A DNA stretch of 64,000 nt from a bacterium (Candidatus Blackallbacteria) CG13_big_fil_rev_8_21_14_2_50_49_14 (GTDB taxonomy: Bacteria > Cyanobacteriota > Sericytochromatia > UBA7694): positions 62,001-126,000 of the forward strand of contig PFGG01000041.1 of the NCBI GenBank assembly GCA_002783405.1, written 5' to 3'. The notes beneath the pieces were generated by a model. The model was not told the origin of the DNA and made no database searches. It saw only the letters and a list, made by a program, of their open reading frames with translations. Positions 1 to 64,000 of the stretch are shown here, piece after piece (position 1 is the stretch's first letter; every line of letters starts with the position of its first letter). The position numbers and the translations under genes were made by a program.

Positions 1-358
1 TCAGAGGATCTGGTTTCGCTGCTTCTGGTTTGGCTTCAGCTTGCTCTTCATTTGATTCCACTTTGGGAGCGACACCGTCGTTTTCTGCGGCCTCAGCCTG
101 TAAACGGGTGGCACTGACGGCTGGAATTTTGAGTGTTGCGCCGATCAGGGGCACGTTTTCTTTTTGGATACGCAAAAAACTGATATCTGTCAGATCAATC
201 AGAATTTCATCGTAAGTGGTGGAAAGATGAAAGAGCCCCAGACTGTTATCGTGGCGAGAGTCCATGGCGTGTTTCATAAAGCGCAGTGCGGTTTCACGGT
301 CTTCCATGGGGATAATAATCCCTTGACCACTGGCGAATAAAATTTCAAGTTCAATCAT
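1..358 (-). CDS. Hypothetical protein, C-terminus cut by window edge
   Basis: The reading frame opens at an ATG ending at 358 with a good ribosome site (AAAGGAAAC) and stays open through the left edge, so only the first 119 residues are visible. It lies 26 bp downstream of metG on the same strand and is probably co-transcribed with it. The first 90 residues look like a compact alpha/beta domain starting MIELEILFASGQGI. The tail from about residue 90 is rich in Ala, Glu, Lys and Pro and looks like a disordered linker. No signal peptide or membrane segment is present. I do not recognise the family, and its link to methionyl-tRNA synthesis is only positional. Confidence 0.7.
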   Translation of the reverse strand, partial: MIELEILFASGQGIIIPMEDRETALRFMKHAMDSRHDNSLGLFHLSTTYDEILIDLTDISFLRIQKENVPLIGATLKIPAVSATRLQAEAAENDGVAPKVESNEEQAEAKPEAAKPDPL

Positions 359-384
359 TGGTTGTTTCCTTTCCCGACAAAGAA

Positions 385-2343
385 TTAACTGACGCGCGCA
401 CCCGGTGCGACGTCATCTAATACAGTGAGAATACTGAATTGCGTTTCGTTTTTTGCAGCCAGAAGCATGCCGCGCGATTCCAGACCGCGCAGTTTTGCGG
501 GTTTTAAATTGGCGACGACAATTACTTTTTTGCCCAATAACTGCTCTGGGCTGTAGTGGGCTGCAATGCCCGCAACGATCTGGCGTTGTTCAGTGCCCAA
601 ATCTACGATCAGGCGCATCAGTTTGTCTGTTTTGGGAACCCGTTCAGCTTCAGCAATCTGGGCCACACGCAATTCAACCTTGCCAAAATCTTCGATACCA
701 ATCAGATTGGTTCCTATTTGGTCTTCGTTGGCTGGTGCAGGGGCGGCTGGGGCAGATGCTTGCGCTGGAGGGGCTTGGGTGACGGGAGCTTCTGTGACAG
801 TGTTTTCCATTTTCTTTTCCTCTTGAATAAATTCTTGACGGGGGAACAATACGCGCGGTTCATGGGTCTGTGTACCCGCGGGTAAAACACCCCAACTTAG
901 TTTCAGGTCTGTTTCCTGCAGGCCCAATTGCTCGAGTAGGTCGTTGATTTTTCCGGGAATCACAGGGGCCAGCAAGGCGGCTGCGAGACGGAAAATTTCC
1001 AATACATGCCAGAGAATGGTGCCTGTACGGGGCAGGTCTGTTTTTGCGGTTTTCCAGGGAGCCGTCTGCTCCATATATTTATTGGCGCGACGTACCAATT
1101 GCAGGGTTTCTTCAAGCGCCGCGTGCAGTTTATAATCGAGCACCCATTCGCGCACCTGTTTGATGGTTGTGTGTGCCAGGGTTTCAAGCTCAAGCTCCAA
1201 CTCTCCTTTTTCAGCAGGGGCTGGAATCACCCCTTCAAAATTGCGTTTGAGCAGGTTGATGGTGCGGTTGAGTAGATTGCCAAAATCATTGGCGAGATCG
1301 CTGTTGATGCGATCGACCAGGGCTTTTTCACTGAAATTGCTATCAGCTCCCAGGCTCATATCCCGCATCAGAAAATAGCGGAAGGCATCAATCCCGTATT
1401 TATCCATCAACTCCAGGGGTTTCACCACATTGCCTTTGGATTTGCTCATCTTGGCGGCATCGATAAGCCACCAGCCATGGGCCAGAATGGTCTTGGGGGG
1501 TTCATAGCCCGCGGCCTTGAGCATGGTGGGCCAATAGACACAGTGGGTGGTCAGAATATCCTTGCCGATCAAATGTACAGAATGGGGCCACCATTTTTGC
1601 AATTCTTCGGTGCCGCCCCTGGCCAGGGGGACAGAGATATAGTTGATCAAAGCATCAAACCAGACATAGGTCACGTAATCCCGGTCAAAGGGCAGTTCAA
1701 TTCCCCAGCTCAAACGGGATTTGGGACGTGAGATACACAGATCTCCCAGGGGTTGGCGCAAAAATCCCAAAATTTCATTGCGGCGACTTTCTGGCCGGAT
1801 AAAATCTGGATGGCTTTGGATATGTTCAATCAGCCAGTCCTGAAACTGCGACATTTTAAAGAAATAGTTTTTTTCTTTGATAAAAGTAATTTCAGGGCTC
1901 TCAGGGGTATAGCCCTTTTCTTCGATTTCTTTATCTGTCAGGAAGCGCTCTTCAGAAACTTCATACCAGCCCTCATAGGTGGCATCATAGATCAGCCCTT
2001 TGTCCCAGATATTCTGAAGGATTTGGGTCACGATTTGCTGATGCCGGGCTTGGGTTGTGCGTACAAAATCGTCGGGTTGAATGCCCATTTTGGCCCAAAG
2101 CTCCTGAAAACGAGGGGCCATCCGATCGCAATGTTCTTGGGGGCTGATCCCCAATTTTTCTGCGGCCTGTTGCACTTTCTGGCCATGTTCATCCAAACCG
2201 GTCAGAAAGAAGGTTTCCTCGCCCATGATCCGGTGATAGCGCATCAGCACATCGGCCAGGGTGGTGGTATAGGCATGGCCAATATGGGCTTCATCGTTTA
2301 CATAGTAGATCGGAGTGGTGACGTAATAGCGACTTTCGCTCAT
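385..2343 (-). CDS. metG: Methionyl-tRNA synthetase with C-terminal tRNA-binding domain
   Basis: This class I synthetase charges tRNA-Met with methionine in the cytoplasm. The protein is 652 residues from the chosen ATG at 2343, which has AGGAAGG upstream; an ATG 45 bp further out would add 15 non-conserved residues. The catalytic core opens with TTPIYYVND and HIGH at residues 20-23, and KMSKS lies near residue 300. The insert between them lacks the usual zinc-binding cysteine knuckle, so this is the zinc-free type. A Pro/Ala linker near residue 530 leads to a C-terminal EMAP/Trbp111-like OB-fold (KVELRVAQI, GMLLAA) that helps dimerisation and tRNA binding. A perfect TATAAT lies 32 bp upstream. 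The next gene starts 26 bp downstream. Confidence 0.96.
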   Translation of the reverse strand: MSESRYYVTTPIYYVNDEAHIGHAYTTTLADVLMRYHRIMGEETFFLTGLDEHGQKVQQAAEKLGISPQEHCDRMAPRFQELWAKMGIQPDDFVRTTQARHQQIVTQILQNIWDKGLIYDATYEGWYEVSEERFLTDKEIEEKGYTPESPEITFIKEKNYFFKMSQFQDWLIEHIQSHPDFIRPESRRNEILGFLRQPLGDLCISRPKSRLSWGIELPFDRDYVTYVWFDALINYISVPLARGGTEELQKWWPHSVHLIGKDILTTHCVYWPTMLKAAGYEPPKTILAHGWWLIDAAKMSKSKGNVVKPLELMDKYGIDAFRYFLMRDMSLGADSNFSEKALVDRINSDLANDFGNLLNRTINLLKRNFEGVIPAPAEKGELELELETLAHTTIKQVREWVLDYKLHAALEETLQLVRRANKYMEQTAPWKTAKTDLPRTGTILWHVLEIFRLAAALLAPVIPGKINDLLEQLGLQETDLKLSWGVLPAGTQTHEPRVLFPRQEFIQEEKKMENTVTEAPVTQAPPAQASAPAAPAPANEDQIGTNLIGIEDFGKVELRVAQIAEAERVPKTDKLMRLIVDLGTEQRQIVAGIAAHYSPEQLLGKKVIVVANLKPAKLRGLESRGMLLAAKNETQFSILTVLDDVAPGARVS

Positions 2344-2374
2344 GGGGGCATCCTTCCTGAAATATCCTTTTGCC

Positions 2375-2380
2375 ATTATA
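2375..2380 (-). promoter_or_regulatory. Likely -10 box for metG
   Basis: A perfect TATAAT on the minus strand would start a transcript at about 2368, giving metG a leader of about 25 nt. No convincing -35 box is present at 16-18 bp, so this is a partial promoter call. Confidence 0.45.
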
Positions 2381-2497
2381 CCGGCCATCGCAGAGAGACG
2401 GGGAGGGAATTACCCGCTTGTGTTCTGCGTGGGCTTCAGTTTCAAACCTGTGAACTTGCCAAAACAGGGGGGTTCAGAGAAATTGATACGAAACAAA

Positions 2498-2527
2498 AAA
2501 CTCCTGACTTTGCTAAGTCAGGAGTTT
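2498..2527 (-). terminator. Rho-independent terminator after the padR operon
   Basis: A perfect 13-bp stem (AAACTCCTGACTT paired with AAGTCAGGAGTTT) closes a four-base loop. It sits 12 bp beyond the stop of the HAAS-type membrane gene and upstream of metG. The A/T ends of the stem supply the U-rich tail on the minus strand. Confidence 0.8.
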
Positions 2528-2539
2528 AAAAGCTTAAGT

Positions 2540-3640
2540 TCATTCAGTTTGAGATTCAGGTTTAGGGCCTAACCAAATTCCAGTCAGAACCAACAACGCC
2601 ACTCCTGCCAATACCAGATCGGGCAAGAAAGACATCCAGACGATGTTGTGGGCATTCAGCCAATAATCACTTGCGCTTAAGGCATAAAGCTGATACCAAA
2701 ATAAGATCGTGAGCATTCCTCCCAGAACCACAAGGGTATAAAGCGGCTGAAAAAGACCTGAAGCCATCAATACACCAATCATGCCCCCCAGGAGTGCACT
2801 GCTCAGATTGGATAAAGGCAAAGAAAACTTCGTATAAAAATCGTATTGTTCACGAATCTGTTTTTTTACCCCTTCAGGTTGGGTTTTCAGATAGTGATAA
2901 GCTTCTACACTGCCCATCTGACGAATATCCTTCTGTTCACTAAAGAACAGGGGGGCTTTTTGTTCTTGTTGGGCCCGGGTTTGCATCATGTCTTTTAATA
3001 TGCGAACCGTTTGTTGGTTGGCAAAAGGAACGATTTGGTCTTGAAGAATAAAAATAAATCCACTGCAACCGAGACCAATTCCCAAAATGACTCCCCACAG
3101 TTTAAATGAGCGAACCAATTTATTCCATTCCGATCTCAATCCCAAACTGCGATAGACATAGAGCGCTACGCCAAATAAGACGGCGATGGGAGATACCACG
3201 ACCAGTATTGCGGGTAGATTCCAAAACAACATCCAGAAGGTGGTTTCCCAGCCAATTTTTCCTTGAGAGATCAATTCTGCAAAGATAAAAGCTGTATTGG
3301 AAAGCATGAGGCCTGTAAAAAGCAGAGTGACTCCTAGCATGGGAAGCATGGCCTGTTTCATAAAGAGTGCGAATTGAGTCGGCATTGCACCATGTTCTAT
3401 CACATCCTGCAGATGCTCACCGACGAGACTGCGGGCATAGCTCTTGGGAGCCCCTAACCGATTTAAGACAGCTTGGACTCGCTCATCATCTGCAAAATCT
3501 TCAGGCTGAAGTTGTTCAAAAATATGGCTGCGAATTTCCTTGAGGGTATCCTCACGTTCTTCAGGGGGCAAGATCTTCAGTTCTTTTTCTAACTGTGAGA
3601 GGTAGCGGGTGATCTGGGGATGGTGTGTGACCGATTTCAT
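2540..3640 (-). CDS. HAAS-domain multi-pass membrane protein, PadR partner
   Basis: The protein is 366 residues from the ATG at 3640; an upstream in-frame ATG at 3724 would add 28 residues. The N-terminal 70 residues (RYLSQLEKELKILPPEERED, then RSHIFEQ) match the HAAS/DUF1700-type helical domain, which is typically encoded beside PadR regulators and carried on membrane proteins. About six hydrophobic segments follow, between roughly residues 95 and 360, with a long soluble loop around 200-260. The start lies inside the 3' end of padR (80 bp overlap), so the pair is probably translationally coupled. Its likely role is an envelope sensor or effector controlled by PadR. The substrate is unknown. 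A strong terminator follows. Confidence 0.75.
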   Translation of the reverse strand: MKSVTHHPQITRYLSQLEKELKILPPEEREDTLKEIRSHIFEQLQPEDFADDERVQAVLNRLGAPKSYARSLVGEHLQDVIEHGAMPTQFALFMKQAMLPMLGVTLLFTGLMLSNTAFIFAELISQGKIGWETTFWMLFWNLPAILVVVSPIAVLFGVALYVYRSLGLRSEWNKLVRSFKLWGVILGIGLGCSGFIFILQDQIVPFANQQTVRILKDMMQTRAQQEQKAPLFFSEQKDIRQMGSVEAYHYLKTQPEGVKKQIREQYDFYTKFSLPLSNLSSALLGGMIGVLMASGLFQPLYTLVVLGGMLTILFWYQLYALSASDYWLNAHNIVWMSFLPDLVLAGVALLVLTGIWLGPKPESQTE

Positions 3641-3989
3641 GGGAAGTTTCTGTCCTTTGCATAAGATGATTGAGGAAGTCTGAAAATTTGAGCCACTCCA
3701 GTCGCATTCGCGTGAGTATTTCATGGCCCTTTTCTGTCAAGCGATAGTACTTTCGAGGAGGGCCTGTACTGGATTCACTCCAGAAAGTATCAATCAGACC
3801 CTCTTTTTGTAAGCGTTTCAGCAATGGATAAATAGAGCCTTCGCTGATACTCAGTCCTTCAAAATCGTTTAACTCTTGAATCATTTCAAAAGCGTAACGG
3901 GTTCTTTCGCCGATCAAGCTTAAAATACAAAGCTCCAATGAGCCTTTAAGCAACTGAGACTGCCAGTTTTTGATAAACTCTTGATGCAT
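3561..3989 (-). CDS. PadR family transcriptional regulator
   Basis: This 142-residue winged-helix repressor has the family hallmarks: LLKGSLELCILSLI at residues 14-27, SEGSIYPLLKRLQKEGLI in the recognition-helix region, and PRKYYRLTEKG in the wing. PadR proteins bind palindromic operators as dimers and often respond to small molecules or envelope stress. The gene heads a two-gene operon with the HAAS membrane protein it overlaps. A consensus-like promoter upstream is overlapped by a perfect inverted repeat (4035-4053), which suggests autorepression. The C-terminal 40 residues extend past the core fold and coincide with the start of the next gene. Confidence 0.92.
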   Translation of the reverse strand: MHQEFIKNWQSQLLKGSLELCILSLIGERTRYAFEMIQELNDFEGLSISEGSIYPLLKRLQKEGLIDTFWSESSTGPPRKYYRLTEKGHEILTRMRLEWLKFSDFLNHLMQRTETSHEIGHTPSPDHPLPLTVRKRTEDLAP

Positions 3990-4020
3990 ATATGATTTAG
4001 AACCTTACTTTAATAGGATA

Positions 4021-4053
4021 ATTGTAATAGATATTACCTTGTATTGCAAGGTA
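4021..4053 (-). promoter_or_regulatory. padR promoter with overlapping palindromic operator
   Basis: On the minus strand a TTGCAA -35 (4044-4049) and a TACAAT -10 (4021-4026) are separated by exactly 17 bp. A perfect inverted repeat, TACCTTG-N5-CAAGGTA (4035-4053), covers the -35 and part of the spacer, which is the expected position for an autorepressing PadR operator. The binding assignment is inference. Confidence 0.7.
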
Positions 4054-4129
4054 GTAAATAATAGATTTATTTAATCTTAAGTTTCCTTTGGATCAACAGG
4101 TTTCTCGCTGGGGAATCCTGAGCTATCCC

Positions 4130-4138
4130 TGATATAAT
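4130..4138 (+). promoter_or_regulatory. Extended -10 promoter of the LprI-like gene
   Basis: TGATATAAT matches the extended -10 consensus TGnTATAAT and lies 42 bp before the ATG. No -35 is evident, as is usual for extended -10 promoters. Confidence 0.6.
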
Positions 4139-4180
4139 GTCTGCCAAATGTTTGAAAGTTTAAATCTGAAAGGTTGTGTG

Positions 4181-4564
4181 ATGCGCTCAAAAAAATTCGC
4201 ATTGATCTTTTGTTCGTTTTTTGTGTTGAGCTTGCCCGCGGCGCAAGCAGAGCAAACGCTTGATACCTGTCTGGAGCAGGCTGCCAATACCACAGGCATG
4301 GCCAAATGCACGGTTTCAGCCTATCAAGTAACAGACAAACGCCTCAATTCTCTGTACCAGGCAGTTTTGCAAAACCAAGATGCCAAGGGAAAAAAATCTC
4401 TGCTGAATGCGCAATTGGCCTGGCTTAAATTTCGGGATGCGCATTGTGGTTTTTTGACGGAGCGTTTGACAGGAGATGATAAAAAATACCTGCTAAACCG
4501 CTGTCTGAACCAACTCACTGAGGAACGAAACGGGCATTTAAACGAAATGCTGATTTCTCCCTAA
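4181..4564 (+). CDS. Secreted LprI-like (DUF1311) protein
   Basis: The ATG at 4181 (AAGG upstream) begins a clean Sec signal peptide ending AAQA, with cleavage near residue 23; an in-frame ATG at 4148 lies too close to the promoter and would spoil the signal. The mature part of about 105 residues has the lysozyme-inhibitor-LprI pattern: a TLDTC start, paired cysteines, an AWLKFRDAHC core, and a final C followed by LTEERN. Members of this family are periplasmic or surface helical proteins, and some inhibit lysozyme. Whether this one does is unknown. It is monocistronic, with a stem-loop just after the stop. Confidence 0.8.
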   Translation: MRSKKFALIFCSFFVLSLPAAQAEQTLDTCLEQAANTTGMAKCTVSAYQVTDKRLNSLYQAVLQNQDAKGKKSLLNAQLAWLKFRDAHCGFLTERLTGDDKKYLLNRCLNQLTEERNGHLNEMLISP

Positions 4565-4576
4565 ATCCAACAAAAA

Positions 4577-4604
4577 GGGGTTCAGCGCTGAAAAGCTGAA
4601 CCCC
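4577..4604 (-). terminator. Stem-loop terminator between convergent genes
   Basis: GGGGTTCAGC and GCTGAACCCC form a perfect 10-bp stem around an 8-base loop. The T-run (TTTTTG) lies on the minus-strand exit side, so it best serves the minus-strand membrane gene at 4668-5027. It may also act on the plus-strand gene ending at 4564. Confidence 0.7.
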
Positions 4605-4667
4605 GTCTCAAATCAACTGTTTTAAAAGAACACAAATGATACAGCGTCTTTCTTTCAAGAACTTGAT

Positions 4668-5027
4668 CTAGGCACTGCCTAGAGCTTGGGCCCAAAAGCT
4701 AAATCCAAACGAAAGTAAACTTAAAATCACCACCAGGCCTAAAACCAGGGGGCGTTGTGCCCAGAGGCCCAATTTTCCGGACCAGGCGGCCCAAAACAAA
4801 CCGTAAAAAAGCCAGCCAGGGGCATTGAGCCACAAAGCCTCAAATCCCCCGCGATAATCGGCAAGCAAGTTCGCGCTGTTCAAGGCCAAATAGCTTGCCA
4901 GCAGCAGTTCCACCAGGCAAAGGCCCAGCAGATACCAGCCTTTATGGGCCCAGTAGGCCACAAAAAACAAGCCGATCTGTAGGACTGCAGCCAGTTGGAA
5001 AATGGTAATGCATAAGGTTTTCAGCAT
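4668..5027 (-). CDS. Small four-helix membrane protein, unknown
   Basis: This 119-residue protein is almost entirely hydrophobic, with four predicted membrane spans at about 5-25, 31-51, 68-84 and 91-112, rich in Leu, Ala and Trp. There are no charged motifs suggesting transport or catalysis. It is a single gene between a terminator and the promoter region of the next gene. I do not recognise the family. Coding is supported by length, a sensible ATG and a dedicated terminator, rather than by homology. Confidence 0.6.
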   Translation of the reverse strand: MLKTLCITIFQLAAVLQIGLFFVAYWAHKGWYLLGLCLVELLLASYLALNSANLLADYRGGFEALWLNAPGWLFYGLFWAAWSGKLGLWAQRPLVLGLVVILSLLSFGFSFWAQALGSA

Positions 5028-5094
5028 TTTGTATTACGTCAGACCTAGAATAGGGATTCATTTATGATGGCTGATCTGCTGGGCTTTTCTGAAC

Positions 5095-6387
5095 TTATTT
5101 TATATTTTTCAGAAGATAGATTTGTGTTGGGGAGAGATGGGTATTGCGATCCCAGGCCAAATCCAGCTGATTGTTTTGCGTGTGGCGTTTGATAATTCGA
5201 ACATAATAGGAGACTGCCTGGTCTTTTTCATGCTTGACCAAGACATGGCCATGCATGACCGAATAATCTTTCCAATCCCAGCTTCGCGCACTCTCATTCC
5301 ATTGCCAACGGGTGGTACGTTGCCAATCACTGGAAAGACGCACTTTGAGAAGGCTGTCTTGTTTGAATTGTGATTTCCATTGAGATTGGACAAAGTTTTT
5401 TAAACTGCCCGCATCTTGGCCAGAATAACTATCCGCGGCAAAACGATTGGCAGCAATGATCTCGGAAGCCATGCCTGCAATCAGATCACTCTGTTTCTTT
5501 TTCAAAGCCTGGATCAGGTTTTTGACTTCTGCGCTGGCTTCGGGTTTGATGGCCATGATAATTTCACCACTGACCTGAACGCGGCGAATCATGCGTGAGG
5601 ATTCACTCGAAAAATCGCTCAGGCTTTGATAGTTCTTGGTGCTAGCCGCTTTCATCAAGGCAGTTTCAGCCGCAGATTGAAGGGGTTTCAAGAGTTCTGC
5701 GCCCTTGCTACGGATCTCTTTGAGCCATTTTTGACCTTCCTGAAGATCTTGGGCAAATTCTTCAACTGTTCTGTGTTTGATGCCCAAACCATCCCGTTTT
5801 TTGATCATGGCATCCAGATCTTGTTCGGCTTTAAGGTATTCCTGGGTTAGCTCGCGTGCCTCTTCGATGGCATGATCGGTATAGTGATAGAGATGCTTTT
5901 CGGTTGAAATTTCAAATTCAGAGGCATAGTCCAGGCTTTTTTCAATTCGGTCCAGAATTTTTTTGTCTTTTTCAGCTTCTTCAGACTGGAAATAGGCATT
6001 GGTGGCTTCTACCTGGGCCTCTTTCTGGGCCTGTTTTCCCTCTACAATTTTACGCAGGTCTTCTGCCAGATTTTTCAACTTTTCTGCTTCTTGAATCAGG
6101 GCCTGTACCTGGCTGTCATCAGCAGGCAAGCTCGCCAGTTTTTCATCCAATTCTTTGATTTTACGCTGCATGCCCTTGTAAAGAATCATATAGTTGTTTT
6201 GGCTGTTGATATTGGTTCTCAGTTGTTCAGGCGTATATTTTGCCAAATCCTTGGCCAGTTGCTGCTCAATTTTTTCGGCTCGGCTCAAGGCTTTTTTTTG
6301 GTTTTTGTCCATTGCAAGCACCAGATCGGGACTGCTGAGTTGGGCCAGGATGGCCAGGCTGAAAATGAAGGCGCCCCAGTTTTTCAT
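5095..6387 (-). CDS. Secreted coiled-coil protein, unknown
   Basis: This 430-residue protein has a signal peptide (LAILAQLSSPDLVLA, cleavage near residue 25) and AGGGGTG upstream of the ATG. Residues 27-250 are strongly charged heptad-like helices rich in Glu, Lys, Leu and Gln, indicating long coiled coils. From about residue 330 the composition changes to a Trp- and Tyr-rich globular domain (RWQWNESARSWDW) that ends the protein. No catalytic motif was found. It is probably a periplasmic structural or scaffold protein. It is flanked by promoter-sized gaps and seems to be its own unit. Confidence 0.7.
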   Translation of the reverse strand: MKNWGAFIFSLAILAQLSSPDLVLAMDKNQKKALSRAEKIEQQLAKDLAKYTPEQLRTNINSQNNYMILYKGMQRKIKELDEKLASLPADDSQVQALIQEAEKLKNLAEDLRKIVEGKQAQKEAQVEATNAYFQSEEAEKDKKILDRIEKSLDYASEFEISTEKHLYHYTDHAIEEARELTQEYLKAEQDLDAMIKKRDGLGIKHRTVEEFAQDLQEGQKWLKEIRSKGAELLKPLQSAAETALMKAASTKNYQSLSDFSSESSRMIRRVQVSGEIIMAIKPEASAEVKNLIQALKKKQSDLIAGMASEIIAANRFAADSYSGQDAGSLKNFVQSQWKSQFKQDSLLKVRLSSDWQRTTRWQWNESARSWDWKDYSVMHGHVLVKHEKDQAVSYYVRIIKRHTQNNQLDLAWDRNTHLSPTQIYLLKNIK

Positions 6388-6514
6388 ATGCTTAACACCC
6401 CTTTTTTGCTCTCGTTATAGTGAATGAGCAGCAGTATAGCCCAGAATTTTTGAGGGTAAGAATGGCGTGTGTCACGCTCAGAACGTGATCTAGAGCATAG
6501 TCGGCTCTAAGCAA

Positions 6515-8284
6515 CTATTCAAAAAAAGCGTCTAAACTTTTAATTTTCCAACGCCCCTGATCCTGAACCAATTGAACCTCTGGATTTGGACTCTTTGAAG
6601 GTTTTGCGGGGGCTTGACTGTCGAGCTTTTGCAGTCCCTCCTGAAGATTCGCCTCAGCTTTGGGTGAGGCTGCTGTCGGCGCTTTTTTTTGATGCCATAT
6701 CCATTTCAGTGTGAGGGGGTGCCCTTCTGCCAAAAGTGTTCTCAGCTGCTGATCTGAAAAGCTGTCTGCCTGGAGTGCTTTCCGCAAACGTATCAGTGCT
6801 TCCTGGCGGGCTTGCGTGCTGAGCAGATGCCAGATTCTTTTTGCATCTTCTGCTTGCAAAGCTTCTTGAAATGCCTGAAGGGTTTGCGCTTGGCTCAAAA
6901 TTGGGTTGGGGTTTTCTTTTGCCAAAAGTGAAATCTCTTGCATGGGAGTCTTGAAAATGCCAAAGCCATTTTCAAAAACCACGATTTCAAACGCGAGTGG
7001 AATGGCCGCGTCTCCCCAAAAACCGTTTTCGAGCCCCAGTTCACTGATCGGCACGTTAAAATCAAAATCTTTAGGGTGAGACCGTGAATTTTGAAAGGCG
7101 GGTGAGGAGCTATTCGCTAATTCTATGGATTTGAGTCTCTGCGAAGGTTCTGTTTTTTCAGCAGAATATATATTCAGAATCAGACGTGTATTTCTGGATA
7201 ACGCAACAGGCTGGCTCAGCGCCATTTTAAAATTCAGGCTTTTTCCAGGTGTATAGACGATCGGTTTCAATTCCAAAGCGGAGGGTGGAGACTGTAAGTT
7301 TGGTTCAGAAAGGGCATCCACTTCCAATTCCTCTTCCTGAACGGGCAACTCTCGGTTACGATGTTCAGTTCCCAAACGATCCATGGGCTGGGTGGCTGCC
7401 ACAGGACTGGGGGCTGGGGGGGAGCCATTCAAGGCGTCTTTGGCCACAAATCCTTCGCGTACCACACGGGGAAACCAGGCATAGTCTATCCAACCAAAGC
7501 CATGGTCGGCCCAATCTTTTCCCCAGGAATTGATCAGTTTAAAGGCCTGTTTGCTTTCGTCATAACCCACCAATACAAAAGCATGGCCCCCCAGGGCTTT
7601 GCCTTTGGCGTTTTTCCAGATATATCCTTTGCGGGCCTTGAAAAAGCCTTCATCGATCAGGGCGCCGACCATAACAGGATAGCCTGCATTCAGATGGGCC
7701 TTGATCTCTTTGTGATCCAAAACATTGATCTGCCGCCAAAAATCAATTCGCCAGGGACGGGCTTTTATTCGCTGAGCATGTGAGGGTTTGCGCCGATAAT
7801 CATCGCTTAAATAGGGCATTTCAGCCCAAGGAACCACCCCCTGGCCTGAAAGCAGGTTGAGTGCGTCGATATAGGTAATGCCCCCATCGCGCCCGTTGTT
7901 GAGTTGATTATAGACATATGCAGGGCTGAAGACCTTGTTCCAATTGGGGGAACCGTCGGGCTGGGCCAAGGGGTGATTGAATTCAATTTGTTCTTGATAC
8001 GATTTAAGCACATAGGCCGTGGCCCAACCTACACAGGAGTTTTGACGGCCTTGATCGCCAGGCGGGGGCATATGCGCTGAAAGATCCACCTGCTCAGGCA
8101 ATTCTACCCCTGAGTAGGGCATTGAGGCCAAGGGAACCGCCCGCAATTGTTCTGGGCTTGCCCATTCTAAGCCGGTAGCCGGATATTCTGCGGCCCTGGC
8201 ATAAGCGCTGAGAAAGCTCCAACTCAGGAGCACCAGAAGCCAATTTTTAGATAAGTGTGTGTGCTTGCTCAATGCCTTAGCCAC
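6515..8284 (-). CDS. Secreted papain-like (C1A) cysteine protease with C-terminal extension
   Basis: A signal peptide ending AYARA is followed directly by a papain-fold domain with no long propeptide. Oxyanion Q78 and nucleophile C84 sit in DQGRQNSCVGWA, H234 in GGHAFVLVGYD, and N252 in LINSWGKDW, so the full catalytic set is present and the enzyme should be active. After about residue 300 come a Pro/Glu linker, a beta-rich domain (about 340-450), a helical segment (about 465-515) and a last piece ending VQDQGRWKIKSLDAFF. The total is 589 residues, about twice a simple papain. The start is GTG, 18 bp after nadD, so it is likely co-transcribed with nadD. The target is unknown. Confidence 0.85.
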   Translation of the reverse strand: MAKALSKHTHLSKNWLLVLLSWSFLSAYARAAEYPATGLEWASPEQLRAVPLASMPYSGVELPEQVDLSAHMPPPGDQGRQNSCVGWATAYVLKSYQEQIEFNHPLAQPDGSPNWNKVFSPAYVYNQLNNGRDGGITYIDALNLLSGQGVVPWAEMPYLSDDYRRKPSHAQRIKARPWRIDFWRQINVLDHKEIKAHLNAGYPVMVGALIDEGFFKARKGYIWKNAKGKALGGHAFVLVGYDESKQAFKLINSWGKDWADHGFGWIDYAWFPRVVREGFVAKDALNGSPPAPSPVAATQPMDRLGTEHRNRELPVQEEELEVDALSEPNLQSPPSALELKPIVYTPGKSLNFKMALSQPVALSRNTRLILNIYSAEKTEPSQRLKSIELANSSSPAFQNSRSHPKDFDFNVPISELGLENGFWGDAAIPLAFEIVVFENGFGIFKTPMQEISLLAKENPNPILSQAQTLQAFQEALQAEDAKRIWHLLSTQARQEALIRLRKALQADSFSDQQLRTLLAEGHPLTLKWIWHQKKAPTAASPKAEANLQEGLQKLDSQAPAKPSKSPNPEVQLVQDQGRWKIKSLDAFFE

Positions 8285-8302
8285 CTTGTCAGGAAGGTCA
8301 AT

Positions 8303-8944
8303 TTAATGACACGTTTCAGGAGGAATATGTTCAATCTGGTAGAGACGGTTTTTTTTGATATAGTCCCAGACTTTGGGGTGAAGGGCATAACGGCAGTCAT
8401 ACCCCTGCTTCAGAACCCGTCTCAAGAGGGTCGAGGAGATATCCACCTGAGGCAGATCCAGCCAGCGGATTTCAGGCGCTGCTTCGGCAAGATTTTCTTC
8501 GCACCAGGTTTGCAGACTGGCGGCATCGTGAATCCATCCATGTTGGCGGGGCAAAACGGCAAGTTTGCAGTACTTCCCAAACTCTTTCCAACGGTGCCAA
8601 CTGGGGAGGTTTAAAAGCGAATCCAAACCGATGATCAGCCAAGGCTTTTCGCGAAAGCGAGGAGACAGGCTTTCCAGGGTCTCGATCGTATAACTTGCAC
8701 TGTTCTTTTCGATTTCAAGTGCGCAAACTTTCAATTTTGGATTGTCTGCGCTGGCCAATTCGCAGATTTTAAGCCGGTCCTGAGCTGCCGTGACGGCGCG
8801 GTCGGCCTTGTGGGGAGGCTGTCCGGCAGGAATCAGCCAGACTTCACTCAGTCCCAGGGCATCGGCACTCCATTGCGCCATGCTGAGATGCCCGATATGA
8901 ATCGGGTCAAAGGTTCCTCCCAGAAGTCCAACAGGGTGTGGCAT
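8303..8944 (-). CDS. nadD: Nicotinate-nucleotide adenylyltransferase
   Basis: The enzyme converts nicotinate mononucleotide plus ATP to deamido-NAD, the common step of NAD synthesis. The 213-residue protein has the nucleotidyltransferase signature GGTFDPIHIGH at residues 9-19 and the C-terminal SSTLLRR (ISSTxxR-type) motif, with normal family length. It is divergent from hisS: only about 35 bp separate the two start codons, so their promoters must overlap each other or the genes. The papain-like protease gene follows after 18 bp on the same strand, an unusual operon partner. Confidence 0.93.
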   Translation of the reverse strand: MPHPVGLLGGTFDPIHIGHLSMAQWSADALGLSEVWLIPAGQPPHKADRAVTAAQDRLKICELASADNPKLKVCALEIEKNSASYTIETLESLSPRFREKPWLIIGLDSLLNLPSWHRWKEFGKYCKLAVLPRQHGWIHDAASLQTWCEENLAEAAPEIRWLDLPQVDISSTLLRRVLKQGYDCRYALHPKVWDYIKKNRLYQIEHIPPETCH

Positions 8945-8979
8945 AATTTCATTTAATCACAAGATTGGAAAAATGGCCC

Positions 8980-10287
8980 ATGACAGACAGGCTTTCTACA
9001 CAACCCTATAAAGGCACCCGTGATTTCTATCCCAGCGAGATGCAGGTAAGACGTTGGTTCTTTGAGCAAATGCGTCAAGTTGTGGGGCAATATGGGTATC
9101 AGGAATATGATGGCCCGATGCTTGAACCCTTTGAAATTTACGCTGCCAAGACCGGTGAAGAAATAGTCAATGAACAGCTCTATAGCTTTGAAGACCGGGG
9201 CGGGAGAAAAGTGGCGATGCGTCCTGAAATGACACCCACCCTGGCCCGAATGGTGGCTGCCAAAGGTCAAAGTCTGCAAAAGCCTTTGCGTTGGTTCAGT
9301 ATTCCCAATCTCTGGCGCTATGAGCGGCCGCAGCGGGGGCGCCTGCGCGAACACTGGCAGCTGAATGTCGATTTGCTGGGTGTTGACGGTGTAGAAGCAG
9401 AAATCGAAATCATTCAGGTTGCGATTGATATGATGCGGGGTTTTGGGGCTTCGCCCGCTGATTTTGAAATCATGATCAACCACCGCCAGCTCATGAATGA
9501 TCTGTTTGAAAGCGTGCTCAAGCTGGAGCCTGCTCAAATCAAAGCGGTGGCCCGCGCAATTGATAAAAAAGAAAAAATTTCGCCTGAAGCCTTTCAAACC
9601 CTGCTCGAAGAAGCGGGGTGCAGTTCTGAGCAAATTTCAGGTCTGGAACATATTCTCACGGCCCCCCTGCTGGAAATTGGCAAGCTCTGTGAAGACAGCA
9701 AGGGCTATCAGGATCTGATCCGCTTTTTTGATACGATCAATGCGCTGGGTTTGGGGCCTGTCTGTCGTTTTAATACCTCTGTTATGCGCGGGCTGGATTA
9801 TTATACCGGCATGGTCTTTGAACTCTTTGACAAACACCCCGAAAACCGCCGCGCGATTTTTGGTGGGGGCCGTTATGACAACCTGGTCGGGATGTTTGGC
9901 GGCACTCAAATCCCTGGCGTGGGCTTTGGCATGGGGGACGTGACCCTGGTGGATTTTCTGCAGACCCACGGTTTGCTGCCTGAAACCGAAGCCCATGTGG
10001 ATGTGCTGGTAGGCCTTTTCAACGCTGAAATGCTGGTGCAAAGCCAGCAATTGGCCCGGATGCTGCGCGCTCAGGGCATCAAGGTCGAGACGGTACTCAA
10101 ACCTCAAAAACTGGGCAAACAGTTTGAACTGGCAGATAAAAAGGGTATTCCGCTGGTGCTTTTGCAGGGCCCCGATGAAGCCGTGCTGGAAGTGGTCACC
10201 GTGAAAAACCTGCGCACAGGTCAGCAGGAACAGGTGCAGATGGAATCGCTGGCAGTCTGGTTACAAGATCATTTGGGCAAGCGTTAA
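8980..10287 (+). CDS. hisS: Histidyl-tRNA synthetase
   Basis: This class II synthetase charges tRNA-His. The protein is 435 residues from the ATG at 8980; an in-frame TTG at 8965 would add five residues. Conserved features are YKGTRDFYP at the N-terminus, motif 2 (NLWRYERPQRGRLREHWQ), the histidine-binding RGLDYYTG and FGGGRYDNL, and a C-terminal anticodon-binding domain from about residue 335. The glycine-rich motif 3 (GVGFGMG) is intact. The last 4 bp overlap the convergent kinase-like gene. It is divergent from nadD. Confidence 0.96.
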   Translation: MTDRLSTQPYKGTRDFYPSEMQVRRWFFEQMRQVVGQYGYQEYDGPMLEPFEIYAAKTGEEIVNEQLYSFEDRGGRKVAMRPEMTPTLARMVAAKGQSLQKPLRWFSIPNLWRYERPQRGRLREHWQLNVDLLGVDGVEAEIEIIQVAIDMMRGFGASPADFEIMINHRQLMNDLFESVLKLEPAQIKAVARAIDKKEKISPEAFQTLLEEAGCSSEQISGLEHILTAPLLEIGKLCEDSKGYQDLIRFFDTINALGLGPVCRFNTSVMRGLDYYTGMVFELFDKHPENRRAIFGGGRYDNLVGMFGGTQIPGVGFGMGDVTLVDFLQTHGLLPETEAHVDVLVGLFNAEMLVQSQQLARMLRAQGIKVETVLKPQKLGKQFELADKKGIPLVLLQGPDEAVLEVVTVKNLRTGQQEQVQMESLAVWLQDHLGKR

Positions 10288-11183
10288 CTGCCCCAGCCTG
10301 CCAAAAATCGTTCAAAGTCGAGGCAGGCCACGGGGTAGAGTTCCTGCCATTCGCTTTCCAGCTCGCTAAAGAGCGCACCCTTCCCAGCTTGTTCAAGCGC
10401 CCTTTGCAAATACATGAAATAGCACGCCAGGTGGGCTTCTGCGTCCTTGAGGGGGTTGGGCAGAAGTTCTGAGAGCAGATAGGCCAGGTCTCGAATACCG
10501 GGGCCGCCGCCACAGTATTGAAAATCCACGGCTGCGACAGCATCTCCCGTGGCAGAAAAGCAGAAATTGGCAAGTTTGGCATCGCCATGCACCAGGGTTT
10601 GAAAATTGGCTGAATGCAAGGCCTGATCCCAAGCTTGGGCCTTTTCTTTTAAGCTGCCAGCGGGCATGTTTTGCCATTCATGTTGTCGCGTGGCCAAATG
10701 CCAGTAAGTACCTGTTTCCCAAAGCCCCTCTGGTTTGACCCCTAAATAGTGGGCATGAAACACGGCCAGCCAATGCAGAAGCGCTTGGGTCTCTGTACTG
10801 TTGGGGCGGCGGATTCGGCGTGGAAAACCGGCCGCGTTGAGGTCTTCAAGTAAAAAAATCAGACCTGCATCCGAATGGATTTCCCCCAAAAAGCAGGCAG
10901 TTCGGGCGTTCTCAGCTGCCTGTACCTGCCAATGCCGGTACCAATGGCGCTCTACTGTATAGGAGTGTAATTTGCGGGCATGGGCTGTGGCTGCTGGAGT
11001 TCCTGGTAGGGGGGCAGGGGGCGGAGCGATCTGCTTGAGAATCAAGCTGGGGGTTTTTCCTCCCTGAAGATGCACTCTGAGCAATTGTCCATACCCACCC
11101 CACAGGGTTTGAATTTTTTCTGCTCGCAAAACGGCTTCTGCACCCATAATACTCAGAAGTGCTTCACGCCAGGACAAAGACAC
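10284..11183 (-). CDS. APH/choline-kinase-fold phosphotransferase, substrate unknown
   Basis: This 299-residue protein has the phosphotransferase-family catalytic loop VHGDAKLANF near residue 190 and the metal-binding AVDFQYCGGGPGIRDLAYLL about 20 residues later. The N-lobe has a lysine in SLILKQIAP. Similar proteins phosphorylate small molecules such as aminoglycosides, choline or other alcohols. The substrate here cannot be read from the sequence. The start is GTG, 6 bp after the TetR stop, so it is the last gene of a DUF302-TetR-kinase operon; an ATG 36 bp further in is an alternative. It overlaps hisS by 4 bp tail to tail. Confidence 0.8.
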   Translation of the reverse strand: MSLSWREALLSIMGAEAVLRAEKIQTLWGGYGQLLRVHLQGGKTPSLILKQIAPPPAPLPGTPAATAHARKLHSYTVERHWYRHWQVQAAENARTACFLGEIHSDAGLIFLLEDLNAAGFPRRIRRPNSTETQALLHWLAVFHAHYLGVKPEGLWETGTYWHLATRQHEWQNMPAGSLKEKAQAWDQALHSANFQTLVHGDAKLANFCFSATGDAVAAVDFQYCGGGPGIRDLAYLLSELLPNPLKDAEAHLACYFMYLQRALEQAGKGALFSELESEWQELYPVACLDFERFLAGWGS

Positions 11184-11189
11184 CTGTGT

Positions 11190-11987
11190 TTAATCTGCCT
11201 GTGTATCAGGCGATTGAAGCAGCCCTTGAAAGAGCATCTTCAGCAAGGTCTCGAGCAGGGCTTCAGGAGAGTCTGCTCCTAGGTTTTTCCAATGAATTTG
11301 CTGGTGCACCATTAAATTGGCGTAGCCATGTAACTGGGCCCAAAATGCCAGCGCAATCTGTTCGGGGGGAAAGGGTTTGAGTTGCCCCTTGTGATGGGCT
11401 GCGCTGATTGCCGAAATAAAATTCAGAAAGGTTTTTTCTGAGGCCGTTTTTAATTCAGGATAGAGCTCTTTGTTCTCAATCGCAGAGCCAAACATCAGAT
11501 CAAAATAGGTGGGGTATTGGTAGGCAAACTGAAAATAGATCCGGGCCAATTGACGCAAAGCTTCAAGGGGGTGACTCAGTTCCTGAGTTTGACTCAGATC
11601 CAGGGCCTGCATTTCGGAGGCCATCATTTCAAATCCGCGGGTTGCTACAGCGGCAATCATTTCCTGTTTGTCGGCAAAATGTCGGTAGGGAGCGGCCGCA
11701 CTGACGCCCACTTGCTGTGCGATTCCCCGCAGGCTGATGCCTTGAACCCCGTGTTTCACGATTTGTTCAAGTGTGGCCGTGAGCAGCGCTTCATACAGAT
11801 CCCCGTGGTGATAAGCATTGCCCTTGACCTGGGCTTTGGTTTTCATTCTTTCAGGCCGGGGGACTTTTCGTACGGGTTTTACAATTTCAGTCAGGGGAAT
11901 CTCATCCAGTTTCTGACTGAATAAAGCACTCAATTCCTCAAGGCTGTCTGAGGCTTCTTGTTCTGATTCTGATTTTTTTCTAGCCAT
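11190..11987 (-). CDS. TetR family transcriptional regulator with N-terminal extension
   Basis: The helix-turn-helix lies at about residues 56-103 (HHGDLYEALLTATLE, then ISLRGIAQQVGVSAAAPYRHF), a classic TetR DNA-binding domain with the Y-x-H-F end. It is preceded by about 50 charged residues that the family normally lacks. The C-terminal ligand/dimer domain resembles the WHG/TetR_C_13 kind (FDLMFGSA, then LAFWAQLHGYANL). It sits between DUF302 and kinase genes with 20- and 6-bp gaps, so it probably regulates its own operon. No clear SD precedes the ATG. The inducer is unknown. Confidence 0.9.
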   Translation of the reverse strand: MARKKSESEQEASDSLEELSALFSQKLDEIPLTEIVKPVRKVPRPERMKTKAQVKGNAYHHGDLYEALLTATLEQIVKHGVQGISLRGIAQQVGVSAAAPYRHFADKQEMIAAVATRGFEMMASEMQALDLSQTQELSHPLEALRQLARIYFQFAYQYPTYFDLMFGSAIENKELYPELKTASEKTFLNFISAISAAHHKGQLKPFPPEQIALAFWAQLHGYANLMVHQQIHWKNLGADSPEALLETLLKMLFQGLLQSPDTQAD

Positions 11988-12007
11988 GCAATTTCAATTT
12001 TTCAGGA

Positions 12008-12391
12008 TTATCGGGCTTCATCAACCATCTGAATGGTTTTAAGCTCTACTTCATGTGCAACCGTTTGCAGTTCAGGGTCTTGAGAAAGTGCTGAGAGCAT
12101 TGTCTCAGGTCGAATCAAGCCAATCCGGGTTTGATGGTTTTCAGTATAGACAGAAATACGACAGGGCAAGGCCATATTTAAACGCATGTCTGAACTGAGT
12201 ACGCGTGCGGCTTGAACGGGGTTACAGACTTCGAATACTTTACAGTCTTCTTTAAAATCGATGCCCTTGCTGCGCAAGGTCTCGCCTAAATTGTGGATGT
12301 GTAAAACTCCAAAACCATGGTTTTTTACAGCGACTTCAAGATCCTGTGCCGCCTGTTCAAAGGATTTTTCTGTTTCAACGATATAGTACAT
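12008..12391 (-). CDS. DUF302 domain protein
   Basis: From the ATG at 12391 (AAGGA seven bases upstream) the protein is 127 residues and matches the DUF302 pattern: MYYIVET, FEQAAQDLEVAVKNHGFGVL, a VFEVCNP motif and LPCRISVYT. DUF302 proteins are small cytoplasmic alpha/beta domains of unknown biochemical role, seen near redox and metal genes. Both the CNP and LPC cysteines are kept. It heads the operon with the TetR regulator and the phosphotransferase. Confidence 0.85.
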   Translation of the reverse strand: MYYIVETEKSFEQAAQDLEVAVKNHGFGVLHIHNLGETLRSKGIDFKEDCKVFEVCNPVQAARVLSSDMRLNMALPCRISVYTENHQTRIGLIRPETMLSALSQDPELQTVAHEVELKTIQMVDEAR

Positions 12392-12437
12392 CTTCTGTCC
12401 TTCCAATGTATTTAAACTTTCTGCATGCCTTTTAGTA

Positions 12438-12462
12438 TGATACCGCTCTTCGGCGAGTATCA
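12438..12462. promoter_or_regulatory. Inverted repeat in the divergent DUF302 / TPR intergenic region
   Basis: TGATAC and GTATCA pair as a 6-bp stem with an inner CGC/GCG pair. The repeat lies 47 bp upstream of the DUF302 gene. It could be a TetR operator or a short transcript hairpin. The rest of the roughly 300-bp gap (12392-12688) shows only a possible TAGACT -10 near 12632 for the TPR gene. Confidence 0.35.
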
Positions 12463-12688
12463 GGCAGAAATTGAATGTAGGGATGCTTATTTCGTTTTTG
12501 GAAATGTGTTGATCTGACAGCCGCTGGGCGTCAAGCGAAAAAAGCAGGGGTTTGAGCTAAAGCAGACGGTCCCCTTGCCGTTTTTCTATGGTTTTCTGGG
12601 AAAAGAGTTTTCATTTGTCATTGGGTTCGGCTAGACTTCACAGTATGAATGAATGGGGCTGCGGCGCTGCACCAGGAAAGGGTCTGAT

Positions 12689-13996
12689 GTGTTTTTGAAT
12701 CAAGGGCGAAAGATAGGGGCTTTGTTTTTTACCGCATATCTGCTTTTCAGCACGGCGGTTCAGGCTGAAATGAAAACCTTTACAGTCACAGCGCAGGCAT
12801 TTATAGGCGATAATCAAACACGCAATGAGGCGAGAGAATTGGCTTTATTGGAAGCCAAACGCCAAGCACTTGAATTGGCTGGTGTCTATATTGAGTCTCT
12901 GACCGTGGTGAAACAGGCAAAAGTTGAAAAAGATGAGATCCTGGCTTTAACCGGGGGGGTTACACAATCTAAAATTCTCAAGGAAAAACCGATTGTCAGT
13001 GAAAACAGTTTTGGGATTGAGGTCACGGCGCAGGTTAGCATTGATACCCTCAGTATCGAAGCTGCGATCAAAAAAATGCTCAAGCAGCGCGAAACACTTG
13101 AACAGGAAAAATTACTTCTAAAACGCAATCAGGAACTTGAAAAACAGCTCAAAGCCTACCAGGCCCAAATCCAAAAACTGAAAGATCGTCAGCGGATTGT
13201 GGATTTGCAAAAGGGCGAAGGCCAAAGAATTAAGAATCGTCTCAGTGCCTCAGAATGGATGGAAAAAGGGGATTTGGCCTATGCCCAGAAAAATTTTTCA
13301 GAAGCATTGCTGGCCTATGATCAGGCCCTTGCACTGGATCCAGCCTTTGTAGCCCTTTGGAATAAGCGTGGCAATGCCTATTTTGGACTCAATCGCCTTG
13401 CTGAAGCTGAACAGAATTATTCCGAGGCCCTGCGCCTGGCGCCAAACTTTGCCGCTGCCTATTATAATCGCGGCAATGTCTATCTGCGCAGGCAGGCCTA
13501 TCCTGCGGCACTCGTGGAATATAGTCAAGCGATACGTTTAGAACCCAGGTTTTTTGAAGCCTGGCATAATCAGGGCATTGCCTATTTTAATTTGGGCAAG
13601 TATGAAGAGGCGCTTCGTTCACATACGCGCACACTTGCTTTGAACCCCAGTCATGCCGGCGCCTATCTGAGTATTGGCAATATTCAGTTTAAGCGGGCAC
13701 AATATCTCGCCGCAGTTGATTCGTTCTCAAAAGCCTTGGCTCTTGAACCGGTGGATACTCTTGCCTATAATAACCGCGCCTTGGCCTATCAGGGGGCAGG
13801 CAAAATTGAACTTGCCTTTTTAGATTTTGAACGTGCGATTCTGTCTGATCCGCAACATTATTTTGCCTATGTCAACCGTGGCAATCTCTATAAGAAACTT
13901 CAGCGCTATGCGCAAGCCCGTCAGGATTTTCAGAAGGCCTGTGAATTGGGCTATCAGCCAAGTTGTAAAGAGCTTAAAACTCTGCCCGTGAAATAG
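12689..13996 (+). CDS. Secreted protein: LPP20/FlgT-like N-domain, coiled coil and TPR array
   Basis: The GTG at 12689 is chosen because AGGAAAGGG lies six bases before it and a clean signal peptide (LFSTAVQA) follows; an in-frame ATG at 12653 would bury the signal. The mature N-terminal part (TFTVTAQAFIGDNQ, then EARELALLEAKRQALELAG) resembles LPP20/FlgT N-type domains. It is followed by a charged coiled coil at about residues 125-185. From about residue 200 there are six or seven tandem tetratricopeptide repeats (AYFGLNRLAEAEQNYSEAL and similar), making a protein-binding scaffold in the periplasm. The partner is unknown. It is monocistronic and convergent with the helicase gene. Confidence 0.8.
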   Translation: MFLNQGRKIGALFFTAYLLFSTAVQAEMKTFTVTAQAFIGDNQTRNEARELALLEAKRQALELAGVYIESLTVVKQAKVEKDEILALTGGVTQSKILKEKPIVSENSFGIEVTAQVSIDTLSIEAAIKKMLKQRETLEQEKLLLKRNQELEKQLKAYQAQIQKLKDRQRIVDLQKGEGQRIKNRLSASEWMEKGDLAYAQKNFSEALLAYDQALALDPAFVALWNKRGNAYFGLNRLAEAEQNYSEALRLAPNFAAAYYNRGNVYLRRQAYPAALVEYSQAIRLEPRFFEAWHNQGIAYFNLGKYEEALRSHTRTLALNPSHAGAYLSIGNIQFKRAQYLAAVDSFSKALALEPVDTLAYNNRALAYQGAGKIELAFLDFERAILSDPQHYFAYVNRGNLYKKLQRYAQARQDFQKACELGYQPSCKELKTLPVK

Positions 13997-14011
13997 GTTT
14001 GCGGTGTTTTG

Positions 14012-16825
14012 CTATTCCCAAATTTTGAGTTTTTGTGCTTGAACGGGAAGGGCGCGCTGAAAAACACTTTGCATAAGTTTTTCTCTGCCGCTTTCCTGGC
14101 GGGTATAGATTAAATCTGCGGGGCCGACCCACTCCATAAAACAGCTTTTGAAGATTTCAGCCTTTTCTCTGCTGCGTGCAAGCAGCCGTGGAACAGGCAA
14201 AATGACTTTTCCTTGCTGTTTTTCGCGTATCTGAGGCATGAAGCCCCAAACCGCTTGAAATTCAATTTCTGTAATTGGAATTTCCAGAAGATAGCGCTGT
14301 TCTTGCAGGGGTTCAAAAATTTCCTGGAGGGATTGGCTAAAATATTTTGATTCATCAGGCTTAACCTGTTCCAGAAAAATGCGCACAGAGCCATCGCTGC
14401 GTTGACTGAATCTGAGTTGCGTTTGGGTTGAGAGAATGATTTCTGCTCGCTGTAGAGCCTGAAGTGTCACCTGGGCCAGGTTTTTGATAATTTCATATTC
14501 ATTTTCAGTTTGTTTGAGCAAAGGGGTCCAGGCTTTTTTTCGTGAATTTCTGTATTTCAAAAGACTGAGTTCCGTCAGTAGAATCAGGCTGAGACTGAGC
14601 CCCAATCCTATTTCGCCAGGCCAGAAAATCCAGAAAGTGACAAGGCTGAGTGATTCGAGTATACGGGCCGATTGAAGGTGGAAATCTGCCTGTCTGCATT
14701 TGAGTTCGAGGGCCTGATACTGTGTTTTTACCGTGCGCGGCAGGGTCTTCAAACGGGGGGCTTGAAGGGAGCGTTTCCCCGGCACTTCTGTTTTGGGGAT
14801 TCGCAATTGCAGGCCGTTGAGCTCTTTGCCTTGATAGGGTTTTCCAATTCCCCAGCGATCCCAGGCGAGGAGCCTGTTTTGAGCCCGCTCCAAACATTCT
14901 CGATTCAGATGGGCCATTTCTGCCAGCAATTCCTGGGGCTGAATTTTTCCCAAAAGGGCATGTACATGGCCAGCGCCCAACTCCAGGCAGCCATCTTCAC
15001 TGATCCCGTAAAAACGTTGGTGCTTGCGCTGAAAACGCTCTAAATCCCGGAATCCTCCTTCCAGTTCAGGGAGCAGGGCCACAATATCCCAATTATTTGC
15101 GAGTTTTAAAGGGTTGAGAGGGTCAAAACGCAGGCTGCGCCCTCTGATTTGATTGACCGAGACATAGGAGCTGACAGCTGTGAGATCAATCAGTGTATTT
15201 AAACTGCGACAATCCCAACCCTCCCCGAGCAGGCCTCGGGTGCCGACCAGACAACGGGAAAGTCCTTTTTCAAAAAAATCAGTCACCAAAGCCAGATATA
15301 CGCTGCTTTTCCAATCGCTGCCCTGACCCAGTATTCTGAAAAAATGGTCACAGGCTTCAGATTTTAAACTGACTTCAAGCTGATTGGTGCTGAACCAGGT
15401 TTTGGCTTCTTGCAGAAAACCCGGCAAGGCCTGGGCATTGCATAAAAGCGTTTGGCCCGTCACCATTAAAGGGTGCAGGTTTTCAAGTTCAGGGTGTGTG
15501 CTGAGATAGCGCATCACGGCCAGGGCTCCGCCGGCTTCTGGATCCAAGAGCCCTTCTGCCGCTCTGCCACCGGGTGCGTGGGTGGTTTCAAAATCAGTGA
15601 GTACCAGGGCTCTGAGTCCTTCACCCATGGCAGCTTGTTCTGTCAGCAGGATTTGTTCCAAGCCGCGCAATTTAGCTGCTGATAGCGCAAGAATTTTTTC
15701 AATGCTTCCCGAACGTCGTTTGAAACGCCCCTGTTCATAGCGGTATCCCAGGGCCAGAACAGCTGATTTTAAGTCATTCCAGACTTTATTTTCCCGGTCT
15801 TTCAGGAGCACAGCTCCGTAGGCTCCCAAACAGCTCACCAAATCTTCCAAACTGGGAGGATCTTCCATTTCTGGGCTCCAGGGTATGCCTTCTGGAAAAA
15901 TGCCAAGACTGTAGAGATAGCGTACCAGGGCAATGCAAACATCGGGTTCCCGAATCAGGAATTCAGTGGGTTTGATGGGGTTGCCTTTGCGATCGGTGGG
16001 ATGAAGCAAGCAGTCTTCGGCCCAAATACTGAGTTGGGGACGGTCTGGATGGGGGGTTTCCAAGCTTTTTAAGAGACGGTGCAAGGCCTGGTGGGCACCA
16101 GAAACAAAGTTGGATTCAGCTTCTGTGGGTCTGACCAGATAGACCAAATCCTGAAAAGGAGCCAAATGCCCCTCTTTAATCACAGCGGGGGTGGGCACTT
16201 CGAAATCGACGGGGCCGATCAAATCTAAGTAGACTGCGCGCTCTTTTTCTTTGCGATCAAGCGGAGGCGTGGCCGTTAGGCCAATCACAATCGCTTCAGG
16301 CACTTTTTGCAGATAGACCTGAATTGCGGCCGCCCAATGGGCAAGCAAATGGTGGCACTCATCCAATAAGAGGGTGTGATAACCTTGTTCAGCGAGCTGA
16401 ACAAAGAGTTTTTCCACCTGGCGGTGCAAGAATTGTCCCTCCTGGCCTTTGATACTGAAGGCTTGATAGGTCAGTGAAAGAATAGCAGGGGATTTCTCAA
16501 GATCGGTACTGATAATCGTTTGTTCTACGGGAAGATCTTCGATGGCCTCAAGATCAATACTGAGCTGACTAAATTTATCGACCCACTGCTGTTGGATCGG
16601 AGTGGTGGGCGAAAGAATCACCGTTTTTTGGCCGATGCGTCTGGCCAATTCAAGCCCTATCAGGGTCTTGCCACTCCCTGGTGGGGCAACCAGATGCAGC
16701 TGCCTTTCGCCGGCCAAAATCTTTCCCACGAGTGTTTCAAGCGCTTCGCGTTGATAGGGGTGGTAATTGACGGCCAGTTCAAACGATTGAAAGAGATCTC
16801 CGAATATTGCCATTCTAGGGCTCAT
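14012..16825 (-). CDS. Large SF2 (DEAH-type) helicase with a hydrophobic hairpin
   Basis: This 937-residue protein has helicase motif I PPGSGKT at 48-54, motif II DECH at 155-158, motif III TATPP near 184, motif V in GTRGLLGEGWDC, and motif VI QIRGRSLRF. These place it in the restriction/UvrB-like SF2 group. An insert of about 250 residues separates the two RecA lobes. At about residues 723-755 two hydrophobic stretches around WIFWPGEIG (LSLVTFWIFW, then LGLSLSLILLTELSLL) look like a membrane hairpin, followed by a soluble C-terminal domain of about 180 residues. No nuclease motif or methylase neighbour was seen. It is monocistronic. The cellular role is not known to me. Confidence 0.85.
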   Translation of the reverse strand: MSPRMAIFGDLFQSFELAVNYHPYQREALETLVGKILAGERQLHLVAPPGSGKTLIGLELARRIGQKTVILSPTTPIQQQWVDKFSQLSIDLEAIEDLPVEQTIISTDLEKSPAILSLTYQAFSIKGQEGQFLHRQVEKLFVQLAEQGYHTLLLDECHHLLAHWAAAIQVYLQKVPEAIVIGLTATPPLDRKEKERAVYLDLIGPVDFEVPTPAVIKEGHLAPFQDLVYLVRPTEAESNFVSGAHQALHRLLKSLETPHPDRPQLSIWAEDCLLHPTDRKGNPIKPTEFLIREPDVCIALVRYLYSLGIFPEGIPWSPEMEDPPSLEDLVSCLGAYGAVLLKDRENKVWNDLKSAVLALGYRYEQGRFKRRSGSIEKILALSAAKLRGLEQILLTEQAAMGEGLRALVLTDFETTHAPGGRAAEGLLDPEAGGALAVMRYLSTHPELENLHPLMVTGQTLLCNAQALPGFLQEAKTWFSTNQLEVSLKSEACDHFFRILGQGSDWKSSVYLALVTDFFEKGLSRCLVGTRGLLGEGWDCRSLNTLIDLTAVSSYVSVNQIRGRSLRFDPLNPLKLANNWDIVALLPELEGGFRDLERFQRKHQRFYGISEDGCLELGAGHVHALLGKIQPQELLAEMAHLNRECLERAQNRLLAWDRWGIGKPYQGKELNGLQLRIPKTEVPGKRSLQAPRLKTLPRTVKTQYQALELKCRQADFHLQSARILESLSLVTFWIFWPGEIGLGLSLSLILLTELSLLKYRNSRKKAWTPLLKQTENEYEIIKNLAQVTLQALQRAEIILSTQTQLRFSQRSDGSVRIFLEQVKPDESKYFSQSLQEIFEPLQEQRYLLEIPITEIEFQAVWGFMPQIREKQQGKVILPVPRLLARSREKAEIFKSCFMEWVGPADLIYTRQESGREKLMQSVFQRALPVQAQKLKIWE

Positions 16826-16861
16826 TTTAACAGAACTGTCGCAGATTCGAAATATGTCTGA

Positions 16862-16916
16862 TAAGTAAAAAATATACTTAAATCTACTTACATATTCTAA
16901 TTTTGTAGGTTATTAT
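16862..16916 (+). promoter_or_regulatory. Promoter with TACTTA repeat cluster for the 16.9-kb small transcript
   Basis: TTACAT (16888-16893) and TATTAT (16911-16916) are separated by 17 bp. TACTTA occurs at 16875-16880 and 16885-16890, exactly 10 bp apart. Its inverse TAAGTA is at 16862-16867. The second copy overlaps the -35, so a regulator bound here could block RNA polymerase. Confidence 0.65.
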
Positions 16917-17013
16917 GAAGATGTCAGCAGAAAATCTACTGACCACCCTCAGAAGGTTTACCTTCTGATGATGTCTGTTTTCAGGCGGTCAACCCGCTGG
17001 GAAGGAGGCTTTT

Positions 17014-17079
17014 ATGCAAGCTAAAACCACATCACAGGATCTTTGGTATTTATTGCAATCGCATCGCAATCTCTTATAG
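17014..17079 (+). CDS. 21-residue small ORF with near-perfect SD
   Basis: AAGGAGG (17002-17008) lies five bases before an ATG that opens 21 codons beginning MQAKTTSQDLWYLL and ending with TAG. The peptide is half polar and half aliphatic/aromatic, with no signal peptide, so a cytoplasmic or amphipathic helix is possible. The SD is one of the strongest in the window, and a terminator follows the stop by six bases, which argues that translation is real. It could be a small protein or a leader peptide that senses translation. The sequence resembles nothing I recognise. Confidence 0.5.
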   Translation: MQAKTTSQDLWYLLQSHRNLL

Positions 17080-17084
17080 GCTCT

Positions 17085-17115
17085 AAACTCCCTGAAAAGT
17101 CTTTTCAGGGAGTTT
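17085..17115 (+). terminator. Rho-independent terminator of the small transcript
   Basis: AAACTCCCTGAAAA pairs perfectly with TTTTCAGGGAGTTT across a three-base loop, a 14-bp stem followed by GCTTTG. It ends 35 bp before the SGNH gene, so that gene needs its own promoter unless the terminator is read through. Confidence 0.85.
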
Positions 17116-17141
17116 GCTTTGTGGGGGCTTGCGCGTAAAAT
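17114..17141 (+). promoter_or_regulatory. Possible promoter of the SGNH gene, giving a leaderless mRNA
   Basis: TTGCTT (17114-17119) and TAAAAT (17136-17141) are 16 bp apart. Transcription would begin at about 17148, two bases before the ATG, and no SD is present, consistent with a leaderless message. Confidence 0.45.
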
Positions 17142-17149
17142 ACTAGAGC

Positions 17150-18436
17150 ATGAATACCCATTTTCAGGGGCGTGCTGCTCCGATATACATGATTGGCGAC
17201 AGTCAAACCCTTGTTTTCAGCCATTTGCTTTTTGAAGCAGAATTCCAAGGGCAAAAACGGCAAATCATTACAGAAGCCAAATATTGTCCTGGTTTGGCCG
17301 CTCATAATTTTTCGGATCCACGGGGCCGACTGCATGAGACACTGCTGCGTGCCCTGATGGGTGATTGCCTGCTCGATCGTGAGAACCGTGCGCTATATCA
17401 GTTTCAAAGTCCCCAGGCCGGTCTTTTGAATTTATTGGCGGGCCGTTCGAAGGCCTCGCCCGTTTTGGTTTTCTTTTGTGGTTCTGCTGATTTGGTCAAT
17501 GTCTTTCAACGCCATTTAGGGCTTGAAAATGACTTTTATCTTCCTGATCAGGAGACCCTTTTAGCGGCCTTTCCTGAGAGCTCAGCCCAGCAGGTTTTTC
17601 CCTTTGAAACAGCCCGGCTCTATTTGCAGGATCTGATTCAACCGCTTTACCGGGGCTTAAAAAAGTTGCAGGAAATGGGATTTGATCAAATCTATCTTCA
17701 CGATCTGGTGCCACAAACCAGTGATGATCATGAGTTCAGTCTGATCTACCAATACCAGTGCCCCGCCCGTACGCGTATCAAAGCGCAACTCTTGATGAAC
17801 CAGCTTCTGCGCGAAATGGCGCAGGCTCTCGGCATTCGCTTTCTTGAAATTTGGCCCAAGGTTACCCATCAAAATCGCAGGATCGAGTCGTTTGCTTTGG
17901 ACAGCATTCATCTCAATAAACAGGCTGCATTCTTAAGTTTTGAAACCCTTTGGAATGAGATGTGCAGCGCCTTAAATGCCCAATACCAGCCCGAACCTGC
18001 AGATTTTCCTGACTTAATTGAAACGGTCAATGAACTTGCCATCCTATGGTCTCAATGGGCCCATACTCAAAAATATTCCAAAATTCTTGAAGACGCGCTT
18101 CAACGTGCGGATTTGTTTAAGCTGATTGCCCGTCGGCAAGTTGAATGGGAAGCTCAGCTTGAAAGTTTTGTCACTGTTTTACACGCTTTGGTTCAGGCCC
18201 ATTATGCGCGGGGGGATTTGACTCAAATTTCTACCTTGCTCACTCAATATGCTGCTTTGGTGCGCTTTCACAGGCCCTTGGCTCGACCAGAATCTTTGCC
18301 CGCCTTGAAACTTCAGAAATCGATCGGTGAGGAAGTCGTGCTGCCAGCACGTTTTGATCCTGCTCAGACAGATCTGATCTTTTGGGCCACCTTGCAGGGG
18401 ATACCGATTCGCATCCAGCCGCGTGGATCTGCTTGA
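17150..18436 (+). CDS. SGNH/GDSL-like hydrolase-fold protein
   Basis: This 428-residue protein starts with YMIGDSQT (GDS at 16-18, block I of SGNH hydrolases). It has FFCGSADL near residue 110, like block III, and ALDSIHLNKQA at about 250, like the block V D-x-x-H pair. These give a possible Ser-His catalytic pair. The C-terminal 160 residues are helical and unassigned. There is no signal peptide, so it should act in the cytoplasm. Family members deacylate or de-acetylate lipids, glycans or peptides. The substrate is unknown. It lies directly after the small transcript and may be leaderless. Confidence 0.65.
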   Translation: MNTHFQGRAAPIYMIGDSQTLVFSHLLFEAEFQGQKRQIITEAKYCPGLAAHNFSDPRGRLHETLLRALMGDCLLDRENRALYQFQSPQAGLLNLLAGRSKASPVLVFFCGSADLVNVFQRHLGLENDFYLPDQETLLAAFPESSAQQVFPFETARLYLQDLIQPLYRGLKKLQEMGFDQIYLHDLVPQTSDDHEFSLIYQYQCPARTRIKAQLLMNQLLREMAQALGIRFLEIWPKVTHQNRRIESFALDSIHLNKQAAFLSFETLWNEMCSALNAQYQPEPADFPDLIETVNELAILWSQWAHTQKYSKILEDALQRADLFKLIARRQVEWEAQLESFVTVLHALVQAHYARGDLTQISTLLTQYAALVRFHRPLARPESLPALKLQKSIGEEVVLPARFDPAQTDLIFWATLQGIPIRIQPRGSA

Positions 18437-18452
18437 GAATGAGCTGGGGGAC

Positions 18453-18481
18453 TTGATTTGATTATTAAGATTTGATAAAAT
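18453..18481 (+). promoter_or_regulatory. Promoter of the lipoprotein gene
   Basis: TTGATT (18453-18458), a 17-bp spacer and TAAAAT (18476-18481) with a TG one base upstream form a good sigma-70-type promoter. The start at about 18488 places the ATG at 18511 in the message and excludes the upstream ATG at 18472. Confidence 0.7.
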
Positions 18482-18510
18482 ATATATTAAGAACATATAA
18501 GGTTTGTCAG

Positions 18511-19044
18511 ATGATGAAAAGATTCAAGCTATTTCCCCTTTTGCTCCTGCTCAGTTTGAGTGCCTGTCAGAATACTGCGCTGAATGCCCTGCCCCCGGCC
18601 AATTTACAAGCTCAGTCCAGCCCCAAAACCAATCAAACCAGATTCCTGGATACCGCTCAAAGGGCCTATCGTTTAGCCGATATGCAGGCCCGTCGTTGGG
18701 ATTTTGGTGCGCGTTTGGCAAAGGTAGAAGCCAATTGGGTCGAGGAAGATGGGCGCAGTTTTGAATGGAATTATTATTTTACCTCTTTGGGCAAGAATAA
18801 AGCCCTGAAAGTCAGCAGCAATGGCTTTCAAGAAGAAGTGAGTGATGCTTTTTTGAGCGGCATGATTTTTGAAAGCAGCTGGCGGATAGACAGCGACAAA
18901 GCTTTAACTGCGGCCAAAGAAAAAGGTTTGAAACATTTTCCGGTCCACAGCATGGAGCTTGATAGTTTCCTGCGTTGGGAAATTCGCTCCTCAGATGGCT
19001 GGTTTACGGTGGATGCACGTTCAGGCACTGTGAGCGTGCGTTAA
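18511..19044 (+). CDS. Lipoprotein, unknown
   Basis: The ATG at 18511 has AAGG upstream and follows the promoter. The signal peptide ends in a lipobox LSAC, so the mature protein should be lipid-anchored. About 160 residues follow. An alpha/beta domain with RRWDFGARLAKVEANWVEE and a closing DGWFTVDARSGTVSV suggests a small PepSY-like or stress-type fold, but I cannot assign it. It is monocistronic, with its own promoter and a strong terminator. Confidence 0.75.
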   Translation: MMKRFKLFPLLLLLSLSACQNTALNALPPANLQAQSSPKTNQTRFLDTAQRAYRLADMQARRWDFGARLAKVEANWVEEDGRSFEWNYYFTSLGKNKALKVSSNGFQEEVSDAFLSGMIFESSWRIDSDKALTAAKEKGLKHFPVHSMELDSFLRWEIRSSDGWFTVDARSGTVSVR

Positions 19045-19060
19045 GCAAGTATTTTTTTAA

Positions 19061-19094
19061 GGGCACAGCAGTCCATGCTGTGCCCTTTTCTTTT
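19061..19094 (+). terminator. Rho-independent terminator of the lipoprotein gene
   Basis: GGGCACAGCA and TGCTGTGCCC form a 10-bp GC-rich stem with a five-base loop, followed by TTTTCTTTT on the plus strand. Confidence 0.9.
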
Positions 19095-19096
19095 GC

Positions 19097-20302
19097 TTAT
19101 TTTTTTAGCAGGCCAACATCCTGCAAACAGGTTTTGATCCGTTCCAAGGTGCGCGCCATATCATAGTCCAATCCGACTGAAATTCTAACCATGCCATCAC
19201 TGAGACCCATTTTTTGTCTCTCATCGGGGGGAATTTCTGACGAGGTACTGTGACCGGGTGCGCTGAAGAGGGTTTTAAAATATCCCAAGCTGACGGCCAA
19301 ATAGCCGACTTTTTCTTGTTGCATGCGCTCCATCAACTGATTGGCAGTCTGGGTATCGCCTGCATCCATCACCAACATGCCCCCATAGCCATAGCCTGGG
19401 TTCATCAGAGAGCTGAGCAAGGCATGGTCTGGGTGGCTTTCAAGGCCTGGATAATGCACCTTAATACCCCATTCCTGCAAGGCTTGAGCCAGCATGAGGG
19501 CATTGGCTGAGTGTTTTTGAATTCGAATATGCAGACTGTGCAAATTTTTTAAAATACTGGCAGAGCGAAAACTGTCCAAAACGGGCCCCAAAAGCATGGT
19601 TGCACCATGGTTGACATTGGAAAGTTCGTCAATCAGATTTTTGGGGCCGCAGACAGCTCCAGCCACACAGTCGCTGGTGCCGTTGATAAATTTGGTTAGG
19701 CTGTGCAAGACGATATCTGCTCCCAATCTGACCGGGCTCAACATCAGGGGGCTGAAGGTATTGTCGATTACCAGTTTGAGCCCGTGGGCATGGGCTAATT
19801 CTGCCAAAGCGGGAATATTCGCAAATTCAAGCAAAGGATTGCTGATCGATTCGCCATAGATCAGTTTGGTCTGGGGGGTAATCGCGGCTTCGACTTCTTC
19901 TCGGTTGTGAATATTGACAAATTTGGTTTGAATGCCCAAACGGGGTAAAAAATTCTTGAGCAGGGCGTAAGTTCCGCCATAAATAGTACGACTGGCAATG
20001 ATTTCATCACCTTGCTGACAGAGTTGTAAAAGGGTGCAGCCGATCGCCCCCATGCCAGAAGAAGTGACCTGAGCCGATTCGGTATTTTCCATGGCAGCAA
20101 GCGCTTGAGCGAGATATTTATTGCTGGGATTCCAGTGGCGTGAATAGAGAAAACAGCCTTCAATTTCATGATCGAAGAGTGCTTCCATGGTGGCAGGATT
20201 TAAGAAGGTATAGGTTGAAGAGTCATTGATGGAAGGATTGACCTCGCCATATTCTCCAAAAACGAGGTAATCCTGTATTTCTGAGGCGGGTTCAAATGTC
20301 AT
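19097..20302 (-). CDS. Trans-sulfuration family PLP enzyme (methionine gamma-lyase / cystathionine gamma-synthase-like)
   Basis: This 401-residue PLP enzyme has the Cys/Met-metabolism signature: SSGMGAIGCTLLQL, YGGTYALL, the aspartate in LVIDNTF, and the PLP lysine in HSLTKFINGTSDCVAG near residue 204. Family members include cystathionine gamma-synthase, beta/gamma-lyases and methionine gamma-lyase. The N-terminal YSRHWNPS fits the group, but the reaction cannot be fixed by eye. It is convergent with the lipoprotein gene and monocistronic. The final residues LLKK end 11 bp before the terminator stem. Confidence 0.88.
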   Translation of the reverse strand: MTFEPASEIQDYLVFGEYGEVNPSINDSSTYTFLNPATMEALFDHEIEGCFLYSRHWNPSNKYLAQALAAMENTESAQVTSSGMGAIGCTLLQLCQQGDEIIASRTIYGGTYALLKNFLPRLGIQTKFVNIHNREEVEAAITPQTKLIYGESISNPLLEFANIPALAELAHAHGLKLVIDNTFSPLMLSPVRLGADIVLHSLTKFINGTSDCVAGAVCGPKNLIDELSNVNHGATMLLGPVLDSFRSASILKNLHSLHIRIQKHSANALMLAQALQEWGIKVHYPGLESHPDHALLSSLMNPGYGYGGMLVMDAGDTQTANQLMERMQQEKVGYLAVSLGYFKTLFSAPGHSTSSEIPPDERQKMGLSDGMVRISVGLDYDMARTLERIKTCLQDVGLLKK

Positions 20303-20455
20303 AGCCAGATCCTTTTCTTTCAGCGAAGTAAATGGAGTGTAACAAACCTATGGGGGTATATGGGATGATATAGATCAAGTCTTTGGGGATCTGCGCACAG
20401 ATTCCTGCAGAGAATTGTGTTATCGTATTTCAAGAGCGCAAAGCCTTTGAATTTT

Positions 20456-21448
20456 ATGAAAAATTTACCCCCCCCAAAAAAGAAAAATCCCCCCCTGTAT
20501 AAACCTGCGGTAGGGCTCAGTTTGTGTTTGGGTTTTTTCAGCTTGAGCAATTATTGGGGGGGACTGCATCCCGGGCTTGACCTTCTGGGTCAATTTAAAT
20601 GGCAATTCAGTCTTTCCCTGTTGCTTCCCCTCTTCTTGATGGGCCTGATGCGGCGCTGGAAATGGGTTGTTATGCTCTTGTTGCTCTTGGGGTTGCATGC
20701 CATAGAACTGTTGCCTTGGTATCTTCCTGTTGCTCACGAAAAGGCGCTGGCAAGTCCTTTACATTCTGAGATCAAAGTGCTGCTGGCGAATGTACTCAAT
20801 ACCAATCCAGAAGTGACTTCTTTGGCTTCGTTGATAAAACAAGAGCAACCCGATATCGTGGCTTTAATGGAATTTCATCCCAAACACTTGGAGTTGATGA
20901 ATGGCTTGGGACGGGCCTACCCTTTTCGTTTTCAACCCCGTGATAAAAACTATTTTGGCTTGGGTCTGTGGAGCAAATTTCCTTTGCACCGAGCTGAATT
21001 GAAGTTCCTGGGGCAGGCAGAGCTTCCCACATTGGGTACCTGGGTAGATTTGGGGGAAAGACAGTTTTACCTGATCTCGACCCATCTGGATTCACCTGTG
21101 CGTGTACCTGCGCTTCGTCGCAACCGGCAGTTGGATGCCTTGGGAAAATTTGCGCTCAGCAAGGAACCTCCTGTTTTGGTAATGGGGGATTTTAATGTCT
21201 CCATGTATTCACCCTATTACAAGCAGTTTGAGCGGAACAGTGATTTGCACAACTGTCGCAGAGGATTCGGAGTCTTGCCTTCCTGGCCTGCATATTTGCC
21301 TGAAGTGGCTCGAATTCCGATTGATCAGTGTCTGGTCAGCAAACAATTGGAGGTGGTTGATTTGCATTTGGGAACACCTGTAGGTTCAGATCACCTGCCC
21401 ATGGTTATTTCTTTGCGTTTTCCTGTCAATACAGAAATTCAGCGCTGA
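20456..21448 (+). CDS. Membrane-anchored endonuclease/exonuclease/phosphatase-fold protein
   Basis: From the ATG at 20456 (a GTG at 20417 would add 13 residues) there is a Pro/Lys-rich start, then two or three hydrophobic spans up to residue about 95. A domain of about 220 residues facing one side of the membrane follows. It has EEP motifs: LLANVLNTN, the metal glutamate in IVALMEFHP, STHLDSP, VMGDFNVSMYSPYY and the closing GSDHLPMV. This fits a metal-dependent phosphodiesterase like those of the YafD/EEP type. The 5' end is unusual, with C7-C8 and A-rich runs that make it prone to slippage or sequencing error. The substrate is unknown. Confidence 0.85.
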   Translation: MKNLPPPKKKNPPLYKPAVGLSLCLGFFSLSNYWGGLHPGLDLLGQFKWQFSLSLLLPLFLMGLMRRWKWVVMLLLLLGLHAIELLPWYLPVAHEKALASPLHSEIKVLLANVLNTNPEVTSLASLIKQEQPDIVALMEFHPKHLELMNGLGRAYPFRFQPRDKNYFGLGLWSKFPLHRAELKFLGQAELPTLGTWVDLGERQFYLISTHLDSPVRVPALRRNRQLDALGKFALSKEPPVLVMGDFNVSMYSPYYKQFERNSDLHNCRRGFGVLPSWPAYLPEVARIPIDQCLVSKQLEVVDLHLGTPVGSDHLPMVISLRFPVNTEIQR

Positions 21449-21514
21449 ATAATCTGGATAAATTTGTCTGGATTTGGCATAATGAGCTTAATGAGTTTGA
21501 CTGAGGTAGATGCA

Positions 21515-21901
21515 ATGAGCCAAGTTTCAAGTGAAACCACAACCGGGGTGATTCTAACCGATCCCAGTAAAATGCCTCCTTTGGTGCAGGTGACGCCCAA
21601 AGCCCTAACTGAAATTCAACGTTTTCTCTCGCGTCAGGACAATGCCCAACTGGGAATTCGTCTGGCGGTCAAAGGCGGTGGCTGTTCTGGGCTTTCCTAT
21701 CATTTGGATTACGATGAACCCAAAGAGCGCGATCATATTCTCGAACAAGCGGGAATCAAAGTCTTAATTGATCGTAAAAGTGCGATCTATCTCAAAGGCA
21801 TGACCTTGGATTTCAACGATGGTCTAAATGGACGGGGTTTTAAATTTATCAATCCCAATGCCAGCAATACCTGTGGCTGTGGTGAATCGTTCTCCGTTTA
21901 A
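21515..21901 (+). CDS. IscA/SufA-type iron-sulfur carrier
   Basis: From the ATG at 21515 (GAGG eight bases upstream) the protein is 128 residues. The three cluster-binding cysteines are present: C57 in KGGGCSGLSY, and C120 and C122 in NTCGCGESF. A-type carriers take Fe-S clusters from the scaffold to apo-enzymes. The first 22 residues are a polar extension. It lies alone between the EEP gene and the aminotransferase, with no isc or suf neighbours here. The exact subtype (IscA, SufA or ErpA) is not decidable by eye. Confidence 0.92.
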   Translation: MSQVSSETTTGVILTDPSKMPPLVQVTPKALTEIQRFLSRQDNAQLGIRLAVKGGGCSGLSYHLDYDEPKERDHILEQAGIKVLIDRKSAIYLKGMTLDFNDGLNGRGFKFINPNASNTCGCGESFSV

Positions 21902-21976
21902 GTTGAAAGTCTCAACTGGGTCTGGATTTTTTGTTAAGCTGGAGCGTCTTGATTTAATCAGAAAGTGACGCTTCAG

Positions 21977-23086
21977 ATGTCTCAAATTTTACCTCAGTAT
22001 TTGATGTTACCCGGCCCAACGCCTCTTCCTCAAGCCGTTCTTCAGGCCCTTTCTGGGCCCATGATCAATCACCGTGGCCCAGAGTTTGCCGAATTATTCC
22101 GCGAAATTGAAGCAGGTTTAAAATGGGTCTTTCAAACCCAGCACAGGGTTTTGATGCTGACGGGTTCTGGTACAACGGGCATGGAAGCGGCTTTGACGAA
22201 CCTGTTTTCTCCTGGCGATAAAGTTTTGGCTTTGAGCAATGGTTCCTTTGGGGAACGCTTTGGTCAAATGGCAGAGATTTACGGTCTTGAAGTCGAGCGT
22301 CTGGCCTATGAATGGGGTGAGATCGTTTCTCCCCAGGCACTGTCTGCACGACTTGAAGCCGATACACAAAAACAGATCAAAGCTGTGCTTGTGGTTCACA
22401 ATGAAACTTCTGCAGGGGTATTGAATCCTCTGCGTGAATTAAGTGAAATCATTTCACGACATGGGGCCCTGAGTATTGTCGATGCTATTTCCAGTTTGAC
22501 TTCGACGCCGGTTCAAATGGATGAATGGCAATTGGACGTGGTCTTGGGGGCTTCGCAAAAAGGCTTGATGGTGCCTCCAGGACTTGCTTTTGTGGCACTT
22601 AGTCCAAAAGCCTGGGTAGCTCATCGCAGCGCAGAATTGCCGCGTTTTAGCCTGGATTTTTCGGTGACGCTGGAATACGCCGAACAGGGCTGGACTCCCT
22701 GGACTCCCCCGATTTCAATTTTTCATGGTTTGCGCGTGGCCTTGGCGATGATGCGTGAAGAGGGGCTGGAAGCGATCCAGGCCCGACATTTGCTTTTACG
22801 CAATACGGCTCGAGAGGGTTTAGAGCAGTTGGGTTTACGCTTAATGATTGAAAATCCAGACCATGCTTCCTGTTCAGTGACACCTGTTTATCCACCAGAG
22901 GGCCTGTCAGCAGATTTGATCCGCTCCCATCTTCACCAACACTACAATATGGTTTTGGGCGGGGGGCAACGAAAATTGACAGGGCAAATATTTAGAATTG
23001 GCCATTTGGGCTATCAGTTTCAACCCACGATTTGGGCGGTTTTGCAGGCGCTTGAAGCAGCCCTGAGTCAATTACAAAAATCTTAA
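21977..23086 (+). CDS. Class V aminotransferase, alanine-glyoxylate / serine-pyruvate type
   Basis: From the ATG at 21977 the protein is 369 residues; a GTG at 21965 is an alternative. It has the family opening LPGPTPLPQAV, the INHRGPEF signature, TGSGTTGMEAAL for cofactor phosphate, VDAISSLTS with the PLP aspartate, and the Schiff-base lysine in LGASQKGLM near residue 195. Such enzymes move amino groups among alanine, serine and glyoxylate; some are phosphoserine-type or are used in photorespiration-like routes. A hairpin 54 bp after the stop could end the message. No pathway neighbours fix the substrate. Confidence 0.88.
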   Translation: MSQILPQYLMLPGPTPLPQAVLQALSGPMINHRGPEFAELFREIEAGLKWVFQTQHRVLMLTGSGTTGMEAALTNLFSPGDKVLALSNGSFGERFGQMAEIYGLEVERLAYEWGEIVSPQALSARLEADTQKQIKAVLVVHNETSAGVLNPLRELSEIISRHGALSIVDAISSLTSTPVQMDEWQLDVVLGASQKGLMVPPGLAFVALSPKAWVAHRSAELPRFSLDFSVTLEYAEQGWTPWTPPISIFHGLRVALAMMREEGLEAIQARHLLLRNTAREGLEQLGLRLMIENPDHASCSVTPVYPPEGLSADLIRSHLHQHYNMVLGGGQRKLTGQIFRIGHLGYQFQPTIWAVLQALEAALSQLQKS

Positions 23087-23104
23087 ACTGAATAGACTCG
23101 GTTT

Positions 23105-23134
23105 TTGTTGATTTTCTGAAGCTTGGGGTAAGAT
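23105..23134 (+). promoter_or_regulatory. Possible arginase promoter
   Basis: TTGTTG (23105-23110) and TAAGAT (23129-23134) are 18 bp apart. Transcription would begin at about 23141, at the foot of the hairpin, leaving a leader of about 155 nt before the arginase ATG. Confidence 0.45.
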
Positions 23135-23139
23135 AGAGC

Positions 23140-23183
23140 ATGAGTGCTGAGGCGAGAAATCGCTGCCGTGAACCAGCACTCAT
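23140..23183 (+). other. Two-tier hairpin in the aminotransferase-arginase gap
   Basis: ATGAGTGCTG pairs with CAGCACTCAT (10 bp). Inside is a 5-bp stem capped by a GAAA tetraloop and a nine-base one-sided internal loop (GCCGTGAAC). The outer stem is followed by TTTTAAA. It may be a terminator for the upstream gene or a structured leader of arginase. A second weaker hairpin (AACCG/CGGTT) follows near 23195-23215. Confidence 0.45.
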
Positions 23184-23296
23184 TTTAAACCCTTGAACCG
23201 CTTGGGCTTCGGTTTTCAGCTGTGAATGAGATCATGAACCCCGATCTTTCCTTTGCTATACTGAGCATATCAAGCCGGATTTTCAAGAGGTATGTC

Positions 23297-24214
23297 ATGC
23301 GTAAAGATCAGAAAGTCTCCATATTGGGAGCACCACTCGATTTAGGAGCCGGTCACAGAGGCGTAGATGCCGGGCCATCAGCGTTTCGAATTGCAGGCTT
23401 GGTGAATGCCATTCGTGAAATGGGCTTTGAGGTCTGTGATGAAGGCAATATCACGGTGCAAATTCCTGAGGCCTCTGAAATAGGTCAGAAAAATGCACGT
23501 TTCCTAGAAGAGATTACCCAAGCCTGTCAAATTCAATACGATCGCGTTTTTGAAATCATGCAGAAAGGCCATTTCCCTTTGGTCTTGGGTGGCGATCACA
23601 GTATTGCAATTGGAACTATTGGCGGTATCAGTGCCTTTTATCATGAAAAAGGTCAGGAAATTGGTGTGATTTGGATTGATGCCCACGCCGATATGAATAC
23701 CCCAGACACTACGCATACCGGGAATATTCATGGCATGCCCATGTCAGTCTGTTTGGGCATGGGAGCACCCGAGTTGGTAAATTTGGGCGGATTCGCTCCC
23801 AAAATTCGACCTGAAAAGGTTGTCATTATCGGCTTGCGCGATGTCGATGTCGAAGAGAAGAAAATTGTGCGTGAGAGCGGTGTTCATGCCTATACCATGA
23901 CCGATATCGATGAAAAAGGCATGCCGGCGATTATTCGTGAAGCGATTGAGATTGCGGGAATTGGAACCGCAGGAATTCATCTCTCCTTTGATTTTGATGG
24001 CTTGGACCCCAAAATTGCACCGGGCGTAGGCACCCCTGTCAAAGGCGGTATCAAATACCGCGAAGCACATCTCTTAATGGAGAAAATCGCGGGGACAGGG
24101 CGTTTGATCGGCATGGAAATGGTGGAGTTAAATCCCATTTTGGATATGGGCAATCAAACCGCTGAATTGGGTGTGGAGTTGATTCAATCGGCCTTTGGCA
24201 AGCGAATTCTTTAA
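23297..24214 (+). CDS. rocF: Arginase (ureohydrolase family)
   Basis: The enzyme hydrolyses arginine to ornithine and urea with a binuclear manganese centre. The 305-residue protein starts at an ATG with AAGAGG upstream. Metal ligands are visible in GGDHSIAIG (near 98), DAHADMNTPDTTHTGNIHGM (near 127) and SFDFDGLDP (near 230). The segment GVGTPVKGGIKYREAHLLME and the opening ILGAPLDLGAGHRGVDAGPS match arginase better than agmatinase or formiminoglutamase. SFDFDGLDP is a small departure from the usual SLDxDxxDP. It is preceded by a long, possibly structured leader and followed by a weak terminator. Confidence 0.85.
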   Translation: MRKDQKVSILGAPLDLGAGHRGVDAGPSAFRIAGLVNAIREMGFEVCDEGNITVQIPEASEIGQKNARFLEEITQACQIQYDRVFEIMQKGHFPLVLGGDHSIAIGTIGGISAFYHEKGQEIGVIWIDAHADMNTPDTTHTGNIHGMPMSVCLGMGAPELVNLGGFAPKIRPEKVVIIGLRDVDVEEKKIVRESGVHAYTMTDIDEKGMPAIIREAIEIAGIGTAGIHLSFDFDGLDPKIAPGVGTPVKGGIKYREAHLLMEKIAGTGRLIGMEMVELNPILDMGNQTAELGVELIQSAFGKRIL

Positions 24215-24221
24215 TTTGCTT

Positions 24222-24242
24222 GGAGATCTTCTCCCCTTTTTC
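24222..24242 (+). terminator. Short terminator-like hairpin after arginase
   Basis: GGAGA-TCT-TCTCC is only a 5-bp stem but is followed at once by CCTTTTTC, eight bases after the arginase stop. Confidence 0.45.
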
Positions 24243-24255
24243 ACAGTGAGCAGGC

Positions 24256-24261
24256 TATAAT
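24256..24261 (+). promoter_or_regulatory. -10 box for cytidine deaminase
   Basis: A perfect TATAAT lies 30 bp before the ATG of cdd, just past the arginase terminator. No good -35 was found. Confidence 0.5.
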
Positions 24262-24291
24262 AACCTCCCACTCTGAAATTCGGAAAACAAA

Positions 24292-24804
24292 ATGACTATA
24301 CACTATCATCGTTTAGAAACGCTCTTGGAAATCTATGATCAACCAGCAGATTTGCCTGTAGAGGATCAAGCCTTGCTTGAAAGAGCCCGCGCTGCTGCAG
24401 TGAATTCTTATTCCCCTTATTCCAATTTCAAAGTGGGTGCAGCAGCACGTTTGGCCACTGGGCAGGTGCTCTCTGGCAGCAATCAGGAAAATATTGCCTA
24501 TCCTTCGGGGCTCTGCGCTGAAAGCATTATTATGTTTGCTGCCGGAGCGGAGTATCCGAACGATGCGGTTGTGACCCTTGCCGTAACTACCATTTCAGGG
24601 CCTGAAGACAGTCAGGAACTGGTCACTCCCTGTGGGGTTTGTCGTCAGGTGATTGCTGAATACCGCAACCGGCATGGTCACCCGATTCGGATTATTATGC
24701 AGGGAAAACAAGGCCCCGTCTATGTGGTTGCAGATATTCAAGGGCTTTTGCCATTGATGTTTGAGAATGCCACCGTGAAAAAAAACGAGCCCGCTGCACT
24801 CTGA
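24292..24804 (+). CDS. cdd: Cytidine deaminase
   Basis: The enzyme deaminates cytidine and deoxycytidine to uridine forms in pyrimidine salvage. This 170-residue protein has the zinc site of the tetrameric class: CAES near residue 73 (Cys ligand and catalytic Glu) and PCGVCRQ near 113-118 (two Cys ligands). YSPYSNFKVGAA and NQENIAYPSGLCAE are typical. It is longer than the usual 130-residue form because of about 25 extra N-terminal residues and a tail. It has its own -10 box and is followed by the CPT-like gene after 58 bp. Confidence 0.93.
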   Translation: MTIHYHRLETLLEIYDQPADLPVEDQALLERARAAAVNSYSPYSNFKVGAAARLATGQVLSGSNQENIAYPSGLCAESIIMFAAGAEYPNDAVVTLAVTTISGPEDSQELVTPCGVCRQVIAEYRNRHGHPIRIIMQGKQGPVYVVADIQGLLPLMFENATVKKNEPAAL

Positions 24805-24862
24805 AATTTGTGCGCTGAATCACCGTATTCAGTCTTGCCATCTGCGCTTCTTAAGCTGGATA

Positions 24863-25438
24863 ATGAAGCACATGAGTCCATCCATTATTCTTATCAACGG
24901 TACTTCAAGTGCTGGTAAATCCTCGTTAGCACGTACTTTTCAGGCCCTCAGCAATCACCAATGGGTTCGCCTTTCGATTGATGATTGCTTTCGTGCCTTT
25001 CCTGCTGGAGCCACCTTGCATACGGTTCCCTATGAACGCCTGCGCAAGGTTTTTTATCAGAATCTGGCACTTTGGGCCTCTGAGGGGTTTGACCTGGTGA
25101 TTGATACGGTTTTTGAAGAGCCTGCCTGCTTAGAAAAAACCTTGAAATTTCTGGCGCCTTATCAGGTCTGGATGGTGGCGCTTCACTGTCCGCTCGAAGA
25201 ACTGGAGCGCAGAGAACAGATGCGGGGAAACCGTCCGCTTGGTCTGGCCCGTTCTCAATTCAAAACGGTACATAGCTATTGTGATTATGACTTGGAGCTC
25301 AACAGCCATACTGCCAGTGTTGAAGACAATGCGATGGCTATTGCGGCCCAGCTTCAACAGGCTCCCCGTATTTTCAATGCGCTTTGTCAGGATGCCTTGT
25401 CTCAAAACCTGGTTTCAGGTGTGCGAAAAGCCAGCTAA
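24863..25438 (+). CDS. Chloramphenicol-phosphotransferase-like P-loop kinase
   Basis: This 191-residue protein has a Walker A GTSSAGKSS at residues 13-21, then IDDCFRAFP, LVIDTVFEE, and a lid-like arginine segment LERREQMRGNRPLG, as in the CPT family of small-molecule kinases. True CPTs modify chloramphenicol, but most chromosomal members have unknown substrates, and resistance should not be assumed. The ATG at 24863 lies five bases after a TAAGCT -10-like box, so the message may be leaderless; an ATG at 24872 is an alternative start. The 3' end overlaps the convergent beta-barrel gene by 4 bp. Confidence 0.78.
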   Translation: MKHMSPSIILINGTSSAGKSSLARTFQALSNHQWVRLSIDDCFRAFPAGATLHTVPYERLRKVFYQNLALWASEGFDLVIDTVFEEPACLEKTLKFLAPYQVWMVALHCPLEELERREQMRGNRPLGLARSQFKTVHSYCDYDLELNSHTASVEDNAMAIAAQLQQAPRIFNALCQDALSQNLVSGVRKAS

Positions 25439-26199
25439 TAGCCGCTTTCCCCGAGCATTTGTGAACTCTGGCTGCGTTGGGTGCCCCCGCCCAAAGTCAG
25501 ATTAAAATAGAGCCCCTGATTGCTCAAATTGGGCAAATTGGTCCCTCCCAGAATGCGCCGATTGGCTTCCCATTGGGTGGGAGAGGCCACAAACAGATAG
25601 CCCAGTTTGAGCCCCACCAAAAGACCGCTGGCATTTGCGGGATCGCCATTAAAATCAATCATATAATCTGCACCCAGACCAATATCCAGCACCACCTGAT
25701 TGGAATCCATGCGGCTGATTTCTTCTGTACTCGAAAGCCCAAAGAGTTTGTTTAAACTGCTGGAGCCACTCACAGAAATATTGCCTGAACCAATTCCCAA
25801 CATGGGATAAAGGCTGAAATTCTGGTCGCTATAGACCAGATAGCCCAGATTAAACAGGCCATAGCCACCATTCACAGATAAAATTTCACCAGTGGCATTG
25901 GCGGTTCTGAAGCCACTCAGGGCGTAACCAGAACCCCCCAAAATGATCCGATCGAGAATCAGATGGGCTCCGCCCCCCTGACTCAGAAATGTCCCCGATA
26001 GGTTGGTATAGCCTTGGGTTGCGGTTGCTCCGTTAAAAGAACTCGTATCGAGAAAAGAGAAGCCCGGGCTGTACCAGGCTTTTGCCCCCTGAAAGACTTC
26101 GAGATTAAAACTGGGTTCGGCCTGCGCTTGTGAGGTAAAACTGAGCAGGGCGAAGCTGATTCCGAGAGCCCATAAACGTCCTTGACGACTTAATTTCAT
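25435..26199 (-). CDS. Outer-membrane beta-barrel-type protein
   Basis: The ATG at 26199 has a near-perfect AGGAGG seven bases upstream; an ATG at 26229 is upstream of the SD and rejected. The signal peptide ends SQAQA. The mature 228 residues are a run of alternating polar/apolar strands rich in Gly, Ser and aromatics (GGYGLFNLGYLVYSDQNFSLY, and LVGLKLGYLFVA), as in 8- to 10-strand barrels. The protein ends in Tyr. No named family was recognised. It is divergent from the secreted HAD phosphatase gene. Confidence 0.7.
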   Translation of the reverse strand: MKLSRQGRLWALGISFALLSFTSQAQAEPSFNLEVFQGAKAWYSPGFSFLDTSSFNGATATQGYTNLSGTFLSQGGGAHLILDRIILGGSGYALSGFRTANATGEILSVNGGYGLFNLGYLVYSDQNFSLYPMLGIGSGNISVSGSSSLNKLFGLSSTEEISRMDSNQVVLDIGLGADYMIDFNGDPANASGLLVGLKLGYLFVASPTQWEANRRILGGTNLPNLSNQGLYFNLTLGGGTQRSQSSQMLGESGY

Positions 26200-26336
26200 G
26201 CAATCCTCCTGAGGGTCAATGTTAAGCATGACGAAAGCGAGGAGGCTTGAGTTCCCGTTTCTCTCGTCTCAGCCCCCCTTGCCATGCCCTGCCGATGCCC
26301 GTCACAATGAAGTAAAAACGAAAGTGCTGATTTGCC

Positions 26337-27569
26337 ATGAAACATTTGCTGGCCTTGACCCTGACCACTTTGCTGAGCCTGCCTGCTGTTGCGCAGGCTG
26401 CGCCTTTTGAATTAGAGCCCGGTCATTGGAATCCGGATCTGCGTATCCGCCTGGAAAAACTGCTGACAAGCAATAGTTATGCCGGAAAAAAAGTCGTTTT
26501 GGATTTTGACAATACCCTCGTCAGTCGTGATATTGGCGAAGCGACTTTTGCACAATTGGAGCGCAAGGGCAAGATCAAACGCAGCCCAGCCTTGGAGGCG
26601 ATTTCCCCAGCTTTTTTTATGGGCGGAAAAAATATTTCTTTGGATACGAGCATTGACCTTGCCGCCTATTATAATCAACTCGCGGATCTGGATTCTCACC
26701 CCCAGGACGTGACGGCGGCTGCCAATTCCTATGCCTGGATGGTTCAGGCCATGCAGGGTTTGAATCCCACTGAAGTGATTGAAGCTACCCGTGAAGTGTA
26801 TGGCAATAACCGGGCTGAAAGCGATCGTAAGACAGGCCAGGAAACCCGCGTAGAAGCTTCTCCTGGCAATACTACCTACCGCGTGCCCTTTTTCAACCCT
26901 GAAATTGTCGATTTTGTCGGCCAGTTGATTCGCCATGGCTATGATATTTATGTGGTTTCAGGTTCAAATGTCTGGACTGTGCGCTATATGGTGACCGTGG
27001 AGCTGATGAAGCGTATCAATGAAAAATTGGGCACCCAGTTTGTTTTCCCTGCCGATCATGTGATTGGGGCTTCAGTGCTTTTGCGCGATAAACGCACGGG
27101 CCGTCTGGTGAAAGATCCTTGGTTGGTCAGAGAAAACAAACGCTATCAAGAGCAAGACCCCAATGAACTGAATCAATATGAATTGACCAATCAGGTGGTT
27201 TTTCCTTTGACGGGATTTGCTGGCAAAGTGGCCAATATTATCCAATACATTACCGGCCCCAATGAGCGTCCCTTTTTAGTGGCGGGTGATTCCAGCGGAG
27301 ATTTTGCCATGTTGCAGTCGGCACAATACCGGCTTTGGTTTGCCCGGCTTGAAAAAAAAGCATACCAAGAGGCGCTCAGCCGCTTGATTGTTAAACCCGA
27401 GCAATCGACCTGGCTGGTACAGCCGGTTTTAACCACCCGGCGGCCGGGTTTGATTCAGAACCGCGCTGAATTGGATAAAATAGTCAAGCAACCAGGAGAA
27501 ACATTGCAAGCTGAGCCCTTACTCGCGTCTCTGAAAATCTGGTCAGAAATGGGGCTATACCGTGACTAA
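26337..27569 (+). CDS. Secreted HAD-superfamily phosphatase
   Basis: The signal peptide ends AVAQA. HAD motifs are in order: DFDNT at 56-60 (nucleophile and acid aspartates), VVSGSN near 205 (motif II), and AGDSSGDFAML near 318 (metal aspartates). The layout with a large cap resembles phosphoserine-phosphatase-like, periplasmic acid-phosphatase-type HADs. It is 410 residues, longer than usual. The periplasmic location makes a role in phosphate scavenging or lipid/phospho-ester turnover plausible. It overlaps the next gene by 8 bp, so the two are probably co-translated. Confidence 0.82.
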   Translation: MKHLLALTLTTLLSLPAVAQAAPFELEPGHWNPDLRIRLEKLLTSNSYAGKKVVLDFDNTLVSRDIGEATFAQLERKGKIKRSPALEAISPAFFMGGKNISLDTSIDLAAYYNQLADLDSHPQDVTAAANSYAWMVQAMQGLNPTEVIEATREVYGNNRAESDRKTGQETRVEASPGNTTYRVPFFNPEIVDFVGQLIRHGYDIYVVSGSNVWTVRYMVTVELMKRINEKLGTQFVFPADHVIGASVLLRDKRTGRLVKDPWLVRENKRYQEQDPNELNQYELTNQVVFPLTGFAGKVANIIQYITGPNERPFLVAGDSSGDFAMLQSAQYRLWFARLEKKAYQEALSRLIVKPEQSTWLVQPVLTTRRPGLIQNRAELDKIVKQPGETLQAEPLLASLKIWSEMGLYRD

Positions 27570-28095
27570 AACAATCCTTGGCTTGGGATTGGCGTTCTGT
27601 TTGGTTGGGCCTGCTGGAGCAGAAACAAAAAAAATGACGGATCCCTTGGCTTTTGCTCGGAATCTCCCTTTGGCCCGTCAAGCCTGTTATTATCAGGCCA
27701 AACCTGATTGGGACAGTGGGGTGACCCATCACATGATCCGGGGAAATGAACGCTACCGCGACTGTATGCTCAACTTGGCCGAAGAGATGCTCAAGCGCTA
27801 TTATCCGGCCCAGGCTTTTCAAAAAACCAAGCCCCGTGAGATGTTGCTTGCTATTTTAAAACCCATGGGGCAGATGGCCTATCTGGTGCAAAATGACCTC
27901 AAGGCCTGTGCCCCCACCTGCGGTACGATGTGGCAGGTGGCAGCCAGTGGGAAAGAGGCGCAGTATTTGGAAGGGTTTTTGCAGGATCTGGCTGAGCGGG
28001 TTTTGAATGAATCTGAAGCTGCACTTTTGACAGAAGACCCGCAATGGCAGGCCTGTTGGAAAGATCCCGCTAAATGCCCGAAACAGTTCAAATGA
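27562..28095 (+). CDS. Small secreted cysteine-containing protein, unknown
   Basis: The GTG start lies within the end of the HAD phosphatase gene (8-bp overlap), and a signal peptide ending PAGA follows. The mature part of about 157 residues has six cysteines (for example NERYRDCMLN, the CAPTCGTMW cluster, and WQACWKDPAKCPK), suggesting two or three disulfides in the periplasm. It is helical by appearance. The overlap suggests it works with the phosphatase, but I recognise no family. Confidence 0.7.
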   Translation: MTKTILGLGLAFCLVGPAGAETKKMTDPLAFARNLPLARQACYYQAKPDWDSGVTHHMIRGNERYRDCMLNLAEEMLKRYYPAQAFQKTKPREMLLAILKPMGQMAYLVQNDLKACAPTCGTMWQVAASGKEAQYLEGFLQDLAERVLNESEAALLTEDPQWQACWKDPAKCPKQFK

Positions 28096-28246
28096 CAAAA
28101 ATGAAGTGACTGAAGCCCTCTTTTGCAGGGGGTGGGTCGTCAAGCACTCTCTGCTTAAAGGTTTTAATTCCTTGGCGATCGACTTTAGTCTCTAGCCACT
28201 TCTGGGTTAAGATGAATACATTTGAGAAGAAACCAAGGATAGCAGC

Positions 28247-30775
28247 ATGAGTTATAATCACCAAGAAATCGATGCAAAATGGCAGCAATATTGGGCTGAA
28301 AACAAAACCTTCAAAACCGAAAGCCTGGGAGATAAACCCAAGTACTATGTCTTGGACATGTTTCCCTACCCTTCAGGTCAAGGTTTGCACGTAGGCCACC
28401 CCAAGGGCTATGTGGGCAGTGATATTATTGCACGTTATAAGCGCATGCGTGGCTTTGATGTGCTGCATCCCATGGGGTGGGATGCCTTTGGTCTGCCCAC
28501 TGAGCGCCAGGCCAATAAAGAGAGCCTGCATCCCGCTGAGGTCACCCGCCGCAATACCGATACCTTTCGCAAACAATTGCAAAAAATCGGCTTGGGCTAT
28601 GATTGGGATCGTGAAATCAATACCAGCCAGGTGGATTATTACCGTTGGACCCAGTGGATTTTTCTCAAACTCTATGAAAAAGGTCTGGCCTATCAGGCTG
28701 AGTTGCCTGTCAATTGGTGCCCGGCCTTGGGCACGGTGCTGGCCAACGAAGAGGTCAAAGACGGCGTCTATGTAGAAACCGGTGACCCGGTTGAAAAGCG
28801 CATGATGCAGCAGTGGATGCTGAAAATTACGGCCTATGCTGATCAATTGCTCGATGATTTGGATACGCTGGATTGGCCTGAAAGTCTGAAAGAAATGCAG
28901 CGCCATTGGATTGGCAAAGCTGAAGGCGCACGCGTGCGCTTTCAGGTCGCGGATCAGGATTCTGCCTTTGATATCTTTACCACCCGTCCAGATACCCTGT
29001 TTGGTTGTACCTATTGTGTTTTAGCGCCTGAGCATCCTTTGGTTCCCCAATTGACCAGCCCTGCGCAAAAAGCGGCGGTAGAAGCCTATATCGAAGAAAC
29101 TTCCAAGCATACTGAACGCGAACGCATGACCGAGTCGAAGAAAACCGGTGTGTTTACCGGGGCCTATGCGATCAATCCCGTCAACCATCAGCAGGTGCCA
29201 ATTTGGATTGCCGATTATGTGCTGGCGAGCTATGGAACCGGTGCGGTTTTTGCCTGTCCAGCCCATGATGAGCGCGATTGGGAGTTTGCCAATACCTTTG
29301 ATTTGCCTTTAATTGAAGTGGTTCAGGGCGGAGATGTGCATGAAACGGCTTATACCGGTGATGGCCCCCATGTGGATTCAGAATTTTTGGATGGTCTGAA
29401 TATTGCCGATGCCAAAAAAGCGATCATTGCCTGGCTCGAAGCGCATGGCCATGGCGAAGGCCAAATCAACTACCGTCTGCGCGATTGGCTCTTCAGCCGC
29501 CAGCGCTACTGGGGAGAGCCGATTCCTGTCGTGCATCTTGAAGATGGCACGGTGATGGGACTTTCCAGTCAGGATTTGCCGATAGAACTGCCCCATCTGG
29601 ATGATATCAATCCCACTGAAGACGGGCAGCCCCCTCTGGCCCGTGCGGGTGCGCAATGGCGCGAAGTGACCCTGCCCGATGGGCGCAAAGGTCTGCGTGA
29701 AACCAATACCATGCCCCAATGGGCGGGTTCCTGCTGGTATTATCTGCGCTTTATAGATCCCCAGAACAATGACGCTCCCTGGGACCCGACCCTCGAAAAA
29801 CGCTGGATGCCTGTTGATCTCTATGTGGGCGGCACTGAACACGCCACCTTGCATTTGCTCTATGCCCGTTTCTGGCACAAGGTGCTCTATGATTTGGGGC
29901 TGGTTTCAACCAAAGAACCCTTTCAACGCCTGTTTAACCAGGGCAAAATTCAAGCCCGCAGTTACCGTGATTCGCGGGGCAAATATTATTATCCTTCAGA
30001 GGTTGAATGCCGCAGTTATACAACGGCTAAGGGCGAAACCCAAGAGCAGTGGTTTGTCAAAGGCAGCGATACGCTTTTGGAAACCCGCGTTGAAAAAATG
30101 AGCAAAAGCAAACACAACGTGGTCACCCCTGACGAAACCATTGAAGTCTATGGTGCGGACTCCCTGCGTCTTTATGAGGTCTTTATGGGGCCACTTGAAG
30201 ACAATGCCATCTGGCAAACTGAAAACATGGCAGGGGTACGCCGTTTCCTGGAACGGGTCTGGCGCCTGTATTTCCCTGAAAAAGAAGTTCCCGCCGAGTC
30301 AGAGTTTCCTGAAGAACTGGAACGCCTTTTGCACAAAACGATCCAAAAAGTTGGCGAAGATTTGGATGCCATTCACCCCAATACTGCGGTCAGCACGATG
30401 ATGATTTTTGTCAACGAAGCCACCCGGATTGGCTATTTGCCCGAATCCATGAAGCCTATTTTTGCAAGGATTTTAGCTCCTTTTGCTCCCCATCTGGCCG
30501 AAGAGTTTTGGGCCAGCCTGGGCCATTCAGAAAGCATTGCCAAGGCCGAATGGCCAGTCTATGATCCTGAAAAACTGATTGAACGCAATATTGAAATTCC
30601 CGTTCAACTCAATGGCAAGCTGCGGGGCGTGATCAACGTGCCGGTTGGCGCTGATGAAGCCAGTGTCAGAGCCATTGCCGAGGCCGATGAGGCGATTCAG
30701 AAACACCTGGAGGGTGTGCAGGTGGTGAAGGTCATTCACCGCGTGGATCGCATGCTCAATTTGGTTGTGAAATAA
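28247..30775 (+). CDS. leuS: Leucyl-tRNA synthetase
   Basis: This class I synthetase of 842 residues charges tRNA-Leu and edits mischarged products. HVGH is at 48-51 in PYPSGQGLHVGHPKGY, and KMSKSKHNVV lies near residue 617. The CP1 editing domain between them contains the expected DTLFGCTYCVLAPEHP. The NWCPALGTVLANEE segment is intact. The C-terminal anticodon-binding and tRNA-elbow domains end in VDRMLNLVVK. The SD is AAGGA. A TAAGAT -10-like box at 28208-28213 may start the message. A strong terminator follows. Confidence 0.97.
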   Translation: MSYNHQEIDAKWQQYWAENKTFKTESLGDKPKYYVLDMFPYPSGQGLHVGHPKGYVGSDIIARYKRMRGFDVLHPMGWDAFGLPTERQANKESLHPAEVTRRNTDTFRKQLQKIGLGYDWDREINTSQVDYYRWTQWIFLKLYEKGLAYQAELPVNWCPALGTVLANEEVKDGVYVETGDPVEKRMMQQWMLKITAYADQLLDDLDTLDWPESLKEMQRHWIGKAEGARVRFQVADQDSAFDIFTTRPDTLFGCTYCVLAPEHPLVPQLTSPAQKAAVEAYIEETSKHTERERMTESKKTGVFTGAYAINPVNHQQVPIWIADYVLASYGTGAVFACPAHDERDWEFANTFDLPLIEVVQGGDVHETAYTGDGPHVDSEFLDGLNIADAKKAIIAWLEAHGHGEGQINYRLRDWLFSRQRYWGEPIPVVHLEDGTVMGLSSQDLPIELPHLDDINPTEDGQPPLARAGAQWREVTLPDGRKGLRETNTMPQWAGSCWYYLRFIDPQNNDAPWDPTLEKRWMPVDLYVGGTEHATLHLLYARFWHKVLYDLGLVSTKEPFQRLFNQGKIQARSYRDSRGKYYYPSEVECRSYTTAKGETQEQWFVKGSDTLLETRVEKMSKSKHNVVTPDETIEVYGADSLRLYEVFMGPLEDNAIWQTENMAGVRRFLERVWRLYFPEKEVPAESEFPEELERLLHKTIQKVGEDLDAIHPNTAVSTMMIFVNEATRIGYLPESMKPIFARILAPFAPHLAEEFWASLGHSESIAKAEWPVYDPEKLIERNIEIPVQLNGKLRGVINVPVGADEASVRAIAEADEAIQKHLEGVQVVKVIHRVDRMLNLVVK

Positions 30776-30790
30776 GGTTTTAGAATTTTG

Positions 30791-30822
30791 AAAGGCCGGG
30801 GGTGATTGCACCCCCGGCCTTT
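30791..30822 (+). terminator. Strong terminator after leuS, shared with convergent adh
   Basis: AAAGGCCGGGGGTG pairs with CACCCCCGGCCTTT around a four-base loop, a 14-bp very stable stem with AT-rich ends on both sides. It should stop transcription from either direction. Confidence 0.9.
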
Positions 30823-30854
30823 ATGTTTCAGCAGGCTTTTCAAACTCTGAAAAG

Positions 30855-31859
30855 CTAGGCTCTGCTTAAAACCACCCGATAATGTGCTTTTCCTTCGCGA
30901 ACCCGATCCAAGGCGGCATTGATTTCTTCAAAGGGAAAAGTCTCTACCACAGCTTCTACCTGGTGCCGATTGGCAAAATCCAACATTTTTGCAATCGTAT
31001 CGGGGCTGCCCACAGGCGAGGCAGAAACAGAGCGTTGGCCGCCCATCAGTGAAAAGACACTGATATCCAAGGGTTCCAGGGTGGCCCCTACAAAATGCAG
31101 GCGTCCGCGTGGGCTCAGGGTGCTGAGGTAGAGGTTCCAATCCAGTTTGACATTGACTGTGGAGATGATCAGATCGAAACGACCTGCTGCACTGGCGATT
31201 TCTTCGGGATCGCGTGAATTCAGGGCATGGTGTGCGCCCAAAGCGTGTGCCTCGGTTTTTTTCGCAGCACTTGAAGTAAAGGCCGTCACTTCGCAGCCCC
31301 AGGCATTTAAAAACTTCAAGGCCAAATGCCCCAATCCGCCAATGCCGATCACGGCCACCTTGTCTGTGGGTTTAATTTCAAATTGCACCAAAGGGTTAAA
31401 AACGGTAATGCCCCCGCAAAAAAGCGGGCCTGCTTTGCTGATATCAACGCCTTCGGGAATTGGAATCACCGCATTGGCCGCAGCCCTGACCTTGTCTGCA
31501 AAGCCGCCATAATGCCCGACAATCGTGGCTTGAGAATGACTGCAGAGATTGTGGTCTCCACTCCGGCAGAAGGCACATTGATTGCAATAGCCTGCATGCC
31601 AACCCAATCCTACGGTTTGGCCGATTTGAAGACCCTTGACCTCTGCGCCGAGAGCGGCAATTTTACCCACCACTTCATGCCCAGCTACCAACGGGTACTG
31701 GCTAAAGCCCCATTCGTTGTCGATGACTGAAACATCACTGTGGCAAACGCCGCAGTAGAGCACCTCGATTTCGACCTGGTCTGCGGGCAAGGGGCCGGGG
31801 TCGTAAGCAAAGGGTTGGAGTGGAGCTTTGGGTTCAAAAGCAGCGTAGGCATTGATCAT
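30855..31859 (-). CDS. Zinc-dependent NAD(P) alcohol dehydrogenase
   Basis: This 334-residue medium-chain dehydrogenase has a catalytic zinc site (YCGVCHSDV near 36-41, GHEVVG near 60) and a structural zinc loop CNQCAFCRSGDHNLC. The Rossmann motif is GIGGLGHLALKF. The ACGVC-type start, WGFSQYPLVAGHE and GLGWHAGYC match the cinnamyl-alcohol/YahK-type aldehyde reductases, which often prefer NADPH. AAGG lies upstream of the ATG. It is monocistronic. Likely roles are aldehyde detoxification or alcohol metabolism. Confidence 0.9.
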   Translation of the reverse strand: MINAYAAFEPKAPLQPFAYDPGPLPADQVEIEVLYCGVCHSDVSVIDNEWGFSQYPLVAGHEVVGKIAALGAEVKGLQIGQTVGLGWHAGYCNQCAFCRSGDHNLCSHSQATIVGHYGGFADKVRAAANAVIPIPEGVDISKAGPLFCGGITVFNPLVQFEIKPTDKVAVIGIGGLGHLALKFLNAWGCEVTAFTSSAAKKTEAHALGAHHALNSRDPEEIASAAGRFDLIISTVNVKLDWNLYLSTLSPRGRLHFVGATLEPLDISVFSLMGGQRSVSASPVGSPDTIAKMLDFANRHQVEAVVETFPFEEINAALDRVREGKAHYRVVLSRA

Positions 31860-32110
31860 GGAGGATACCTTTTTTTATGTGTGTTGTTCTAAGGGTGAAG
31901 TTAATTTTATTATTTTGAGCTTAACACAGGATACAGTCTGCTTGCTTTCCTCTGGCTGTTTCCTTTGTTTGAATCATCTTTTTGTGAATTAGCATCTCGA
32001 AGACTTTGGCTTGAGTTGATAAGTATCAAGCGAATGAACCGTATTCATCAATGTGCTTTGCTTTTATGAGGGCTATGCTGAAATCAAAGCAATACAAAGG
32101 AAGCATCAAG
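31860..32110. other. Divergent intergenic region, adh / HExxH lipoprotein
   Basis: AT-rich region with no gene seen. It holds a short perfect hairpin TTGAT-AAGT-ATCAA (32016-32029) nested in GCTTGA/TCAAGC, possibly an operator. No -35/-10 pair is convincing. Confidence 0.3.
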
Positions 32111-34447
32111 ATGTTTCACTCTCGGCGAGTTCAACGGATATTTCTTACGCTTTCACTTTCACTTACTCTGGCAGGCTGTTTTGATACTGTGAATGGCATG
32201 AACGGCGCTTTGCCCACCTCCCCATCCAACCCATCCGCAGGCAATAATCCCCTTTTGGCAGGCAACACGGTGCAGCAAGCGATCCGACCTGCGACGGGAG
32301 CCGTTCTTGAAGACCTCAAAGACGTTTCGGGTGAATACGAGCTCTCATTTTCTTCAGAACAGTTGCAAGAGCAAACGATTAGGTTTCAACTGGATGCCAA
32401 GTCTTTGCCCTCTCAACTTGCCTTAAGTGATTTTCAGCTGGAGCGCTTTGATGAAAACAGTGGAAATTGGATCGCTGAAGGGATTCTCGCAGGTTGGGAT
32501 CCCAATCTGAAACAAGTTGCTTTTGAAGTGAAAAATCCCCTGCTCGAAAATTTTTCAACGGCGCTGATTAAATTGGTCAAATACCGGATTCGGGTCTATC
32601 TTTTCAGCAATGCGGTGACGGTTAAAAATCCTGATTCAGATTTTCGGATCACCTATTATCCCAGCCATTACGGTTATAAAGCCAGTGTAAAGAAAGATGC
32701 TGACTGGAATGGTTCAGGCTTGAATGCTGAACCTGATATTCCCAACTATATTGAAGACCTCGATAAGGCCTTGAATGAGGCTTATCAAAGCTTGCTTGAA
32801 CTGAAAGACGGAAGCGGCAATCCGCTGTTTAAAAAACTGAAAACCCCAATCGATCTCAATGTGCTGGACACGGGGACGGATCTTGGCAATTCTCCCCTGG
32901 GAGGCCCCGCTACTATTTCCGCTAAATCCATCACCTCTTGGCAGGATATGCGCCAGACAGTGGCCCATGAACTTGTACATGTTTTACAGGGCCAGTATTA
33001 CTCTCTTTGGGGCCTGTTCACCGGGCGTGCCAATCAATGGTTTATTGAAGCTTCAGCCCAGTATTTTGCTGCACGGGCTTTAAATCTGAACAGTGCTGAG
33101 CGTTCAGATTTTTTCAGCGATGGTGCAAAAAATATTGAACACTATCTGAGTGTACCCATTTTGGCCAGTGATGCCCGGAGTTATTATGCCCTGGGGCATT
33201 TCTTTGACTGGGCCACAGCCCAAACCCGTGAATCATTGATACCCGATATCCTGAAAACCAGCTCTGTCAGAGATTCCAGGGCCCTCAACAGTCAGCTTCA
33301 GGCAACACAAGCTTTTAACAGTTTGGGAGATGCCATTTATCAATACGGCAGATTTTTGGTTACACATCCCGAAGCCGATGCCCAATTTGCCCTCGCGACT
33401 AAAAATGCCATGCGCAGCATGGCGCGTAATTTTTTAGATAAGCCCACCACCAATCTGATCAATCAAAATATATATTTGCCTTTTAAGCGTGAACTGCCTG
33501 CCTTGGCCTCTAATTATCTGGCAGTCTATGCCACTGAACTCAGCGGGGATAATCTTTTGGTGATTGCAGCCAAAGAAAAAAACAGCGAGATTGAAACACT
33601 GGCGTTTGCAAATCCTGCTACTGTTTCTGCTGAATATCAGAAAAAACAGGCAGTGGATCGCAATACCTCTCTTTACACTGAAAACAGCTTGAGCGTGCCT
33701 CATTTTGGCAAAGATCAGCCCAATAAAGGCTTTGAAATTTTTCTCAGCAATACTTCACTGACTGAAACTGCCAAAGCTGATTTTGAACTCTATTTTTTGC
33801 GGCCCCCCAAAATTCTTGAAATCAAAGAAGGCAGTGTGAAATGGGATCTTTCTGCACTTGCAGATTTGCCCCATGAAAAAATAAAAGGGTATTCGGTTTA
33901 TATCGGCAGTACAGCTCTTAAACGGGAAATTCCCCTTGAAGAAGGCAAAACAGAGCAAGCGTTTAGCCATCAGGATATTCACCCCAATTCAGAGGTTCGG
34001 GTGACCATGACCGATCTACTGGAACATGAATGGCCTGAGCCGATACAAGAAAAGTTGGAAATCAAACTAAAAAACATTGCTTTCAATAATTTTGTAAGTA
34101 CGCCCAATCCTGATACTCCCGAGATCATTACCCGCAGTGTGGGCAAGGACACAGGCGGAAGTCTTTCCTTTGATACCGAGGTGGTTGGAACCTCCAACCA
34201 GGCAATTCAATGGCAACTGGCTCGGATCGGCACCGGTGGGACGAATTCTCTCAGCAAAGCAACACCCGTGTTTGACCCAGGCTTAAGTGCAATAGGAAGC
34301 TTTGAACAAACGGGGAATCATGTGGTCTTTAACGCCAAACCGGGTCTCAAAGGGATCCAGTTTTTTTGGATTGTGGGGACTGCTTTGGCGGATCCCTCGG
34401 TGCGTTTTATGTTTGTGGTTGAACTATGGGGTGATTTACAATCATGA
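32111..34447 (+). CDS. Large lipoprotein with HExxH metallopeptidase-like centre
   Basis: The ATG at 32111 has AAGGAAG upstream. The signal peptide ends in a lipobox LAGC, so it is a lipid-anchored envelope protein of 778 residues. Near residue 283 TVAHELVHVLQ gives a zinc-binding HExxH, and WFIEASAQYFAARAL, about 28 residues on, supplies the third glutamate, the gluzincin arrangement. The N-terminal 200 residues are beta-rich, and the C-terminal part from about 500 has Ig-like stretches (SVKWDLSALADLPHEKIKGY). A peptidase acting on envelope or external protein is likely but unproven. It is tail to tail with the polyketide synthase gene (6-bp overlap). Confidence 0.8.
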   Translation: MFHSRRVQRIFLTLSLSLTLAGCFDTVNGMNGALPTSPSNPSAGNNPLLAGNTVQQAIRPATGAVLEDLKDVSGEYELSFSSEQLQEQTIRFQLDAKSLPSQLALSDFQLERFDENSGNWIAEGILAGWDPNLKQVAFEVKNPLLENFSTALIKLVKYRIRVYLFSNAVTVKNPDSDFRITYYPSHYGYKASVKKDADWNGSGLNAEPDIPNYIEDLDKALNEAYQSLLELKDGSGNPLFKKLKTPIDLNVLDTGTDLGNSPLGGPATISAKSITSWQDMRQTVAHELVHVLQGQYYSLWGLFTGRANQWFIEASAQYFAARALNLNSAERSDFFSDGAKNIEHYLSVPILASDARSYYALGHFFDWATAQTRESLIPDILKTSSVRDSRALNSQLQATQAFNSLGDAIYQYGRFLVTHPEADAQFALATKNAMRSMARNFLDKPTTNLINQNIYLPFKRELPALASNYLAVYATELSGDNLLVIAAKEKNSEIETLAFANPATVSAEYQKKQAVDRNTSLYTENSLSVPHFGKDQPNKGFEIFLSNTSLTETAKADFELYFLRPPKILEIKEGSVKWDLSALADLPHEKIKGYSVYIGSTALKREIPLEEGKTEQAFSHQDIHPNSEVRVTMTDLLEHEWPEPIQEKLEIKLKNIAFNNFVSTPNPDTPEIITRSVGKDTGGSLSFDTEVVGTSNQAIQWQLARIGTGGTNSLSKATPVFDPGLSAIGSFEQTGNHVVFNAKPGLKGIQFFWIVGTALADPSVRFMFVVELWGDLQS

Positions 34448-37400
34448 TGCCCTCTTGAGCCAGGTCATGATTTCAGCCAGGGTAATACTGCGTCTCAGGA
34501 GTTCTGGTGGGATGTCTCGTCCGCTCAGTTTTTCCAAGCGTGAGCGAAATTCGACTGCCAAAAGGGAATCAAACCCCAGACTGTCTAAGGGTGTATCCGG
34601 GTTGATTTTTGAAAGGGGAATGCGCAACATTTCAGCAATTTGTGCCTGGAGTGTTTCCTGTTTGAGTTCTTTCACAAGCGATGGAGCTGATTCTATAACG
34701 GAGCTGGTTTTAAGGGGGTACAAAGATTTTTTCCAAACTTGGGATGCCTGAATCACCAGTTCCGCTGGAGTGTTTAAACGTAAGATGGAGGCCAGTTTGC
34801 CTAGGTTGTGGTTGCTGAGATTCTCCAAAGCCAATTTTGACCAGCTTTCAGGCCAGTCTTGAGCGGCGGCGGGCCATGAAAATGTAGAGAGATCCATGCT
34901 TTTGGCTTGAATGGGGATCCAGATTTGAGTTGACTCAAGCCCTTCCAAGGCGTCAACAGAAGGCCAGAGCAGGGAATCAGAAAGGGATTCAAGCCAAAGT
35001 AAAACCCGATAGCCTCTCGTCGGCAGTTCAGGCAGATTTTTTGCCAAAACCTGCCACTCCTGGGTACTTTGAAAATTCAGTTGCCAGCCCTCTGGAAGCG
35101 AGGCTAAAACTTCGGCCTGACGTAAATGCACACAGGGAATGCCCTGACTTTCGAGCAAAAGCGCAAGCGTTTTTCGCAATGTGTCTGAACCACCAGTCAA
35201 AAGACAACTCTGGGGGGGAGGGCCTTTGGGCGGGGAGAGCGGCTGCCAATTTTCGCCTGTTTGTTTGGGCTGAGCCGTTGGTTGCACGCGAAGGGGTTCA
35301 GGAGATATGGGGGGCTCTAACCAGTAGTTCTGGTGGTTCCAGGGGCTGGGAGGCAAGGGCAGGGGTGGAAATTTTGGCTGTAGGGCTCGCCCATTCAAAT
35401 CGGAGCCCTGGCACCAAACTTCAGCCAAACTGTGCAATAAATTTTCTTTCTCCGCTTGGTTTCTACGCCCCAGAGCGCAGGCAAAGACACCCTGTTCTCG
35501 CAGAACAGGGCTGAGCAGAGCGTGGGGACTGATTTCAAGAAAATGGGCAAAACCCGCTTGGTTTGCCTTTTGAAATGCCTGGTAAAACAGGACGGGTTGA
35601 CGCAGATTTTGAGCCCAATAGGGGGCCTTCAGTTCAGGGCCACTCAATATTTCAGCTGTCACGGTTGAAAACAGAGGAACCTGGCCTACTTTCGTCTCAA
35701 TGGAAGTTAATGTGTTTTCAATCTCAGGAAGCAGAGCGTCTACCTGGGGGCTGTGCGAAGCCATGCTGACGGCAACTGGGCGGGCCAGGCGCTCCTGAGC
35801 CTCTAATTGGGCCTGCAAGACATTCAGGTCAGTTGTGGGGCCTGCCATGACTGTTTGGTTGGGGCCATTTGAAACGGCTCTGACCAAACCCTCTTTTTCC
35901 CAATCCTGGGCTTCATTCCAGCTCATATCCGTTAAGAGCATGCTCTGACCGGGGGGAAGGCTTTGCATCAGTCGGCTGCGTTCAGCAATAATTCGGGCGG
36001 CATCCTCAAGGCTGAGCATGCCGGCCAGATGGGCTGCGGCGACTTCGCCCATGCTGTGGCCGATCATGGCGCTGGGGATCAGTCCCCAGGCCATTAAAAG
36101 ACGACCCATGGCAATCTGCCAGGCGCACAATAGGGGTTGAATCTCAGCGATTTTGTCGCTCTGCCAGCTCTGCAAAAGATTTTCCAAACCTTCAGGAAAC
36201 CAGGGGCGAAAGGCTTCAGAACAAGCGGCAAAGGCCTTTGCAAAGATTGGCTCGTTTTGAAGCAGTTCAGATCCCATGCCTTGCCATTGTCCCCCTTGCC
36301 CTGGAAAAACCCAGACCCACTTGGGGGCCGTTTTTGCTTCGCGAGGCTCCACATGGGCCAAGGCCTCGTTTAGACTTTGCAGATCCGCTGCGACACCTGC
36401 CCAGCGCCAGGGTCGCGTTCGACGCTGGCTTAAGCTGCTGGCCAGTTGGGCCAGCGGAGGCTCAGCACTCAGACTGTTTTGAAGTTTCTGGGCATAGTCT
36501 TTCACTTGCTCTGAGCTGTCGGCGCTCAGTTGAAACAGCCAGGGGCCAGGGGAGTTGGGTTGGGGAAGCGCGGGGGCCTGTTCAAGGATCAGGTGGGCAT
36601 TGCTGCCGCTGATGCCAAAACTGCTCAAGGCTGCTCTGCGGGGCTCTGGCGCAGACCATGTCTGCGCTTGCTGCGGAAATTGCAAGGGCCCGAGATAATT
36701 CAGCAGGCGGGGGTTCAGGGGCAGGCCCTTTAAATTGGCAGGAATGATCCCTTTTTGAAGCACCAAAAGGGTTTTGAGCAAACCGGCCATGCCAGCTGCG
36801 GCTTCCAAATGTCCCACCACTGATTTGGCTGCGCCAATCCAGAGAGGCTGATCGGCTGGGCGTTCTCCGTACACCGCGTGAATGGCGTTGACTTCAATCG
36901 GATCTCCCAGGGGGGTGCCGGTACCATGTGCTTCGAGAAATCCGATTTGATGGGGGTGTAGGCCTGCCAGTTCCAGGGCTTGTTTGAGCAGTTTTTGTTG
37001 AGAGCGGCCATTGGGGGCGGTCAGGCCCTGGCTGCGGCCGTCATGGTTGACGGCACTGGCTTTGATAATACCCCAAAGGGGTTCCTGGGAAGCCTGGTGC
37101 TCATCCAATCGTTTGAGGATCAGGGCGGCTCCCCCTTCTGACCTTACATAACCATTGGCTTGGGCACTGAAAGAGCGACATTCTCCTTCGGGCGAGAGGG
37201 CATTGGCCTGAACAAAGGCTTGGGTTAAATCCTCGCTTAAAATCAGGTTGACCCCTGCCACAATTGCCATCGAAATTTCACCATTGCGCAAACTTTGACA
37301 GGCTTGGTGAATCGCGGTCAGGGAAGATGAACAGGCAGTGTCAATGGTCAGGGCAGGGCCTTCGGTACCCAGCAAGTAGGCAATTCTTCCGGCCGCTACA

Positions 37401-39895
37401 CTGAATGCTGAACCTGTGACGCTGGTGCCATCCCGGCTTTGTGGGCCGCCAAACAGGCTGCGCTGGGCATAATCACTGCCTGATAAAGCGACAAAGATGC
37501 CTGTTTCGCTGCCTTCTAAACTGGTTGGCAAAATCCCAGCCTGCTCCAAGGCTTCCCAGACCAATTCCAATAAAATCCGCTGTTGGGGATCCATGCTTTC
37601 GGCCTCACGGGCAGAAATGCCAAAAAATTCAGCATCAAATCCTGCCACCTCATTCAAATAGCCCCCCCTTAAAAGTCCTTTGCTTTCTTCAAAGCGCTCG
37701 AGGGGTGGGGAGCAAAGCGCATCATGGTTTTGATTGAGCGTTTTCCAATAGCTTTCAGGATCCTGGCTTTCGCCCGGAAAACGACACGACATGCCCAAGA
37801 TTGCGATCGGTTCCTGTTGGGCTTTGCGAGAGGGCACAGGGGCGTGATCTGCGGGTGAGAGCAAAGCCGGTACCAACTGTTTCAAATTGGGAAAATCCCA
37901 AAGCAGAGAGGGAATCAGCTTGCGATTCAGTTTTTCTTCGAGATCGGCATGCAGTCTCACAGCCAGGGCCGAATCCAGGCCCAAGGCCTGTAGGGGCGTT
38001 TCAATACTGAATGATTCAAGGGTGCCTGTGAGTTCAGTGGCCAGCCATTGCCGAATCCAAGCTTCGAGTTCTGATTTTGGAAGCTCTGCGCTCTGGCTGA
38101 AACTGGGCAAGGTAGGCGGCGTTTGGAGGGGCTGGGTTGCAGGCCATTGATAAACCACTTCCCAGCCGGGTTTTGACTTTTTCAGTTCCGCTTTGCAGGC
38201 CTGTCGCATCAATTTACCACTCGAGGTTTTGGGCAGGCTGCCAGGCGCCAGAAAGATGATTTTGCGGGGACTGACTTCAAATTCGGCTTCAATCGCACTT
38301 GAAATGGCAAGGGCAAGATCTTCACAGGCTTCAAAAGGCTGGCTGATTTCCTGAACAAGGCCCAAACTCTCTGTGGCTTCTCCCTCCAGCGCAACAGCGA
38401 CCCCACAGCCTGGGCGTATCACAGGAAAACGGGGTCTTAGGCTGTCAATGCATCGTTCCAAATCGTGGGGGTAAAGATTGCGCCCCCGAATAATAATCAA
38501 GTCTTTTAAACGACCTGTGACATAGAGCTCGCCTGCCTTCTGAAAGCCCAAATCCCCAGTGCGCAGCCAGGTTTCAGCACTGCCATCGTCCAAGTGGGCT
38601 TGAAATGCTGCTTGGGTTTCCTCTGCTCTGCGCCAATAGCCCTGGGCGATATGTGGCCCCCGCAACCAGATTTCACCCACCTGGTTTTCAGCCAAGGGCT
38701 GTCTGCTTTGCGGATTGACGATTTTGAGTTTTTCCTCTCCCCAGACCTGACCTGAGCCCACCAGCATCATGGCCTCGTGAGAATCTTCCTGCGCTGTTTC
38801 AATTCGGTTATTTTCAAACGCTGTCCGTGAAACCGCAAGACAAACCGGGCGTTTGCTGCGCAAACTGCCTGAAATAAAGACGGTGGCTTCTGCCATGCCA
38901 TAGGCCGGATAGATCGCGTCTCTGGGAAAGCCTGCGGGTTCAAAATAGTCGAGAAAACGCATCAAGGTCTTGTACTGAACAGGTTCTGCACCATTCAAAA
39001 CCAGTCTTAAACTGCTCAAATCAAGTTGGTCTCTCTCTTCGGGCTTGATTTTACGCACGCAGAGTTCAAAGGCAAAATTGGGGGCTCCGGTCGAAGTGGC
39101 CTTCCATTCACTGATCAATTTCAACCAGCGCAAGGGTTTGCGTAAAAAATCCAAGGGGCTCATGATCAGGGTTTTGCCCCCGATATACAGCGATTGCAAG
39201 AGGTGCCCGACCAAGCCCATATCATGGTAAAAGGGCACCCAACAGACCAGTGTATTTTCGCGCTCTCCGTGTTCGAAGGCGGTTTTGATCATTTCCATAT
39301 TGGCGAGTAAATTGCCATGGCTGATCATCACGCCTTTGGGCACGCCTGTTGATCCCGAGGTGTATTGTAAAAAAGCCAGATCTTCTGGTTCCAGTTGGGG
39401 GGGGAACCAGGCTTGCGCCAGTTCAGGCTGAAGGCTGGCTGGCGTGAGCCAGTTCAAGCTCTGGAGGCTGGCCTGGCCAGAAGCCTGCAGCAATTGCATG
39501 GCCTGCTGATAAAAGGCAGGCAGGGTTAAAACCGCTTCTGATTCGGCATCAGCGATGATGGCCAACAACCTGCGCAGGCTGTGTTCTAAACGGTGAGGTT
39601 CTGGTGGGTAGGCAGGTACAGGCACCATACCTGCATACAGACATCCAGCGAAGGCCGCCATAAATTCTAATCCGGGAGGGAAAACCAAAAGGATCCGAGC
39701 GCCTGCTCCATGCCTTAAGCGCAGATTTTGGGCCCAAATTTTGGCCTGAAGATCGAGCTCCAGATAACTGTAACTTGCTGTGAGACTTTCTCCGTTTTCA
39801 AACCATCCCAGTGCCATCAGATCGGGATGGGTTTGAGCCCGCCAGCGCAAGAGCTCAACAAAATTTTGGGCTGGGGGTGGGATTTCTAGGTGCAT
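34442..39895 (-). CDS. Polyketide synthase FAAL-ACP-KS-AT-(degenerate KR)-ACP
   Basis: This 1,817-residue type I megasynthase. Residues 1-580 are a fatty acyl-AMP ligase (YTSGSTGVPKGVMISH, WVPFYHDMGLVGH, GAPNFAFELC). ACP1 has its phosphopantetheine serine in LGLDSAL near 642. The ketosynthase starts at EPIAILGMSCRFPG near 694, with active Cys in TACSSSL near 853 and both histidines (EAHGTGT, VGHLEAAAG). The acyltransferase has GQGGQW near 1197 and GHSMGEV near 1280; its MASHS motif sits between malonyl- and methylmalonyl-type. About 1540-1720 looks like a wrecked ketoreductase with no catalytic Tyr/Lys. ACP2 has LGFDSLL near 1773. No release domain is present. It would load a free fatty acid and extend it once. 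Confidence 0.93.
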   Translation of the reverse strand: MHLEIPPPAQNFVELLRWRAQTHPDLMALGWFENGESLTASYSYLELDLQAKIWAQNLRLRHGAGARILLVFPPGLEFMAAFAGCLYAGMVPVPAYPPEPHRLEHSLRRLLAIIADAESEAVLTLPAFYQQAMQLLQASGQASLQSLNWLTPASLQPELAQAWFPPQLEPEDLAFLQYTSGSTGVPKGVMISHGNLLANMEMIKTAFEHGERENTLVCWVPFYHDMGLVGHLLQSLYIGGKTLIMSPLDFLRKPLRWLKLISEWKATSTGAPNFAFELCVRKIKPEERDQLDLSSLRLVLNGAEPVQYKTLMRFLDYFEPAGFPRDAIYPAYGMAEATVFISGSLRSKRPVCLAVSRTAFENNRIETAQEDSHEAMMLVGSGQVWGEEKLKIVNPQSRQPLAENQVGEIWLRGPHIAQGYWRRAEETQAAFQAHLDDGSAETWLRTGDLGFQKAGELYVTGRLKDLIIIRGRNLYPHDLERCIDSLRPRFPVIRPGCGVAVALEGEATESLGLVQEISQPFEACEDLALAISSAIEAEFEVSPRKIIFLAPGSLPKTSSGKLMRQACKAELKKSKPGWEVVYQWPATQPLQTPPTLPSFSQSAELPKSELEAWIRQWLATELTGTLESFSIETPLQALGLDSALAVRLHADLEEKLNRKLIPSLLWDFPNLKQLVPALLSPADHAPVPSRKAQQEPIAILGMSCRFPGESQDPESYWKTLNQNHDALCSPPLERFEESKGLLRGGYLNEVAGFDAEFFGISAREAESMDPQQRILLELVWEALEQAGILPTSLEGSETGIFVALSGSDYAQRSLFGGPQSRDGTSVTGSAFSVAAGRIAYLLGTEGPALTIDTACSSSLTAIHQACQSLRNGEISMAIVAGVNLILSEDLTQAFVQANALSPEGECRSFSAQANGYVRSEGGAALILKRLDEHQASQEPLWGIIKASAVNHDGRSQGLTAPNGRSQQKLLKQALELAGLHPHQIGFLEAHGTGTPLGDPIEVNAIHAVYGERPADQPLWIGAAKSVVGHLEAAAGMAGLLKTLLVLQKGIIPANLKGLPLNPRLLNYLGPLQFPQQAQTWSAPEPRRAALSSFGISGSNAHLILEQAPALPQPNSPGPWLFQLSADSSEQVKDYAQKLQNSLSAEPPLAQLASSLSQRRTRPWRWAGVAADLQSLNEALAHVEPREAKTAPKWVWVFPGQGGQWQGMGSELLQNEPIFAKAFAACSEAFRPWFPEGLENLLQSWQSDKIAEIQPLLCAWQIAMGRLLMAWGLIPSAMIGHSMGEVAAAHLAGMLSLEDAARIIAERSRLMQSLPPGQSMLLTDMSWNEAQDWEKEGLVRAVSNGPNQTVMAGPTTDLNVLQAQLEAQERLARPVAVSMASHSPQVDALLPEIENTLTSIETKVGQVPLFSTVTAEILSGPELKAPYWAQNLRQPVLFYQAFQKANQAGFAHFLEISPHALLSPVLREQGVFACALGRRNQAEKENLLHSLAEVWCQGSDLNGRALQPKFPPLPLPPSPWNHQNYWLEPPISPEPLRVQPTAQPKQTGENWQPLSPPKGPPPQSCLLTGGSDTLRKTLALLLESQGIPCVHLRQAEVLASLPEGWQLNFQSTQEWQVLAKNLPELPTRGYRVLLWLESLSDSLLWPSVDALEGLESTQIWIPIQAKSMDLSTFSWPAAAQDWPESWSKLALENLSNHNLGKLASILRLNTPAELVIQASQVWKKSLYPLKTSSVIESAPSLVKELKQETLQAQIAEMLRIPLSKINPDTPLDSLGFDSLLAVEFRSRLEKLSGRDIPPELLRRSITLAEIMTWLKRAS

Positions 39896-39949
39896 TGTTT
39901 TACCTTGAACCTCTCACAGTTAAGTTCTGTGCTGTTACCACCCATCTGA

Positions 39950-41575
39950 TCAAGAACCTTCTATGGCTTTGCGTAAATCCAGTAAACTTTGCTTCCAACT
40001 GCCTTCTGGATAGGCCTTGAGGGCATGCTCGATCAGTTTCAGGGCCTTGTTTTTATTGCCTGTTTTCCAATAGGCACGCGCCAGTTCGCGTGAGAGGGTT
40101 TGCAATTGATGATCGTTGATTTCTTTCTCACGTTCTGAGAGCAGGTGTTGTACCCGTTCAATCGTTTCAGCATAGAGATTTTTTTTGTTTAAGTCCTGCG
40201 CAAGATGGGTGGTAATGCTTGCAATTTCCTTGGCGGGTTTGTCGTAGGTCTCAGACGATTGGAAATAAAAATACTTATCCAGGGTATAGCGTTCTAAGTC
40301 GATGCGTTGGGCGTAGGCATCATAGGCAAAGACCATATAGTAGAGGCCTTTTACCACTGTTTCATCTTTGCTGGGGAAATCCAGAACGGCCTGTCGGGCG
40401 GCAATAAACATTTCTGCATCGGCTGAATTTCGGCTGGACTTGCAGCGCCAGAGCGTATTCAGCTCTTCTGCACTGCTCAAATGTGGAGCCATCACTTTTT
40501 CCCAGGCAAGCGGAATGGGAAAACGTTGTGAAAATTCTTTGCGAAAACTCTCTGCTTCAGCCGTTTTTTCTGCAGGCAGGTTGAGCAGGGGAACACCGAA
40601 ACAAGCGTGCTGTACAGGTTTTGCTTCAGGTTTAGGTGATTTTGGAGCAAATAAATAGAGCAATCCTCCAAGCAGGCTTACCCCCAGAAGTGCGAAAACT
40701 CCTATTTTCATCGCCTTTTTCGAGGGCGCCTGCGCAGTGTTGCTTAGGCTTTCGGGCTCGGGCAAGCGCATGGTTTTGCCCTCTGCGACCTGTTCCAATG
40801 CATAAAGTGCTTCACGGGCTGAACGAAAGCGGTGGGTTAAGCGGGGATCGACCATGATTTTCAGCCAATTGATCATATGCCGTGAACAGGCAAGATATTC
40901 CTGGAATTGTAGATCATGACCGGACTGGGGCATTTCAGCGGGCGAGCGTCCACTGAGCATATGAATCATGGTCGCACCCAGACTGTACAAATCACTGGCA
41001 GGCTCTGCTTTTCCTGCGAATTGTTCAGGCGCCATATAGCCAAAGGTTCCAACAACAGTGCGTCCCCCTTCTGGATGCAGCAGATATTGGGCTGCGCCAA
41101 AATCTACCAAAGAGATGGTTTCATCTGCACTGCGCAATATATTAGAGGGTTTGATATCGCGATGAACCACAGGCGGATTTAAACGGTGCAGATAATCCAG
41201 CAAGGATAAAATTTGCCTGCCGATTTGAATCACCGCAGCTTCGGTGGGCCTCCAGCCCTTGTTTAACATTTGGGCAAGAGAAATTCCTGAAATTTTTTCA
41301 ACGACTAAAAACAGTCGGGTTTCAGTTTCATCTCTAAAATGGTCGATCAGTCGCGGAATTCCAATATGATCCAGATTGGCGAGGGTCTGTGCTTCTCTTT
41401 CAAAAAGCTCAAGCCGTTTCCAATCATCGATTACTTCGATTTTAAGCTCTTTGATCACGACAAACTCATTGCGTTCAATATCGATGGCTGAATAGGTCGG
41501 GTTCAAAGGCGAAGGATTGAGAACGGCTTCAATCTGGTATCGGTTTTTTAATTTATCGTTGGGAACGAGATTCAT
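39950..41575 (-). CDS. Transmembrane serine/threonine kinase with degenerate P-loop
   Basis: This 541-residue Hanks-type kinase has the VAIK-like lysine at 42 (VVIKELK), HRDIKPSN at 138-145, DFG at 158-160 and APEQF near 182, but the glycine-rich loop is replaced by LNPSPLNPTYSA. A single membrane span at 291-310 leads to about 230 outer residues that are helical and TPR-like at the end (TGNKNKALKLIEHALKAYPEG). The start ATG overlaps the stop of the MfnF-like gene (ATGA), indicating translational coupling. The polyketide synthase follows 54 bp downstream with AAGG before its ATG. It may control that locus. Confidence 0.9.
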   Translation of the reverse strand: MNLVPNDKLKNRYQIEAVLNPSPLNPTYSAIDIERNEFVVIKELKIEVIDDWKRLELFEREAQTLANLDHIGIPRLIDHFRDETETRLFLVVEKISGISLAQMLNKGWRPTEAAVIQIGRQILSLLDYLHRLNPPVVHRDIKPSNILRSADETISLVDFGAAQYLLHPEGGRTVVGTFGYMAPEQFAGKAEPASDLYSLGATMIHMLSGRSPAEMPQSGHDLQFQEYLACSRHMINWLKIMVDPRLTHRFRSAREALYALEQVAEGKTMRLPEPESLSNTAQAPSKKAMKIGVFALLGVSLLGGLLYLFAPKSPKPEAKPVQHACFGVPLLNLPAEKTAEAESFRKEFSQRFPIPLAWEKVMAPHLSSAEELNTLWRCKSSRNSADAEMFIAARQAVLDFPSKDETVVKGLYYMVFAYDAYAQRIDLERYTLDKYFYFQSSETYDKPAKEIASITTHLAQDLNKKNLYAETIERVQHLLSEREKEINDHQLQTLSRELARAYWKTGNKNKALKLIEHALKAYPEGSWKQSLLDLRKAIEGS

Positions 41576-42696
41576 GGCTGCTTTGTTTTAAGGCTGATCT
41601 GTTTGCCTGAGAGCAATTCTAAGCCCAAATGGGCCATGGCAAAGGCAGAGGATGCACTCCATAATTTTTGTTCGCGTTTTAAATCCAGATAGTGGAAGTG
41701 TTCAGGTGAAAAGCCAGCTTCAAGTAGGGCGGGAGTGGTGACCAATTGTTCGCCCAGGGCAAAGATCGCAAGATCCAGTTCGGGATCTATTTTGCCGAAA
41801 CTTTCAATTGCCACAGCACTGATAGCTGCCGCCACTTTTTCAAGGATTTTTGCATAGAGAAAATCGCGAATTTCACGGATTTCATGATCATTCAAAAGAT
41901 GGGGATCCAGCCCCACAAATTGGCAGATTTTTTCTCTGGCAATGACATGTGAAGGAAAGAGATTGTCGTAGGCGTGTTCTTCCATCAATTCTTGATCGGT
42001 GGTTTCTAACATCGAAAAAATCAGATCAGAACGGTAATTACGGGGCACGACCTGAAAACTGCCGCTGGATATTTCAACCCGATCACAGAGCATATGCAAA
42101 GGGATAATGGTCAGACCGTACCAATTGATACGCTGATGCTGGTATCTGAATTTGAGGTACTGATCCGGATCTTTTAAACCCACGGGATCTATTTGACCAT
42201 CCAGGATCGGAATAATATCTGTGGTGGTGGTGCCTGTATCCAAAGAAAGTCCATAGCGGATCAGGCGGCGGGCCAGGTGAGCAGAGCCCACAAAATTGGT
42301 CAGCACAAAGCGGTATTTTTCAGATTTTGAAAGGGATTCAATTTGTTTGGCTGGGGTCAGGCTGGCATCTGCCGCAACGAAATAGACAGGGGTATCTTCA
42401 AAGGCTTTGAGCAGAATCTGGGCCAGATGATCAATCGAATCATGAAAAAAAGTATAGCTGTACGAGTGGCTGCTGCAGACCACCACCGCATCTAAATCCT
42501 CAAAATGGATGCCTTCTGAAGAGCAGTAATGGAGAATTTGCAAGGGCAGGCCATGTTGAAAATCAAATAGACGATTGTCAGTAAAAGGAAGGGGGAGCGA
42601 TTTCCAGACAATATCTGAATTCTCCAGGGTCTCCTGAAAACGGATCAGACAAAGTTTGACTTTCGCGTTGCCGATATCAAGTCCGAGTACGAGCAT
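41572..42696 (-). CDS. MfnF-like (H4MPT-linked C1 transfer / hydantoinase-A fold) ASKHA protein
   Basis: This 374-residue protein opens with LGLDIGNAKVKLCLI, an ASKHA phosphate-1 loop. It has the second phosphate loop SLDTGTTTTDIIPI after a LTNFVGSAHLARRL helix, and later VGLDPHLLNDHEIREI. This order matches the family of MfnF, which makes the methanofuran precursor amine in archaea and C1-using bacteria. No other methanofuran gene is in view, so the substrate may differ. It has a strong SD (GGAGGT) and is first in a probable operon with the kinase and the polyketide synthase. The family call is moderate; ATPase fold membership is more certain. Confidence 0.65.
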   Translation of the reverse strand: MLVLGLDIGNAKVKLCLIRFQETLENSDIVWKSLPLPFTDNRLFDFQHGLPLQILHYCSSEGIHFEDLDAVVVCSSHSYSYTFFHDSIDHLAQILLKAFEDTPVYFVAADASLTPAKQIESLSKSEKYRFVLTNFVGSAHLARRLIRYGLSLDTGTTTTDIIPILDGQIDPVGLKDPDQYLKFRYQHQRINWYGLTIIPLHMLCDRVEISSGSFQVVPRNYRSDLIFSMLETTDQELMEEHAYDNLFPSHVIAREKICQFVGLDPHLLNDHEIREIRDFLYAKILEKVAAAISAVAIESFGKIDPELDLAIFALGEQLVTTPALLEAGFSPEHFHYLDLKREQKLWSASSAFAMAHLGLELLSGKQISLKTKQP

Positions 42697-42786
42697 TGAG
42701 TACCTCCATCCCTTGCCTCTATTTTAAGGGGGGGGGAGATGCGGGGCAAGTACCCCTCGCACGGCATCCACTTTTAATTCTTGAAG

Positions 42787-44496
42787 TTAATACCCCGCAG
42801 GGTGGCCGCCTTTGCGCGGATCGGAAGCACCTGCAATCTGCTGATTCTCCAGCAACAGGGCTTGAACTGTGCTTTCTGCGCCCGTGATTTCTAAATGGTG
42901 ACCGTGTGCTTTTAAAACTTCGCGCACCTCCACAGGCATCCATTTTTCGATAAATAAACTGTCAGGCACCCATTGATGGTGGAAGCGGGGAGAGGAAACG
43001 GCTTCTTCAATATTCATGCCAAAATCAATTACATTGATCAGGGTGTTCAGGGTGCCTGAAATAATCCGGGGGCCTCCTGAGGCTCCTAAAGACATAAAGG
43101 GTTTGCCTGCTTTGAGCACCAAGGTGGGGGTCATGCTGCTCAGCGGTTTTTTGCCGGGTGCAATTGCATTGGCTTGGTTGCCAATCAAACCAAAGGCATT
43201 GGGGCTGCCGGGTTTGCTTGAAAAATCATCCATCTGGTTATTGAGCAGGATACCCGTGCCGGGTACCAGTGTGAGGGAGCCGAAATAGGTATTGATGGTC
43301 TCCGTGCTGCTGACCATATTGCCCCAGCGATCCACCACGCTGAAATGGGTGGTGCCGTGATCTTCAATCGGCGCTTGAAGGGCACTGTAACTGAGGCCTT
43401 TTTTACCATAGGCTTCACGTGCCAGGGTATGTTTGAGGCCTGCTTTTATTCTGGGCAATAATGAAAGCGCGTAGTCTTTGCTGATCAATTCCTCAACGGG
43501 TACCTTTACAAAATCAGGGTCTCCCAGAAATTCTGCCCGATCGGCATAGGCATGTTTCATGGCTTCTGTGACACGCATGACATGCTCGGCAGATCCGAAT
43601 CCCGTGCTGTTCCAGCCCAGTTCTTGAGGCTCAAGCAAATTTAAGATTTCGAGCAGGGCGGTTCCCCCTGAGCTGGGCGGGGGCATGGTGAGAATCTCAT
43701 AGCCCCGATAGCTGCCTTTCAGCGGGGATCGGATTTTGGGATGGTATTGGGCAAGATCAGCTTCAGTGATCAACCCCCCGTTTGCTTGCATGGCGGCAGC
43801 AATTTTTTTTGCAAGGCTGCCCCGATAAAAGACCTGAATGCCCTGATCAGCGATCAGTTTCAGGGTTTTGGCCAATTGGGGCAGTTTAACCGTTTCCCCG
43901 ATTTGACAGGGTTTTTGGTTGCAGAAATAGGTGGCTTTAAATTCAGGATTGACTCCCCGTTTCAAAGCCACTTCAGAGGCTTCAAGATAATGTGCGTCTG
44001 AAGCAAAGCCTTTTTCAGCAATTTGAATCGCGGGCTGAAACAGGGATTTGAGGGGCTGGCTTCCAAATTCTTTCGAGGCCGCTTCCAGTCCGGCCAAAAG
44101 CCCTGGTACCCCAGCCGCCTTGTATCCAATCGTACTCAAATTGGGAATGACTTCTCCTTGGGTGTTAAGGTACATATCGCGGTGGGCTTGGGCCGGTGCC
44201 GTTTCCCGATAGTCCAAAACACGTGTACGGCCATCGTGCATGCGAATCAGCATAAAACCGCCACCGCCAATGCCCGTGCTTTGATTGCGAATCACGGAGA
44301 GGCTTAAGGAGGTGGCGATTGCTGCATCAATCGCGTTTCCGCCTTTTTTTAAAATTTCTGCGCCCACTTGCGAAGCCAAATAATGATCGCTGGCAACCAT
44401 GCCATTTTGTGTCGTGTAGGGGGCTTGAACGGCAGCAAAACACGGTTGAGCAAGACCCAAGAGTGAAAACAAGGCAAGCGCAGTGAAAGATTTCAT
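42787..44496 (-). CDS. ggt: Gamma-glutamyltranspeptidase
   Basis: This 569-residue Ntn-hydrolase precursor has a signal peptide ending PCFA, the conserved opening NGMVASDHYLAS and GGNAIDAAIATSLSL, the IGGGGFMLI signature, and the autoprocessing nucleophile threonine in DHGTTHFSVVD near residue 380. GNMVSSTETIN and GASGGPRI complete the active site. It cleaves the gamma-glutamyl bond of glutathione in the periplasm. GGAG lies upstream of the ATG. It is separated from the MfnF-like gene by about 90 bp, so co-transcription with that operon is possible but not clear. Confidence 0.95.
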   Translation of the reverse strand: MKSFTALALFSLLGLAQPCFAAVQAPYTTQNGMVASDHYLASQVGAEILKKGGNAIDAAIATSLSLSVIRNQSTGIGGGGFMLIRMHDGRTRVLDYRETAPAQAHRDMYLNTQGEVIPNLSTIGYKAAGVPGLLAGLEAASKEFGSQPLKSLFQPAIQIAEKGFASDAHYLEASEVALKRGVNPEFKATYFCNQKPCQIGETVKLPQLAKTLKLIADQGIQVFYRGSLAKKIAAAMQANGGLITEADLAQYHPKIRSPLKGSYRGYEILTMPPPSSGGTALLEILNLLEPQELGWNSTGFGSAEHVMRVTEAMKHAYADRAEFLGDPDFVKVPVEELISKDYALSLLPRIKAGLKHTLAREAYGKKGLSYSALQAPIEDHGTTHFSVVDRWGNMVSSTETINTYFGSLTLVPGTGILLNNQMDDFSSKPGSPNAFGLIGNQANAIAPGKKPLSSMTPTLVLKAGKPFMSLGASGGPRIISGTLNTLINVIDFGMNIEEAVSSPRFHHQWVPDSLFIEKWMPVEVREVLKAHGHHLEITGAESTVQALLLENQQIAGASDPRKGGHPAGY

Positions 44497-44552
44497 TGAA
44501 CAACTCCAGCTGATATTAAAAAGTTCTCAGGATCAAGGAATAAAGTGAGGAT

Positions 44553-44756
44553 TTATCTGGGTTTATACAGGGCTGCGTCCAAAGTAGACCAAAGATGGCC
44601 TAACCACCCCAAAAGCAAAAACCAGAGAATGCCTGAGACGATAAATTGAAACAAGGCTGCAAACATGCGTCCTTGGATCAGTTGTCCCAAGCCTGGGACG
44701 AAAAAGCTACACAGGGCCGCAATGACATTGCCTGTTGATCCTTGACCTTGAGACAT
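44553..44756 (-). CDS. Small TM2-like membrane protein
   Basis: This 67-residue protein has two membrane segments (ALCSFFVPGLGQL and FQFIVSGILWFLLLGWL) joined by a short basic turn QGRMFAALF. The SFFVPGLGQLIQGR pattern recurs in small TM2-like proteins of unknown function. AGAGGT precedes the ATG, and a TATACT box lies upstream at about 44800. It is probably a single gene. Confidence 0.75.
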   Translation of the reverse strand: MSQGQGSTGNVIAALCSFFVPGLGQLIQGRMFAALFQFIVSGILWFLLLGWLGHLWSTLDAALYKPR

Positions 44757-44837
44757 GTGTACAACCTCTAAAAAAATTACTTGTGAATGGATTCAGTATA
44801 GGACAAATTCAGAAAATTGACCGAACGTATGGTGCAC

Positions 44838-45581
44838 TTAATTCATACTGATCTCAGCATTTTGATTGCCCCAGTATTGAACCCGTTGATAAAGTTTGTC
44901 AGCCATTTCGTCTTGCCCGGCCTCCCGGCAACGTCGGGCCACCTGCATCAAGCTGGGTACATGTTCAGGATCTGCATTTAGGGCCATTTGCCAGCAGGCC
45001 AGAGCTTGCATGGGATCTCCTGCTTTTTCTGCCAGGATTCCCAATTCACACCAGGCGGGGGCATGTTCTGAATCCTGCTCGACAATACTGCCAAACAATC
45101 GAGCCGCTTCCACCATGCGTTCCTGACTGCTATAGAGTTTGGCGAGATTAAATTGAGCAGAAAGATGGGTTGGTTCAAGGGTCAGGCAGCGCAAATACCA
45201 AGTTTCAGCATCTTTGGCATTTCCCAACAAAGAGAAGAGATTGCCAAGATTATTACAGGCTCTGTAATATTGGGCATCGATTTTGAGTGCTTTTTGGAAC
45301 CAAAGCTGAGCTTCATTCCAGTCTTGAAGAACCTTATACACCAAACCGATATTGTTATAGGTTTTGGCGCGTTGGGGATTGAGTTGAAGCGCATTCTGAA
45401 AGTGTACAAGGGCCTGCTGAGGCTGACCGAGCTGCATAAAGGTATTGCCGAGATCATAGTGTGCAGCTTCAGATTGGGGTTGAAGGCTGACGGCTTCACG
45501 ATAAAATTTCAAGGCTTCTTGATAATGCCCCAAATCATAGGCCTGATGACCTTGTTCTAAGATTTGAGAAATTTCTTCCAT
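44838..45581 (-). CDS. TPR-repeat protein
   Basis: This 247-residue soluble protein is built of about six tetratricopeptide repeats from residue 8 on, such as AHYDLGNTFMQLGQPQQALVHF, with canonical Gly/Ala/Tyr spacing. No signal peptide or catalytic domain is present. It should act as a cytoplasmic protein-interaction scaffold. Its partner is unknown. It is divergent from the small plus-strand gene at 45693. Confidence 0.88.
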   Translation of the reverse strand: MEEISQILEQGHQAYDLGHYQEALKFYREAVSLQPQSEAAHYDLGNTFMQLGQPQQALVHFQNALQLNPQRAKTYNNIGLVYKVLQDWNEAQLWFQKALKIDAQYYRACNNLGNLFSLLGNAKDAETWYLRCLTLEPTHLSAQFNLAKLYSSQERMVEAARLFGSIVEQDSEHAPAWCELGILAEKAGDPMQALACWQMALNADPEHVPSLMQVARRCREAGQDEMADKLYQRVQYWGNQNAEISMN

Positions 45582-45646
45582 GGGGCTATTTTATCTTTTT
45601 TTGCTGTCTATTTTCAAGCGTTCTCTGGATTCAGCTTTTCTGGGCA

Positions 45647-45655
45647 TGCTATGAT
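45647..45655 (+). promoter_or_regulatory. Extended -10 promoter
   Basis: TGCTATGAT matches TGnTATAAT with one change. The start at about 45662 implies that translation of the next gene begins downstream, at TTG 45693, not at the in-frame ATGs before the promoter. Confidence 0.5.
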
Positions 45656-45692
45656 AGCCCATATTTATTTTGTATTAAGGGGCCAGAAAAGC

Positions 45693-46166
45693 TTGGATTC
45701 ATTTGAAAATCTGGTCTTGCCCTTTGAACGCAGCTTTATGCTCTATAAGGTTTATGGTCTGATGCGACCTGAATACCAAGGTTTGGTGCTTGAGTTTCAA
45801 ACCGTTGAGAATATACTGGGGCTCATGCGTTCCAAAGGGCAGTCGCTGTTTATTCCCTGGCGAGAAATTCTCGAAATCCGGCTCTTGCCGCATCGCTTGC
45901 GCAGCCCAGAATTGCTTTTGCAAACGCGCAGTCTGAAAGTTTTGCGAAAACTTCCGGGCAGTTTGCAGGGGCGTTATACCTGTCGTTTGCATCGTCGGGA
46001 TCGCAACCAGGCAGAATACTTTGTGGCTCAAGTTGAACTGCATCTGACGGAGTTACGCATTCAGGAATTGGAAAACCCCCAACCTGAAACACCTTTGATT
46101 GAAGAGCCTCTGGGGCGTTTGCTTTTGAATGCCGCCGTGACACGGATCAGGGATTTCTTAAGCTAG
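45693..46166 (+). CDS. Hypothetical cytoplasmic protein
   Basis: The open frame reaches back to 45564, but the promoter at 45650 and an AAGGGG site support a TTG start at 45693 (LDSFENLVLPFERSFM), giving 157 residues. The body is a compact alpha/beta domain with alternating strands (GLVLEFQTVENILGLMR, SLFIPWREILEIRLL) and basic stretches (CRLHRRDRN), recalling small PH-like or PilZ-like domains. I cannot assign it. The 3' end faces the SpoIIAA-like gene. Confidence 0.6.
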   Translation: MDSFENLVLPFERSFMLYKVYGLMRPEYQGLVLEFQTVENILGLMRSKGQSLFIPWREILEIRLLPHRLRSPELLLQTRSLKVLRKLPGSLQGRYTCRLHRRDRNQAEYFVAQVELHLTELRIQELENPQPETPLIEEPLGRLLLNAAVTRIRDFLS

Positions 46167-46176
46167 GTTTTAGGAG

Positions 46177-46210
46177 CGGTTTATTTATATAAATGAAAAT
46201 TTGTAAACCG
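46177..46210. terminator. Possible bidirectional hairpin between convergent genes
   Basis: CGGTTTA and TAAACCG form a 7-bp stem around a 20-base AT-rich loop, placed exactly between two convergent stop codons. It lacks a clear T-run. Confidence 0.4.
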
Positions 46211-46213
46211 AGT

Positions 46214-46606
46214 TTATTGATCCGGATCTTTTGCTTCTACCAGCCAGGCTTCACCTTTTGCTTGCCAATCGGAAACTGTTCCCGCGTCTATATAGCGCTC
46301 CCAGGCATAAATCCCTGTTTCTTTGGCAATACGCATAAACTGCATTTTGGTAACTGCATTATTGACGATCACCACTGAACGTACCATGCCTTTTTGCTTA
46401 AACAGTTTTTGACCTTCCTGCATGGCTTCTTGAGCATCAGGTGGCAAGGGAGCCAAGGTTCGCATATCTACAAAAACGCCAAATTCAGAGGGTGCGTCTT
46501 CCAGCGCTTTTTGAGAAGCTTTTACCCATTCTTTCATTTCATCCAGTTTGATGAGATTACCAAAGAGCAGTAAAAAGCCGAATGATTTTTTTTCTATTTG
46601 ATACAT
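46214..46606 (-). CDS. SpoIIAA/STAS-like small protein
   Basis: This 130-residue protein has a strand-helix pattern with a GVFVDMRTLAPLPPDAQEAM segment and VRSVVIVNNAVTKMQFMRIA, resembling SpoIIAA-like (STAS-related) domains often found beside signalling proteins. The usual phosphorylatable Ser/Thr is not obvious. A 30-base near-perfect palindrome sits 11 bp upstream of the start and may be its operator. It lies downstream of the GAF-PATAN gene on the same strand. Confidence 0.55.
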   Translation of the reverse strand: MYQIEKKSFGFLLLFGNLIKLDEMKEWVKASQKALEDAPSEFGVFVDMRTLAPLPPDAQEAMQEGQKLFKQKGMVRSVVIVNNAVTKMQFMRIAKETGIYAWERYIDAGTVSDWQAKGEAWLVEAKDPDQ

Positions 46607-46617
46607 TTGATTCTCAT

Positions 46618-46647
46618 TTCTATCATGTGATTGAATCCATGATAGAA
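46618..46647. promoter_or_regulatory. 30-base near-perfect palindrome
   Basis: TTCTATCATG pairs with CATGATAGAA, and inside them GATT-G-AATC continues the symmetry with one bulged T. It lies between the GAF-PATAN stop and the SpoIIAA-like start. No T-run follows on the minus strand, which favours a protein-binding site over a terminator. Confidence 0.55.
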
Positions 46648-46707
46648 CATTTTAGGTTAAAAATGAATTCCTGAGTTTGAATCCGAAGGCACAGTTTTTT
46701 ACAGGGT

Positions 46708-47955
46708 TTAACTGTCTGAACTTTCGGCGTTTTCTACCACAGAAGCTACTTGGATTTGTTTGCCGTCGCTGAAACTTTTAACCGCTGAATAAAAAGTATA
46801 ACTGTCAACCGGAACCCGTCTGCGGACGTCTCCCAGGGTCTGACCTGTGGTTAAAGCCCAAAAGCAGGCTTCATAATGGGGGTCACAGTCTGCCGGTGGA
46901 TTTTCTTCAAGTTTTATCACGACCAAATCATCGGGAAACATTTCGTGCATGACTTTGGTTTCGTCACTGCGGCGCAGGCCTTCAATAATCAAATGCATAC
47001 AGGATTGCTGAATCGTGCGTGCCGGTGGGGTTTCATGGTCATTAAACGAAAAGGTGCCTTCGGTCCAGCCCATCATTTCGTAGATTGCCATTGAACCTGT
47101 CAAAAATGGGGGGGTGCCTTCGGTGTCAGCATGGTGAATTTCACCGTTCTGCAGATAAATTTTACCGGATTGGGGTTTGCTGTTGATCGTCACACTGCCT
47201 GTTTTTGCGTCATTTGCTAACATTTGCAGGATATTGGGGGGAATAATCACTGAGAGACTGCCGCGTACAGCCCCTGTGTCGTCTTTTTCCATCAAACTTT
47301 TCATTTGACGGACTTCAGCTTCTGAAGACTCAAGCTTTTCCAGAATCATATTCAGGCGGGTATTGTCTTCTTTGAGCTTATCGAGGGTTTGCTGGAGTAA
47401 ATGATAAAGTTGGGAGTTCTCAATTGCAATTGCTGCAATATTGGCCAAAGAGGCAAAGAGAATCAGATCCGTTTCGTCAAAGGTGCCTTCTTTTTTGTTT
47501 AAAACCTGAAGAATGCCTAAAACCTTATTGCCTGAACGGGTCATGGGCACACAGATAATCGAGCGGGTTTGAAATTTACTTTGCTCATCGACCCCTTTAA
47601 AAAAGCGTTCATCTTTGCTGACATCGGGAACAATCGTGGGTTTCCCTGTTTCGGCAACATGCCCGGCAATGCCCTTTCCAACAGGAATACGCATACTTTC
47701 AACCACTTTTCCGGCTTCGCCTTGGGCAAAGTGAAAAACGAGCTCATGGGTACTTTGATCTACCAGTGCCAAGGAAGATGCCTCGGCATGCATGACCAGT
47801 TTCGCGACATCAATAATCGTACGCAAAAGCACATCCAACTCAATCGTAGAATTGATACTGGAATTGATTTCTAAAAGGACTTGGAAGCGCTCAACAAATT
47901 TCAGGGCTTCCTCGTGGTTTAGGTTTTTATAGTCGATTTCAAGGGCAGGGAGCAT
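46708..47955 (-). CDS. GAF domain + PATAN/DUF4388 signalling protein
   Basis: This 415-residue cytoplasmic protein has a GAF domain at about 25-185 (LALVDQSTHELVFHFAQG, VGKGIAGHVAETGKPTIVPD). A coiled coil follows at about 190-225, then a PATAN/DUF4388 domain at about 232-345 (GSVTINSKPQSGKIYLQNGEI, EGTFSFND) and a short helical end. PATAN domains occur in bacterial and cyanobacterial regulators of motility and two-component pathways. AAAGG lies before the ATG. It lies 57 bp downstream of the HerA-like gene on the same strand and may be co-transcribed with it. Confidence 0.88.
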   Translation of the reverse strand: MLPALEIDYKNLNHEEALKFVERFQVLLEINSSINSTIELDVLLRTIIDVAKLVMHAEASSLALVDQSTHELVFHFAQGEAGKVVESMRIPVGKGIAGHVAETGKPTIVPDVSKDERFFKGVDEQSKFQTRSIICVPMTRSGNKVLGILQVLNKKEGTFDETDLILFASLANIAAIAIENSQLYHLLQQTLDKLKEDNTRLNMILEKLESSEAEVRQMKSLMEKDDTGAVRGSLSVIIPPNILQMLANDAKTGSVTINSKPQSGKIYLQNGEIHHADTEGTPPFLTGSMAIYEMMGWTEGTFSFNDHETPPARTIQQSCMHLIIEGLRRSDETKVMHEMFPDDLVVIKLEENPPADCDPHYEACFWALTTGQTLGDVRRRVPVDSYTFYSAVKSFSDGKQIQVASVVENAESSDS

Positions 47956-48012
47956 CTTAGTTACCTTTCATCATCATTCTCTAGCGATTGGATTTATTAT
48001 GGCATATTCTGG

Positions 48013-49656
48013 CTAGCTGGGAAACAACTGACGGATATTGTTCAAGGCGCGGTTTTCGATCACTTCGGGGGAATCATCGCCGGTATAGCCCATGGCTTTA
48101 TAAAACTCCAAATTATACGAGCGGGTGCGAATGACGACAGGCATGGGCACAGCATAGCCTAAAATCAAGGCCTGTTGTTTGGGGTCGAGTTGAGAGAGCA
48201 CCGTTCTCAAGCTTTGACTGCCACTGACCCCTGTAAACACTGCATCAATGTCCTTGTCATCGTTCAAAAGCGCTGTAATGCGGGTGCCCACCTGGGAAAG
48301 GATTTCATTGTCAATGCTGGAGGGGCGCTGATCCACAATCAGCAGTGTGACGGCATATTTTCGCATTTCACGGGCAATGGTTCCAAAAATCGTTTGACGC
48401 GCAATCGCAGGTGCCAGAAATTTATGCGCTTCTTCAATCGTGATCACCAATTGGCGGGGTTTGGGGTTCAGATTGGGATCTGCGTGGTAGAGATCAGATT
48501 TCTCGACATAGCTGCTGTGAATGCGGCGGGTAATAATATTGGTGGCCAGCATATAGCTTAAGAGACTGTTTTGACCACCAAACTCCAGCACCACATGTTT
48601 GCCATTTTCAAGATATTTGAGGATCTGTGCGATGGAGTCTGTTGAAACATCATCCATAATATACGAAAGTTGGGTGACTTTCATGAGCTTGCGCTGCAGG
48701 GCTTTTAAAGCCCCTGCATGGCCTTTGCCTGTGGTAACAAACTCCTCAATTTCAAGGGTGTTCATTTCCATGAAGCGGCTGAGCCATGATTTTCCAAGGG
48801 CTTCTTCTAGTACCATGGCCGATTCAATGCTGGCTTCAGAAAGATTGAGTTCATGTTTAATCAGGGCCAAATCTTCGATTTGGATTTGCCGCAGGGGAAT
48901 GGTGAGTTCCTGAGCGTCTTTGATGCCTCTTTGGCGTGAAGATTTGAGATCCAGGGTAAAGACCACCACGTCCCGGTTAAACAATTGTTTCAGGCCTTTG
49001 ACTACTTTTTCATGTTTGTTTTCACTCATGGCCTGCCAGCCATACTCATTGTGCATATCAAAAATCAGATTGACGGCCACTTGTTTTTTGATAATGCCCG
49101 AGAGAGCCAAACGGGTGAGAAAGGATTTTCCTGTTCCAGACTTCCCAAAAATCGCATTGCTGCGTTCCACAAAACGATCCAAATCGAGACAGAGCGGGAT
49201 ATCCATATCCAGAGGTTGGCCAATATAAAATCGGTTTTTGCCGGGATCTGATTCTTTGCCAAAAACGGTGGCGAAGTCTTTTTCTGCTGCGACTTGGGCG
49301 GGGGCGAAATGTGCAGGAATCGTTTTAACGGGGCGCAACTCTTCGCTGTTGTTTTCTTTGCTTTTTTCAAGCATCAACATGGGTTGCAGAGAAACCGTGC
49401 CCAAGGTGCCTGTGCCTTGCAGAATTTGAGCCAGAAAATCGGTCTGGGCTGGAGGGCTCAGCAAAATACTGGGATTAGAAGCTGTCAGCGCTACATCAGT
49501 GATCATGCAGAAAAAACGGTTGATTTGACCCTCTACGACTACAAATTGTCCGACCCGAATATTCTCAACCTGTTGATCTGGCGCAAGCCGCATTTTCAAG
49601 CCAGTTGAAAGTGAGCCTTCGATGATCGTGCCTAATAAGGGAGGGGCCGGCTGCAA
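48013..49656 (-). CDS. HerA-like (DUF87) ATPase with HAS-barrel
   Basis: This 547-residue P-loop ATPase of the FtsK-HerA group starts at TTG with AAAGGT nine bases upstream. The N-terminal 100 residues are a HAS-barrel-type beta domain. Walker A GKSGTGKSF is near residue 175, Walker B VITIEEAHKF near 405, then the arginine-bearing TIAREMRKYAVTLLIVDQRPS and GTRITALLNDD. Members pump DNA or drive end resection with NurA. No NurA or nuclease neighbour is visible here. It is the first gene of a possible pair with the GAF-PATAN protein. Confidence 0.88.
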   Translation of the reverse strand: MQPAPPLLGTIIEGSLSTGLKMRLAPDQQVENIRVGQFVVVEGQINRFFCMITDVALTASNPSILLSPPAQTDFLAQILQGTGTLGTVSLQPMLMLEKSKENNSEELRPVKTIPAHFAPAQVAAEKDFATVFGKESDPGKNRFYIGQPLDMDIPLCLDLDRFVERSNAIFGKSGTGKSFLTRLALSGIIKKQVAVNLIFDMHNEYGWQAMSENKHEKVVKGLKQLFNRDVVVFTLDLKSSRQRGIKDAQELTIPLRQIQIEDLALIKHELNLSEASIESAMVLEEALGKSWLSRFMEMNTLEIEEFVTTGKGHAGALKALQRKLMKVTQLSYIMDDVSTDSIAQILKYLENGKHVVLEFGGQNSLLSYMLATNIITRRIHSSYVEKSDLYHADPNLNPKPRQLVITIEEAHKFLAPAIARQTIFGTIAREMRKYAVTLLIVDQRPSSIDNEILSQVGTRITALLNDDKDIDAVFTGVSGSQSLRTVLSQLDPKQQALILGYAVPMPVVIRTRSYNLEFYKAMGYTGDDSPEVIENRALNNIRQLFPS

Positions 49657-49728
49657 AATGAATTACCTTTTTCTTTCATACACAGGAATACAAGTATTAT
49701 ATCCAGCCTGAAGGGGAATAGAAAGAAC

Positions 49729-49755
49729 AAAGCCCCTGGTCATTCCAGGGGCTTT
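49729..49755 (-). terminator. Terminator of the glycine-rich gene
   Basis: AAAGCCCCTGG and CCAGGGGCTTT form an 11-bp perfect stem with a five-base loop, followed on the minus strand by TTTGTTCTTTC. It is placed 22 bp after the stop. Confidence 0.85.
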
Positions 49756-49776
49756 ATCTATAAAGAGGGGAAAGAT

Positions 49777-50385
49777 TTAGTTGTTGCCCATGATTTTGTC
49801 TTTGAGGAAGGAAGCGCCAACGCCACCTGCTGCACCCAGACCGACGGTAACGATGGTCAGAGGCAGTCCTGCAACACCCATGGAGCCCAGCGCCATATTG
49901 CCAAGGCCTGCCAGAGTCACAGCACCCAGACCACCGACTGCGGAGGTAATGGTATCACCGACAACATTTGAGACTGCTTGGCTTGAATCTACTTTGCCAG
50001 TGGCTACACCGACACCATTGGCGACGGCAGAAACGCCTGCGCCGACCAGGGCGGAAAGACCTGCACCTTTAAAACCGGTGATGGCAACGTTTTTCATACC
50101 CGTCATGAAACCACCAGCAGTAATTTGACTGCCAGGATTGGGAGCGGGAGCGGGTTTTGCAAAAATGCTTTTGATATTTTGGCCCATTTGTGCGCCGAGT
50201 TTATAGGCTGCAAATCCACCGCCTGCACCAGCTGCAAGTTTAGAAGAAATGGAGGTGAAATCGGCACTGAAACCAGTTCCACTGTCTGCGACTACGGGAG
50301 CAGAAGCGGTATAGGGAGTGTAATTGGGAGTGGCTACACCCTGAGTAGGATAAGCGCTATATGCGGAATTGATTGCAAGTGTCAT
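49777..50385 (-). CDS. Glycine/alanine-rich small protein with glycine zippers
   Basis: This 202-residue protein starts with a Ser/Ala/Tyr/Thr/Pro segment (SAYSAYPTQ) without a normal signal peptide. The rest is almost all Gly, Ala, Val and Ser in repeated GxxxG/GxxxA patterns (ALVGAGVSAVANGVGVA, LGAVTLAGLGNMALGSMGVAG). Such glycine zippers occur in membrane-active and pore-forming peptides, bacteriocins and surface-layer linkers. It has AGAGGA before the ATG, a long repeat-bearing upstream region and a strong terminator, as for a highly expressed or controlled gene. I do not recognise a family. Confidence 0.7.
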   Translation of the reverse strand: MTLAINSAYSAYPTQGVATPNYTPYTASAPVVADSGTGFSADFTSISSKLAAGAGGGFAAYKLGAQMGQNIKSIFAKPAPAPNPGSQITAGGFMTGMKNVAITGFKGAGLSALVGAGVSAVANGVGVATGKVDSSQAVSNVVGDTITSAVGGLGAVTLAGLGNMALGSMGVAGLPLTIVTVGLGAAGGVGASFLKDKIMGNN

Positions 50386-50467
50386 AATTTTGTCCTCTTT
50401 ATAATTTAAACTTAATCTTTCCTTAGAATGGTTATAGGAACCTCTTAAGAAAACTTGGTAAAGAAAA

Positions 50468-50577
50468 TATTAATATTTGGTTAATAAATGGTTAATCATT
50501 ATTGAGAGGTTAAGCTGAGTTAGGTTGAAAGTCTTTGATAGAAACAATTTGTCGAGATCTTAGTTGTTTGCTTAACC
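50468..50577. promoter_or_regulatory. GGTTAA repeat cluster and palindrome upstream of the glycine-rich gene
   Basis: GGTTAA occurs at 50479, 50490 and 50509, with a near-match at 50523 and the inverse TTAACC at 50572. A perfect ATATTAATAT palindrome is at 50468-50477. The 231-bp gap between two same-strand genes holds no other gene, so this is probably a control region. Confidence 0.45.
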
Positions 50578-50616
50578 TAATTTTATTTTGTGGAAAGGTT
50601 TTTTTTTAGTTCAAAT

Positions 50617-51693
50617 TTAGATTTCAAAGGCCAAAGGCTGGATCTGGGGATGCTTTTCGATCAGAACTTTTGCACTTTCCAGGCTTTGTAAGCCAAAATG
50701 CGACCCCGTTGCCGTACAGACACCTGCGCCATTGGCACTGCCCAGTTTCAGGGCTGAAATGGGATCCCTGCCAGAATAGATCCATCCAGCAGTCAAACCT
50801 GCTCCAAAGGCATCGCCTGCCCCCAAAACATCGACGACTTCCAAGGGGTAGACAGGCATGGCGTAGGCCTGTTTTCCATCCCAGGTTTGAACGCCGAAAC
50901 GTCCATCTGTAATGACCACCCAGTCTGGCCCCAGCGCTTTTAAGGCTTTCAGATGCGCATTTAAATCATACATAAAGGCTGGTCGGCCACTTGAGACTGC
51001 TTGGTGAGGGCGTAAATGTTCAGGTTGAGGTTTTTCTAAGGGAATTCCCGTCAGGGCAGCGGCTTCTTCTTTATTGAGTATCAGCAGCGTGGTTTTGCTG
51101 AGCAGGGGTTTTAGCTTTTCAAGGCCCGCTTTGATTTGACTTGAGCCAGGATTCCAACTGATTTTGATATTTTTTTTCTGACAGAGATCTGCAAGCGGTT
51201 CCAGAATTTCTGAGGAAGGGCCACTCAAAGATGAAATATACAGCCAATCAGCGCTTTCTAGGGCTTTCCAATCCAGCTCTTCAGCAAGAATTTCCTGATT
51301 TGCCCCTCGAAAACTGAGAATGGTACGTTCTCCTTCATAGCTGGTTAAAATCACGCTGTAGCCTGTTTCTGAACTTCCTGTCAGTAAGAGATCCGTCGAG
51401 ACCCCATGGGATTCAAGCTCTTTCTTCACGCTCTGGCCAGCTGTATCCGGCCCGATTTTGGCCAAACAAGCAGTATGCAGGCCCAGTTTGGCCATAGCGA
51501 CCGAGGTATTGGTGGCCCCTCCGCCAATGGTAAAGCGAATGGCCTCCACATTGACTTTTGCGCCATATTCAAAACCTAACCAGGCTTTTTCATGCAGTCG
51601 ATCGCTGAGTTTCATGATTTGTGCGCCTTCGCTGCGCACAAAGACATCCTGGGTGGCTCCCCCAATCGATATGATTTTTAAAGCTTCAGGCAT
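50617..51693 (-). CDS. PfkB-family sugar/nucleoside kinase
   Basis: This 358-residue ribokinase-fold enzyme has the N-terminal di-glycine signature FTIGGGATNTSVAMAKLG and the C-terminal VVDVLGAGDAFGAGLTAG near residue 290, with the catalytic Asp in GAGD. It phosphorylates a sugar, nucleoside or related alcohol with ATP. The exact substrate (ribose, fructose, adenosine and others) is not readable. AAAGGG precedes the ATG. It is monocistronic, and the gap to the divergent glycosyltransferase is about 125 bp. Confidence 0.9.
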   Translation of the reverse strand: MPEALKIISIGGATQDVFVRSEGAQIMKLSDRLHEKAWLGFEYGAKVNVEAIRFTIGGGATNTSVAMAKLGLHTACLAKIGPDTAGQSVKKELESHGVSTDLLLTGSSETGYSVILTSYEGERTILSFRGANQEILAEELDWKALESADWLYISSLSGPSSEILEPLADLCQKKNIKISWNPGSSQIKAGLEKLKPLLSKTTLLILNKEEAAALTGIPLEKPQPEHLRPHQAVSSGRPAFMYDLNAHLKALKALGPDWVVITDGRFGVQTWDGKQAYAMPVYPLEVVDVLGAGDAFGAGLTAGWIYSGRDPISALKLGSANGAGVCTATGSHFGLQSLESAKVLIEKHPQIQPLAFEI

Positions 51694-51819
51694 GGGTTTC
51701 CCTTTTTCTTTTGTTTGATTCTGACTAGCTGCTAAACTGGGCAGACCCCTTCAGATCTGGTAAATTATACCCTGGTCCTCGCTTCTCAGCGAATTCTCAG
51801 GCCTTGAAGGAAATTAGTC

Positions 51820-53235
51820 ATGGCAGCCTCTCCCTCTCAAACCTATCTTGACCTGTGTCGTCAGTGGCTGGCATCAGAGCTTGATGATTTTGAAAAGCAC
51901 TGGCACTCAGCATTGGGAGAGCAGACGCGTCTTGAACTGCAAAAACCCGGTCAAGCGCGTTTGAAAATGGATGTCTTGGATTTGCTGAAGGAAGCCTATC
52001 AGCAGATTAGTGAGCGAGCGCAAGCCTGGCCAGCCCATGTGGTATTTTTATTGACGGGACGCAAACACGTCAGTTTAGATTCTATTATTGAATATGCTCC
52101 ACAGGCGTTCGAAACCTGGGTTTCAGATGAATTCTCCCAAACGTCACTGATCACCTGGCTTTCCCCGGTTTCTTCAAGCCAAGTGACGATCCTCATTCCT
52201 ACCTATAACCGGCTGCCTCTCTTGCAAAGATCCGTCCAAAGCGTCTTGGCTCAAAGCCATTCCGATTGGAAACTCATCATCGGGGATGATGGTTCTTCTG
52301 ATGGGACTCAAATCTGGTGCGAAATGCTAGCGGCTTCAGACTCTCGCATTGCGTATATTCGTAAGGCTCAGAACTCTGGAGTTTATGACACCATGGGCAT
52401 GCTCTATCAGGCCTGTGAAAGTGAATGGGTGATGTCCCTGGCGGATGATGATTGCCTGATGCCCAACTGTTTAGAAAGCACCGTGAAGCTTTTTGAGCAA
52501 TTTCCCTGGATTGCGATGGCAGGCGGGGGCTATTATTATTTGCATTTTAAGGGTACACAACTAAGGCTTAAACAATATGGGCCCTATTATTCTGAACCCT
52601 GTCTGGCAGATACCCGCAAAGAACTGCAACGTTGTGGTCTAATCAACCCCATTTTTGGGGGGGGAGCGCTTTTTCGTAAAGCTCAACTTTTTGAGCTTTC
52701 TGCTGCGGATCCTGAAGCGCTGGGGCATGGTTTCAGCTCCTGGGATTGGCTCTTAACGGCTGAATTTTTATCCCATTATGAGGTGGGTTATGCACCAGAA
52801 ATTACGGTGGCCTATATTGATCATGAACAGGGTGAGCATTTTAATCAGAGCCGGAATTGGGGCCAACCCTTTCTCGCTTTACTCGAACGTATTTTGGGCC
52901 GTTATGAGTCGCTCTTTGGTCAGGCTTCCTATCCACGAGAAATTATTGAATACTTTATGCTGGCGGTGGCTGAGCCCTATTTGACGCAGGCCTTTCAAGA
53001 GACCTTGAGCTCTCACCAAACCCCTGAAGAAATGGACGCTTTTATTCAAGCGCAGCGACCAGTTTGGGAATTGCATCGCAAACTTCGTCTCGCTTGTTAC
53101 CTGTCAGAGCGAAAAATACCCGCCTTGATACAGGCCGATACGGTTGCGGGGTTGACCCAGGGCGAAATTCCGGGTTTAAAAGCAGGGGCCGCCCCGATTG
53201 CCCTGCAGAGACTTTTGGCGAGTTTTCGGGCTTGA
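51820..53235 (+). CDS. Family 2 glycosyltransferase with N-terminal helical domain
   Basis: The first 125 residues form a helical domain. The GT-A fold begins with VTILIPTYNRLPLLQRSVQSVL and continues with LIIGDDGSSDGT and the metal-binding SLADDDCLMP. Residues to about 400 complete the acceptor part, and a helical tail follows. No membrane segment is present, so it works on the cytoplasmic face using a nucleotide-sugar donor. AAGGA lies before the ATG. The stop shares its TGA with a possible small membrane ORF. Confidence 0.9.
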   Translation: MAASPSQTYLDLCRQWLASELDDFEKHWHSALGEQTRLELQKPGQARLKMDVLDLLKEAYQQISERAQAWPAHVVFLLTGRKHVSLDSIIEYAPQAFETWVSDEFSQTSLITWLSPVSSSQVTILIPTYNRLPLLQRSVQSVLAQSHSDWKLIIGDDGSSDGTQIWCEMLAASDSRIAYIRKAQNSGVYDTMGMLYQACESEWVMSLADDDCLMPNCLESTVKLFEQFPWIAMAGGGYYYLHFKGTQLRLKQYGPYYSEPCLADTRKELQRCGLINPIFGGGALFRKAQLFELSAADPEALGHGFSSWDWLLTAEFLSHYEVGYAPEITVAYIDHEQGEHFNQSRNWGQPFLALLERILGRYESLFGQASYPREIIEYFMLAVAEPYLTQAFQETLSSHQTPEEMDAFIQAQRPVWELHRKLRLACYLSERKIPALIQADTVAGLTQGEIPGLKAGAAPIALQRLLASFRA

Positions 53236-53378
53236 AAACTCTTCCTCCGCATATCCGAAAAGTTTTGACGCTCTTGATCGCCCTTCTGTTTGCGCTTTTG
53301 TTCTGGTGGCTGCTCGAAAATCAAAAGGATTCAAAATTTACGGATAAATTGCGATTCCACGTTCTCCATTTGGTTTGA
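53232..53378 (+). CDS. Possible 48-residue single-pass membrane protein
   Basis: A TTG overlapping the glycosyltransferase stop (TTGA) opens 48 codons starting LKTLPPHIRKVLTLL and containing one strong hydrophobic span (LIALLFALLFWWLL) with basic flanks, then a charged tail. It runs 41 bp into the convergent peptidase gene, and no good SD is seen. Translational coupling to the glycosyltransferase could replace an SD. This could be chance, since the span is the main evidence. Confidence 0.35.
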   Translation: MKTLPPHIRKVLTLLIALLFALLFWWLLENQKDSKFTDKLRFHVLHLV

Positions 53379-54270
53379 GCCAGCCACGGTACATGCGCCC
53401 TGTATTAAAAGGTAAAATGCAGTTTCCCTGTGCATCGAGGGCAATCAGGCCGCCTTCTCCACCCAGTCTTGCCAGTTCCAGCATCGCTGCCTGACCGGCT
53501 TCGAACAGGTTTTTTTGGGCCAGTCTCATCTGGCAGGAAAGTTCATGGCCCAGGCTGCTGCGAATAAAATATTCACCGTGCCCTGTCGCTGAAACAGCAC
53601 AGCTGCGGTTATCGGCATAGGTGCCTGCGCCAATCAGTGGGGAATCGCCTACCCGGCCAAAACGTTTATTGGTCATACCGCCCGTAGAGGTGGCTGATGC
53701 CAGGTTGTTTCTTGCATCACGTGCAACCGCTCCGACTGTGCCAAAGGAAGGAGGGGCTTCAGCGTGATCCAGAGCCGTTTGCTGTTTATCGCGCAAAACC
53801 AGCAACTGCTGCCAGCGGTAGTCTGTAAAAAAATAAGCTGGGGGTTCAAATTCCAGCCCCTGTTCTTGGGCAAAGGCTTCTGCGCCTGCCCCGATCAAGA
53901 GCACATGTGCTGAGTGTTCTAAAACCTTGCGGGCTAACTGAATGGGGTTTTTTACCCCTTTCACGCCTGCTACAGCACCTGCGCTGAGGGTTTCACCTTC
54001 CATCAGGGCAGCATCCATCTCAATTTCACCGGCATGGTTAAAAACAGAACCTTTCCCGGCATTAAAATATTCGCAGTTTTCTAGCTCAATCAACGCTGCC
54101 TGGGCCATATCCAGACAGCTGCCGCCTGCTTGCCAGACTTTCAGACCTGCTTCAAGCGACGCTGCCAGCCCGGCACGCGCGCCCTGTTCTCTTTGTTCAG
54201 AGATTAGGCCTTTAAAGAGGGTGCCTGCTCCGCCATGAACTGCAAGGATAATCTCCTGGTGGGTTTCCAT
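53338..54270 (-). CDS. iaaA: Isoaspartyl peptidase / L-asparaginase (Ntn hydrolase)
   Basis: This 310-residue plant-type asparaginase precursor removes isoaspartyl residues from peptides or deamidates asparagine. It has VHGGAGTL at residues 11-18, FNAGKGSVF, the autocleavage and nucleophile Thr in FGTVGAVARD near 178, STGGMTNKRFGRVGDSPLIGAGTYAD, and the ATGHGEYF turn. There is no signal peptide, so it is cytoplasmic. A dehydration-type inverted repeat lies just upstream at 54309-54353. Confidence 0.92.
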   Translation of the reverse strand: METHQEIILAVHGGAGTLFKGLISEQREQGARAGLAASLEAGLKVWQAGGSCLDMAQAALIELENCEYFNAGKGSVFNHAGEIEMDAALMEGETLSAGAVAGVKGVKNPIQLARKVLEHSAHVLLIGAGAEAFAQEQGLEFEPPAYFFTDYRWQQLLVLRDKQQTALDHAEAPPSFGTVGAVARDARNNLASATSTGGMTNKRFGRVGDSPLIGAGTYADNRSCAVSATGHGEYFIRSSLGHELSCQMRLAQKNLFEAGQAAMLELARLGGEGGLIALDAQGNCILPFNTGRMYRGWLKPNGERGIAIYP

Positions 54271-54308
54271 CGTGCCTGTGTCTTTCTGTGTTTTGAAACA
54301 GAATAACC

Positions 54309-54353
54309 CAGTTTGACAGAGGGGGGTGAATTTTTTTGAAAAAAATCAAACTG
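54309..54353. promoter_or_regulatory. Inverted repeat in the divergent iaaA-rsgA region
   Basis: CAGTTTGA and TCAAACTG pair across 29 bases that include GAATTTTTTT and AAAAAAATC, which also pair. A perfect TTGACA lies inside at 54313-54318 on the plus strand without a matching -10. It may be an operator or a bidirectional hairpin. Confidence 0.35.
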
Positions 54354-54428
54354 AGTGGAACTTTTAATTTTTGTGTTCCGTCTAAGAAATCGGTTACACA
54401 TTTTTTCTATTCAAAGGAGGGCTTGTTG

Positions 54429-54488
54429 ATGCGTGTTTTTATCCTTTTCCCAAACAATCTACCTGACAGGCCCGCTCTGATCGCTTAA
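54429..54488 (+). CDS. 19-residue upstream ORF in the rsgA leader
   Basis: AAAGGAGGG eight bases before an ATG opens 19 codons beginning MRVFILFPNNLPDRPALIA, then TAA. The last codons lie on the 5' arm and loop of the big leader hairpin. The SD is stronger than that of most real genes here. It may be a leader peptide through which the translating ribosome changes the hairpin. The peptide matches nothing I know. Confidence 0.45.
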   Translation: MRVFILFPNNLPDRPALIA

Positions 54489-54513
54489 GCGAATCAGCCT
54501 GGCTCCTGTCGGG
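54462..54513 (+). promoter_or_regulatory. Leader hairpin before rsgA
   Basis: CCTGACAGG (54462-54470) pairs with CCTGTCGGG (54505-54513), with one G-U pair. Inside, CTGAT/ATCAG encloses the palindrome CGCTTAAGCG. The upstream ORF stop codon sits in the tip. No T-run follows, so translational rather than termination control is more likely. Confidence 0.5.
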
Positions 54514-54542
54514 ATCTTTCCCAAAATTTACAGGAGTTTTTC

Positions 54543-55619
54543 ATGCACGTATTATCTTCTTGGGGCTGGAGCCCCTTTTTCCAAGCTTTTTTTCAGGATT
54601 TTCAAGCTCACCCCGTTTTGGCTGCACGCGTGATCAGTGAGTATCCCGATCTGTGGCGTGTGGTCTCTGAAGCTGGCGAAGAATTACTTGAGATCAGCGG
54701 AAAATTCAGACACCAGGCGATGGGGCGCGAAGATTTTCCTGCCGTGGGCGACTGGGTGGTTTTAGACAATTCACGCGCGCAACGGCGGATTGAAGCCGTT
54801 TTGCCCCGACGCAGTGCTTTTATTCGCAGAACAGCCGGTAGCCGCGATCAAGCCCAGGTGGTGGCAGCAAATTTAGATACGGTTTTTCTGGTCATGGCCT
54901 TGAACCATGATTTTAACCTCAGGCGACTGGAGCGCTATCTGGCCATCGCCTGGGAAAGCAATGCCCAACCTGTGATTGTTCTGAATAAGGCTGACTTGGT
55001 TTCAGATCCCACTGCTGCGCTTTCTGAAATAGAAAGAATTGCTACAGGGGTGCCAATCTTGGTGCTTTCAGCGCTTGAAAGAAAAGGGATTGAACAATTG
55101 AATCCCTGGTTGGGATCGGGAAAAACCGTGGCGCTTTTAGGTTCTTCAGGTGTGGGGAAATCGACCCTCGTCAATGCACTGCTGGGAGAAAACAGACAAT
55201 TGACTTCCGAACTCAGCAGTTTTCAAGACAAAGGCAAACATACCACCACACGTCGCGATTTACTGCAATTGCCAGGGGAAGCCCTGATTTTGGATACCCC
55301 AGGGATGCGTGAATTGCAGATTTGGGAAGCGGGAAGTGGGATAGAACATAGTTTTGAAGAAATTCAAGCTTTGATTCAAGCCTGCCGTTTCAGAAATTGT
55401 CAGCATGGACAAGAAAAAGGCTGTGCTGTTCAGGAAGCCTTGGCGTCTGGTGTTTTGGAGCCTGGACGTTGGCAAAATTATCGTAAATTGATGCGTGAGG
55501 AAGCGCATCAAGAGCGAAAACACAGTCAAATCGCACAAATCGAGGAAAAGAAGCGATGGAAGCAAATACATAAATCGTTCCGTCAGCGGAATTTGGAACG
55601 CAGCCGTTATTCTGATTGA
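54543..55619 (+). CDS. rsgA: Ribosome biogenesis GTPase RsgA (YjeQ)
   Basis: This circularly permuted GTPase of 358 residues helps 30S subunit maturation. Domain order is an N-terminal OB fold (about 25-95), NKAD (G4) at 148-151, GSSGVGKST (G1) at 200-208, the switch GKHTTTRRDL, and DTPG (G3) at 251-254. The zinc finger has C281, C286, H288 and C294, then a basic tail. The opening SSWGWSPFFQAFF is typical of a longer RsgA subtype. AGGAG precedes the ATG, and a structured leader with a short ORF lies upstream. No terminator is seen before the next promoter. Confidence 0.93.
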   Translation: MHVLSSWGWSPFFQAFFQDFQAHPVLAARVISEYPDLWRVVSEAGEELLEISGKFRHQAMGREDFPAVGDWVVLDNSRAQRRIEAVLPRRSAFIRRTAGSRDQAQVVAANLDTVFLVMALNHDFNLRRLERYLAIAWESNAQPVIVLNKADLVSDPTAALSEIERIATGVPILVLSALERKGIEQLNPWLGSGKTVALLGSSGVGKSTLVNALLGENRQLTSELSSFQDKGKHTTTRRDLLQLPGEALILDTPGMRELQIWEAGSGIEHSFEEIQALIQACRFRNCQHGQEKGCAVQEALASGVLEPGRWQNYRKLMREEAHQERKHSQIAQIEEKKRWKQIHKSFRQRNLERSRYSD

Positions 55620-55644
55620 TTTCTGCCTGCTGAATGGTTAAGCT
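55616..55644 (+). promoter_or_regulatory. Promoter of the tandem beta-barrel genes
   Basis: TTGATT (55616-55621), a 17-bp spacer and TAAGCT (55639-55644). The start would be about 55651, one base from the ATG at 55652, giving a leaderless or near-leaderless mRNA. The -35 overlaps the rsgA stop. Confidence 0.6.
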
Positions 55645-55651
55645 AGAGGGT

Positions 55652-56202
55652 ATGAAGAAATATACGCTTGCTTTACTCAGCTTATTTTGTTTCATTGCTG
55701 TACCTGTTCAGGCTTCTACCATGCCCCAGGCAGATTTTTCTGGCTTTAAATTGGGGCTGGGAACTTCCCCTGGTTTTTCATTGGACTTTGCCTTGGCTGA
55801 AAATTTCAGCCTGGGCGGGTCTGTGGCCATGCCCTTTTTTTATGGTGCTTTTGGCTTTACACGTTATGACGGCCATCTCAACTACCGTTTTATGAACAAT
55901 GAAAGTATGGATGTCTCAGTAATTCTGGGTGTCTTTGGCGATATCAATACCTCTCAGCGTGAAGATTTAAAACTCTCTCCCGTGGGAATTCAGTTTGGCT
56001 TGGGCGTTGCCTATCATTTTAATGAGCAATTCAGTTTGCGGGTCAATATTGTGCCAGGTGTTGCTTTTCCCAATTCTACAGGCTGGGGTCTTTTCCCGCC
56101 TGGCGGGGGAATCGAGGTGGGCTACCACCCCATTCCACAATTGGAAGTCACAGGTGGCTTTAATGGCAACGGTGATATTTTTGGTTTCAATTACCGCTTC
56201 TG

Positions 56203-56203
<1 letters not shown>
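55652..56203 (+). CDS. Outer-membrane beta-barrel-type protein, paralogue 1
   Basis: The ATG at 55652 gives MKKYTLALLSLFCF and a signal peptide ending PVQA; the upstream in-frame ATG at 55634 lies inside the promoter. The mature protein of about 160 residues is made of alternating strands with many Gly, Phe and Tyr (LGLGTSPGFSLDFALAENFS), ending GFNGNGDIFGFNYRF with the C-terminal Phe typical of outer-membrane barrels. It is paralogous to the next gene, which starts within its stop (TGATG). Function unknown. Confidence 0.75.
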
Positions 56204-57876
<1,673 letters not shown>

Positions 57877-57909
57877 CTAAAGTTTGGACTTCAGTATAAC
57901 GGTTGGAGC

Positions 57910-59031
57910 TTACCCTTCAGAAGCCTTTCGGATCTTTTCAGCTTTTTTCGCCTGCTCCAGGGCAAACTTTTTATTCGCTTCCTGCAAATAGGCGACATAG
58001 TCCTGAAACTCAAAATCTGGCAAGGGCTGTTTGAAGATTGTCACAGGGGTTTCAGGGGGAACCCTGTCAAAGATCCAGCGGGCACCCCCGCGATCTCCCC
58101 ACGATTTTTGACCGGTTTGAGGATCCGTTTCAACCGAAGGCAAACGGCTTAAGCGGATACAGCCGTGTGAGGCAGGTTTGCCCAAAAGGTAGAGATATCC
58201 GCCATCTTCAAGTGAATGGAAACCATATTCTCCTTGGTTGCCGTTGACATTGATCGCACTCCAGAAGGGCATGGGCGTATTGTTATACCGGCTGGAACGC
58301 GGATAGAAATCCTTGAAACCCAATTTGTACTCTCCGACAGGGGTTATATGCCCTGCCGCACCCGAAGATATTAGAAAACGATCAATCAAACGGTCTTCAT
58401 GGGTGATTTGAACGTATTGTCGTTGATTGGGGTGCGTTTTTTCATCATAAAAGAGATTGGCCCAAATATGAAAACGTTCAGGGTGGGGGGCCAAATTTTT
58501 AAACTCTTCCCATTTCTTGGGAAAAACACTGGCAGGAAAAGGGGTAACTTTCAGTTTTAGAGCTTTTAAAAGGTGATTGGAGCTGTCTTTTAACTGAATT
58601 TCTTTTTGTCCGGGGCTTTGAAAAATCAGGGGAACTTTGAGCAGTGAACCGTTCCATTCCAATTTTTTTTCTGCGATGATGGCTTTTCCTGCGTAATCGA
58701 AATCCTGATAGCTTAAATTGAGTTGAACAGGGGCTTGATGGCTTGCGAGCAAAAGATGAAGGCTCAGTTCGACAGGTTGCCCTTCAAGACCTGAAGCGGG
58801 AAGGGATGTGCGCAGATCTCTGTCTGTTAAACTTATTCGCTGGGGTTTGGAGGCTTCAGCCAAAGCTGGGTTTTGTTCTCCGCTTTTCATGACGCTGAAA
58901 GCAATCAAGGCCAAGGGAATCAGGGCTCCTGCTAGCCAAAGATATTGTTTATTAAAATAATTTTTTTCGGGGGGTGTGCTACCAGGAAGTGGGGAAGGTG
59001 GGGTTTGAGGGGTCTCTTCTTGCGAAGGCAT
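57910..59031 (-). CDS. Membrane-anchored L,D-transpeptidase (YkuD)
   Basis: This 373-residue protein has a short cytoplasmic N-terminus, one membrane anchor (LWLAGALIPLALIAFSV), a beta-rich domain of about 130 residues, then the YkuD catalytic domain. The catalytic Cys is in ASHGCIRL near residue 287, with the His in YGFHSLEDGGYLYLLG upstream. Such enzymes cross-link peptidoglycan or attach lipoproteins to it in the periplasm. A basic helical tail of about 40 residues follows. GGAG precedes the ATG. Divergent from the kinase-FGE gene. Confidence 0.9.
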   Translation of the reverse strand: MPSQEETPQTPPSPLPGSTPPEKNYFNKQYLWLAGALIPLALIAFSVMKSGEQNPALAEASKPQRISLTDRDLRTSLPASGLEGQPVELSLHLLLASHQAPVQLNLSYQDFDYAGKAIIAEKKLEWNGSLLKVPLIFQSPGQKEIQLKDSSNHLLKALKLKVTPFPASVFPKKWEEFKNLAPHPERFHIWANLFYDEKTHPNQRQYVQITHEDRLIDRFLISSGAAGHITPVGEYKLGFKDFYPRSSRYNNTPMPFWSAINVNGNQGEYGFHSLEDGGYLYLLGKPASHGCIRLSRLPSVETDPQTGQKSWGDRGGARWIFDRVPPETPVTIFKQPLPDFEFQDYVAYLQEANKKFALEQAKKAEKIRKASEG

Positions 59032-59156
59032 GGCAAATACTCCAAATCAGTCTGATCTTCAGTTTATCAGATATTTTTTTTGAATTCTGTGACTTGCATG
59101 TGCTAAACATCGGTTAGGCTCTTATTTCATCTTACTGCTACCCAGACCGACTCATA

Positions 59157-59162
59157 TATAAT
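59157..59162 (+). promoter_or_regulatory. -10 box of the kinase-FGE gene
   Basis: A perfect TATAAT in CATATATAATGG lies 50 bp before the ATG at 59212. A possible TTACTG -35 is 19 bp upstream, so the promoter is only partly supported. The ATG has no obvious SD. Confidence 0.45.
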
Positions 59163-59211
59163 GGTAAAGATCCTCAACCATGTTGAAACTGCGTGATGTC
59201 TGTTTAAAGCT

Positions 59212-61863
59212 ATGCCTGATAAAAAAAAGTATTGTATCAATTGTTTTTTAATACTTCCTTGGGAAACGGCTGAGTGTACCCGCTGTCATTATCCTCAATT
59301 TGAGGAGGAGAGCCCACTTTATCTGCGTCCCCCCTTTCGCCTCAATGAACAGTATTATATTGGGCGCGTCTTGGGGCATGGCGGATTTGCGATTACCTAT
59401 TTGGGATACGATCGAAATCTGGGCATGGCGGTTGCGATTAAAGAGTATTTTCCGATTGAATTCGCAAACCGTGATACGGATGGTATTTCTGTTGCGCCTT
59501 TCTTGGGCACAGCGACTGAAAGATTTAATGCGGGCAAAGAAAAATTTATTTCAGAGGCGCGCTTACTTGCAAATTTTCGCAGCCCCAATATTATCAAGAT
59601 CCGACAGTTTTTTAAAGCATTAAATACAGCTTATTTTGTGATGGAATATCTTGAAGGGGATACCCTCACAGAATATATCCGCAACCGTGGCGGAAAGCTT
59701 CCTTTTGCTGAAGTGAAAGCCCTTCTGATGCCTCTTTTGGATGCACTGGAAGAAGTTCATCAAAAGGGGATTTATCATCGGGATATCAAACCTGACAATA
59801 TTTATATGACACTTCAGAAAGAGCCCATTTTGCTCGATTTTGGGGCCGCCCGGCAGGCTTTGTCAGGCCAAACCACTCACCTTTTGGCCTTTCTGACGCC
59901 AGGTTTTGCTCCTGCAGAGCAATATTCAATCAATGGGATTCAAGGCCCCTGGACAGATATCTATTCTTTGGCGGCAACGCTCTATTATGCTCTGACAGGG
60001 ATCTTGCCACCTGTGCCCGGTGACCGGCTCTTAGGGGATGCTGAGTTGATTCTTCCTTCTCAGTTGGGCATTGATATTTCTCCGCAGGATGAAGAATGGT
60101 TACTGAAAGGCTTGGAGATTCGCTGGAGCAATCGGCCTGACAGTATTCAAAACTGGCGGAATATGATCAACCGCTCAAATCAAATTGTACTCAATGACCC
60201 TGAGAGTCAAACCCGTACTGCTGAAGAAAATTTTACAAAAAGTGCCATTCTGCCGCGCCTCACCCGTCAGTATCTCACTCCCAAAGATGAAGAGGCCATT
60301 TTAGCTTCTGCAGCATTTATGGAGATTTCTTTGGATCGGGTAAAGCTTCTGATTGAGGCCGCACTGCAAGTGACCGGTGCACAGCGAATTGACGATGATC
60401 CTGATGATTTTCAATTCGAAGAGTTGCAACGCAAAGAAGAAGAACTTAAGCGCAAAGAGGAAGAACTTAAACGCTTTGAAGAATTGCGCAGCAAAGAAGA
60501 AGAACTGTGGTGGGAAGCTGAACTGGCTGAGCGCGATGCCGAAAAAAAACGCTTGGAACAAGAACAGGCCTTGATTCGGGCTGCGGAAGAAAAGCAAGTG
60601 CTTGAAAAACAGGAAATGGAAGCTGAAATTCAGCGGAAACAAGCTGAACTCAAACGCTTTGAAGAACTGCGCAGCAAAGAAGAAGAACTGTGGTGGGAAG
60701 CCGAACTGGCCGAGCGCGATGCCGAAAAAAAGCGTTTGGAAGCAGAACAGTCAAAGCTCAGAGAAGCAGAGCTAAAGCAACAACTTGAAAAAGAACGCAT
60801 GGAAGCTGAACTGCACAAACGTGAAGAGGAGTTAAAGCAGCGAGAAGAAGAATTGCGCAAACTTGAGGAGCGATTGAATGCCCTCAAAACAGAACCGCTT
60901 GAACAACAACCGCTTGAAGCAAAACCCGATCCCTTGGGCCGCCAGATACAGCAAGGGCTGACCCAGGATGCTCTCGAAGATTTAGAAGAGATTTCAGAAG
61001 AAGAATTAAACCTTGAAAAAATTCTCGAAACCCTGCCAGAAAAAAAAGAGCCAAAGGTATCTTTCGAGAGCAGTTCAGATCTCATGGGGTTGGATGCCCA
61101 TTATGCGCGTCTGGCTTCAGAAATTTCAGAAATTCCAGAGTCACACCATCGACTCTTTTCAGCCCATGCTGCAAGCTACCCTTCCCGTCTTACCAATTCC
61201 TTGGGGATGGAGTTTGCTTTGATACATCCCTACCAGGGTTCAGACAGCTATTCAGGCTCTCAGGTCTTCAGAGTAGGGCCCCAAGAAAACGGTTTTTCTG
61301 AACTGGCCCGTAAACCTTTCTATTTACAAACCACACCTGTGACCCAAAGACAATGGCAGTTTTTGATGTACAATCAACCCGCTCAATTTCAAGATCCGAT
61401 GGCGCCTGTCGAACAGGTTTCCTGGGATGATTGCCAACTGTTTATTCATCGCTTGAATCAGTTTCAGGAGGCGAATTATCGTTTGCCCTCTGAAGTGGAA
61501 TGGGAATATGCCTGTCGCGCAGGCAATCTTACCCGCTATTTCTATGGCGATGATCCTGCAAACTTGGAGCAGTATGCCTGGTTTGCAGGCAATTCTCATC
61601 AAACGACCCATCCCGTCGGCTTAAAGCGTCCCAATCCTTTGGGCCTGTTTGATATCTTGGGCAATGTCAGAGAATGGGTTCAGGATCGCTATCAGCCTTT
61701 GCCTGGTCAGCCCCCTCCTTCGGAAGATGGCAAGCAACGCGTTGTGCGCAGTGGGGCCTTTGATACTCCTGCCGAAGGTTGTACCTGCCGTCTCAGGGTG
61801 GGGCTTTCTGCTGTGCGCAGGCTTCCGAATCTGGGTTTCAGACTTCTGATTGAGATTGCTTAA
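59212..61863 (+). CDS. Zinc-ribbon serine/threonine kinase fused to coiled coil and FGE-sulfatase domain
   Basis: This 883-residue protein has a zinc ribbon (C8, C11, C22, C25), then a Hanks-type kinase: VLGHGGFAITYLG glycine loop, AIKEYFP lysine 77, HRDIKPDN at 189-196 and DFG at 209-211, with APAEQYS in the activation region. Residues about 340-400 are helical. A long Glu/Lys/Arg coiled coil at about 403-560 holds a duplicated 61-residue unit. An acidic stretch leads to an FGE-sulfatase domain at about 650-883 (FYLQTTPVTQRQWQFLMY, YRLPSEVEWEYACRAG, GLFDILGNVREWVQDRY, LGFRLLIE). No membrane span is present. Related kinase-FGE fusions occur in Chlamydia (Pkn1-like) and some cyanobacteria-like genomes. 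The role of the FGE part is unknown. Confidence 0.93.
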   Translation: MPDKKKYCINCFLILPWETAECTRCHYPQFEEESPLYLRPPFRLNEQYYIGRVLGHGGFAITYLGYDRNLGMAVAIKEYFPIEFANRDTDGISVAPFLGTATERFNAGKEKFISEARLLANFRSPNIIKIRQFFKALNTAYFVMEYLEGDTLTEYIRNRGGKLPFAEVKALLMPLLDALEEVHQKGIYHRDIKPDNIYMTLQKEPILLDFGAARQALSGQTTHLLAFLTPGFAPAEQYSINGIQGPWTDIYSLAATLYYALTGILPPVPGDRLLGDAELILPSQLGIDISPQDEEWLLKGLEIRWSNRPDSIQNWRNMINRSNQIVLNDPESQTRTAEENFTKSAILPRLTRQYLTPKDEEAILASAAFMEISLDRVKLLIEAALQVTGAQRIDDDPDDFQFEELQRKEEELKRKEEELKRFEELRSKEEELWWEAELAERDAEKKRLEQEQALIRAAEEKQVLEKQEMEAEIQRKQAELKRFEELRSKEEELWWEAELAERDAEKKRLEAEQSKLREAELKQQLEKERMEAELHKREEELKQREEELRKLEERLNALKTEPLEQQPLEAKPDPLGRQIQQGLTQDALEDLEEISEEELNLEKILETLPEKKEPKVSFESSSDLMGLDAHYARLASEISEIPESHHRLFSAHAASYPSRLTNSLGMEFALIHPYQGSDSYSGSQVFRVGPQENGFSELARKPFYLQTTPVTQRQWQFLMYNQPAQFQDPMAPVEQVSWDDCQLFIHRLNQFQEANYRLPSEVEWEYACRAGNLTRYFYGDDPANLEQYAWFAGNSHQTTHPVGLKRPNPLGLFDILGNVREWVQDRYQPLPGQPPPSEDGKQRVVRSGAFDTPAEGCTCRLRVGLSAVRRLPNLGFRLLIEIA
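60469..60740 (+). repeat. 89-bp internal duplication inside the kinase coiled coil
   Basis: Bases 60469-60557 and 60652-60740 are nearly identical and encode the same peptide beginning KRFEELRSKEEELWWEAELA, offset by 183 bp (61 codons, in frame). Differences are mainly at third codon positions, so the duplication is old enough to drift or is kept by selection on the protein. Confidence 0.9.
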
Positions 61864-61885
61864 GAAGCTGGAACTCAGAGAAGAT

Positions 61886-61907
61886 GCTCCTGTATAATGG
61901 CAGGAGC
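61886..61907 (+). terminator. Hairpin before the TraB/GumN gene
   Basis: GCTCCTG and CAGGAGC pair around a loop that itself reads TATAATGG, then GAAGTTTTTC follows. It may end the kinase transcript or carry the -10 of the next gene. Both readings are possible. Confidence 0.45.
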
Positions 61908-61936
61908 GAAGTTTTTCAGTAGGAAAGAGGCAGTTT

Positions 61937-62941
61937 ATGCAGATTTTGAAGCCGTTGAAACAGATGATTTTTGGATTGGGTTTTGCGCTCACACTTTCCA
62001 GCTTTTCCTGCGCCCAATTGCCCGTCACAACTGGAAATTCCACTGAGAACCTCACCCGCTCAAATCAGAAAACAACGGCAAGTTCAGAAATCACGAATAC
62101 GGGTAGCCAAACCGCGGTTTCAGTACCCGGCCTTAAAAATATTCTGGTCTGGGAGGTGCGTCCTCCCCAGGCTGAGACCCCGGTTTCATATTTGATTGGA
62201 ACCGTACATGCCCCGTTTGATGCGAGTTTTCAAGCGCCTGAGAAAGTTATTTTAGCACTCAAATCTGCTGCTCGTTTTTATATGGAAGCCGATGTCAGCA
62301 ATGCTGCGGCTATCAATTCTGAAATTCAGAAATTTGCAGTGGATGTCACGCGCGATAACCAAAAATCTCTGAGTGAATCTGAGTGGGCCACGCTGAAAAC
62401 ACGCTTGACAGCTCAAAACCTGCCTGACCCTGTATTGATGCGCTTGCGGCCTTGGTTTATCAATTTTATGTTGGAATCTCCCCCTTCGGATCCCGCAGTT
62501 TCACCGGCTCAAATCATGGATCAGGTGCTCATGAATACGTCTAAAGCCGCTGGGGTTGAAATTGGCTATTTAGAGACCCTGACTGAACAAATTCAGGCCT
62601 TGGCTGATGGGGTCAGTGATGACATTCAGTTTACCCGTTTGAAGAAGAATTTGAGCCAACCTGTGAAAGACAGCATTGCCGAACTGAAACGTGTGATTAC
62701 AGCTTATAATTCTGGCGATCTTGCAAGTTTGGCCAAATTTGATCAAGAGGATCGGGCTGAAGAGCCTGAATATTATCAAGCCATTGTCACAGCGCGAAAT
62801 CAAAACTGGATTAAAATCTTAGAACCCGTATTAAAAGAGCGGGCCAGCGTGGTCGCCGTGGGCATGGGACATTTAAGCGGCTCCAGCAGTCTGAGGTCCC
62901 TATTAGAAACGAAAGGCTTCAAGCTTCAGCAATTGAAGTAA
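61937..62941 (+). CDS. TraB/GumN family secreted protein
   Basis: This 334-residue protein has a signal peptide ending in SFSC, a possible but imperfect lipobox, then a Ser/Thr-rich linker. The family core follows: VSYLIGTVHAPFDASFQ (with the GTxH histidine), FYMEADVS, LETLTEQIQAL, and the closing VVAVGMGHLSG. TraB/GumN domains are metal-dependent, erythromycin-esterase/Tiki-like folds thought to be peptidases or hydrolases. A GGAAAGAGG site precedes the ATG. The subtilase gene follows after 97 bp. Confidence 0.85.
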   Translation: MQILKPLKQMIFGLGFALTLSSFSCAQLPVTTGNSTENLTRSNQKTTASSEITNTGSQTAVSVPGLKNILVWEVRPPQAETPVSYLIGTVHAPFDASFQAPEKVILALKSAARFYMEADVSNAAAINSEIQKFAVDVTRDNQKSLSESEWATLKTRLTAQNLPDPVLMRLRPWFINFMLESPPSDPAVSPAQIMDQVLMNTSKAAGVEIGYLETLTEQIQALADGVSDDIQFTRLKKNLSQPVKDSIAELKRVITAYNSGDLASLAKFDQEDRAEEPEYYQAIVTARNQNWIKILEPVLKERASVVAVGMGHLSGSSSLRSLLETKGFKLQQLK

Positions 62942-62991
62942 TAAGCATAAATTTAATAAAGATTAATTTGCTCTTAAGAAACCTTGAGGGG

Positions 62992-63041
62992 CATTCAGGC
63001 GATACATTTTATAGAGAAATACAGTAGAGAGCGCCTGAATG
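62992..63041 (+). promoter_or_regulatory. Inverted repeat covering the subtilase start codon
   Basis: CATTCAGGCG (62992-63001) pairs perfectly with CGCCTGAATG (63032-63041), whose last three bases are the ATG of the subtilase gene; the SD-like AGAGAG sits just inside the loop. If the message starts upstream, this stem would hide the start codon. The 30-base loop is AT-rich. Confidence 0.55.
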
Positions 63042-64000
63042 AAATCAAAATTACTGCCTTTATTACTGCTGGGATTGACCGCTTGTCAATCACAACCTTC
63101 CCTGATGCAATCTATGGCACCTGTTCAAACGAATCTAACGGTTACAGGGATTCAAGCTCAAACACCTGCTTCTACTGCGCAAACTCAGGTTTATCTGGAA
63201 ACCAGCAAGCCAATTGAAAACGAAGTGATTGTGAAATATCGCCCGGGTTTTCGCACCCAAGCGGTTCCCATGGGTGCCGAAGTGCTCGATACCTTTAATA
63301 CTTCAGATGAAACCACCCAACTGCATCGAATTTCCAAAAAAACAAATCTGCAACAGGCTTTGGCTTCTTATCAGGCTGATCCCTCAGTAGAATTCGCAAT
63401 TCCCAATCTCAATTTTAAAGTGCAGATGAGTCTTTTGGAAAAGGTCAAAAAGTACTTTGGCCGTTCAACAGAAGAAACCTCTGCCAAGGCCATGCCTGTG
63501 AATACGCGCTATACAGCAAGTTCTGAAACAGAGCCTGTACAGGTTAGAGCTGAAGACCCCCTGGCAGGGGATCAGTGGTATTTAAATGCCTTGCATATGC
63601 CTGAAGTCTGGACGCAAACAGGTCTGGGTAATGCTGCCGTTACAGTGGCAGTGCTTGATACAGGTGTTGATTATGACCACCCTGATTTGCAAGGACGGGT
63701 GATCAAAGGGGCTGATTATGTTGATAAGGATTACGAGCCCAAAGATATGCATGGCCATGGCACCCATGTTGCAGGCATTATTGCCGCTCAGATGAACAAT
63801 TCTGAAGGTGTGACAGGATTGGCTCCCCAGGTTAAAATCATGGCTGTCAGAGTGCTTGACGCGAATGGTTCAGGCAGTTTGTTTACCATTGCCAAAGGCA
63901 TTGCCTATGCAGCCAATAATGGCGCGAAAGTCATCAATCTCAGTTTGGGTTCTCCTCCAGGGGGAGGGGTGATGCGTACCCTTGCCAATTTTCTGGCGGG
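63039..64000 (+). CDS. Subtilisin-like (S8) lipoprotein protease, C-terminus cut by window edge
   Basis: The start ATG gives a lipoprotein signal ending LTAC, so the enzyme should be lipid-anchored outside the cytoplasm. Residues about 60-130 form an I9-type inhibitor propeptide (NEVIVKYRPGFR, ASYQADPSVEFAIPN). The catalytic domain begins near 180, with Asp in VAVLDTGVDYDHPDL and His in HGHGTHVAGIIAA. The oxyanion and substrate-binding VINLSLGSPPGGG is seen, but the catalytic serine lies past the window edge. About 320 residues are visible. A hairpin covers its start codon. Confidence 0.92.
   Translation, partial: MKSKLLPLLLLGLTACQSQPSLMQSMAPVQTNLTVTGIQAQTPASTAQTQVYLETSKPIENEVIVKYRPGFRTQAVPMGAEVLDTFNTSDETTQLHRISKKTNLQQALASYQADPSVEFAIPNLNFKVQMSLLEKVKKYFGRSTEETSAKAMPVNTRYTASSETEPVQVRAEDPLAGDQWYLNALHMPEVWTQTGLGNAAVTVAVLDTGVDYDHPDLQGRVIKGADYVDKDYEPKDMHGHGTHVAGIIAAQMNNSEGVTGLAPQVKIMAVRVLDANGSGSLFTIAKGIAYAANNGAKVINLSLGSPPGGGVMRTLANFLA

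Follow-up and report, generated by a model that had tools for sequence, protein, structure and literature searches.

Intergenic microprotein genes of 15-70 codons have been catalogued in the Enterobacteriaceae, and SpfP, the 15-residue protein encoded by Spot 42, binds Crp, which shows that so small a peptide can act on a protein (PMC11188072). Comparable arrangements are found in SgrS/SgrT, where a base-pairing regulatory RNA also encodes a peptide, and in peTrpL, a trans-acting leader peptide that comes from a trp attenuator (PMC7298713). Stand-alone small-protein genes are known from cyanobacteria in NblD/NsiR6, with a product of 66 aa (PMC7760959), and atpT, which has an HLR1-like RpaB site (PMC9241938). 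Proteins so short fall under the length limits of gene callers, and sequence alone rarely proves them real.

The locus described here lies in a 64-kb stretch of DNA (the window, by which we mean the whole stretch analysed) from a member of the Sericytochromatia, a class of the cyanobacterial phylum that has been little studied. It is likely to be an unannotated stand-alone gene for a protein of 18-21 residues, present in at least two genera of one Sericytochromatia family. Like the genes of the enterobacterial census, it has a very short intergenic ORF with signs of purifying selection, is lineage-restricted and has an N-terminus that varies around a conserved core; unlike them, it is a single Sericytochromatia gene whose promoter and terminator also recur, with no known sequence relation to them. 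With Spot 42/SpfP and SgrS/SgrT it shares a short terminator-ended transcript, a promoter of its own and a tiny ORF, but base-pairing is without evidence here and the non-coding part is not conserved. It recalls peTrpL in that a terminator closely follows the coding sequence of a very short peptide, whereas at this locus the downstream gene changes between genomes and there is no codon run. NblD/NsiR6 and atpT, from the same phylum, resemble it as regulated-type stand-alone small-protein transcripts and in the 10-bp-period direct-repeat promoter element, yet their products are much longer and the repeats here match HLR1 just partly. Promoter, spacing, codon pattern and terminator are consistent between the two genera, and this makes the locus a concrete test case in the Sericytochromatia.

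Results

The intergenic gap (16826-17149) has on one side a divergent gene for a ResIII/XPB-like helicase of 937 residues (14012-16825, minus strand) and on the other an SGNH-type gene (17150-18436), downstream of the small unit. The original prediction had placed three repeat sites, a promoter, hairpins, a Shine-Dalgarno (SD) site, an ORF and a terminator within about 255 bp of this gap; each was present on re-examination. The full architecture of a small gene is contained in 255 bp between two ordinary genes. The flanking genes diverge, so neither can be ended by a strong plus-strand terminator in the gap, which must close a transcript begun there. The unit has its own promoter and terminator, independent of the neighbouring genes. 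Among small ORFs the architecture (an ATG ORF of 15-40 codons, an AGGAGG-type SD, and a stem of at least 9 bp with a T-rich tail within about 60 nt) was unique in the 1.53 Mb of the source genome scanned. The SGNH-type protein has a GDSQ motif and no Pfam family match; the sole relative found, 54% identical, is in G001, a genome of the same genus. Relatives of the helicase exist in the family, in unrelated neighbourhoods.

The 21-codon ORF (MQAKTTSQDLWYLLQSHRNLL, 17014..17079, plus strand) gave one good match in a peptide search, in G002, a genome from a different genus of the same family (single-sequence query, E = 0.0056 per genome, 20 genomes). Conservation is confined to the C-terminal 12 residues, LWYLLQ(S/T)HRN(L/V)L, which are followed by the stop; the N-terminus of the G002 counterpart (MKKQDTLWYLLQTHRNVL) differs in length and sequence. 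Although the tail codons differ at 12 nucleotides, mostly by synonymous change, 10 of the 12 residues are identical and the stop falls at the same place; across the 13 aligned codons including the stop, 9 of the 14 nucleotide differences fall at third codon positions. By simulation, 12 random differences over the 12 sense codons keep at least that many residues without a stop with P ~2e-5 to 8.5e-5. The peptide search itself favours such a codon result, which is why independent evidence, that of the promoter, matters. The comparative basis is two sequences, the source genome and G002, and on these purifying selection has left its signature in the C-terminal 12 codons, in a reading frame with an excess of synonymous change. 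The 21-residue product matched no Pfam or NCBIfam profile, libraries in which short queries score poorly. Its tail combines a moderate helical hydrophobic moment (0.41) with low mean hydrophobicity, which suits attachment to the surface of a protein or membrane and not membrane spanning.

Downstream of the ORF is an intrinsic terminator (17085..17115, plus strand) of 14 perfect pairs (arms 17085-17098 and 17102-17115) with a 3-nt loop and an interrupted T tract; the hairpin alone is predicted at -19.7 kcal/mol. Its stem ties for the longest of such stems in the window, against 8-10 bp in five shuffles. The G002 ORF is likewise followed by a strong terminator, in the corresponding position of the unit. 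Just past the terminators of both genomes stands the 10-mer TTGTGGGGGC (17119..17128, plus strand; G002 copy at contig L036 1401-1410, minus strand), and a -10-like box for the gene that follows comes directly after it. The window has further perfect stems, 12-14 bp long, at 2498-2527, 19059-19087 and 30791-30822; these are probably ordinary terminators.

Three of the eight TACTTA/TAAGTA sites of the window are packed into 29 bp, with TAAGTA at 16862-16867 and two copies of TACTTA at 16875-16880 and 16885-16890. TAAGTA is the left half of a palindrome, TAAGTA-N7-TACTTA (16862..16880, no strand assigned), a candidate operator that is the only exact copy in the genome; one further copy has 1 mismatch, and the left half is not kept in the G002 alignment. 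Conserved in G002 is a 23-bp promoter element (TACTTAAATCTACTTACATATTC, 16875..16897, plus strand) made of two 10-bp direct repeats over the -35 region, with 19 of 23 positions identical on the same strand (G002 TACTTAttTCcACTTcCATATTC versus source genome TACTTAaaTCtACTTaCATATTC). The -10 boxes, TATTAT in the window (16911..16916, plus strand) and TATGAT in G002, begin exactly 13 bp after the element in both genomes; the element itself begins 139 bp before the start codon in the window and 76 bp before that of G002. When the two intergenic regions were shuffled as 300 pairs, one pair matched as well anywhere. The best -35/-10 pair joins a weak -35-like hexamer, CTTACA (16887..16892, plus strand), to TATTAT with an 18-bp spacer and 9 of 12 matches; the promoter had been foreseen with 17-bp spacing, which needs a poorer -35. 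Transcription is predicted to start near 16923 and to yield roughly 195 nt.

A pair of 10-bp direct repeats lying over a weak -35 box is what activator sites of OmpR/PhoB-type regulators typically look like. The HLR1 site of RpaB consists of two (G/T)TTACA(T/A)(T/A) repeats 2 nt apart (PMC9241938). When the window (CTTAAATC-TA-CTTACATA) and G002 (CTTATTTC-CA-CTTCCATA) are compared with it, the 10-bp period fits and the full consensus does not; with repeats that resemble HLR1 in part, RpaB as the regulator would be a lead, not a conclusion.

The leader is predicted to fold into three plus-strand hairpins, at 16923..16943, 16949..16968 (8 perfect pairs) and 16973..17009, and the 5' leader alone is more stable than 300 of 300 shuffles (z = -3.6). 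The third hairpin pairs the strong SD, AAGGAGG (17002..17008, plus strand), with six of its seven bases predicted to be paired at a probability of at least 0.86 at 10-50 C. An RNA thermometer is not favoured, the SD being predicted as paired up to 50 C. The G002 leader is ~60 nt shorter, lacks the three hairpins and has no structure in common with that of the window; its SD is weaker and stands 11 nt from a start codon that is largely open in the predicted fold. On this comparison the three hairpins look lineage-specific and are not what selection kept in common. A search of Rfam 15 gave no family at the gathering threshold (best His_leader, 21.6 bits versus 49).

Sequence comparison shows that promoter, coding region and terminator recur together in G002 as a unit, with another gene downstream: there the unit lies upstream of smpB and divergent from a PerM-like gene. 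The G002 contig and the window showed no synteny by blastn. Across the 18 class genomes scanned, the peptide pattern occurs once in the source genome, once in G002 and in no other, and the promoter element at up to two mismatches is likewise present once in each of these two and absent from the rest. No further promoter of the same type was found in 27% of the source genome at lower stringency. G001 (94% complete) has neither the peptide nor the promoter pattern, and its weak profile match sits inside a longer coding ORF; the three family genomes examined other than the source genome and G002 all lack the unit, two of them being 83% and 73% complete. The DNA of the unit, searched against 59 relatives, phages and plasmids, matched only itself, and that of the G002 unit gave just short chance-level matches in the class genomes. 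The peptide had no match in plasmids, phages or viral contigs, nor the promoter element in viral contigs; a looser TACTTA-triplet pattern gave 14 viral matches, roughly the chance number for a collection of that size. Weak peptide-profile matches arose in 131 of 386 phylum genomes, and those inspected lacked the tail-then-stop and were judged to be chance. The regions upstream of smpB in 13 readable class genomes, including the source genome, contained neither promoter nor peptide.

G002 has in addition an 8-codon ORF, MQARLNRR (contig L036, ~1554-1582, minus strand), and both this and the window ORF start with TATGCAAGC. The 8-codon ORF and the start of the peptide ORF overlap in an ATGA, which could couple translation.

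Discussion

From these comparisons the small-protein gene is very probably real. The original prediction of a small-protein gene that annotation would miss is supported, since peptide, promoter and a terminator recur in a second genus and most of the codon changes there are synonymous. Conservation of ORF codons or stems in relatives had been proposed as the test; the codons are conserved in G002 and the stems are not. Points that speak against the gene are its absence from G001, the variable N-terminus, the weaker SD of G002 and the almost fully paired SD predicted in the window. It is scarcely credible that the ORF is non-coding and its similarity to G002 spurious: a 21-residue query is short and its single-sequence E value applies per genome over 20 genomes, but the promoter matches upstream on the same strand with fixed spacing, the differences follow codon position, a terminator is present in both genomes, and the peptide and promoter patterns each occur once per genome.

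The suggestion that the unit is a transcription attenuator or arrest-peptide leader of the SGNH gene did not survive comparison and is now very improbable. Between the end of the terminator and the SGNH start are 34 bp, which leaves little space for a separate promoter, and TTTTCAGG, an 8-nt copy lying upstream (16978-16985), could pair with the 5' arm of the terminator; against so stable a terminator hairpin, however, an 8-bp competitor is unlikely to win, and no single regulatory codon is repeated in series in the ORF. The SGNH gene of G001 lies 4 bp after another ORF and has no leader, while the helicase gene is on another contig without the unit upstream. A leader that stays with its regulated gene is not what the relatives contain. 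That the unit does not travel with a regulated downstream gene argues against attenuation, and the change of downstream gene (smpB versus SGNH), together with the leaderless SGNH gene of G001, points to a stand-alone small-protein gene. A dual-function RNA, in which ~195 nt would act by base-pairing and also encode the peptide as in SgrS/SgrT or Spot 42/SpfP, is unlikely, if less so than attenuation. It would suit the transcript with its own promoter and terminator, the unusually structured leader and the regulated look of the promoter, but RNA outside the coding region is not conserved in G002, where the three hairpins are missing, and no Rfam family reached threshold; the conserved base-pairing non-coding part that marks such RNAs was not found in the one relative compared. 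A regulatory role of the RNA itself is possible, with no conservation behind it.

As a stand-alone small-protein gene, the unit would be switched on by a transcription factor, most simply an OmpR/PhoB-type response regulator, bound to the two 10-bp direct repeats over the -35 box, and would produce an mRNA of ~195 nt ending at the terminator. Hairpin 3 would hold the ribosome-binding site; translation would then need loading during transcription or a hairpin-opening factor. This hairpin may be a second gate in the source genome that G002 is without. The peptide would work through its conserved tail, probably a short helix that docks on a partner protein or at the surface of the membrane, which it is too short and too polar to span. 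At 12 residues the tail is short enough for synthesis and direct use as bait for a partner. A more speculative and rather unlikely reading is that a microprotein gene has changed neighbours and has a dedicated promoter element, present once per genome and only with this gene; its regulator would be kept mainly for one protein of 18-21 residues, and the SD-hairpin gate would have been added in one lineage. The TACTTA sites could also act on the divergent helicase promoter.
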